This document shows, piece by piece, positions 1 through 33,992 of a DNA stretch of 33,992 nt. Below the pieces are notes generated by a model that worked only from the letters and a program-made list of their open reading frames with translations, was not told the DNA's origin and ran no database searches. Origin of the DNA: Kofleriaceae bacterium (GTDB lineage: Bacteria; Myxococcota_A; Polyangia; Haliangiales; Haliangiaceae); assembly GCA_025357755.1 (NCBI GenBank), contig JANXOP010000144.1, forward strand, positions 1 through 33,992, written 5' to 3'. Positions within the stretch are counted from its first letter, which is position 1; each line of letters opens with the position of its first letter. The position numbers and the translations under genes were made by a program.

Positions 1-1
1 C

Positions 2-589
2 ACCACCCGCGCACAGCGCCGTCCGGAGGTCGCCGCGCGGCTCGTGACCGGCGCGATGATCGCCTCACCGACCTTCTCGTTGACCGACGACGCGACCGCC
101 GCGCACGCGTACGGTGGCTTCCACTTCGATGACGAAGGCACGGCCGCGGCCGCGAGGCCGATCATCGATCGCGGTGCGCTCGTCGATCGGATCGCGCACG
201 CGCGCCGCCCCGGGCATACCGGCCCCCTCGAGATCACGTCCGGACATCTCCGCGTCGGTGCGGGCACCGCGACCGAGCTCGCGCTCGACGACGGATATCT
301 CCTGGAGGGCGATCGCGGCGTCCTGATCGATCCATCCAGCGATCGGATCGTCGTCGCGGTCCAGCGCGCCTTCGAGGTCAGCCGCGGACAGCGCACCGGG
401 CGCGCCTACGCCGATGTCGAGCTCGTCGGTTCGCTCGGTACGCTCCTCGGCGATACCGGCGAGGCGACGAAAGCGACGCGCACGATCGGAATCCGCGACG
501 AGCGCGACGGCTTACCGCGCTGGCGCTCGATCGAAGCACCCTGGCTTCGCGCGAAGGGCCTCGTCCGGGCGCGACGGAGGCTCGCGTGA
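2..589 (+). CDS. tldD: TldD-family metalloprotease, C-terminal part (5' truncated by window)
   Basis: The frame is open from base 2, so the gene begins before the window; the GTG at 44 is internal. The visible residues match the C-terminal half of TldD: a segment reading SPTFSLTDDAT, then FDDEG, then a 'DRGALV' turn, and a late block with LLEGDRGVLIDPSSD that matches the conserved 'G..V.DP.SG.F' region, ending near LVGSLGTLL. TldD pairs with TldE/PmbA to form a heterodimeric zinc protease that degrades unfolded peptides and trims modified peptides such as microcins. The zinc-binding HExxxH motif of TldD lies upstream of the window and cannot be checked. The stop overlaps the next start (GTGA at 586-589), which implies translational coupling to its partner. 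Confidence 0.85.
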   Translation, partial: TTRAQRRPEVAARLVTGAMIASPTFSLTDDATAAHAYGGFHFDDEGTAAAARPIIDRGALVDRIAHARRPGHTGPLEITSGHLRVGAGTATELALDDGYLLEGDRGVLIDPSSDRIVVAVQRAFEVSRGQRTGRAYADVELVGSLGTLLGDTGEATKATRTIGIRDERDGLPRWRSIEAPWLRAKGLVRARRRLA

Positions 590-1836
590 TCTCGCGGCGC
601 GAGATCGTACGTGCGCTCGAGCATCAAGACCTCGCCGACTGGGTCGTCGTCGAGCGCGAGCAAGAGCTCGCCGTGGTCGACGAGGCCCGCCGCGAAGAAC
701 ACCGCACGCGCTGGCAGCTCACGGTGCACGCCGACACACCGGCTGGGCGCGGGACCGCACGTGTCGTGATCGATGCCAATGAAGGCGATCCCGACAAGCT
801 CGTCGACGATGCGGTGATCCTCGCGCGGCTCTCGGTCGGCCCCGCTTGGAGCACGATTCCCCAGGCCGCACCCGCGCGCGTCGAGCTCGCCGATCCGGCG
901 CTCTCGATCGGCACCGCGATCGACGCCGCGATCGCCCTCGCGAAGCTGGTGCCTCGTCGCGCTGGCGCGGCGCTCGAGACTTGCATCGCGGTCCTCCGCG
1001 AGCGCGTGGCGGTGCAGAGCCGCACCGGGTTCCACGCCGACTGGAACGCGACGCTCGCGCGGGTCGATGCGCTCGTGATCGCATCCGGGCACAGCCTCGA
1101 GGTCAGCCGCGAGGCGCGCCGAGGCGACGGGCTCGAGCTCGTCGCCACGATCGACGAAGCGATCGCGGATCTGCGGTTGCTCGCCTCGGCCGGCGCGCCG
1201 GTCCCGGGGCCATGCGCGCTGATCCTGACGAGCGATGCGCTCCTCCATCACGGCCTCGGCGTGTGGAATGCGTTCACGTCGCAGGCCGATGCGGTCGTCG
1301 CGCGCCAGGGCCTCACGCGCTACCACGAGCGTGGGGTGATCGCGGCTGGCGCGGATCAGGTCGCCGAACCGCTCTCGATCACGAGCAACGGGGCCCTGGC
1401 CTTCGGCGTTCGCTCCGCGCCGGTCGGCGACGATGGCGATGCGGTGCGCATGTTCCCGCTCGTCGACCGCGGCATCGCCGCCGGCCTCGGACTCGATCCG
1501 CGCGAAGCCGCCCTCCTCCACCGCGATCCGAATGGTGGGGTCCGCAACCTCGGCGTGTCGCTCGGGACCTGGGACGAACGAGCTGCGCCGCCAGGCGTGC
1601 GCGTGATCGACGTGCGTCGCCTGCGCGGCCTCGAGATCGATCCGTACACGGGCGACGGCGATCTCGAGCTCTCGCTCGCGATCGATCGCGCGACCGGCAC
1701 ACCCTTCACGGGCGGCACGGTGCGTCTCGATCTGATCGACGCACTCGCCCGCGCACGGCGCAGCTCGCGCTCGCTCCGGCGGGGACCGTATGAAGGTCCC
1801 GCGGCCGTGCTGATCGAGCACGCCGAGCTGCTGTAA
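586..1836 (+). CDS. TldE/PmbA-like metalloprotease subunit
   Basis: A 416-residue protein with GTG start inside the GTGA overlap with the preceding tldD-like gene. The length is close to the usual 430-450 for TldE/PmbA. The N-terminal half carries the modulator-of-gyrase alpha/beta domain. The C-terminal half has a 'LILTSDALLHHGLGVWNAF' segment and a 'RNLGVSLGT' strand, which match the conserved core of the family. No HExxxH is present, as expected for the non-catalytic TldE partner. Together the two would form the cytoplasmic TldD/E protease. The family assignment is good, but the substrate is unknown. No RiPP precursor gene is evident nearby. Confidence 0.83.
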   Translation: MISRREIVRALEHQDLADWVVVEREQELAVVDEARREEHRTRWQLTVHADTPAGRGTARVVIDANEGDPDKLVDDAVILARLSVGPAWSTIPQAAPARVELADPALSIGTAIDAAIALAKLVPRRAGAALETCIAVLRERVAVQSRTGFHADWNATLARVDALVIASGHSLEVSREARRGDGLELVATIDEAIADLRLLASAGAPVPGPCALILTSDALLHHGLGVWNAFTSQADAVVARQGLTRYHERGVIAAGADQVAEPLSITSNGALAFGVRSAPVGDDGDAVRMFPLVDRGIAAGLGLDPREAALLHRDPNGGVRNLGVSLGTWDERAAPPGVRVIDVRRLRGLEIDPYTGDGDLELSLAIDRATGTPFTGGTVRLDLIDALARARRSSRSLRRGPYEGPAAVLIEHAELL

Positions 1837-2055
1837 GCGAAGCGTCGTCAGGCGTTGTCTGGTCCTCATCCGCCTCATGAAGGCAGGAGCGACGCACTGG
1901 GAAGGCGCGACGTTCGTTTTGGTCGTCAGATCGCCACGTAAGAGCACGAGAGTTGCCGTACGTAACTAGGGCGAATCGGTGCTGCGAGGACCGGTCATCG
2001 CGTCCGAGCGAATGCAGCTCGTCAACCTGGAGTTCCTGGTTTAGGGTGCGCCGCA

Positions 2056-2709
2056 ATGGTGCGCGCGCTTGTTCTCGTCAGCATCGCAGCCTGTGCGACC
2101 GCGACCGCGGATCGCAGGTCGAACGACGGCGGCACCGACGAAGGAGACGCCTCGGGTGTCCACGACGCAGCGGTCGTCAGACACGACGGTGCTGGCAGTG
2201 GCAGTGGCAGCGGCAGCGGTGCCTGCAACTTCTCCGGCGATCTCGCGACGTGGGACCTGACGGGCCAGACCGGCAGCGAAGTGCAGGTCGTCGCGGGCAC
2301 GATGGGTCCGGGCATCGTCGCGGGTGCGCTCACGCGGTCCGCCGCGATCACGGCGAGTAGCGGATCCGGATCGATCAACTCGACGAACTGGCCGAGCCAA
2401 GCAACGCCCGACAACACCAAGTACTACAAGCTCACGATCGCGCCGCCAGCCGGTTGTTCGCTCGAGATCACCGGCCTCTCGCTCGATCTCAAGGCGAGTG
2501 CCTCGGGTCCCGCCGCAGCCTCGCTCGCGACGAGCGGCGATGCCTTTGCCACGATGACCTCGGCGAGCACCGCCGCACCGAGCACGCCGGCGCTGACGGT
2601 CACGAGCGCGAGCGCGATCGAGCTCCACATCTACGGCTTCTCGGCAACGTCGACCGGCGGCACGCTGCGCGTCCAGAGCTCGCTCGTGATCCACGGTTCG
2701 CTCCAGTGA
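2056..2709 (+). CDS. Exported lipoprotein with Gly-Ser linker and beta-rich C-terminal domain
   Basis: A 217-residue protein that starts MVRALVLVSIAAC. This is a short hydrophobic signal with an I-A-A-C lipobox, so Cys13 is the likely lipid anchor. A disordered Asp/Gly-rich stretch and a (SG)n linker follow (about residues 45-55). The rest, beginning ACNFSGDLATWDLTGQTG, is Ser/Thr/Ala-rich, probably beta-sandwich, and resembles surface-exposed myxobacterial proteins without naming a known domain. An AGGG element about 9 bases before the ATG may be the ribosome site. It stands alone, 100 bases before a sensor kinase. Function unknown. Confidence 0.75.
   Translation: MVRALVLVSIAACATATADRRSNDGGTDEGDASGVHDAAVVRHDGAGSGSGSGSGACNFSGDLATWDLTGQTGSEVQVVAGTMGPGIVAGALTRSAAITASSGSGSINSTNWPSQATPDNTKYYKLTIAPPAGCSLEITGLSLDLKASASGPAAASLATSGDAFATMTSASTAAPSTPALTVTSASAIELHIYGFSATSTGGTLRVQSSLVIHGSLQ
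2194..2220 (+). repeat. Hexanucleotide microsatellite (GGCAGY)n in a lipoprotein linker
   Basis: There are four tandem units, ggcagt x2 then ggcagc x2, followed by a partial unit. They encode the alternating Gly-Ser linker of the lipoprotein. A six-base unit keeps frame when copy number changes, so the linker length could vary between strains. Confidence 0.7.
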
Positions 2710-2809
2710 TCGGCACGTAGTTGGGGGCGAGTGGCCGCAAGGCGCAGAGCGAGCGCTATCGCACACCCTTTCTGTAGTTGACGCGCGGCGGATCCGGTCG
2801 GTTCAGAGT

Positions 2810-5647
2810 GTGATGGGTGGGCGTGGGAGTGGGATAGGAAGTCCGGGCGACACGCTCGCGCCGATCCTCCACGCCATCTCGCACGGCACCGGCGAATCGG
2901 GCGAGCTGATGACCGCCGCAGCGCAGTTCATTGCCGAGACCTTCGGTGGGGTCTGCGGCATCTCGATGATCACGGGGGACACCGCTCATCACGTCGCGGT
3001 CGGCGCCGTCCGCGCGGCGACCGCACGCGAGGCAGGTCACATCCAGCTGTTCGCGCGCGGCGAGCCCTCGCCGCTGGCCGGCGACGGCTTCATCGCGCGC
3101 GCGATTCGCCACGGCAAAGCCGAGATCGTCCAGATCACCGATGCGATGCTGCGCGTGACGTTCGCGAGCGACGCCGACTTCGAGGTCGCGCGCATGGTCG
3201 CCGCACCCGAAGCTATGTTCGTGCCGCTGCGAGCGCGCGGTCGATCGCTCGGCTGCTTCGCGGTCGCGCGCAACGGCTCGCACTCCCCCTTGTTCACGGC
3301 CGAAGACGTCGCGCACGCGAGCGCGATCGCGGACCGCTTTGCGGCCGCGCTGTTCGACGCGAAGCTGCTCGCCGACCTCGACCGCGACGTCGTCGTGCGC
3401 CGATCGATCGAGCGCCATCACCAGGTCCTGATGCAGCTCGCGCGCGAGTTCTCCGCGGCAACGGGCGGGCAACGCGCCCTGATCGACCTGGTGTGCCAAC
3501 GGTTCGCCGAGATCGTCGGCGACTGTTGCATCATCCGATTCTTCGAGAACGATGCGCTCGAACCGGCGCGCAGCGTGTTCCACGCCGACCCGAGGAAGGC
3601 CTCGCTGATGCGCGCGATGCTCACGGCGCCGCAGCGCTCGGGCCAAGGAATCTCTGGCGCGGTCATGAAGTCCGGCACGACGATGCGCGTGCACCACGCG
3701 ACGAGCGAGGCGCTCGCAAGCCAGCTCGGCCCGCCCGCCGATCACTGGATCCGCACGCTCGGTGTCTGTGCCGTGATGGCCGTGCCGCTGATGGCCGGCG
3801 AGCACGCGCTCGGCGTGATCACGCTATGGCGCCACGCCCCGAAACCGTTCACGGACGACGATCAGTTCCTCATCGAGAGCGCCACCGGGCACGCCGTCCT
3901 CGCACTGACGAACGCACGCTTGTTCGCGGAGACCCAGCGCGAGCTCGCCCATCGCGCGCGCATGGAAGAGCGGCTCAAGAAGCTGTCGCAGACCTCGCGC
4001 GAGCTCGCCGCCAAGACCAGCGATCTACGTGACCTGCTCGATACCGCGGCGCAACGCTTCGCCGAGCTCGTGGGCGACGCGTGCGTGATCCGGATGGTCA
4101 AGGAAGATGGCAAGACGTTCGAGCGTGGTGGCGCGATGTTTCATCTGGATCCCGAGGTCCTCGAGCTCGCCAGGCGCGTGTTCGCGTCGAGCGACCAGCG
4201 TCACGACGAAGGCATCGCCGGTCTCGTCGTCACCTCGCGCAAGCCGATCATCCTCAACACCACGAACGACGACATCGCATCGCGGATCCCGCCCGGCTAC
4301 GGCGACCTGATCCGCCGGATCGGCTTCACCAGCATGCTCGCCGTCCCGCTGATGTCGGGCGGTCGCGTGATCGGCGCGCTGACGATCGTCCGCACGCGCC
4401 ACTACACTCCCGACGATGTCGAGTTCGTGTGCGAGCTCGCGAACCACACCTCGCTCGCACTTCACAACAGCCGCCTGATCGCGGATGCGCATCGCGAGCT
4501 CGCCGAGCGCCGTCGCACCGAGGAGAGCCTGCGCCAGACCAAGGAGCAATTCCATCAGGCGCAGAAGATGGACGCGGTCGGTCGGCTCGCCGGTGGCATC
4601 GCCCACGACTTCAACAACCTGTTGACGGTCATCGTCAACGCATCCTCGGTCTTGCTCGAAGATCTGACCGAGCCGAGCTCGCGCCTCGACGTCGAGGATA
4701 TCCAGACCGCCGCGCATCGCGCCGCCGATCTGACCCGTCAGCTGCTCGCCTTCTCGCGCCAGCAGGTGCTCGAGCCGCAGATCATCGACCTCAATTCCAC
4801 GGTCGAGAAGATGCGCAAGATCTTCAGCCGCGTCGTCGGTGAAGACATCGCGATCATCGTGATCACGGGCCCGCACCTCGGCCACATCAAGGCCGACCCC
4901 GGGCACGTCAACCAGGTGATCATGAACCTCGTGGTCAACGCGCGTGACGCGATGCTCGGGGGCGGCACGCTCACGGTCGAGACGCGCGATGCGGTGACCG
5001 AGCACGGGCCCGTCGTCATGCTGTCGGTCACCGATACCGGCATCGGCATGGACGAGGCGACCCAGAGCCGGATCTTCGAACCGTTCTTCACGACGAAGGA
5101 CAAGAGCAAGGGTACGGGCCTCGGGCTCTCGACGGTGTTCGGCATCGTCGAGCAGAGCGGCGGTACGATGGCCGTGCACAGCAAGCCCGGTTGCGGCGCC
5201 ACGTTCGAGATCTTCTTCCCGCGTTGCGACGAGACGATCGAGGAAGCGTTGCCGGTAGAGAACCGCCCGCTGCGCGGGGGCGAAACGATCCTGCTCGTCG
5301 AGGACGATGCCCAGGTCAGGAAGGTCGCGACCGCGATCCTTCAGCGCTCGGGCTATCGCGTGCTCGCCGCCCAGAGTGGCCCCGATGCGATCCTCCAGTA
5401 CCACCAGCGCCTCGCCGAGGTCGACCTCTTGCTCAGCGACGTGGTGATGCCCGAGATGAGTGGGCGCGAGCTCGCCGACCGGCTCGGTACGATCCGGCCG
5501 GATCTGCGCGTGCTCTACATGTCCGGCTATACCGACGACGCGATCTCGCACCATCGCGTGCTCGACCCCGGTGTCGTGCTGGTCGCGAAGCCCTTCACCA
5601 AGGCTTCGCTACTCGACCGTGTTCGCGACGTGCTGTCGCGAACCTAG
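2810..5647 (+). CDS. Hybrid sensor histidine kinase: three GAF domains, HisKA, HATPase, receiver
   Basis: A 945-residue soluble kinase with no signal peptide or membrane segment. The order is GAF1 (about 15-185), GAF2 (about 210-375), coiled linker, GAF3 (about 405-560), coiled coil (565-590), HisKA with phospho-accepting His599 in GGIAHDFNNLL, HATPase with N box (NLVVNARDAM), G1 (DTGIGM), F box (FEPFFTTK) and G2 (GTGLGLS), and then a C-terminal receiver. The receiver has acidic EDD near 831-833, phospho-acceptor Asp877 in SDVVMPEMSG and Lys927 in AKPF. Everything needed for autophosphorylation and internal phosphotransfer is present. The kinase class (HDFNN) is typical of two-component hybrids with several N-terminal sensors. 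The start is GTG at 2810, with ATG at 2813 equally possible. Its stop TAG abuts the stop of the opposing OmpA gene with no spacer. The ligands of the GAF domains and any downstream partner are not evident. Confidence 0.95.
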   Translation: MMGGRGSGIGSPGDTLAPILHAISHGTGESGELMTAAAQFIAETFGGVCGISMITGDTAHHVAVGAVRAATAREAGHIQLFARGEPSPLAGDGFIARAIRHGKAEIVQITDAMLRVTFASDADFEVARMVAAPEAMFVPLRARGRSLGCFAVARNGSHSPLFTAEDVAHASAIADRFAAALFDAKLLADLDRDVVVRRSIERHHQVLMQLAREFSAATGGQRALIDLVCQRFAEIVGDCCIIRFFENDALEPARSVFHADPRKASLMRAMLTAPQRSGQGISGAVMKSGTTMRVHHATSEALASQLGPPADHWIRTLGVCAVMAVPLMAGEHALGVITLWRHAPKPFTDDDQFLIESATGHAVLALTNARLFAETQRELAHRARMEERLKKLSQTSRELAAKTSDLRDLLDTAAQRFAELVGDACVIRMVKEDGKTFERGGAMFHLDPEVLELARRVFASSDQRHDEGIAGLVVTSRKPIILNTTNDDIASRIPPGYGDLIRRIGFTSMLAVPLMSGGRVIGALTIVRTRHYTPDDVEFVCELANHTSLALHNSRLIADAHRELAERRRTEESLRQTKEQFHQAQKMDAVGRLAGGIAHDFNNLLTVIVNASSVLLEDLTEPSSRLDVEDIQTAAHRAADLTRQLLAFSRQQVLEPQIIDLNSTVEKMRKIFSRVVGEDIAIIVITGPHLGHIKADPGHVNQVIMNLVVNARDAMLGGGTLTVETRDAVTEHGPVVMLSVTDTGIGMDEATQSRIFEPFFTTKDKSKGTGLGLSTVFGIVEQSGGTMAVHSKPGCGATFEIFFPRCDETIEEALPVENRPLRGGETILLVEDDAQVRKVATAILQRSGYRVLAAQSGPDAILQYHQRLAEVDLLLSDVVMPEMSGRELADRLGTIRPDLRVLYMSGYTDDAISHHRVLDPGVVLVAKPFTKASLLDRVRDVLSRT

Positions 5648-6247
5648 CTACTTCTTGGCCGGCTTCTCGTCGTCGCGATCCTTCTTCTCGCCCTTGCGGC
5701 GCAAGATGTGGATCTCGACGCGCCGATTGTCGGCACGGCCCGCATCGGTGTTGTTGTCCGCGATCGGACGGGTCTGGCCGTAGCCCTTCGAAGCGAGGCG
5801 ATCGGCAGCGACGCCGTGCTCGACGAGGTACGCCTTGACCGACGCCGCACGCTCGTCCGAGAGCTTGAGGTTGTGGTCCTTGTTGCCGGTCGAATCGGTG
5901 TGACCACCGACCCGCACGTGCTCGATCTCGGGATGCTCGCTCATCACCTTGACGACTTCATCGAGGACCGGCTTCGAGCCCGAGGTGATCGTCGCCGAAT
6001 CGGTCTCGAACTCGATCTTCTCCTTGAGCTTGATCTCTTCGTTCGTGACCTCGGTCTTGGGCGGCGGCACCGGTTCGGGTGCCATCGGCGCTTCCGGAAC
6101 CATCGTCGGCTGCATCACCGGCGGCGGCACGCAGCGCTCGACCGGACCGGACCAGCTCGTGACGACCGGCGTACAGATCTCGGGACCCGCCGGCTTGTAA
6201 CAACCCGCGAACAGCAAGGGCGCCAGGAAGAGGAGCTTAGAACGCAT
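5648..6247 (-). CDS. OmpA-family peptidoglycan-associated lipoprotein
   Basis: A 199-residue protein with a lipoprotein signal MRSKLLFLAPLLFAGC, so Cys16 is the lipidated residue. A Pro-rich linker (about 45-65) is followed by a C-terminal OmpA domain from about residue 70. It contains the start strand KIEFETDSATI, the conserved GHTDSTG and the LSDERAASVKAYL helix with the later GYGQTRPIADN loop. The D and R of these motifs bind diaminopimelate in peptidoglycan. The tail is very basic/acidic (KGEKKDRDDEKPAKK). It anchors the outer membrane to the cell wall, in the manner of Pal. It is the second gene of an operon; its start overlaps the end of the barrel gene by 11 bases. Confidence 0.95.
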   Translation of the reverse strand: MRSKLLFLAPLLFAGCYKPAGPEICTPVVTSWSGPVERCVPPPVMQPTMVPEAPMAPEPVPPPKTEVTNEEIKLKEKIEFETDSATITSGSKPVLDEVVKVMSEHPEIEHVRVGGHTDSTGNKDHNLKLSDERAASVKAYLVEHGVAADRLASKGYGQTRPIADNNTDAGRADNRRVEIHILRRKGEKKDRDDEKPAKK

Positions 6248-7061
6248 ACGTGCCTCCGAGAGTCAGCGTGCGGAGGTTCGCGGTGCTCTTGCCCCCGATC
6301 AAGGTCGGGAAGGCGAAGGCGAGGCCGAGGCCGAACTGGGGCGTCACGGCGTAACGCGCTGCGATCGCGAGCGGAATGGCCCAGGTATCGCTGGTGTTCG
6401 TGAACGGCAACATGAGGCCGGCCTGGAGCGCGAGGTCGGCTTTCGGCGCGACGGAGTACGCGAGCGTTGCCGGGATCGAGAGCGTCTCGGTGTTGTTCGA
6501 ACCACGATTGGTGAGCCCGAGGAAGAACGCGGGCTGGATCTCGAGCGAGACCTTGGACCAGTTCCAGCGACCGTCGATGCCGACCTTGGCCGCGAGCTGG
6601 AACGGATCCGCGAAGCTGTTGACGTAGAGACCGACGTCGAGAGCGAACGGCTTCTTGCTCAACCGGATCCGGCCATCGATGCCGAGGTTGTTGTAGACGT
6701 GCGCGCAGCCGTTGTCTGACCCGGTGAGGCAGAGCGCATCGCCGCTCGCCGAGGCGGCATACAGGAAGCCCGTGCGACCGAAGGTGCTGTGGACCACGCC
6801 GATCGTGACGTCGTCATTGACGCCGTACCAGAGATCCGGCGAGAGGGAGACGGGCTTGAACGCCGCGCCGCTCGAGAGGTTCATCTCGAGGAAGGCGTTC
6901 AAGAGCAGCTTGCCCTTCGGCAGGACAAACGTGTCGGTGTCAGTTGCAGGCGTCGTCACAGCGGCGGTCGAGGCGGTAGTTCCGAGCTCTTCCGCTGCAG
7001 CGATCGATCCGCTTGCTCCCACCACAGCAGTGGTGAGCAACAGTGGATGTAGTCTCAGCAT
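6237..7061 (-). CDS. Outer-membrane beta-barrel protein
   Basis: A 274-residue protein with a cleavable signal peptide (hydrophobic core LLLTTAVVGASGSIAAAEE, cleavage near AAA-EE). The mature part consists of alternating beta strands such as ALDVGLYVNSF and LALQAGLMLPF and ends in aromatic Phe (GGTYAF), the usual barrel-assembly signal. Two cysteines in the loop CLTGSDNGC may form a disulphide. No specific family was recognised; length and strand pattern fit a barrel of about 10-12 strands. It is first in an operon with the OmpA-like lipoprotein and shares a 140-base divergent promoter region with the SDR gene at 7202. Confidence 0.8.
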   Translation of the reverse strand: MLRLHPLLLTTAVVGASGSIAAAEELGTTASTAAVTTPATDTDTFVLPKGKLLLNAFLEMNLSSGAAFKPVSLSPDLWYGVNDDVTIGVVHSTFGRTGFLYAASASGDALCLTGSDNGCAHVYNNLGIDGRIRLSKKPFALDVGLYVNSFADPFQLAAKVGIDGRWNWSKVSLEIQPAFFLGLTNRGSNNTETLSIPATLAYSVAPKADLALQAGLMLPFTNTSDTWAIPLAIAARYAVTPQFGLGLAFAFPTLIGGKSTANLRTLTLGGTYAF

Positions 7062-7201
7062 GGCCGCGAATTAAACACGGCGACCGAGCGCCTGCGGGTT
7101 CGGAAGAGGACATATCGCGGTGGGCTCACGCTTCTTCACAGTGCGCCTGCGCACAGTGGTGTGGTGTTCTTGTGCGAGCTCGACTGCGTTACCGTCCCGG
7201 C

Positions 7202-7981
7202 ATGGAAGTCGCCGGTAAAGTCATCGTCGTCACGGGTGGTGCAGTTGGCATCGGCCGCGCACTCGTCGAGCGGTTCGCCAAGGCGGGCGCGAAGCATCTC
7301 GTCGTCGTCGATCTCGACGCAGCCAACGCGAACGCGGTCGCCACGAGTGTCGGCGGGACCGGGCGGCGCGTCGATGTCGCGAGCGCCTCCGCGATCGCCG
7401 CGCTGGTCGAAGAGATCGAGACCACGATCGGCCCGATCGATCTGTTCTGCTCGAACGCCGGCATCTTGCCGGTCGACAGCGATCCGAACAACGCGGCCTC
7501 GACGCCCGAGGCCGAGTGGACGCGCACGTGGCAGGTCAACGTGATGGCGCACGTCCACGCCGCCGCGGCGCTGTTGCCGCGGATGATCGCTCGCAAGAGC
7601 GGCTACTTCTTGCAGACCGTCTCGGCGGCCGGGCTGCTCTCGCAGATCGGGAGCGCCGCGTACTCGACGACGAAGCACGCCGCGATCGGCTTTGCCGAGA
7701 GCCTCGCGATCACGCACCGCGATCACGGCATCAAGGTGTCGTGTCTGTGCCCGCAAGCCGTGCAGACCCCGATGATCGCCGGCGTCAGCAAGATGAATGG
7801 CGCCGATATCGATGGCGTGCTGACGCCCGAGGCTGTCGCCGAGGCAACGATCGAGGGGCTCGCGAAGGAATCATTTCTGATCCTGCCGCACCCGAAGGTC
7901 GCGACCTACATCGTGAAGAAGGCCGAGAACTACGATCGCTGGCTCGGCGGCATGGCCAAGCTTCGCCGCAGCTTGTTGTAG
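7202..7981 (+). CDS. Short-chain dehydrogenase/reductase
   Basis: A 259-residue classical SDR and NAD(P)-dependent oxidoreductase. The cofactor motif TGGAVGIG is at about residues 11-18, the NAG motif in CSNAGILP, the catalytic Ser in TVSAAG, and Tyr154/Lys158 in YSTTK. The acidic residue after strand 2 (VVVDLDAAN) suggests NAD preference. The start is the ATG at 7202, because the upstream in-frame codons lack homology and would place a Cys-rich tail before the Rossmann strand. The substrate cannot be inferred. It ends flush against the stop of the Arg/Asp-rich gene on the other strand. Confidence 0.95.
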   Translation: MEVAGKVIVVTGGAVGIGRALVERFAKAGAKHLVVVDLDAANANAVATSVGGTGRRVDVASASAIAALVEEIETTIGPIDLFCSNAGILPVDSDPNNAASTPEAEWTRTWQVNVMAHVHAAAALLPRMIARKSGYFLQTVSAAGLLSQIGSAAYSTTKHAAIGFAESLAITHRDHGIKVSCLCPQAVQTPMIAGVSKMNGADIDGVLTPEAVAEATIEGLAKESFLILPHPKVATYIVKKAENYDRWLGGMAKLRRSLL

Positions 7982-8293
7982 TTACCAGCGGCGATCCCGA
8001 CCACGTTCGTCGCGGCGCGTCTCGCGGCGGTCGTGGCCGAGCTTGCGCTCGTCGTGCCGGAGCTCGCGACGGTCGCGACCGAGGTCGCGCCGATCGAAGC
8101 GGCGGTCGTACTCCAGCTCGCGACGGTCCTGGCGGATCTCGCGGCGATCGCCGCGGTCTTCCATGCGGTCGTGCCGCACTTCGTTGCGCTCCTGTCGCGG
8201 AGACTCGTCGAACGTGTTCGCCGACGCGGCGCCCACGCCCACGAGAGAAGCGGCACCGAGCGCGGCAGTGATGATGAATGACTTGATCGACAT
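7982..8293 (-). CDS. Exported Arg/Asp-rich repeat protein
   Basis: A 103-residue protein with a clear signal peptide (SFIITAALGAASLVGVGAASA, cleaved near residue 25). The remaining 78 residues are almost wholly charged and consist of repeats of the form DRRE-L-x-x-DRR. Arg and Asp/Glu are nearly balanced, so it is a polyampholyte, probably one long single alpha helix or coiled coil outside the cytoplasm. Similar DRRE-rich exported proteins occur in many proteobacteria without an assigned function. Upstream sequence (tatggttcccttcgaacg on the plus strand) separates it from the iron permease gene. Function unknown. Confidence 0.75.
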   Translation of the reverse strand: MSIKSFIITAALGAASLVGVGAASANTFDESPRQERNEVRHDRMEDRGDRREIRQDRRELEYDRRFDRRDLGRDRRELRHDERKLGHDRRETRRDERGRDRRW

Positions 8294-8439
8294 ATGGTTC
8301 CCTTCGAACGGCGATCAACCTCATTGCCAGCGTCGGGCCAGGAGCTAACGGCTCGGATTTGCTCTGCGAGCCGCCCGATGTACCTGCGGACGTTGCAGGC
8401 CCGCTGCGGAATCCGCGTAACGAGCTAGTCTCGCGCGCC

Positions 8440-8940
8440 ATGAGCGAGACTCCGCGCAGGGCACCGACCGATCACCATCATGATCACAGCCGCAGCCTGT
8501 TCGATCGGTTTTCCGGAGCGGTGACCCGGGCCACCGGCACCTCGGCTGCCTTCATGATCGCAATTTCCGTGATCGTGATCTGGGGCTTGACCGGTCCGAT
8601 CTTCAAGTTCTCCGATACCTGGCAGCTCGTGATCAACACGGGCACCACGATCGTCACGTTCTTGATGGTGTTCGTGATCCAACAATCGCAGAACAAGGAC
8701 ACGCTCGCGGTGCACTTGAAGCTCAACGAGCTGATCGCGTGCAGCCAGGATGCGAACAACCGGCTCGTCGATGTCGAGGATCTGAGTCCCGAGGAGCTCA
8801 AGGTGCTCAAGGCGTTCTACGTCAAGCTCGCGCGCTTGGCGGAGAGCGACGACGACGTGCACAAGAGTCACTCGTTGGACGAAGCCGACGACCTCCATGA
8901 GGAAAAGCTCGCTGCGTCGAGAAAAGACCGCGACTCGTGA
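8440..8940 (+). CDS. Low-affinity iron permease family membrane protein
   Basis: A 166-residue protein with two membrane segments (about 33-52, AFMIAISVIVIWGLTGPIF, and about 62-82, VINTGTTIVTFLMVFVIQ). Next comes the conserved HLKLNELI helix and a charged cytoplasmic tail. This is the Fet4-like low-affinity iron permease family (Pfam PF04120), in which the phrase FSDTWQLVINTGTTIVTF is hallmark. His-rich residues DHHHDH near the N terminus could bind metal. The ATG at 8440 is used because an alternative TTG at 8359 adds a non-conserved tail. Although named permease, transport has not been shown for the short bacterial members. Confidence 0.9.
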   Translation: MSETPRRAPTDHHHDHSRSLFDRFSGAVTRATGTSAAFMIAISVIVIWGLTGPIFKFSDTWQLVINTGTTIVTFLMVFVIQQSQNKDTLAVHLKLNELIACSQDANNRLVDVEDLSPEELKVLKAFYVKLARLAESDDDVHKSHSLDEADDLHEEKLAASRKDRDS

Positions 8941-8982
8941 CGGGTGGAGCGAAGTTCCCAGCTGATGGGGTAGTCTGCGATC

Positions 8983-9411
8983 GTGGCAGCTGACGATCCG
9001 ATCACCGTGCTCCAGGGCGCGATCCTGCAGTTCACCCGCAATTCGCGGAAGCAGGTCGCCTACACGACGATCGGTGGTTCGTTCGTTGCGGCTGCGGTCC
9101 TCTCGTACATCGCGAATACGGAAGACCCGACGGCGACGAGCCTCGCCGAGGCATACGGCCTCGACAAATCCACGGTCAGCCGCCAGCTCGCGGAGCTCGA
9201 GAAGCAGGGCCTCGTGCGCCGCTCACGTCATCCGAGCCGACCCCGCACGCAAGACCTCCATCTCACCGCGAAGGGCAAGCGCGCACTCGTCACCGCGATC
9301 GAGAAGCATCGCGTCGCGCTCGAGCAGTGCCTCGCGAAGTGGTCGGCCAAGGATGTCGCCACTTTCGGGACCCTCCTCGCCCGGTACGTCGTCGCCTCCG
9401 ATCCAAGCTGA
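8983..9411 (+). CDS. MarR-family transcriptional regulator
   Basis: A 142-residue winged-helix protein with GTG start. The DNA-recognition helix is in LDKSTVSRQLAELEKQGLV and the wing in RSRHPSRPRTQDLHLTAKG, followed by the C-terminal dimer helices. Length and order are typical for MarR. It lies 42 bases after the iron-permease-family gene on the same strand, so the two may be co-transcribed. The effector is unknown. Such proteins usually repress their own operon, but no operator could be identified by eye. Confidence 0.9.
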   Translation: MAADDPITVLQGAILQFTRNSRKQVAYTTIGGSFVAAAVLSYIANTEDPTATSLAEAYGLDKSTVSRQLAELEKQGLVRRSRHPSRPRTQDLHLTAKGKRALVTAIEKHRVALEQCLAKWSAKDVATFGTLLARYVVASDPS

Positions 9412-9505
9412 CGTGCGCCGGCGCCCCACTGGTGCGTGAACGCATCGAAGTGCGACGGAAATTCGCGGCTTTGCAGTGGGCGAGCGGTTTGCACGAGACC
9501 TTCGT

Positions 9506-9988
9506 ATGACCTGGTTTCGTGCGATCGCTGCATCTCTTCTCATCACCATCGGCGCGAGCACGATGGGCTGCGGTTACTTGCTGTTCCCGGAGCGCCGCGG
9601 TCAGCAAGGCGGCTACATCGCGGGCGGCACGCTCGTCATGGATTGCCTGTGGCTGCTCGCCGGCATCGTGCCCGGCGTGGTGTTCTTGATCGTCGACTTC
9701 ACGAGCGGTGGCATGTACGTCAGCGGCCGCCTCGCGATGAACCACACCGATGGAACGCTCGCGGTTCGGCTCGCCGATGCGAAGCAGGCCAAGACGCTCG
9801 AGCTACGCATCGTCGATGCGAAGCAGCACGTGCTCGCCGACAAGACCGCGTTCATCGGTCCCGACGTCCACGACCAAGCCGTGCTGCTCTCGGCGGGCGC
9901 GCAACCTCAGACCGAGAAGCTCTATCTCCAGATCTTCGACGCCGATCACGTGGCGAAGCCGGCGCTGCTGCCGATCGAGCTCATGTAG
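9506..9988 (+). CDS. Small lipoprotein with two hydrophobic segments
   Basis: A 160-residue protein starting MTWFRAIAASLLITIG with a lipobox-like STMGC, so the Cys is a likely anchor. The region GYLLFPERRGQ, then GGTLVMD and a hydrophobic WLLAGIVPGVVFLIVDF followed by TSGGMY, resembles a family of small gammaproteobacterial lipoproteins (memory of the pattern only). The C-terminal half (LAVRLADAKQAKTLELRIVDAK) looks beta-rich. An earlier in-frame ATG at 9476 would put the signal 10 residues inside, so 9506 is preferred. Function unknown. Confidence 0.75.
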   Translation: MTWFRAIAASLLITIGASTMGCGYLLFPERRGQQGGYIAGGTLVMDCLWLLAGIVPGVVFLIVDFTSGGMYVSGRLAMNHTDGTLAVRLADAKQAKTLELRIVDAKQHVLADKTAFIGPDVHDQAVLLSAGAQPQTEKLYLQIFDADHVAKPALLPIELM

Positions 9989-9990
9989 CC

Positions 9991-10036
9991 GAAAAGCACC
10001 GAGCCCCCGGAGCGCGGTGAAGCGACGGGGGCTCGG
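9991..10036 (-). terminator. Intrinsic terminator (minus strand)
   Basis: A perfect 11-bp stem, CCGAGCCCCCG at 9999-10009 pairing with 10026-10036, with a 16-base loop. Read on the minus strand the stem is followed by tgcttttc (9998-9991). On the plus strand no T-run follows, so it serves the minus-strand transcript that passes through the tandem riboswitches. Confidence 0.65.
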
Positions 10037-10061
10037 CTGGAAAGCTGCTAGGGGCGCCGCT

Positions 10062-10196
10062 TCATCGGGGCTGCGTGCGACCGACGCGTGCTAGTCCGGC
10101 AAGCCGGGGCAACATGCATTCGGTCGTTGGACGCAGGCGGTAACGAGTGGCGCTAGCTGTTCGGTCGCTACGGATCGTCTCGTGCGTGCAAATCAT
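10062..10196 (-). CDS. Possible 44-residue ORF after riboswitch copy 1
   Basis: An ATG directly follows the GGAGG that overlaps the 3' end of the second aptamer in the transcript. The ORF encodes a basic 44-residue peptide beginning MICTHETIRSDRT and ending VGRTQPR. The zero spacing between GGAGG and ATG is unfavourable and no homology was recognised. It is the only ORF of any length between the aptamers and the terminator, so it is the default candidate for a controlled product, but it may not be translated. Confidence 0.22.
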   Translation of the reverse strand: MICTHETIRSDRTASATRYRLRPTTECMLPRLAGLARVGRTQPR

Positions 10197-10200
10197 CCTC

Positions 10201-10269
10201 CGGTAGCCCGGCTGACTCGAAGAGTCCCGTGGCTTTGCGTAGCCCGCTCGCGCGGGGGTTGCCGTTTCG
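10201..10269 (-). ncRNA. GEMM-I (cyclic di-GMP-I) riboswitch aptamer, downstream copy
   Basis: Read on the minus strand, this 69-base element begins cgaaacGGCAACC, has a P2 hairpin CCCGC-GCGA-GCGGG with a GNRA tetraloop, the hallmark linker TACGCAAAGCCACGGG (CGCAAAGCC at 10239-10231), a P3 hairpin GACTC-TTC-GAGTC, and ends AGCCGGGCTACCG. These match the GEMM-I consensus: GNRA-capped P2, ACGCAAAGCC, and a G-rich/ACCG closing strand. The G that would contact ligand (equivalent to G20 in the Vc2 aptamer) appears to be G, at complement of 10263, rather than the A seen in cAMP-GMP variants. This suggests cyclic di-GMP. It is followed at once by GGAGG. Confidence 0.85.
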
Positions 10270-10296
10270 AGGTTCGCCTCGGATGCAGACTTCAGC

Positions 10297-10335
10297 TCAG
10301 CGAGGACCAGCTCTTGGGTTAGCCGTGTACTTCAC
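10297..10335 (-). CDS. Possible 12-residue leader ORF between the two aptamers
   Basis: After the upstream aptamer comes aatAGGAGGagc and a GTG, giving MKYTANPRAGPR then stop. The ribosome site is strong (GGAGG, 3-base spacer), but the ORF is very short and lies inside the spacer between aptamers. It may be a leader peptide or chance. Confidence 0.2.
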   Translation of the reverse strand: MKYTANPRAGPR

Positions 10336-10347
10336 GCTCCTCCTATT

Positions 10348-10416
10348 CGGTAGCCCGGCGGACTTCTAGAGTTCCGTGGCTTTGCGTAGCCCACTCGCGT
10401 GGGGGTTGCCGTTTCG
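10348..10416 (-). ncRNA. GEMM-I (cyclic di-GMP-I) riboswitch aptamer, upstream copy
   Basis: A second copy, 147 bases from the first, is transcribed first on the minus strand. It has the same CGCAAAGCC linker (10386-10378) and the same GGCAACCC and CCGGGCTACCG ends. Its P2 is CCCAC-GCGA-GTGGG: both sides of one pair differ from copy 1 (G-C to A-T) while the GCGA loop is kept, a compensatory change supporting an RNA structure. P3 is less regular (GGAACT-CTAG-AAGTCC). The upstream gene at 10520-11398 is on the same strand, and its stop lies about 100 bases before this element. The element could therefore be a 3'-UTR or have its own promoter in 10417-10519. Confidence 0.85.
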
Positions 10417-10519
10417 TTGTGAATGCGTTGCTCGTCTACACACCACGCTAGCGGAATGCGGTGCGTTTTGTCACCAAGAATTTTCGGAACATGATGGCCG
10501 GTCGCGACCTACATCGTTG

Positions 10520-11398
10520 CTAGCGCTGGATCAGGCGAGCTGCTGGCAGCGCGCCCTGACGCGCCGTCGATGCTCGTAAGGTATCGAGCACGGCCTGCGG
10601 CACGAACGTTCCGCCCTTCGCATCGACGACCAGCCCACGCTCGCCGAGCTCGTGCATGAACAGCACGCTGTTGTGGATCTTCGCCATTCGCATCGCGACC
10701 CAGCGGAATCGCTTGTCGCGCTTCTTGATGCTGAGCGTGCTCGTCGCGATGGTGACCTTCTCGACATCGGACAAGCCGAGCGCACCTCGCTTTGCGTGTA
10801 CGAGCTCGTTCGCATTCAGCGTGAACGGCGCGTAATCCGCGGTCGGCCGGGCGCGCAGCTGCTCGTGCATGATCTCGAATGCAGGCTCGAGCGCATCGAC
10901 CGGCTTCTTCCAGCGCGAGTCGATGCAGATCTTCTGGCCGGTCTTGCTGACGATCGTGAGCCGCCCGGAGTTGAACCTGCGATTCTTATCGCCACGCCGA
11001 TTGCGCGTCGCGAACGCGACGAGCGCGATGATCAGCACCAGGACCAAGCCACCCTGCGCACCCGCGACATATGCGGTCTGCTGGTCCATCGACCAGAACG
11101 TGTAGTGATCGAGCTCGGTCCACGCCATCTGCTTGGTGCCGAACATGCCGCGCGCCGTGATGCCGGTGTCGTCGATCACCAGTCGCCCGCGCGTCGAGAG
11201 GATGCCGAGGGTCACGAGCGTGACCACGACCAGGCCAAACACGATGCGCATCCCGATCGAGGGCACCAGCAGCATCGCACCGCACATGACCGCGAACAGG
11301 ATCGCTACCACCAGGCGCGCATAGCTCGCGCGCAACTCCACACGTTCTCTCATCCGGGAAGTGTAGCGCGGCTTGTCGAAGCGTGGATCGCGCTTCAT
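10520..11398 (-). CDS. Membrane protein with PH-like cytoplasmic regions
   Basis: A 292-residue protein with three hydrophobic segments: two near the N terminus (about 28-45 and 49-66, LVVAILFAVMCGAMLLVP and IVFGLVVVTLVTLGIL) and one at about 113-130. Between and after them are beta-rich parts such as LVIDDTGITARGMFGTKQMAW and GRLTIVSKTGQKICID, the layout of bacterial PH-domain membrane proteins (DUF6585-like). The first Met may be residue 1 or 16. It is divergent from the DUF6665-like gene. Its 3' end runs toward the tandem riboswitches. No enzymatic motif was seen. Confidence 0.8.
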   Translation of the reverse strand: MKRDPRFDKPRYTSRMRERVELRASYARLVVAILFAVMCGAMLLVPSIGMRIVFGLVVVTLVTLGILSTRGRLVIDDTGITARGMFGTKQMAWTELDHYTFWSMDQQTAYVAGAQGGLVLVLIIALVAFATRNRRGDKNRRFNSGRLTIVSKTGQKICIDSRWKKPVDALEPAFEIMHEQLRARPTADYAPFTLNANELVHAKRGALGLSDVEKVTIATSTLSIKKRDKRFRWVAMRMAKIHNSVLFMHELGERGLVVDAKGGTFVPQAVLDTLRASTARQGALPAARLIQR

Positions 11399-11409
11399 CT
11401 TTCGAGGCG

Positions 11410-11694
11410 ATGCCGAGCAGCATGATCGAAGCCGTCGAACACGAGCTCCAAGGTGAACGCGCCAGCGCCCTCGGCGACGCCGGTCGCAAGATCGAAGCGA
11501 CGATGGCGGCCCTCGCCGAGGGCACCGATCTGCGAGGGATCGAGGTCCTGCTCGACGAGGCCGCCACCGCGGTCTGGTACTTCATCATCCTGCGCGAGAG
11601 CCTGCGCTGGTTCGATCATACCGAGGCGCTGAAGGCCTACGATATCCCGCCGCGGGTGATGGCCCGCGTCGGAGTCGTCAAACGACGGAGCTGA
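11410..11694 (+). CDS. DUF6665-like small protein
   Basis: About 94 residues from ATG 11410 (alternatives GTG 11383 and ATG 11422). The sequence has a helix EAVEHELQGERASALG, then IEATMAALAEG, a hydrophobic EAATAVWYFIILRES and an ending ALKAYDIPPRVMARVG. This matches the pattern of the DUF6665 family, which has no assigned function. The 3' stop TGA abuts the stop of katG on the opposite strand without any spacer. Confidence 0.72.
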   Translation: MPSSMIEAVEHELQGERASALGDAGRKIEATMAALAEGTDLRGIEVLLDEAATAVWYFIILRESLRWFDHTEALKAYDIPPRVMARVGVVKRRS

Positions 11695-13890
11695 CTACTT
11701 CACGTCGAAGCGATCGAGGTTCGTGACCTTGGTCCACGCCTTGACGAAGTCGCGGATGAACCGCTCCTTGCCGTCCGACTCGGCGTAGACCTCGGCGACC
11801 GCGCGCAGCTCGCTGTTCGAACCGAAGATCAGGTCGACCGGCGTCGCGGTCCACTTGAGCTTGTTGGTCTTGCGATCCGTACCCTCGTAGATGCCATCGG
11901 TCTTCGACGGCGCCCACTTCGTCGACATGTCGAGCAGCTGCAGGAAGAAGTCGTTCGTGAGCACGCCGGGCGTGGTGGTGAACACGCCGTGCGCGACGCC
12001 ACCAGTGTTCGCGTTCAACACGCGCAGCCCACCGACGAGCACCGTCATCTCTGGCACGGTGAGGTTCAGCATGTTCGCCTTGTCGACGAGCATCTCGGCC
12101 GGCGAGCGCTTCTGCCCGGTCGTGTAGTAGTTGCGGAACCCGTCGGCCGTCGGCTCGAGGTTCGCGAACGTGCTCGCATCGGTCTGATCCTGCGTGGCAT
12201 CGACGCGACCCGCGCGGAACGGGACGGTGACGGTCACGCCACCCTGCTTCGCGGCCTGCTCGATCGCGGCATCACCTGCGAGCACGACGACATCGGCAAA
12301 CGAGACCGCCTTGCCGCCCTTGAGCGACTTGTTGAAATCGGTCTGCACTTGCTCGAGCTTCTTCAACACCGTCGCGAGCTCGGTCGGCGAGTTCGCCGCC
12401 CAGTCCTTCTGCGGTGCGAGGCGTACGCGCGCGCCGTTCGCACCACCGCGCATGTCGGTGCCGCGGAACGATGCGGCCGAGGCCCACGTCGCGCGCACGA
12501 GTTGCGGCACCGTGAGGCCCGCGTTGAGGAGCTTCGCCTTGAGCGCGGTCACATCATTCGCGTCGATCAGCGCGTGATTCTCGGCCGGGAGCGGATCCTG
12601 CCAGAGCAACACTTCCTTCGGCACATCGGCGCCGAGGTAGCGCGCGCGCGGCCCCATATCGCGATGCGTGAGCTTGAACCAAGCCTTCGCGAACGCGAGC
12701 GAGAACGCATCCGGCTTGTCGTGGAAGGCCTGGATGACCTTGCGATACGCGGGATCCATCTTGAGCGCGAGATCCGTCGTCAGCATCACGGGCGGATGCG
12801 ACTTCTTGGGATCGAAGGCATCCGGTACGGCGTCCTTGGCTTGTCCCTTCTCTGGAATCCACTGGAACGCGCCCGCCGGGCTCTTCGTCTTGATCCAGTT
12901 GTAGTTGAGGAGGTTGTCGAGGTAGTCGGTCGTGAACTTCGTCGGGTTCATCGTCCACGCACCTTCGAGCCCACTCGTGACCGCATCGGGACCGACACCC
13001 GTGCCGCACTTGTTCTTCCAGCCGATGCCTTGTGCCTCGGTCGGAGCCACCGCGGGCTCGGCACCGACACAACTCGCGGGATGCGCGCCGTGGGTCTTGC
13101 CGAACGTGTGACCGCCGGCGATCAGCGCGACGGTCTCCTCATCGTTCATCTGCATCCGGCCAAACGCTTCGCGAATATCTTTGGCCGACGCGAGCGGATC
13201 GGGGTTGCCGTTCGGGCCCTGCGGGTTGACGTAGATCAAGCCCATCTGCACGGCCGCGAGCGGCTTCTCGAGCGTGCCCTTGGTGTGGCGCTCGTCGCCG
13301 AGAAACTTCTTCTCGGGTCCCCAGTACACGAGGTCTGGCTCCCAATCATCGGGGCGACCGCCAGCGTAACCGAACGTCTTGAAGCCCATCGACTCGAGCG
13401 CGACGTTGCCGGTGAGCACCATCAAGTCGCCCCACGAGATCCTCTGGCCGTACTTCTGCTTCACGGGCCACAGCAAGCGGCGCGCCTTATCGAGGTTCGC
13501 GTTATCCGGCCAGCTGTTCAGCGGATCGAACCGCTGCTGTGCACCACCGGCACCACCGCGTCCGTCGCCCGCGCGATACGTGCCGGCGCCGTGCCACGCC
13601 ATGCGGATGAAGAACGGACCGTAGTTGCCGTAGTCGGCCGGCCACCAATCTTGCGAGGTCGTGAGGACCTGCTTGATGTCCTTCTTCACCGCTTCGAGGT
13701 TGAGCGTCGCGAACGCCTTCGCGTAGTCGAACTCCGCGCCGAGCGGATTCGATTCGACGGTGTGCGATCGCAACGGTGAGAGATCGAGTTGATCGGGCCA
13801 CCAGAACGCATTCGGCTTCGGCGGGGCATCGGCTTGCGATACGCCGGTCGCGAAGGCCATCGCGACGAGGATCTTTGGGAGCTGCTTCAT
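11695..13890 (-). CDS. katG: Exported catalase-peroxidase
   Basis: A 731-residue bifunctional haem catalase-peroxidase that removes hydrogen peroxide. The distal triad Arg96-Trp99-His100 is in [11 protein letters not shown], the proximal His261 is in [10 protein letters not shown], and the Met-Tyr-Trp adduct residues are Trp99, Tyr220 (MGLIYVNP) and Met248 (RMQMND). Both tandem domains are full length. A signal-peptide-like N terminus, [20 protein letters not shown], suggests a periplasmic form, like the KatP type rather than the usual cytoplasmic KatG. The ATG at 13890 is chosen because upstream codons are AT-rich and non-conserved. It is divergent from the 4Fe-4S protein gene, with an AT-rich intergenic region holding inverted repeats. 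Confidence 0.96.
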
Positions 13891-13910
13891 ACGGACGCAG
13901 CATGCGCGAG

Positions 13911-13966
13911 TTATCGTGATAATTCTGACAACATTAACGGATAGCTTTGATAGATTTTTATTATCA
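13911..13966. promoter_or_regulatory. AT-rich divergent control region upstream of katG
   Basis: In an otherwise GC-rich window this stretch is AT-rich. It contains TTATC-GT-GATAA (13911-13922) and, overlapping it, a second pair TGATAAT (13917-13923) with ATTATCA (13960-13966). Such GATAAT elements resemble Fur- or PerR-type operators, which would suit peroxide control of katG. The regulator is inferred only from motif shape; no consensus -10/-35 was fixed. Confidence 0.35.
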
Positions 13967-14060
13967 GTAATTCTCGTGCGATGGACGGAATCGCGATCGC
14001 GGGCCTGGTCGCACACTTCTTGCGGGGCGAAACCGTGTACTTGGACTACGCTTGCACTCG

Positions 14061-15152
14061 ATGTTCGATGCCGTCCGCAAGCAGCTCCGCCTTGCCAAGT
14101 GGAAGGTGATCAATACCACCTGGGAGGGCAACTGGAAGGCCATCCGCGCGGTCGCCACGCCGTGGATGAAACAGGAGTACGAGGCCGCGCGCGCGAAGCT
14201 ACGTACAGCCGTGCGGCCCGGCGTCGTGATGGAGCGCGAGGTGATCGATCGTGCGCTGGCGGACGCGGCACCTCCCGGAGTGCCGTTCGAAGCCGTGGTC
14301 ATGACGGCGGCCGAGCTCCGCACTCGGTTTCCTGAGGGTCCCGAGCTGCGCCGCGGCACGCATCTCGTCGGCAAGGTGCGGATGACCCATCGCCACGAGA
14401 CGATGGAGTCCGTGCTCGTGATGGTGTTATTCAGCGATGTCGCGGCGGACTACTTCGTCGAGACGATGGCCGCAGACGTCGCCGCAACGATCAACCGCAC
14501 CTACGGCAACGGAGCCGCGCTCGCGGACGCCGAGGCCGGCATTCCGATCGTCTTGAAAGAGTTCAGTGTCGCCGCGGGGCTCGGCGTGATCGGCAAGAAC
14601 GCGCTGTTCTACTCGCGGCGCTACGGCTTCAACTGCAAGCTGAGCGTGGTGTTCCTGAACGGCGCGGTCGATCGCTACGACCCGACGCCCAAGGATCGCG
14701 AGTGGAAGCTCGCGGATTGCACGACGTGCAATCTGTGCGTCGAAGCATGTCCGGTCGGGGCGTTCGACGACTACAAGATCACGCGGGTGTCGTCGTGTGA
14801 TCGGCTGATCTCCGGCGACTACTTCGGCCCACGACGCGATCACATGTGTCGCGCGTGCATCACGCGTTGTCCGGTCTCGAACGACGTGCTCAAGCTGCGC
14901 CGCAAGGAGGGCGCACCGGCGCGCACGTTCTGGGACAACGAAGCCCAGGTCTCGCTGATGGCGGACCTCTTCATGTATCGCCCCGCGTTCTGGGTGTGGG
15001 TGATGCAGCGCTTCTACTACGGCTCCGACATGCCCGGACGCTCGACGCACAAGAAGAAGGGGCCCGTCGAGGCGCTCACGAATTCGGTGAGCACCACCAC
15101 GAGCGATCGCACGCGCGACGGCTGGCGCTTGCACGCGCGGCGTAAAAAATAA
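14061..15152 (+). CDS. Double 4Fe-4S cluster protein, epoxyqueuosine/dehalogenase-like
   Basis: A 363-residue protein. The core segment [19 protein letters not shown] and a C-terminal ferredoxin-like pair of motifs are present: [12 protein letters not shown] (Cys220, 223, 226, 230) and CRACITRCP (Cys263, 266, 270), with an extra Cys in SSCDRL. These fit a double 4Fe-4S binding domain as in QueG and reductive dehalogenases, though the N-terminal cobalamin region is not obvious. The highly basic C-terminal tail (HARRKK) is unusual. The first ATG 14061 is preferred over TTG 14052. It is divergent from katG. The role is uncertain; an oxidoreductase is likely. Confidence 0.82.
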
Positions 15153-15213
15153 GCATCCTCAGTCTTTTGTCGACCGCGAACTTCGTCGACACGGAGCTTC
15201 TCGAGCAGGCTAG

Positions 15214-15798
15214 CTACACCCCGACCAGGTTCAGACCCAGGGTCACGATCCCGGAGATCACGATCGCGATACTGGCAACACGCGCGGACCTGGTGCTCGC
15301 ACCGGCAGCAAGCGAGGTCGCATTCGCTCGCCGCCAGTAGAGCCACGCGCCACCGAGCACGAGCACGAGCTCGAGAGCCGCCGCGGCCGCGGGCACCGAC
15401 CACAAGCCGAAGCCGAGCAGCGGCAGGTGCGCTGCATTGCCCGGGAGCACCGGCATGTCGTGGTGGTGCATCGGCAGATCGAGCACCCAGTGCGAGAACA
15501 CGACCGCGCCCAGGACCGCGCCGATCTTCCTACCCCATGGCACCGCGCACACCAGCCCGAACACCGCCGAGATCAGCAACGCACCGACGAGCGAGTGCGT
15601 CCAATCGGCGTGGATGACGGCCGTGCCGTACGCCTTGCCATCCCCACCGCCGAAGGGCTGCATCGTCTCGACCCCTGCGAACAACAGCGGGAGGAACAAG
15701 ACGTCCATCCACACCGACGCCAGCATGAGCGACCAGGTCGGCGCGCCCGGGACGCGGGACTTCACCGCGGCTGCGAAGCCGAAATGGCCCGCGATCAC
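15214..15798 (-). CDS. Multi-pass inner-membrane protein
   Basis: A 194-residue protein with about five membrane segments (for example LMLASVWMDVLFLPLLFAG, ALLISAVFGLVCAV and IAIVISGIVTLGLNLVG). Conserved polar patches are HFGFAAAVKSR, HADWTHSLVGA and FSHWVLDLPMHHHDMP, a His/Asp-rich metal-site-like set resembling the YdjM-type family of membrane-bound metal-dependent hydrolases. The start is the GTG at 15798 with GGAG 7 bases before, coupled to the stop of a small ORF. An ATG at 15867 would add a basic, non-conserved tail. It is divergent from the LysR regulator. Confidence 0.8.
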   Translation of the reverse strand: MIAGHFGFAAAVKSRVPGAPTWSLMLASVWMDVLFLPLLFAGVETMQPFGGGDGKAYGTAVIHADWTHSLVGALLISAVFGLVCAVPWGRKIGAVLGAVVFSHWVLDLPMHHHDMPVLPGNAAHLPLLGFGLWSVPAAAAALELVLVLGGAWLYWRRANATSLAAGASTRSARVASIAIVISGIVTLGLNLVGV

Positions 15799-15884
15799 GA
15801 CGCGCTCCGCTTCGGCCAGGGGATGCGCCGGTCGAGACGACCGACAACGACGATGAAGAGGAGGCAACCGAGAACGAAGGACAT
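15795..15884 (-). CDS. Small single-pass membrane protein (29 residues), coupled to the next gene
   Basis: The ORF encodes MSFVLGCLLFIVVVGRLDRR followed by IPWPKRSAS. This is one hydrophobic helix (residues 3-14) and a basic proline-containing tail. A GAGGG lies just before the ATG, and the stop TGA overlaps the GTG start of the multi-pass membrane gene (GTGA, 15795-15798), which suggests coupled translation. An upstream ATG at 15902 would add six residues. It is too short for most gene callers. Confidence 0.5.
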   Translation of the reverse strand: MSFVLGCLLFIVVVGRLDRRIPWPKRSAS

Positions 15885-15949
15885 GCCCTCACTCTGGGAC
15901 ATGCGCGGATGTATGAAAACTGCCTGAAATTTGATGCTACCATGCAGAA

Positions 15950-16864
15950 ATGAATGTCTCTTGGAACGACGTCGAGCTGTTCCTGGCCGTCGCAGAGACC
16001 GGCAGCGTGAGTGCCGCGGCCAAGCGGCTCCAGACCACGCAACCGACCGTGAGCCGCCGCCTCGCGGACCTGGAGACCGGGCTCGGCGAGCCGCTGTTCG
16101 CGCGCAGCGTGGCAGGCACCGCACTCACCAGCTTCGGCGAGCGCATGTTGCCCGCGGCGCGGCGGATGGCCGAAGCCGCGGGTGAGGTCGAGCGCGTCGC
16201 CTCGGGAGCCGAAGCGACGCCCAAAGGCGTGGTCCGCGTGACCGCGGCGCCCGGGATCGCGTACACGTTCCTCGCGCCCCTGGCCGCGCACCTGCGTTCG
16301 ATCTTGCCGGAGATCCGGCTCGAGATCATCGCGACGACCAGCTACGTCGATCTCGCGCGACGCGACGCGGATCTCGCGATCCGATTTCCGCAGCTCGATC
16401 GAGCAGCGCCGCGCAGCCTCGTCTCGCTCGCGACGGTCACGAGCACCGTCGCCGCGTACGCCACGTCGGCGTTGATCGCGACGCTACCACCGAAGCCGCG
16501 CATCGCCGACGTACCGTGGATCGCCTGGGCACCTCCGTTCGAGGATCTCGCACCGAGCTCGTACCTCGCGAAGCTGATCCCGGGCTTTCAGCCGGTGTTC
16601 GCCGCCAACGATTACATCGTCCAGATCCGCGCGGCCGAGGCCGGGGTCGGCGCGATCTTCTTGACCGGTGCCTCTTCGCGGTTCGCCTTGCCCTCGCCAC
16701 TCGTCGAGCTCCCCGTCTCGTTCGGCCAGCTGTCGTCGTCGCTCCACCTCGTCTGCGCGCGAGCGTCGCTGATGATCCCACGCGTGAAGGCAGTGGCCGA
16801 GGTCATCGCGAAGGAGCTTCCCGGCCTGGCCGCGAAATCACGATCGCGCGGGCGACAGCGTTAG
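15950..16864 (+). CDS. LysR-family transcriptional regulator
   Basis: A 304-residue protein. The N-terminal winged HTH (residues 5-63) contains VSAAAKRLQTTQPTVSRRLADLE, and the remainder is the type 2 periplasmic-binding-like effector domain. It is divergent from the coupled small-ORF/membrane-protein pair, sharing a region of about 65-150 bases, the classic arrangement for a LysR regulator and its target. The effector is unknown. Start ATG 15950. Confidence 0.96.
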   Translation: MNVSWNDVELFLAVAETGSVSAAAKRLQTTQPTVSRRLADLETGLGEPLFARSVAGTALTSFGERMLPAARRMAEAAGEVERVASGAEATPKGVVRVTAAPGIAYTFLAPLAAHLRSILPEIRLEIIATTSYVDLARRDADLAIRFPQLDRAAPRSLVSLATVTSTVAAYATSALIATLPPKPRIADVPWIAWAPPFEDLAPSSYLAKLIPGFQPVFAANDYIVQIRAAEAGVGAIFLTGASSRFALPSPLVELPVSFGQLSSSLHLVCARASLMIPRVKAVAEVIAKELPGLAAKSRSRGRQR

Positions 16865-16956
16865 AGCGAGCTCCGCATGACCTTTCTCAGCCTGCGTCGC
16901 TCGACGCGAGGTATGTTGATCCGGGCGCGCATTCGGCGCATTTGCCAGGAGCCTGG

Positions 16957-17130
16957 ATGATTCGAAGATACAGCGGAGACAAGAAGAGCATCGAAGCGCG
17001 AACCGCGGACAACGGCCAGACGTGGTCCGTGAAGTTCTTCGACAGTGGGCGACTCACGCAGTACACGGGCGGGACCCTCGCCGAGGTCGACGCACTCGCG
17101 ATCAAGCACCAGTTGACGCTCGTCCGGTAG
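16957..17130 (+). CDS. Small hypothetical protein (57 residues)
   Basis: ATG with AGGAG 7 bases upstream. The sequence has the form MIRRYSGDKKSIEARTADNG then TWSVKFFDSGRLTQYTGGT and a final helix LAEVDALAIKHQL. The alternating beta pattern and good ribosome site favour a real gene over chance. It is first in a same-strand cassette before the ankyrin gene (54 bases). No family was recognised. Confidence 0.6.
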   Translation: MIRRYSGDKKSIEARTADNGQTWSVKFFDSGRLTQYTGGTLAEVDALAIKHQLTLVR

Positions 17131-17184
17131 CCACACGCTTTCAGGCGTGCTCGCGAAGATCGAGTTACGCTGCGAAGCACATCG

Positions 17185-17667
17185 ATGCCTCCCGCGAACA
17201 CGCTAGCCGCCGTCCTCGAGCAGGTGACACGAGCGGGGAGCCTCGACGTACGCCTCGAGGTCCGCGACGAGACGCCACTGATCTGGGCCGTGAGCGAAGG
17301 CTACGTCGACATCGCGTTGACGCTGGTCGAGGCGGGCGCGCTACTCGACGCGCGAAATAGCGATGGCAACACGGCCCTCCTGCGCAGCGCCTGCGAAGGG
17401 CGAACGGAGCTCGCTCGCGTCTTGATCGCGGTCGGCGCGGACCTCGACATCCAGAACAACGACGGTTACTCCGCGCTCATTCTCGCGAAGCGCCGCGGCA
17501 ACCTCGAGATCGCGGCGGCGCTCGTGGCCGCGGGCGCCGAGGATCACCTCGTGACCGAGCTCGGAGCCACCGCCGACCACCCCGGGCACTCGCCGCGTGC
17601 GTGGACCACCGGTCCTCGTCGCGTGCAGCAAGGACACCATCTTCTTCTTCACCGGGCGCTACAATAA
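17185..17667 (+). CDS. Ankyrin-repeat protein
   Basis: A 160-residue protein with three ankyrin repeats, about residues 29-60 (DETPLIWAVSEGYVDIALTL), 61-93 (GNTALLRSACEGRTELARVL) and 94-124 (GYSALILAKRRGNLEIAAAL). It probably acts by protein-protein binding. The last 35 residues are out of character and overlap the next gene by 71 bases in another frame. The true functional end may be near residue 125, or there may be a frameshift joining it to the next gene. Confidence 0.83.
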   Translation: MPPANTLAAVLEQVTRAGSLDVRLEVRDETPLIWAVSEGYVDIALTLVEAGALLDARNSDGNTALLRSACEGRTELARVLIAVGADLDIQNNDGYSALILAKRRGNLEIAAALVAAGAEDHLVTELGATADHPGHSPRAWTTGPRRVQQGHHLLLHRALQ

Positions 17668-18265
17668 TCTCCGCTACTCGACGCTCGCCGAAACGGTCGA
17701 CTTCGATCAGCCCGATGGCGAGGATCGCGATCACAAGTGGTTCGCCCGGTTCGCGTTCCCCGAGATCCATCGCTTCAAGCCCAAGGGCTACCACCACATC
17801 GCGAACTTCGTCGTCGCGAAGGAGCACCGCAAGGCGCACCTGTCGAGCCTGATGCTCGCCGCGATCCGCACGCACTACTCGCGCGATCACCTGCGAGCGC
17901 ACGGTCGTAGCGTCGGTCACGCTCAGCACTTGCTATGCGGGCGCGGCTTCTGGCAGATCGGCGATCCGCCGTGGCTCGCTCGCATGGAGCACCTCGATTT
18001 CTTCTTGCGCCGCGGCGCCGAGAGCTTCTTCATCGAGCACGATTGGGCACCGTTGGCGAAGATCTACGACGCGACCGGCACCGAGCTGACGAACGTCGCG
18101 TTCAACGTGTCGTACGGGCTGCCCGCGCGGTACCTCGAGCAGGCCCCTGCAACCCTTGTCGCCGAGCACGAGCACTTGCTCGACCGAATCCCCGAGGTCC
18201 TCCGGCTGTCGCGCGATCCGCGCGCGAAGCTGCAATACTTTCAAGCGATGTTCGACTTCCTATGA
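17597..18265 (+). CDS. Conserved unknown protein, acetyltransferase-like pattern
   Basis: A 222-residue protein from GTG 17597. The centre, KGYHHIANFVVAKEHRKAHL, SSLMLAAIRTHYSRDHL and GHAQHLLCGRGFWQIGDPPW, has a layout reminiscent of GNAT acyltransferases (a binding-loop-like segment before a helix), but no firm family match was recognised. The final helix region ends AKLQYFQAMFDFL. It overlaps the ankyrin gene at its start and the next gene at its stop (ATGA, 18262-18265), so the three form one translation unit. Function unknown. Confidence 0.72.
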   Translation: MRGPPVLVACSKDTIFFFTGRYNNLRYSTLAETVDFDQPDGEDRDHKWFARFAFPEIHRFKPKGYHHIANFVVAKEHRKAHLSSLMLAAIRTHYSRDHLRAHGRSVGHAQHLLCGRGFWQIGDPPWLARMEHLDFFLRRGAESFFIEHDWAPLAKIYDATGTELTNVAFNVSYGLPARYLEQAPATLVAEHEHLLDRIPEVLRLSRDPRAKLQYFQAMFDFL

Positions 18266-19125
18266 ACCTCACCTATCTCCGACGGGACCACACGATCGCG
18301 GATCAGCTCGTCGCGCCGTTCACCGGCGAAGGCGCGTACCACGGCTCGACGAAGAAGCGCGTGCCAAGGCCGCAGGCGTCGCAGGCGCCGATCGTCGACG
18401 AGATGCGGCCGACCACTATGACCGAGTATCCGGTCGAGGCGCACCGCCCGATCGCCTCGTTCACGCCCACGTTCCCGAACGTGTACGAGATCGTCGACAC
18501 GCTCTCGCCGCCGAGCCAAGAAGAGATTCGCGCCGACGGCACGACCTTCGTCTGGTGTCCGTTCGAGCTCGCCGAAACCGTCGCCGGGCCACTCACGAAG
18601 CGCGTGCTCGCTGCGATGCGCGCGCACCTCGTCGGTGACAAGCGCTACGTGTATGTCGATTCGAAGATCCAGTATCTCGAATCCGGGGATGTGCCCGTCG
18701 ACAGCCAGCACTGGCACGTCGATGGGAGCGTCGTCGCGCGCGGGCCCGCGGTCGAGGCGCTCGGTCACAGCCTGGTCCACGACATGAAGGCGCGATTCAC
18801 GGCGACGGCGTCGCCGCGGTACCTGGCCTATCAGTCGTCGCACCACTGCGCGACGCTGTTCATCACGGAGCCCGTGACCCTCTCGCTGCCCGAGCTGATC
18901 CCGAACTTCGATGCGCTCGATGCCTCCGTGCGCGCGCTCGATCCCCCCGCGATCGAGCAACCCGCGGGTTCGATCGTCCGCACCGATGGCCGGTCGCTCC
19001 ACCGCGCGCGCGCTGCCGTGCGCGCCGGCTGGCGGCTGTGGATCCGTGTGGTCGAGACGGATCGCCAGGTCGAGCTCGAGACCTCGATCGTCGAGTGCTA
19101 CAATACCGTGTTCCGACCCGAGTAA
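18262..19125 (+). CDS. 2-oxoglutarate/Fe(II) dioxygenase-like protein
   Basis: A 287-residue protein with ATG in the ATGA overlap with the upstream gene. The metal triad pattern is His152-x-Asp154 in QHWHVDGS and His247 in SLHRAR, followed by a downstream Arg region AGWRLWIRV that could bind 2-oxoglutarate carboxylate. This order fits the double-stranded beta-helix oxygenases (phytanoyl-like). It likely hydroxylates a protein or small molecule. It is last in the cassette; the retron RNA starts 27 bases downstream. The identification relies on motif placement only. Confidence 0.72.
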   Translation: MNLTYLRRDHTIADQLVAPFTGEGAYHGSTKKRVPRPQASQAPIVDEMRPTTMTEYPVEAHRPIASFTPTFPNVYEIVDTLSPPSQEEIRADGTTFVWCPFELAETVAGPLTKRVLAAMRAHLVGDKRYVYVDSKIQYLESGDVPVDSQHWHVDGSVVARGPAVEALGHSLVHDMKARFTATASPRYLAYQSSHHCATLFITEPVTLSLPELIPNFDALDASVRALDPPAIEQPAGSIVRTDGRSLHRARAAVRAGWRLWIRVVETDRQVELETSIVECYNTVFRPE

Positions 19126-19152
19126 GAACTGGAGTCGGTGTAGGCTGCGCCG

Positions 19153-19169
19153 GTGCGGCGGCGTTTCAA
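19153..19169 (+). repeat. Retron a1 arm
   Basis: Sequence GTGCGGCGGCGTTTCAA. It is complementary to the a2 arm with 15 Watson-Crick and two G-U pairs, forming the stalk that positions the branching G. Confidence 0.85.
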
Positions 19170-19293
19170 GCGGATGAAGAGCGTGCTCTTCGTTGCTCTG
19201 CGGTTACCGCAGAGGCTGGATTCGAGATGCTGAGATCGACGGACGTCCCGCACTGCGCGAAGCGCAGGAACGGACGCGCCAAGACGAGACAGG

Positions 19294-19310
19294 TTGGAAC
19301 GTCGCCGCAC
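19294..19310 (+). repeat. Retron a2 arm
   Basis: Sequence TTGGAACGTCGCCGCAC, the inverted partner of a1, located just before the RT start codon. Confidence 0.85.
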
Positions 19311-19315
19311 ACTTC

Positions 19316-20665
19316 ATGACGTCGATGTCCAAGTTGCAGCACGCGCTGGCATCGGCACTCGTCGATGCGCCGTGGGATCGCGCCGCGCTCGCCGCGCGCA
19401 TCGTTCATGTCGTTGGTACGAGCGAGCGGTGGATCCACGAGCTCGCCGACGACCCGGTGCACGAATTGGCGAGCTCGGCGGACGCGCCCGGGGACGACTT
19501 CGATCCTGACGACGATGCCGCGTCCGACGAGCTGATCGATACGTACGGGCGGCTCGCCGCGTGGCTCGGGCGCCAGCCCGCCTTGGCCAAGGCGCTCCGC
19601 GCGGGCGTGCGAGTGGTTCGCCCGTGGATCGAGCCCGACGAGATGCGCGAGTCGCGGTGGGCCGTCCCCGCGTTACCCACCACCGGTGAGCTCGCGCGGT
19701 GGCTCGGCGTCTCGCATGCGCGCCTCGAGATCCTCGCCGACCAGTGGAACCTCTCGCGTGATTCGATCGATCCGCGGGCCCGCCACTATCGCTACACGTG
19801 GCTGCCGAAACGCACAGGCGGACATCGCCTGCTCGAGGCCCCGAAACCGACGCTACGTGGGATCCAGCGGTACCTGCTCGACGACATCGTCGCGCGGATC
19901 CCGCCACACGCCGCGGCGCACGGGTTTCGCACCGGGCACTCGGTGCGGACGTTCGCGCAGCCCCACGTGGGGCGCGAGGTCGTGATGCGCCTCGATCTCC
20001 ACGCGTTCTTCACCTCGATCACCGCGCCGCGCGTCGCGGCGGTCTTTCGCGCCGCCGGCTATCCCTTCTCGATCGCCGGGGTGCTCGCGGCACTCTGTAC
20101 GCACGCGCCACCGCACGACGTGATCGGATCGGCGCCCTCGCCCCAGGATCGCCGCCGGATGGCAGCTCGTCATCTGCCGCAAGGTGCACCGACGTCCGGC
20201 GCGCTCGCGAACCTTGTCGCGCATCACTTCGACGTGCGCGTCGCCGCACTCGCTGCCACGCTCGGCGCGAGCTACACGCGCTACGCGGACGATCTCGCGA
20301 TCTCGGGTCCTCGTTCACTCGCTCGTGCCGCCACGACGCTGATTCCACGCATCGGAGCGATCGCGATCGAAGAAGGCTTCGCGCTCAACTTCCGGAAGAC
20401 GCGCGTCATGAAGTCGTCGACGCGCCAGCGCCTGACGGGCCTTGTCGTCAACGAACGCCTCGCGATCGCACGCGCGGATCTCGAGGAACTTCGCGCGATC
20501 CTTCACAACTGCGTGCGCTTCGGACCGCACTCACAGAACCGCGCCAACGTGCCGGACTTTCGCGCGCACCTGCAGGGCCGCGTGTCGTGGGTGACCTCGA
20601 TCGACGCGAACAAGGGCGGCCGACTCGCGGCGCAGCTCGCGAGCGTCCAGTGGCCAACACCGTGA
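19316..20665 (+). CDS. Retron reverse transcriptase
   Basis: A 449-residue RT. An N-terminal extension of about 155 residues precedes the palm and fingers, a layout like the long myxobacterial retron RTs. The motifs are AAHGFRTGHSV before motif X (here FAQPH instead of the usual NAxxH), catalytic Asp227 in LDLHAFFTSI, PQGAPTSGALANL, and YADD (Tyr323-Asp326) with both Asp. The retron-specific VTG position reads LTG (374-375) in RLTGLVVN. It acts with the msr-msd RNA to make branched RNA-DNA. The start at 19316 is chosen because upstream codons lie inside the msr-msd element. The lipoprotein gene begins 25 bases downstream; no conventional toxin effector is adjacent. Confidence 0.94.
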   Translation: MTSMSKLQHALASALVDAPWDRAALAARIVHVVGTSERWIHELADDPVHELASSADAPGDDFDPDDDAASDELIDTYGRLAAWLGRQPALAKALRAGVRVVRPWIEPDEMRESRWAVPALPTTGELARWLGVSHARLEILADQWNLSRDSIDPRARHYRYTWLPKRTGGHRLLEAPKPTLRGIQRYLLDDIVARIPPHAAAHGFRTGHSVRTFAQPHVGREVVMRLDLHAFFTSITAPRVAAVFRAAGYPFSIAGVLAALCTHAPPHDVIGSAPSPQDRRRMAARHLPQGAPTSGALANLVAHHFDVRVAALAATLGASYTRYADDLAISGPRSLARAATTLIPRIGAIAIEEGFALNFRKTRVMKSSTRQRLTGLVVNERLAIARADLEELRAILHNCVRFGPHSQNRANVPDFRAHLQGRVSWVTSIDANKGGRLAAQLASVQWPTP

Positions 20666-20690
20666 CGAGCTCGACGTGTTACTGAACCGC

Positions 20691-21401
20691 ATGAGCAAGC
20701 TCTTGTGGATCATGCTTCTCGCCGGTGGGTGCAAGAACAACGAGAAGGCCAGTCCACCAGCGGCGCCGGTCATCGGATCGGCAGCGGCTCCCATCAGTGG
20801 TGACAGTGCGGTTCCCGCGACGCCTCCGGTCGGCAGCGGCGTGTCGACGAACGAGCGCCAGGTTACCGCGTTCGATGGAGTCGAGCTCGTCGGCTCGATC
20901 GATGTCGAGGTCACGGTGGGTGGTGCGCAGCGCGTCCAGATCGAGGCGAGTCCCGAGCTCGTGCCGCTCGTCACCACCGAGGTCAAAGGGCAGACGCTGG
21001 TCGTCAGCACGAAACCGGAGTTTCGGGGCGGCAACGTCGTGGTGCGGGTCGCGATGCCGTCGCTCGTCCTCGCACGGCTGGGAGGTTCGGGCAACGTGCA
21101 CCTCGAGAGCGTGCACGCCGAGGACCTCTCGCTAGAGGTCTCGGGATCGGGAAACCTCGACGCGCGGGGCACCGCACGGCATCTGAAGATCACGGTGACC
21201 GGATCGGGTGAGCTACGTGCGAAGGCGCTGACTGCCGAAGCTGCCGACGTTACAAGCACCGGGTCGGGAAGCGTCGAAGTCGCAGCGACCGCGTCGCTCG
21301 GTGCAGAGCTCACGGGCTCGGGTTCGGTCCGCTACTTCGGCAACCCGCCGAAGGTGACCAAGCACGTCACCGGCAGCGGAGCGATCGAAGCTGGCGGCTA
21401 A
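20691..21401 (+). CDS. GIN-domain (DUF2807) lipoprotein
   Basis: A 236-residue lipoprotein with signal MSKLLWIMLLAGGC, lipidated at Cys14. A Pro/Ala linker is followed by a right-handed beta-helix of the head-GIN (DUF2807) type, shown by repeated GSGN/GSGS turns (LARLGGSGNVHLE, LEVSGSGNLDARG, TVTGSGELRAK, VTSTGSGSVEV, ELTGSGSVRYFG). It would sit on the outer membrane as an adhesin or sensor-like surface domain. It lies close behind the RT on the same strand, but no functional link to retrons is known. Confidence 0.85.
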   Translation: MSKLLWIMLLAGGCKNNEKASPPAAPVIGSAAAPISGDSAVPATPPVGSGVSTNERQVTAFDGVELVGSIDVEVTVGGAQRVQIEASPELVPLVTTEVKGQTLVVSTKPEFRGGNVVVRVAMPSLVLARLGGSGNVHLESVHAEDLSLEVSGSGNLDARGTARHLKITVTGSGELRAKALTAEAADVTSTGSGSVEVAATASLGAELTGSGSVRYFGNPPKVTKHVTGSGAIEAGG

Positions 21402-21413
21402 CGGGATTTCGTT

Positions 21414-21624
21414 TCAGCGCCACCGCAGCTTGTACGCGACGATCTGGCCGAAGCAGTCTGCGGCCGCATAGCAGCGACGCAGCGCTTCGGACCACGAGTC
21501 GCTGGAACAGTTCTCGATGACGCCAGGCCGCATCCGTGAGTGCGGCCGAGGCGACGTGCCCGAGCTCGTCGAGCGTCAATTCCTCGATCATGAGATCCGC
21601 GACGTGAGTCCCGACGGAGGCCAC
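21414..21624 (-). pseudogene. Small gene with a frameshift
   Basis: From GTG 21624 the first frame reads MASVGTHVADLMIEELTLDE and continues to TDAAWRHRELFQ. After about 21505 the coding-like continuation is in the next frame: SDSWSEALRRCYAAADCFGQ then IVAYKLRWR and a TGA at 21414-21416. Joined by a +1 shift this makes about 69 residues of plausible helical protein. No homologue was recognised, so this may be a dead gene or sequence error. Confidence 0.38.
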
Positions 21625-21663
21625 GTGCGCCTTCGAGGCGACGTATAGTCACACCGAGGTCTC

Positions 21664-22332
21664 GTGCACGGTCCCGGTTCACGCAACAAGCTGTCGCCGA
21701 CGCATGCGCGCTATTACGCTGACGACACCGTGCTCGATGCACTCGGACGCGCGATCTGCGCCGTCGACTGCCTGCCACGCAAGGAGCTTCACGAGGCGTG
21801 GGAGATGGCCGCGCGGATCCATACGTGGCTCGCAGGCGAGACGGTCGTGCGCGTGGTCGACCTCTGCGCCGGTTACGGCTTGCTTGCCCAGGTGTTCCTG
21901 CTCCAAGGCAACGATCCCCGCGCCACAGCTGTCGCTGTCGACACTCACCCCGCGAAGAACTACGTGCTGGTCCACGACGCCGTCGTCGCCGCGTTTCCGA
22001 TCCTTGCCGGCCGTGTCACGTTCGAGCGGGCGCGCCTCGAGGACGTCACGCTCGGCACGGGTGACGTCATCGTCTCGTCCCATGCCTGCGGGTCGCTCTC
22101 CGATACCGTGCTGAGTCGAGCCGCCGCGCTGGGCGCACGCGTCGCCCTCATGCCCTGCTGCCACCGGACGAGGCGTCGTACCGATCTCGTCGGCCAGGCG
22201 GATCCTGCCGCGATGATCGACCACGAGCGCACGATGTGGCTCGTCGAGCGCGGCTACGACGTGTTCGTCGACGCGATTCCGGCGACCGTGAGCGGTAAGA
22301 ACCGGCTGCTGCTCGGACGACCACGTTCGTGA
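21664..22332 (+). CDS. Class I SAM-dependent methyltransferase-like protein
   Basis: A 222-residue protein with GTG start and GAGG 5 bases upstream. Motif I is VVDLCAGYGLLAQ (the SAM-binding glycine loop), motif II AVAVDTHPAK and motif IV VIVSSHACGSLSD. A later LMPCCHRTRRRTD has vicinal cysteines near the expected active site. It may methylate a small molecule or RNA. It is convergent with the repeat-protein gene (6 bases between the stops). Confidence 0.8.
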   Translation: MHGPGSRNKLSPTHARYYADDTVLDALGRAICAVDCLPRKELHEAWEMAARIHTWLAGETVVRVVDLCAGYGLLAQVFLLQGNDPRATAVAVDTHPAKNYVLVHDAVVAAFPILAGRVTFERARLEDVTLGTGDVIVSSHACGSLSDTVLSRAAALGARVALMPCCHRTRRRTDLVGQADPAAMIDHERTMWLVERGYDVFVDAIPATVSGKNRLLLGRPRS

Positions 22333-22338
22333 CCTGGT

Positions 22339-24768
22339 CTAGCCAGGTAACTCGACCCCTATCGTTTGCTCGGCGGGTCCGGCGAGGACGCGAACGGGCG
22401 TGCTGTAGACCTTCATCGAGGCGCGGTCCCTGTGCACCTGCTGCATGGTCTGTGGATCGCGCGGGCTTCCCGCGAGCGGCATCACGCACACGGTGTACTC
22501 ACCTGGAACCAAGCGCTCGAACGTAGGCACCGCGTCGCCGGTCCAGTCGGCACGTCCGTGGATGCTGGCGACGAACTGCGCCATCAGCTCCGGATAGGTT
22601 CTGAATGCCACCGTGCCGCGGAACAGATAGAGGCTCGCTCCGGGGGGCGCGGGCGTCATGACCACCGAGAGATCGACCGTCCCCGCGGGAACGTCGATCG
22701 CGATCGCGGTCCGCGTGCCGGCCTCGACGACGACCGTCGTCTCGTACACGCCGTCGCTGTGATCCGCGAAGATCTGAACGCGCAGCGACACTGGACCTAC
22801 CGGCAGCCTCGGCATCACGAACGCACCGTCCTTGTCGGTCACGGCGATGGCGAGCGGCGGCGATCCGGCGTCGACCGAACCGCGGAGCGGCTGCGTGCCT
22901 CGGGTCACCGTACCCGCGATCGAGCCGCACTCGAGCAGCGTGAGGGTGATCGGCTCTCGCGCGGCCACCGCGAGGCTGCGACCGTACGCCGGGTGATCTG
23001 CGCCGACCACGATCCGCGATGACGCGGTTGGAATCTCGGCGATCGCGAAGGCGCCGGCCGCATCGGTCAAGGCGCACGAGGGATCGAGCGTCGCATCGAA
23101 CCGTCCGATGTTGCCGAACAGGCCGTAGTCTCGCAGCATCACGCTCGCCCCCGCGACGGTGCGGCCAGCGGAATCGACGACCGTCCCTGTCAGCGTTCGG
23201 CCTCGCTCGAGGATGATCGTCCCGACGTCGCAGCTCGCACCCGCCTCGATCTCGACATTCACCCTCGGCGCTGCCAGCAGCCCCCGGCGGATGCACACGC
23301 CATAGCTGCCTGGCTTCAGCTCGCGCAGGTCGAACGCGCCGTGCTCGCCCGGCAGACCCGTCACGATCTCGTACCCCGCGAACAGGTCGACCTCGAAGTT
23401 CTCGACGAGCTCGCCGGTATCGGCGTACGTGACGGTGCCCGTGATGCGGCTCGGACGCGGCCTGACGAGCTGCACCTCGGTGTTGCCCGTCATCACACTC
23501 GCGATGGCCGGCGAGTCGATGCCAGCCGCGAACAGCTTTGGTAGCCCCGAGTTCGGGGAGGGGAAAAAGGCGCCCGCCCAGATCCCGTATTCACCCACGG
23601 GCAGATCGCGGACCGAGAACTCGCCGCGGGCGTTCGCGCGCGTCGACGTCGCGATCGTAGGAAAGTCCTGCATCATCTTGGCCTTGAGCAGTCCCTCTGG
23701 GAGTGGCAGGCGCTCGCGCGCGACCGCGTTGACGACGACGTTCGCGACGGGCGCGCCCGTGTCATCGACAACGACGCCGGCGACCCCGCTCGTATCGATC
23801 CGCCGGACCACGAGCACTTGTCCTCCCGACGGCTCGACGATCACGTCGTCGCTGACCACGTCCGCCGACGCAGCACAGACGACCGCGACATCGTCCTCCG
23901 CGCCCGTGATCCCGATCGTATGCGGCAAGCCGCGAATCTCGAACGCGCCGTTCAAATCGCTCGTGGCAAAGAACCATCGCCTCGAGGACGATGAGGACGA
24001 TAGCGTGTCGAGACAGACGCGAGCCCGTGCGACGGGCTTGCCACCGGCGTCGACGACGTGACCGGCGTAGACCCTACCCGGCTTCATCGCGATCTCGAGA
24101 TCCGCGATCACTCGATCGACATCGATCGGTCCACACCTCGTCGGCGCGTGCTCGCCATCGGTCACGAAGAAGTAGTGGAGGCCGACAGCCGACGGGATCG
24201 TGAAGGCGCCCGCGTGGTCGGTGATCACTCCCGCTTGATCCAGCCCCATATCTGACCGCGCGCAGACGCGTGCGTTCGCGATCGGAGCTCCCGCGTCGGA
24301 GACAACCCGCCCACTGACCGCGAACCCTTCGCGCAGCACGATCGTGTCGGCCACCGAAACGCGACGAGGCGCATAGCCCGCTGCCGTGATCTCGAGCTCG
24401 CCCTCCCTCGGGTGCGTGGTGATGCGTGCCCTTCCCTTCGCATCGGTGGCCACCACGTGATCGCTGCCGATCACCCGCAGGGCTGCGTTCGCGATCGGCA
24501 CACGCGACGCATCGACGACGGTGACCATCACGTGCCGCTCCTCGTTCAGCTCGATCACCAGGGGCTCGCTGTGTGCCGTCACACGGATCACTCGCGAACC
24601 GATCAGATCGCCAGCCTGCGCGCGAACCTCGTAGCTGCGCTCGAGCAGGTTCTCGATCGCGAACCCGCCATCGCGATCGCTCGTGACCGCGTTCGATTCG
24701 ATCCACACGCTGGCGCCGACAACCGCGTGTCCCTCGGCGTCGACGACCTGCCCGACAAGACGATGCAT
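22339..24768 (-). CDS. Carboxypeptidase-regulatory-like repeat protein
   Basis: An 809-residue protein made of about eight successive beta-sandwich units of the CarboxypepD_reg type. Each begins like GQVVDAEGHAVVGASVWIES, VSGRVVSDAGAPIANARV, VAGVVVDDTGAPVANVVV or LTGTVVDSAGRTVAGASV and ends DxxGAFxIxxLP. It has no enzymatic motif. Such proteins are usually exported, yet translation from the ATG at 24768 has no signal peptide and begins straight in the first unit. An upstream start was not found. It likely acts as a surface or scaffold protein if exported by another route. Confidence 0.82.
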   Translation of the reverse strand: MHRLVGQVVDAEGHAVVGASVWIESNAVTSDRDGGFAIENLLERSYEVRAQAGDLIGSRVIRVTAHSEPLVIELNEERHVMVTVVDASRVPIANAALRVIGSDHVVATDAKGRARITTHPREGELEITAAGYAPRRVSVADTIVLREGFAVSGRVVSDAGAPIANARVCARSDMGLDQAGVITDHAGAFTIPSAVGLHYFFVTDGEHAPTRCGPIDVDRVIADLEIAMKPGRVYAGHVVDAGGKPVARARVCLDTLSSSSSSRRWFFATSDLNGAFEIRGLPHTIGITGAEDDVAVVCAASADVVSDDVIVEPSGGQVLVVRRIDTSGVAGVVVDDTGAPVANVVVNAVARERLPLPEGLLKAKMMQDFPTIATSTRANARGEFSVRDLPVGEYGIWAGAFFPSPNSGLPKLFAAGIDSPAIASVMTGNTEVQLVRPRPSRITGTVTYADTGELVENFEVDLFAGYEIVTGLPGEHGAFDLRELKPGSYGVCIRRGLLAAPRVNVEIEAGASCDVGTIILERGRTLTGTVVDSAGRTVAGASVMLRDYGLFGNIGRFDATLDPSCALTDAAGAFAIAEIPTASSRIVVGADHPAYGRSLAVAAREPITLTLLECGSIAGTVTRGTQPLRGSVDAGSPPLAIAVTDKDGAFVMPRLPVGPVSLRVQIFADHSDGVYETTVVVEAGTRTAIAIDVPAGTVDLSVVMTPAPPGASLYLFRGTVAFRTYPELMAQFVASIHGRADWTGDAVPTFERLVPGEYTVCVMPLAGSPRDPQTMQQVHRDRASMKVYSTPVRVLAGPAEQTIGVELPG

Positions 24769-24916
24769 GACCCAAAGTGTAGCGGAGGCGCACTCGCGCG
24801 ACCTGCGCGAGGTGCTGCTCCTGTTCCCTCGTTTCATGCGCCACGTGCCAGTAGCCTGACACAGGCTCCGATCTGCTCGCGAGCGGGGACCACTTCGCGC
24901 GCACTCTGGCGGCTGG

Positions 24917-25426
24917 CTACCGTTGCTGTGGGATGCGGTTCTCGAAGTCGATCCACACGCGGGGATCATGCCGGCAGTCGTAGGCGCGGCATGCACCGGG
25001 CCGGTGGTCGTAGACGGTGCACGCGCCGGCGGCGTCCATGCAGATGCACCGCCCTTCGACCCGCGGGAGCATGTACGGCTGGTCGAGCTCGAAGGGGAGC
25101 TTGCGCTCGGCGACGTCCTGCGCGGACAGAGACACGTCGAACGAGCAGCAACGCGCGCCGCACAGCGGGATCCGCGCGGCGCAGTCGATATCGGGGCTCG
25201 CGAGCGCGTACTTGTCGCGGAACATCGCGAGCTGGACCTTCGACTTCTCGCCGCGGATCTTGGCCGCGAGCTGCTTGAACCGCGGCGGCAGCTGGCCGCG
25301 CAAGATCATCACATCGATCAGCCACTCGACGCGCGCCGCAAGGTCGGCGTGATCGGGGCGCGCAGCGAGCTGGTCGGCGAGCGTCTCGAGCTCGCGCACG
25401 AGGTCTGGCGACGGCTCGTCGGGCAT
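24917..25426 (-). CDS. YkgJ-family cysteine-cluster protein
   Basis: A 169-residue protein. The C-terminal half has the cysteine pattern CAARIPLCGARCC, then CICMD..GAC, and finally YDHRPGACRAYDC, typical of the YkgJ/Fe-S or zinc cluster family (PF03692). The N terminus is helical. The metal is either an Fe-S cluster or zinc. Only 65 bases separate it from the upstream TIM-barrel-like gene on the same strand, so they may form an operon. Role unknown. Confidence 0.85.
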   Translation of the reverse strand: MPDEPSPDLVRELETLADQLAARPDHADLAARVEWLIDVMILRGQLPPRFKQLAAKIRGEKSKVQLAMFRDKYALASPDIDCAARIPLCGARCCSFDVSLSAQDVAERKLPFELDQPYMLPRVEGRCICMDAAGACTVYDHRPGACRAYDCRHDPRVWIDFENRIPQQR

Positions 25427-25491
25427 ACCCGAGCTTACTTCGTCACGAAGGGGACGGCGCGCTGTGGCGCATGGCTGATTGATGGGCGCGG

Positions 25492-26349
25492 TTACCGCAC
25501 CTGCGCGCCGAACGCCTCGAGCCAGGCCTCGGCAGGCCCTCGGCGGAGGACCCCTCCGAGCTCGAACAACGAGAGCTCGGTGATCCCCGCGGCGGTGGCG
25601 ATCGCCACGTCGCGCGCGAGCTCGGCGGGACCCCGGTATTGCGGCTCGTCCTCGAACGCACCGATGCCGACGGCGCCGAGCGATAGACCCGCTACTTCGC
25701 CGAACCGATATTTGGTGAGGCGCGCGGTGGCGGCAAGGAGGAGCTCGGCGCGCCGGCGGTTGACCACGCCCCGCGACCAGCCCTCGAGCAGCGACGTGTA
25801 GGCCATCACGCTGTGGCGATCGACGTCGAGCATCGTGGCAGGCGTCCCGACCGCGCGCTGCATCCACTCGCCGCGCACTTCGAGGGCGAGCAGTGGGAGG
25901 ATCGCGGTGGTGATCCGGCGCCCACGTCGCCAGCGATGGGTCGCTTCGCCAAGCGCGTCGCGCGCGTCGTGATAGCGGCTCGGCGACGGAGTCTGCCGCC
26001 ACGTCGGACGCCAATCCTTCCACTTTTCGAGCTGCGCTTTGGGCGGCTCGAGATCGAGGACGAGCTCGTCCGCGAACGGCACCTCTGCGAGCACGGCGTC
26101 CGCGAACGCGATGAACGCGGGCGCCGAGGCGGCGCTGACCCAGCGGCCGTCGGCGTCGTCGAGCATCGGCCACACGGCGACGAACACGCCTCGGTCGCGG
26201 AACCGGCGGACCACGTCTCCGACCTCGGCGAGCTGCCACGGGCGGACGGCGAGGAGGAGATCGAGGCCACGCGCGGCGACCAGCTCCACGACCGCGGACC
26301 GCACGAGCTCCTCGTACGGAAGGGTCTCGCACCAGACGCGGCGGCGCAC
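25492..26349 (-). CDS. TIM-barrel-like hypothetical protein
   Basis: A 285-residue protein with alternating beta/alpha segments: GLDLLLAVRPW, GVFVAVWPMLDD, ADELVLDLEPPKAQLEKWKD, RRITTAILPLLALE, HSVMAYTSLLEGWSRG and TELSLFELGG. The acidic LDLEPP at a strand end is reminiscent of glycoside hydrolase catalytic sites. No specific family was recognised. Only 11 bases separate the GTG at 26349 from the divergent glycosyltransferase start. Upstream of the YkgJ gene. Confidence 0.7.
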   Translation of the reverse strand: MRRRVWCETLPYEELVRSAVVELVAARGLDLLLAVRPWQLAEVGDVVRRFRDRGVFVAVWPMLDDADGRWVSAASAPAFIAFADAVLAEVPFADELVLDLEPPKAQLEKWKDWRPTWRQTPSPSRYHDARDALGEATHRWRRGRRITTAILPLLALEVRGEWMQRAVGTPATMLDVDRHSVMAYTSLLEGWSRGVVNRRRAELLLAATARLTKYRFGEVAGLSLGAVGIGAFEDEPQYRGPAELARDVAIATAAGITELSLFELGGVLRRGPAEAWLEAFGAQVR

Positions 26350-26360
26350 GTCTGGATAGT

Positions 26361-27437
26361 ATGTCGGTGATGAAGGTCCTGTACGGAGTCACGGGTGAAG
26401 GAATGGGCCACGCGATGCGATCGCGCGTCGTGCTCGAGCACCTGTTCCGCGCGGGCCACGAGGTCGAGATCATGGCCTCGGGCCGCGCGGCGGAGTTCCT
26501 CGCCAAGCGGTTCGAGGGCGTCAACACGATCCACGGCCTGCACATGATCCTCGAGGAGAATCGCGTGCGGCCGGGCAAGACGCTGTGGTCGAACGTACTC
26601 AACGGCGTGCTCGGCGTGCCGCGCAACATCGAGGCGTACTTCGAGCTGATCGCCGCATTCGAGCCCGAGGTCGTGATCAGCGACTTCGAGTCATGGACCT
26701 ACTATTACGGCCGGACCCATCGCCTGCCGATCCTCTCGATCGACAACATGCAGGTGATCCATCGCTGCGAGCTTCCAGCCTCGATCATCGAAGGCAACCA
26801 GGTCGCGTTCCAGGTCACGAAGGCGTTCATCAAGTCGAAGCTGCCCTCGTGCGACGCGTACTTCATCACCTCGTTCTTCCGGCCGCCACCGCGCAAGCCC
26901 GACACGTTCCTGTTTCCGCCGATCCTCCGCCCCGAGATCCTCGCTGCCAAGCCGACCGCCGGTGATCACTTGCTCGTCTATCAATCGGGCCCGAACTCGG
27001 CGCTACAGAGTGCGCTCGCGGCGACGGGCATCGAGTGCAGGATCTACGGCATGCGCCCCGGTATCACCGAGGAGCAGCGCGAAGGCCGGCTCCACTTTTT
27101 GCCGTTCGCGGAGGCTGGCTTCATCTCGGACCTCGCGAGTTGCCACGCCGTGATCGCTGGCGGTGGCTTCACGCTCATGGGCGAAGCCGTCTTTCTCCAC
27201 AAACCGATGCTCGCGCTACCCATCGAGCGCCAGTTCGAGCAGTGGCTCAACGCCCAGTACCTCGAGCGTGAAGGCTACGGGATGTGCACGCTCACGCTGG
27301 ACGATCCGGGAGTGCTCCCCGCGTTCCTCGAGCGCATCCCGGACTGTGCCGCGAAGCTCGCGAGCTACACGCAGACCGACAACAGCGAGCTGCTGACCGC
27401 GGTCGATGCGTTCTTGAGCTCGCGCATGGTCACCTAG
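26361..27437 (+). CDS. GT-B-type glycosyltransferase, MJ1255/VC2487-like
   Basis: A 358-residue protein. An N-terminal Gly-rich start VLYGVTGEGMGHAMRSRVV matches GT-B nucleotide-sugar transferases (GT1/GT28-like). The C-terminal domain contains AVIAGGGFTLMGEAVFLHKP, the donor-binding region, followed by PMLALPIERQFEQWLNAQYL. This combination resembles the MJ1255/VC2487 family. It probably transfers a sugar to a lipid, natural product or polysaccharide. The start may be ATG 26361 or ATG 26370. Confidence 0.85.
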   Translation: MSVMKVLYGVTGEGMGHAMRSRVVLEHLFRAGHEVEIMASGRAAEFLAKRFEGVNTIHGLHMILEENRVRPGKTLWSNVLNGVLGVPRNIEAYFELIAAFEPEVVISDFESWTYYYGRTHRLPILSIDNMQVIHRCELPASIIEGNQVAFQVTKAFIKSKLPSCDAYFITSFFRPPPRKPDTFLFPPILRPEILAAKPTAGDHLLVYQSGPNSALQSALAATGIECRIYGMRPGITEEQREGRLHFLPFAEAGFISDLASCHAVIAGGGFTLMGEAVFLHKPMLALPIERQFEQWLNAQYLEREGYGMCTLTLDDPGVLPAFLERIPDCAAKLASYTQTDNSELLTAVDAFLSSRMVT

Positions 27438-27503
27438 CGCACGGCACCCGGTCACTAGCGTCCACCTCCGTGCGCGGTGGCTGCGATCGTAGTAGAGCTA
27501 GCC

Positions 27504-28445
27504 ATGCCTCGCCTCCTGGACGCGCTGCTCGGGCCCTTCGTACCACTGTCGTTCGGCCGACCGGGGCTGTGGCTCCGCGGGCGGAGCTTCGCGGAGCTTG
27601 CGCGACTCGACGGTCGCCACGCGATCGTCACCGGCGCGAACAGTGGGATCGGCCGCGCCGCCACCGAGGCGCTCGTCGCGCTCGGCGCGCGGGTCACGAT
27701 GGTCTGCCGCGATTCGTCGCGCGCGGAGCTCGCGCGGGACGAGATCGTACGCGCGACCTCCGCAGGTGCGCGGCTCGCGATCGAGCTCTGCGATGTCGCG
27801 CGCCAGGGCGAGGTGGCCGCGCCCGCCGCGCGCCTCGACGATCCGATCGACATCGTGATCCACAACGCGGGCGTCCTCCCGGCGCACGAGGTGATCACAC
27901 CAGATGGCATCGAGCTGACCTGGGCGACCCATGTCGTCGGGCCGCACCTCCTGATGCGCCTGCTGCGGCCGCGATCCACAGCGGCCACACGGCACGTGCT
28001 GGTGTCGTCGGGTGGCATGTACCTCGCCGCACTGCCAGCGCCCGGACGGGTGCCCACGCCGTACGATGGCGTCCGCGCCTACGCCGAGACCAAGCGCGCG
28101 CAAGTCGCGCTCGCCACCCTGTGGGCCGAGCACGATCCCGAGGGGCCGCGCGTGGTCGCGATGCACCCGGGCTGGGCCAACACCACCGCAGTGCAAACCT
28201 CGCTGCCGCGGTTCCACGCGCTCATGCGCCCGCTGCTGCGTGCCCCCGGCGGCGGCGCGGATACGCTCGCGTGGCTCGGCACCATCCCGATCGACGCGCT
28301 GGTCCGCGGCGGCTTCTACTTCGATCGCGCGCCCCGACCGACGCACGTGCTGCCGTGGGGTCACGATCCCGCGCCGCGCAAGGCCGAGCTGTGGCGCTGG
28401 CTCGAGTCGATCACCCAGGACCACGTCGACGACGCGAGGCGTTGA
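27504..28445 (+). CDS. Short-chain dehydrogenase/reductase (DHRS12-like)
   Basis: A 313-residue SDR. An N-terminal extension (MPRLLDALLGPFVPLSFGRP) precedes the cofactor loop TGANSGIG. The sequence also has NAG in IHNAGVLP, catalytic Ser in LVSSGGMY, and Tyr193/Lys197 in YAETK. A basic residue after strand 2 (VCRDSSR) suggests NADP. The lengthy form resembles DHRS12-like retinol-dehydrogenase-type SDRs. It follows the glycosyltransferase by 66 bases. Confidence 0.92.
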   Translation: MPRLLDALLGPFVPLSFGRPGLWLRGRSFAELARLDGRHAIVTGANSGIGRAATEALVALGARVTMVCRDSSRAELARDEIVRATSAGARLAIELCDVARQGEVAAPAARLDDPIDIVIHNAGVLPAHEVITPDGIELTWATHVVGPHLLMRLLRPRSTAATRHVLVSSGGMYLAALPAPGRVPTPYDGVRAYAETKRAQVALATLWAEHDPEGPRVVAMHPGWANTTAVQTSLPRFHALMRPLLRAPGGGADTLAWLGTIPIDALVRGGFYFDRAPRPTHVLPWGHDPAPRKAELWRWLESITQDHVDDARR

Positions 28446-28480
28446 AATGGTCGGGGGCTAGATCGCCGAGCTCGTGCGCG

Positions 28481-28936
28481 CTAGCCGCTTCCCTTCTCGA
28501 CCGGCTTACCCGCCTTGGTCCAACCCGCGATGCCCTGCGGCATGATGAAGACGTTCGTGTAACCGAGCTTTTCCGCTGCGACCGCAGCGGTGTGGCAGGC
28601 GTGTCACGTCTCGTTGTGACAGTAGAAGACGAGTAACGCATCCTTCGCGGGCGGCAGCGCCGCGGCGGTGACGTTCTCGTCGTCGATCCACGTCGCGGTC
28701 GGCACGTGACCGCCGATCCAGCTGTCCTTGGTATTCGCGTCGAAGATGAACGTCTTGCCATCGTGCGCGGCAATCTTTGTTTCGACCTCGTCGATCGTCA
28801 TCGACTTGAGCGCGGCGGCGCTCGGCTCGGCCTTCGGGGCGGTGAGCTTGGGCTCGGAGTCGTTGCTCGCCTTCGAGCAACCGAGTGGCGCCATCGCGGC
28901 AGCGCCCGCAAGAAACAGAGCCAGGGTTCGGTTCAT
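28481..28936 (-). CDS. Rhodanese-like selenoprotein, exported (in-frame TGA as Sec111)
   Basis: A 151-residue rhodanese-like protein if TGA 28604-28606 is read as selenocysteine. N-terminal signal MNRTLALFLAGAAAMAPLGC with a possible lipid-anchor Cys. The rhodanese core has SMTIDEVETKIAAHDGKTFI, then DANTKDSWIGGHVPTATWID and FYCHNET-U-HACHTAAVAAEK, GYTNVFIMPQGIAGWTKAG. The active-site loop of this family normally has Cys at the TGA position. The reading frame stays conserved after TGA to TAG 28481. A hairpin like a bacterial SECIS begins 13 bases after TGA. Rhodaneses transfer sulfur; Sec would make a more reactive nucleophile. Selenocysteine machinery is outside the window. Confidence 0.8.
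28573..28590 (-). promoter_or_regulatory. SECIS-like hairpin after the in-frame TGA
   Basis: On the minus strand CCGCTGC-GGTC-GCAGCGG forms a 7-bp stem with a GGTC loop. The loop starts 21 bases after TGA. The E. coli fdhF SECIS also has a GGUC apical loop at about the same distance and shares UGACACG at the start. It overlaps coding sequence, as in bacteria. Confidence 0.68.
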
Positions 28937-29232
28937 CGGTGTAGCGTACCCAATTCCCGCGGGGTCCTGATCCGCTTCGTCCATGAGACTTCGACTTGCG
29001 CAGCGCGTCGTCGAGGTCGCCGCGGCAACCCGCCAATGCGCGAGGTGGTGGTGGCCGTCGCGGACCGCGATGCGATGGTCTCGCAGAACAAGATCAGGCA
29101 GCCGCGAGCTTCGCGCGCGAAGCGCTCATGTGCGACGAACCCGAGCGGTCCCACCGCGAACTTTGGTCGCCGTGGATACTGCGGCGAAACGCGGAGTCGC
29201 TTCTACTAGCGTTGATGACGCTCGCGAGCCTC

Positions 29233-29700
29233 ATGACTTCGATGCTCGGCCATCCGCGATGCCCGGCGCGCGCGTGGCTTCGCTTCCTCTGCCTCGTCGT
29301 GATGAGCGCGTGCGTCCACACGGCTCATCCCGCTCAGACACCTGGCGACGCGCTCGCCGCATATCGCCAGTCCGTGCTGGCGATGGACATCGACTCGACT
29401 GCCGAGCTACTCGAACCCGATGCGCAAATTCATCACGCCGATCAGGCGCCGGTCGTCGGCCGCGCCGCGATTCGCAAGTTCCTAGAGACCTTCCGCGCGT
29501 ATCACGTCACGGCGTACGTGATCGACGCGGCCTCGACCGTCGTGACTGGCGACACCGCGACGCAACGAGGCAGCTACCATCAAGAGGTAACGGGTCCCGG
29601 GGGCGAGGCGATTCACGCCGACGGGGTGTTCGAAGCGAGCTGGCATCGCGATGGGGACGGGCGGTGGAGGATCGCCCGCATGCACACCAATTCGCGCTAG
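29233..29700 (+). CDS. NTF2-like (SnoaL/DUF4440) lipoprotein
   Basis: About 155 residues from ATG 29233 (ATG 29242 also possible). A signal with RFLCLVVMSAC ends in a likely lipobox Cys. The mature part has the cone-shaped NTF2-like fold: GDALAAYRQSVLAMDIDST, LEPDAQIHHADQAPVVGRAAI, RKFLETFRAYHV and a final WRIARMHTNSR. These proteins either bind small ligands or act as isomerases. The substrate is unknown. Confidence 0.75.
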   Translation: MTSMLGHPRCPARAWLRFLCLVVMSACVHTAHPAQTPGDALAAYRQSVLAMDIDSTAELLEPDAQIHHADQAPVVGRAAIRKFLETFRAYHVTAYVIDAASTVVTGDTATQRGSYHQEVTGPGGEAIHADGVFEASWHRDGDGRWRIARMHTNSR

Positions 29701-30046
29701 AGGGATCAGTTTGCTCGACTCGACCCACGAGCGCGACGCCAGGATGTCGGGCTGGTCTGAAGCGTGATCCGAACGTGCGCGATCTCGTGGTGGCGCAGCG
29801 AATACCGCCGCTTACGTTGTGCGAGCGGGGGGACTCGAACCCTGATGCGACCTCGCGAGAACCCCCAACTTCTCGCGACCCTGCAATGACCACGCGGGGT
29901 TGCATCAGCGGTTCATCCTGCCGTGTCTGCCGTGATCCGACGTGATCTGCCGAGGTGTGGCAGCCACGTGGCAGCGGATGCTCTTCGATCACGGCTCCTC
30001 TCACAGTCGCAGACGTCTTAAGTGAAGAGCCGGCGTGCAGCTTCAC
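29701..30046. other. Noncoding interval with tRNA-like T-arm, hairpin and short repeats
   Basis: This 346-base gap has no convincing gene. On the minus strand 29842-29821 contains GGGTTCGAGTCCCCCCGCTC, resembling the T-arm and acceptor 3' end of a tRNA. However, the T-stem pairs only 3 bp and no rest of a tRNA is present. A perfect 9-bp hairpin lies at 29853-29861/29870-29878 with an 8-base loop. Direct repeat ctgccgtg occurs at 29918 and 29927, and palindrome GCCACGTGGC at 29963-29972. These features fit an attachment scar of an excised element. Confidence 0.45.
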
Positions 30047-31015
30047 TCATCCGTCGAGTGCGGCGAGATCCTCGGCAGCAAGCCGCGGATCCCAGAGCGC
30101 GATCCGACGCCGAAGCTCCGCACGATCCGCCTCATCGTGCGGGTGGAGATCGTCCGGCGACGAGGTCAGCGTTTCGAACGGCCCGAGATACAGGAGCGCG
30201 TCGCCGAGCTCGCCCATGCGGCGCTCGCACGTGTCGAATGGATCGTAGGTCGAGCCGTCCATCTTGGTCAGTGTCCGGCCGCCGAGAAACGCACCGGCCG
30301 GCAGGTCGTCGATCCAGCTGCCGGCGATGTGCGCCAGCAATGGCACCGAGTACGTCGCAAGCTTCGTCGCGATCGCCACTCGATCGCGTGGCCGCAGATT
30401 GTCGTGAGGAAGGACGACATATGTCGATCCAGGATGATCACGCTCGAGGATCTGCACGAGACCGGTGCCGGGCGTAAATGGTGGCCACGTGGCCTTGAAC
30501 AGGTGATACGCGCCGGCGAGCACCAGCGCGCGTTTGCCGCAGCGGAGAACCTCGCTCTCGACGACGCGCGCGAAGTGAGCATCACGATCCTCGAGCGCGG
30601 TCGCGAGATCTTGCCACGTCCGCGCGGAGGACCAGTCCAACGGCGGGTCGCCTAGAAGCACGCGAGTGCGACGCTTCGCGGGCAGCGTCTGGTTGACCTC
30701 GCGCACGGTCGCGAAGAACCGCGGATAGATCGGCGCGCGGAAGCCCCACGGCCCCGCACCGGCGAAGTCCTGCCAGATCTGCCTCAGCTCGGTCGACGCG
30801 ACATCACCGCCCGCGACGTACGCGTCGCAGATGGCCTGATGTCGCGCGTTGCCGAACTCGACGACGATCGCGTCGACATTCTCCGAGAACCGGAGGTCGC
30901 GCACGAGATCCTCGACGAAGCGAGCGCCCTGCTCGACACCGTGCATCTCGCCAAGTGCGACGATCGGATGCGTGTCAAACCGGTCGACCAAGTCGCGCAC
31001 GCCATCGCCAGCCAT
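30047..31015 (-). CDS. Tiki-superfamily (ChaN/EreA/TraB-like) protein
   Basis: A 322-residue protein. An early motif VALGEMHG with a following FVEDL helix, then IVVEFGNARHQ and later GKRALVLAGAYHLFK, give the paired E-x-x-H and G-x-x-H pattern of the Tiki/TraB/erythromycin-esterase superfamily. Several acidic and His residues would form a metal or catalytic site. The highly polar C terminus ends DPRLAAEDLAALDG. Start ATG 31015. The substrate is not inferable; antibiotic esterase and haem-related roles occur in relatives. Confidence 0.7.
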   Translation of the reverse strand: MAGDGVRDLVDRFDTHPIVALGEMHGVEQGARFVEDLVRDLRFSENVDAIVVEFGNARHQAICDAYVAGGDVASTELRQIWQDFAGAGPWGFRAPIYPRFFATVREVNQTLPAKRRTRVLLGDPPLDWSSARTWQDLATALEDRDAHFARVVESEVLRCGKRALVLAGAYHLFKATWPPFTPGTGLVQILERDHPGSTYVVLPHDNLRPRDRVAIATKLATYSVPLLAHIAGSWIDDLPAGAFLGGRTLTKMDGSTYDPFDTCERRMGELGDALLYLGPFETLTSSPDDLHPHDEADRAELRRRIALWDPRLAAEDLAALDG

Positions 31016-31128
31016 CGAGCGATCCTACACGCGTCGCCGGCAACCGACGCGCACCCGTCTCGACAACGGGCTGGCGTAACTTCCGCGGGGTCGTCGTGCT
31101 CGTTGCACCACCGGCCTTCGGACGCGGC

Positions 31129-31266
31129 CTACACGCTGGGACCCGGCAAACCCGGAAGTCCGACGTATCGAGGAGCAGCGATGACAGCAGACGGTTGGAC
31201 GAGCGCCCGCTGCGCATCGTCAGTCGTTTCGTTCAAGTCGAAGGCGATCAACAAAATATTAGGCAT
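31129..31266 (-). CDS. Possible 45-residue ORF ending in the repeated LPGLPGPSV tail
   Basis: From ATG 31266 an uninterrupted frame gives MPNILLIAFDLNETTDDAQR, then a middle part, and IAAPRYVGLPGLPGPSV before TAG. It includes the repeat in a frame different from the intact gene except for the last nine residues. No ribosome site is clear. It may be an accidental ORF over a gene remnant. Confidence 0.25.
   Translation of the reverse strand: MPNILLIAFDLNETTDDAQRALVQPSAVIAAPRYVGLPGLPGPSV
31130..31188 (-). repeat. Decayed 3'-end copy of the gene at 33730, with 1-base deletion
   Basis: About 59 bases match 33731-33790 with roughly nine differences and one missing base. In the intact copy this encodes LLSSVLLDTSDLPGLPDPSV at the C terminus; here the deletion splits LLSSLLLDTSD from LPGLPGPSV into different frames. 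It looks like a fragment duplicated with the end of the gene. Confidence 0.6.
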
Positions 31267-31305
31267 CGACCGCGCGATGTGATTCCGGCGAGTGGGTCAA
31301 CGCGC

Positions 31306-31680
31306 TCACTCCGACCAGGCGGCTGGAACGATCAGTGACGCGTTCTTACTCGCGGCGGCGGTGAGCGTCACCTGCTTGCATCTGAGCTTCACCGAGCTCG
31401 CGATGCGCGGATCGCCGATCATCGCGCACAGCGTGTGCGTACCGGGTTTGAGATCGTGGATCGATGCTGCGCCGTCGCGGATGCCACCTCCGTGCATCGG
31501 GACCGTGCGGTCGGTCGGCATCTGCGTGGCGTCGCGCACCTCCTCGGCCGTCTGCGGGTTGATCGAGAGCTGGATCGTTCCGACACCACCCCTCGGTAGT
31601 GGCACACCAGCGTCGGTCTTGACGGAGACAGCGAGCGTGACTGGGCCGGAGCGCAGCGCGGATGCGATCGAGTGCGTCCT
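31306..31680 (-). pseudogene. Orphan frame: remains of an exported/regulatory domain fused out of frame to the sigma factor
   Basis: This frame has protein-like sequence: SGPVTLAVSVKTDAGVPLPR, GTIQLSINPQTAEEVRDATQ, DLKPGTHTLCAMIGDPRIA and LTAAASKNASLIVPAAWSE, then stop. It overlaps the last 100 codons of the sigma ORF in another frame. The only good start, GTG 31605, lies inside the domain and has no ribosome site. It resembles a beta-sandwich domain that normally follows a membrane region in sigma-factor loci. Probably a fusion broken by a deletion or frameshift. Confidence 0.45.
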
Positions 31681-32122
31681 TCAGCCGCGACCGCACGGTC
31701 GCGGCTGGGATGCCCTGGGCACGTGCGATCTCCGCTGCCGACATGCCCTCGAAGAAACGCAGAAGCAGCGTCGAGCGCAACGGCTCGTGGAGCTCGAGCA
31801 CATGACGGTTGACCTCCTGTTGCACCTGCGCGCGCGCGAGCAATTGCTCCGGCGATGGCACATCGTTGTGCTCCGGCACCGCTTGCTCGCGGCGCATCCG
31901 CCGCACGCGACCGCGCGTGGTCATCCGCGCGACGTTGCGCGCGACTCCGCCGAGCCACGGACGCAGCGGGCCTCGCCGGTGCGCGGGCGTGCCGAGGGCG
32001 ACCTCGTACGTGTCCTGTACGACATCGTCCGCCGACGTGTCGCCGACGAGCGCACGCGCCAGGCGCGTCAGCCATTCGGTGTGGGCGAGCAGGTCTTCTG
32101 CCGTCGGTGCGGAATCCCCCAT
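31346..32122 (-). CDS. ECF sigma factor, C-terminus altered by frameshift
   Basis: A 258-residue ORF. Region 2 (about 10-78) contains WLTRLARALVGDTSADDVVQ and the helix RPWLGGVARNVARMTTRGRV. Region 4 (about 105-155) has LRSTLLLRFFEGMSAAEIAR, AQGIPAATVRSRLKDALDRI, ending near RAAL. Beyond about residue 155 the sequence becomes basic and low-information, while another frame becomes protein-like, so the natural end is lost. The start ATG 32122 has AGGAG upstream. It is divergent from the lipoprotein at 32220, separated by 97 bases. Sigma-70 ECF proteins direct RNA polymerase to envelope-stress promoters. Confidence 0.9.
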   Translation of the reverse strand: MGDSAPTAEDLLAHTEWLTRLARALVGDTSADDVVQDTYEVALGTPAHRRGPLRPWLGGVARNVARMTTRGRVRRMRREQAVPEHNDVPSPEQLLARAQVQQEVNRHVLELHEPLRSTLLLRFFEGMSAAEIARAQGIPAATVRSRLKDALDRIRAALRPSHARCLRQDRRWCATTEGWCRNDPALDQPADGRGGARRHADADRPHGPDARRWHPRRRSIDPRSQTRYAHAVRDDRRSAHRELGEAQMQAGDAHRRRE

Positions 32123-32219
32123 GTGCTCCTGTTGCCGCGACCGGGAGAAGTGTTGCCGATTTTCGCAACGGGTGGTCGTTTCTCGCCAACGCTTCGCGGC
32201 GCGGTGGCAACGAGGGGAC

Positions 32220-32693
32220 ATGCTCCGACTCCATTCCCTCCTGATCCTGGCCGTCGCTGCGTGCGGCGGATCCTCACCACCGCCCGCCGAGAAGGCGGCG
32301 CCGCAGACTGCCGCGCACACCACCGACGATCTCGTCCCGATGTGCAAGCGCATCTTCGCGCGCAAGGAGACGTGCGCCGACGACTATCTCCCCGTGCTGC
32401 TCGATCATCGCGTCGAGCTGAACAAGCCGCCCGGCATCGGCGACGAGGTCAAGGCGAAGGGCCGCGACGCGGTGCTCGCGATCGCCCATACCGAGCTGGC
32501 CAGCGACACCCAGCCGGACAAGGTCGCTGCGACCTGTGACGGTGCGGCCGCGCAAATGGCGAAGGCACCCACAAAACGCGTGAGCCAGCTACTAGATCAA
32601 GGCGGCAAGTGCGTGGCGGCCGCGGATTGCAGGGCGTTCTCGATGTGCGTCGTCGAGATCGACCGCGGCTTCATCGCGGCCTCGTCACACTAG
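32220..32693 (+). CDS. Cysteine-containing lipoprotein
   Basis: A 157-residue protein: signal MLRLHSLLILAVAAC with lipobox A-A-C, then a Pro-rich linker and a helical domain with regularly placed cysteines (VPMCKRIFARKETCADD, AATCDGAAAQ, GGKCVAAADCRAFSMC). Cys pairs probably form disulphides. A strong GAGGGG lies before ATG. Divergent from the sigma gene, so it may be under sigma control. Function unknown. Confidence 0.8.
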   Translation: MLRLHSLLILAVAACGGSSPPPAEKAAPQTAAHTTDDLVPMCKRIFARKETCADDYLPVLLDHRVELNKPPGIGDEVKAKGRDAVLAIAHTELASDTQPDKVAATCDGAAAQMAKAPTKRVSQLLDQGGKCVAAADCRAFSMCVVEIDRGFIAASSH

Positions 32694-32926
32694 CGATTGC
32701 CAGTGGTTTGTACGTCGATTCTACCTAAACGAATCAGCGGAGTCGCTGCGGTCTCGTCCAACAACGCGCGGTATTCGTCGTCGCCGCAGTCCGGACCACG
32801 GTAACCCGCGCAAGACGGAGCACGACGAGGCCTTCCATTCGTTTCGATCCGGCGTTGTGGCACCCTAGTGCGACCGATGAGCGAGAGCGAGCGGGTCGTC
32901 TGCGGTAAGCACGGGAGTACTCCCAT
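32690..32926 (-). other. Possible minus-strand ORF remnant (weak)
   Basis: A 78-residue ORF whose second half (SCAGYRGPDCGDDEYRALLD, then ETAATPLIRLGRIDV) looks peptide-like with paired cysteines, while the first part is not. It overlaps the 3' end of the lipoprotein and the start of the next gene, and has no ribosome site. May be the end of a decayed gene. Confidence 0.22.
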
Positions 32927-33632
32927 TACCTATGCGTGCCGTCATCTCGCCGCCGGCGTTGCAACTGGCTTTCACTTCGACGATGGAGATCGATCCGATC
33001 GTTGGCCCGACGCATGGTGCGATCTTTGCGAGGAACAACGTGTTGCTGTTGGCGGCTGGACCGACGACCTGACACTCGCAATGATCAAGATCCTGTGCAC
33101 GCACTGCTGGGAGTCCGCGCGTGCGCGGAATGAACGGATTCCGCCGTTGGCCCGCGGCAAGGCGGTGCAACTGTCAAAGGATGAGCAGCGCCAACTCGTC
33201 GCAGGCGCGACCCAACAGCTGAACCGGGCGCAGGAAGCCGCCGATGCGAAGTGGGGATTTTTGACGTTTCCGCGCTGGGATTTCGACAGCGATAACCGGA
33301 CGGTCACGTTCTCAGAGAGAGGGAGTCGCCGTCTCATCGCTAACGTGCGCATGGTCGGCAGCTACTCAACGAAGAGCAGTTCGTTCCAGTGGGCGTGGGT
33401 GCTCTACGATCACGATGAGCCGATGATCGACGGCATTGTCGACCTTCCGGCCTTCGGTGAGGTACGCGGCATCGAGAGGCTCACAACGAACTACTGGGAT
33501 TGCGACATCGTCGAGGGCTGGGAGATGACGGCGGTCGCCGCGTACTTGCTGGGCTGCGAAGCCGTGTATCGCGCACCGTTCGATAACCTCTACTGGTTCA
33601 TGTTGCTAAGCGGTTTCCGCAAGGTGACTTGA
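32877..33632 (+). CDS. DUF6882-like protein with N-terminal cysteine-rich module
   Basis: A 251-residue protein from ATG 32877 (GTG 32868 also possible). The N-terminal part has CGKHGSTPITYACRHL, then WCDLCEEQ and CTHCWE, a four-Cys and His set likely to bind zinc. The C-terminal part has WGFLTFPRWDFDSDNRTVTF, SYSTKSSSFQWAWVLYDHDE and GCEAVYRAPFDNLYWFMLL, which fits the pattern of the DUF6882 family seen with secreted toxins and immunity proteins. Function unknown; codon use is less GC-skewed than neighbours, which may reflect transfer. Confidence 0.68.
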   Translation: MSESERVVCGKHGSTPITYACRHLAAGVATGFHFDDGDRSDRWPDAWCDLCEEQRVAVGGWTDDLTLAMIKILCTHCWESARARNERIPPLARGKAVQLSKDEQRQLVAGATQQLNRAQEAADAKWGFLTFPRWDFDSDNRTVTFSERGSRRLIANVRMVGSYSTKSSSFQWAWVLYDHDEPMIDGIVDLPAFGEVRGIERLTTNYWDCDIVEGWEMTAVAAYLLGCEAVYRAPFDNLYWFMLLSGFRKVT

Positions 33633-33729
33633 GAATGCGGGCACTCGGATAGCATGCCCACTTGGCTCGAACTGCCTCCACTGTCCGCGCCGGTCGCGAA
33701 ACTAACGTTTGGCGCGGCCGGCAGCGCAG

Positions 33730-33992
33730 CTAGACGCTGGGATCTGGCAATCCCGGAAGGTCCGACGTATCGAGCAGCACCGACGACAGTAAGCTTCTTG
33801 CGCGGGTGAAACGGTCGTCAGCGTGGAGCGAGAGATCGTCCTCGGGATCGGCAGTCAACTGTAGAAATGCGATCTCGGGACTCACTTCGGTAACCCGGTT
33901 AAACGCACCCGAGCGGCGCAGCTCGTCGAGGTCGAGCATCTGGCGAACTTCCGCTCCGACGAACGTGCCCCACTCGAGACCCGCGAGCCGCG
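33730..33992 (-). CDS. Hypothetical protein, C-terminal part (5' end outside window)
   Basis: The minus-strand frame is open to the window edge, giving about 86 residues: RLAGLEWGTFVGAEVRQMLD, LRRSGAFNRVTEVSPEIAFL, a middle acidic part, and LLSSVLLDTSDLPGLPDPSV before TAG. It seems to be the end of a real gene. The last 20 residues are the source of the repeat seen at 31130. No family was recognised. Confidence 0.65.
   Translation of the reverse strand, partial: RLAGLEWGTFVGAEVRQMLDLDELRRSGAFNRVTEVSPEIAFLQLTADPEDDLSLHADDRFTRARSLLSSVLLDTSDLPGLPDPSV

Follow-up and report, generated by a model that had tools for sequence, protein, structure and literature searches.

A rhodanese gene on the minus strand of contig JANXOP010000144.1 of a Kofleriaceae bacterium (33,992 nucleotides, the whole stretch of DNA analysed and hereafter the window) is interrupted by one in-frame TGA, which raised the question of whether this codon is read as selenocysteine (Sec) and, if it is, which place in the active site the Sec occupies. 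The coding sequence extends from an ATG at 28936 to a TAG at 28483-28481 (28481..28936) and would encode 151 amino acids including Sec111, the TGA at 28606-28604 being the sole interruption of the frame. An earlier sequence-only reading of the locus had noted that the frame continues beyond the TGA, that a CxxxxUxxC spacing results and that a hairpin with a 7-bp stem and the loop GGTC follows, and each of these observations was borne out. The frame past the TGA is a single uninterrupted one of 151 residues, the Pfam Rhodanese domain (PF00581) was matched across the TGA (residues 57-141, E 4.1e-12, 46.9 bits relative to a cut-off of 22.2), the motif CxxxxUxxC is made up of C106, U111 and C114, encoded on the minus strand at 28619..28621, 28604..28606 and 28595..28597, respectively, and the hairpin lies at 28590-28573, its loop 20 nt past the TGA.

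The amino-terminal codons (28877..28936, minus strand) encode a putative lipoprotein signal peptide, MNRTLALFLAGAAAMAPLGC, with Cys20 as the lipidation site predicted from sequence. This signal-like leader ends in APLG ahead of that cysteine; PLGC is a weak lipobox, and the nearest relative (L010) has VLGC. A crude custom lipobox pattern missed the window gene and matched 20 of the 43 Sec and 46 of the 54 cysteine (Cys) relatives described below. The rhodanese of the window is likely exported, and it is probably a lipid-anchored, single-domain protein. The flanks of approximately 1.5 kb showed no conserved neighbouring gene, and Rfam gave zero matches over positions 27400-29800. Elsewhere in the window are a reverse transcriptase gene (19193-20665, plus strand; RVT_1, E 1e-17), a gene whose hybrid product combines GAF, histidine kinase and response regulator domains (2810-5647, plus strand) and one for a ChaN/Tiki-type haem-binding domain protein (30047-31015, minus strand; Cofac_haem_bdg, E 3.9e-7).

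Homologues with Cys or Sec at the TGA position were sought in three overlapping sets of genomes, with matches in 48 of 56 genomes (E <= 0.001), 167 of the 317 genomes of the class (E <= 1e-10) and 63 of the 377 genomes of the phylum (E <= 1e-22). After fetching and duplicate removal, 97 distinct sequences scoring at least 60 bits made up the family set. At the column of the TGA, 43 of them, from thirty-five genomes in eight families, had TGA and the remaining 54 had Cys, with no other residue present. Three positions later, where the window protein has Cys114, the Sec sequences had Cys (34), Ser (8) or Gly (1) while the Cys sequences had Ser (40), Cys (11) or Ala (3). Both types were found together in ten genomes including that of the window. 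The nearest relative of the window gene, L010 from genome G015, was 60% identical to it and the two grouped together, joined more loosely by genomes from families f14 and f25. One of the Cys-type relatives was a gene of an uncultured Myxococcales bacterium, which makes Myxococcota the probable phylum, and plasmid records gave a single match, a Deinococcus rhodanese of 39.5% identity. A second Sec-rhodanese clade of ten sequences (L069, L043, L020, L040, L044, L049, L074, L021, L041 and L076) was present in the genus of the window, with a loop that mostly reads CSGPGUHSCH. These sequences lacked an evident signal peptide and are therefore perhaps a cytoplasmic form; the class-wide homologue search found no copy of this clade in the window's own genome. 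L128 (genome G430) and L129 (G390) each had a tandem pair of the family's rhodanese domains within a single frame, and both domains were of the Cys type.

One alternative to Sec is that a Cys codon, TGC or TGT, was converted to TGA by mutation or sequencing error and that the carboxyl terminus is decaying. TGC and TGA are one base apart and Cys homologues exist, but the same TGA recurred in 43 sequences from 35 genomes and, as shown below, a hairpin accompanied TGA and not Cys. Decay on the two sides of the TGA was looked for relative to L010 and was not found: dN/dS was 0.221/0.808 (about 0.27) over the 48 codons before the TGA and 0.117/0.569 (about 0.21) over the 38 codons after it. This comparison indicates that purifying selection acts on the codons after the TGA, and the pseudogene or error explanation is highly improbable. 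A second alternative, that the TGA is read as some other amino acid through near-cognate suppression or a general code change, would account for the frame continuity by readthrough alone. It is at odds with Cys being the only alternative residue in the 97 sequences, with TGA serving as a normal stop in the window genome, where it ends selA, selD and four of eight window genes checked, and with the presence of tRNA-Sec, selA, selB and selD; it has a similarly negligible probability. We therefore rejected a pseudogene, a sequencing error and a change of code on the strength of the 97-sequence column, the purifying selection and the use of TGA as a normal stop.

The machinery for Sec incorporation, absence of which would count against a selenoprotein, was present throughout in the window genome (90% complete, 5.7% contamination), with matches to selB (322 bits, over the cut-off), selA (504 bits), selD (319 bits) and a tRNA-Sec (69 bits) with the anticodon TCA as determined by ARAGORN. 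Among the matches listed, selA was found in 29 of the 30 class genomes with the TGA form, with 28 over the cut-off and one, in G146, a fragment, compared with 117 of the other 287 genomes of the class (Fisher p 6e-10, relatedness being ignored and the matches listed being the basis). The best tRNA-Sec match scored 59-80 bits in 29 of the 30 TGA-form genomes. Genome G001, which is 73% complete and has a TGA gene, gave no selA match and a tRNA-Sec match of only 40 bits. Four genomes with the Cys form (G308, G309, G314 and G315) had no selA match and yet had tRNA-Sec matches of 47-50 bits. The Rfam tRNA-Sec cut-off alone is non-discriminating, since 39 of the 40 genomes exceed it, these four among them. 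In family f36, selA was found in all five Sec genomes and all six Cys genomes tested, and selA alone is thus no predictor of the Sec form.

The hairpin of the window gene (28573..28590, minus strand; CCGCTGC-GGTC-GCAGCGG) has a 7-bp stem and the loop GGTC at 28583-28580. The bacterial SECIS (bSECIS) model, as set out in passages of PMC13188914, has an apical loop of 3-9 nt with a G in one of the first two places, a stem of 4-16 bp, a distance of 16-37 nt from the UGA and a minimum free energy (MFE) of -7.5 kcal/mol or lower. The window hairpin agrees with this model, with a 4-nt loop, 7 bp, a loop start 20 nt past the TGA and -18.1 kcal/mol over the 48 nt after the TGA. Taken by itself it was not significant, as 10 of 200 dinucleotide shuffles folded equally well (z -1.83) and 19% of synonymous recodings of the gene also gave a stem of at least 7 bp there. 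The hairpin evidence is weak for the window gene alone and strong only across the family.

Across the family, stems of at least 6 bp whose loop starts at +20 and carries a G in one of its first two places occurred in 31 of 38 Sec sequences, against 4.1 expected after synonymous recoding; among the Cys sequences the count was 1 of 46, against 0.5 expected. Both counts were made before the f36 sequences were added. When any start from 16 to 37 was allowed, 41 of 43 Sec sequences had the hairpin against a mean of 17.0 and a maximum of 27 in 200 synonymous rounds, while the Cys sequences (8 of 54) were close to the 9.3 expected. Those counts apply to loops of 3-9 nt; loops of 3-7 nt gave 40/43 and 7/54. 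Folding energy over the 48 nt after the site did not separate the two types (mean z -0.49 for Sec and -0.35 for Cys), and calling by MFE found a bSECIS-like hairpin in 36 of 38 Sec sequences, where 27.2 were expected, and in 24 of 46 Cys sequences, where 21.5 were expected. Separation of Sec from Cys emerges once stem length and register are required.

The best register among the Sec sequences was +20 in thirty-four, +21 in five, all of family f36, and +26 in four, all of family f24. The +20 stem was only 5 bp in L052, L079 and L085, and for L079 and L085 no qualifying hairpin was found at other starts from 16 to 37. In the f24 Sec genes (L100, L101, L103 and L104) the hairpin had the loop GGC at +26 and not at +20. 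Base pairs of the hairpin differ among the genes through compensating substitutions at third codon positions. Pair 17-26, for example, is T-A in the window gene (GCT/GCA) and C-G in L010 (GCC/GCG), all four codons coding Ala, and is a double synonymous compensatory change. The eighth codon after the site was GGG, GTC, GTG, CGG or CGT in all 43 Sec genes and in none of the 54 Cys genes.

With the homologues, the sel genes, the hairpin counts across the family and the signs of purifying selection all in agreement, the part of the earlier interpretation that concerned Sec incorporation stood, and we have high confidence that the UGA would be decoded as Sec111 by SelB and tRNA-Sec at the downstream hairpin. 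The other part, in which the TGA replaces the nucleophile of the loop, did not stand. Nucleophile replacement was ruled out by alignment to solved rhodaneses: the cysteine of FYC, C106, falls on the catalytic cysteine in the YC of 6mxv, a solved rhodanese, and all 97 sequences have Cys at this position. The claim is unsupported because C106 is the catalytic cysteine and the TGA follows five residues later (C+5), at the loop end.

The active-site loop is defined in PMC8533005, in the passages used here, as six residues starting with the nucleophilic cysteine, and the window protein has such a loop, which reads C106-HNETU. In yeast RDL2 the loop is CAKGVR, from C106 to R111, with Arg111 as the loop end and required for sulfur uptake from thiosulfate, and thiosulfate use likewise needs the loop-end residue in DUF442 and human TST (passages of PMC8533005). 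Sec111 is the sixth and last residue of the loop, the place at which classical rhodaneses carry Arg, Thr or Ser (8, 3 and 2, respectively, of the 13 structures surveyed in the same passages). The loop-end Arg, Thr or Ser of a classical thiosulfate sulfurtransferase was found in none of the 97 sequences, which all had Sec or Cys there; Arg was found at this position in three more distant matches (L037, L038 and L058). An AlphaFold model built from two sequences, the window protein and L039, was poor overall (mean pLDDT 59.6), with blocks of 74-81 for residues 101-140. It has a strand at 101-105, the loop and a helix at 112-123, and U111 would therefore immediately precede the helix, with C114 falling within the first helical turn. 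Foldseek with this low-confidence model returned rhodaneses among the best matches.

The Sec label required eight changes on a tree of the family, at least five of them on starred branches, the tree having been built by a quick search from 126 columns with the two trait columns left out and having 37 of 94 inner branches open. The relatives thus appear to switch between selenium and sulfur at the loop-end position, and to have done so five times or more. In genus g22, Sec is found in G126 (FYCYNEHUHACH) while G044 and G052 have Cys (FYCYNEHCHASH) and lack the hairpin, and within genus g76, G146 has Sec while G145, G147 and G149 have Cys. Over five independent pairs drawn across supported branches, a number with which p 0.05 is unreachable, the hairpin went with Sec in 4.3 pairs on average, with the opposite in 0.0 and no difference in 0.7, and the +3 Cys went with Sec in 2.3, with the opposite in 0.2 and no difference in 2.5.

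Anaeromyxobacter is a myxobacterium. For A. dehalogenans eleven selenoproteins have been described, and no rhodanese is among those listed in the table of PMC1794560. A 2026 review tabulates five rhodanese selenoprotein forms with the motifs UxxS, UxxG, CxU, UxxG and UxxxxU; 'CxxxxU', 'Myxococc' and 'Polyangia' were not found in its main text by word search (PMC13188914), nor were rhodanese or Myxococc in the available part of PMC12013277. Further literature on known forms includes the part of PMC9312934 covered here. No Myxococcota selenoprotein rhodanese was found in a literature search of partial coverage, and the CxxxxUxxC Sec motif was not found in the literature searched.

Rhodanese-like form 1 (PF00581, UxxS, WP_010941598.1) is, in the tabulated part of PMC13188914, a rhodanese domain with Sec as in the window gene, and differs, comparing motifs only, in being UxxS where 34 of the Sec sequences, that of the window included, are UxxC. 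Because 8 of the 43 Sec sequences here are UxxS, form 1 may use the same loop-end site. TsoB (NF045694, UxxxxU), which resembles a rhodanese/DsbD fusion, has a motif that, as tabulated in part, suggests a loop-end Sec as in the window protein, with Sec also at the nucleophile place where the window protein has Cys. Ranked by E-value, NF045694 came first among the NCBIfam matches (9.5e-12 over residues 80-148), at 43.8 bits against a cut-off of 805 for its 572-position fusion model. Rhodanese form 3, or rhodanese_LYCAU (NF041203, CxU), shares a Sec in the active loop, situated, by the tabulated motif, two residues after the Cys rather than five as here, and scored 34.2 bits against a cut-off of 115; TsoX (NF045809) scored 13.9 bits against 52. 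The Sargasso Sea and GOS surveys list a 'Sulfurtransferase homologous to a rhodanese-like protein' along with further Sec sulfurtransferases, which are likened here by description, as cases of Sec in rhodanese relatives (parts of PMC2398784, PMC1088965 and PMC5029168, the last a table row that gives the figures 24 and 25). Yeast RDL2 and E. coli YgaP, both classical single-domain rhodaneses, have the fold, loop and nucleophilic Cys in common with the window protein but differ at the loop end. The Cys paralogue of the same genome (L045, G000 C38; FYCGNTHCSASH) also has a leader and one rhodanese domain, with a loop-end Cys and a +3 Ser in place of Sec111 and Cys114. Six family members, five of the Sec type and one of the Cys type, were scanned with NCBIfam and no model listed reached its cut-off, so we expect that such genes are likely annotated as truncated rhodaneses.

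What the Sec does is less certain than its presence. Our tentative preference, held at somewhat below even odds, is for a cell-envelope persulfide or disulfide reductase of the redox type, and not for a thiosulfate:cyanide sulfurtransferase. In such an enzyme Cys106 would accept sulfane sulfur, or attack a disulfide or polysulfide, and Sec111 at the start of the next helix would resolve the Cys106 adduct by forming a selenenyl-sulfide, a step that sets free sulfide or a reduced thiol. In turn, Cys114 would free the Sec111 selenol and hand the oxidation to an outside reductant. Absence of the +3 Cys from 9 of the 43 Sec sequences counts against redox-pair chemistry. An unlikely alternative is that Sec111 serves ordinary sulfurtransferase chemistry, replacing the loop-end Arg or Thr to cleave thiosulfate or carry sulfane sulfur with Cys106 as the acceptor. 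The retained fold and nucleophile agree with this, as does the need for a loop-end residue for thiosulfate in the three enzymes of PMC8533005 named above; however, the 54 non-Sec sequences have Cys at the loop end and not Arg, Thr or Ser, and the +3 Cys in 34 of the 43 Sec sequences is a better fit to a redox pair. Less likely again is selenium or metalloid handling, in which Sec and Cys would act as ligands or carriers for selenide, arsenite or a metal. Three soft ligands lie within one loop region, the protein is probably exported and no conserved neighbour in the flanks of approximately 1.5 kb points elsewhere, but conservation of the rhodanese nucleophile speaks against it.

Rhodanese selenoproteins are thus already known in several forms, one of which (UxxS) may have its Sec at the same site. 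New as far as checked are the CxxxxUxxC motif, the lineage, the Sec/Cys changes numbering at least five and hairpins in three registers. The joint reading, only just short of an even chance in our estimation, is that of a three-chalcogen CxxxxUxxC redox rhodanese of the envelope, with at least five gains or losses of Sec at the loop end, SECIS elements in the registers +20, +21 and +26, of which +21 and +26 would be separate inventions, and a hairpin that would dictate residues of the protein. With Sec/Cys pairs available within genera g22 and g76, what Sec costs and what it brings can be tested directly on proteins that are close relatives, and so can the way in which a SECIS element arises within a coding region.
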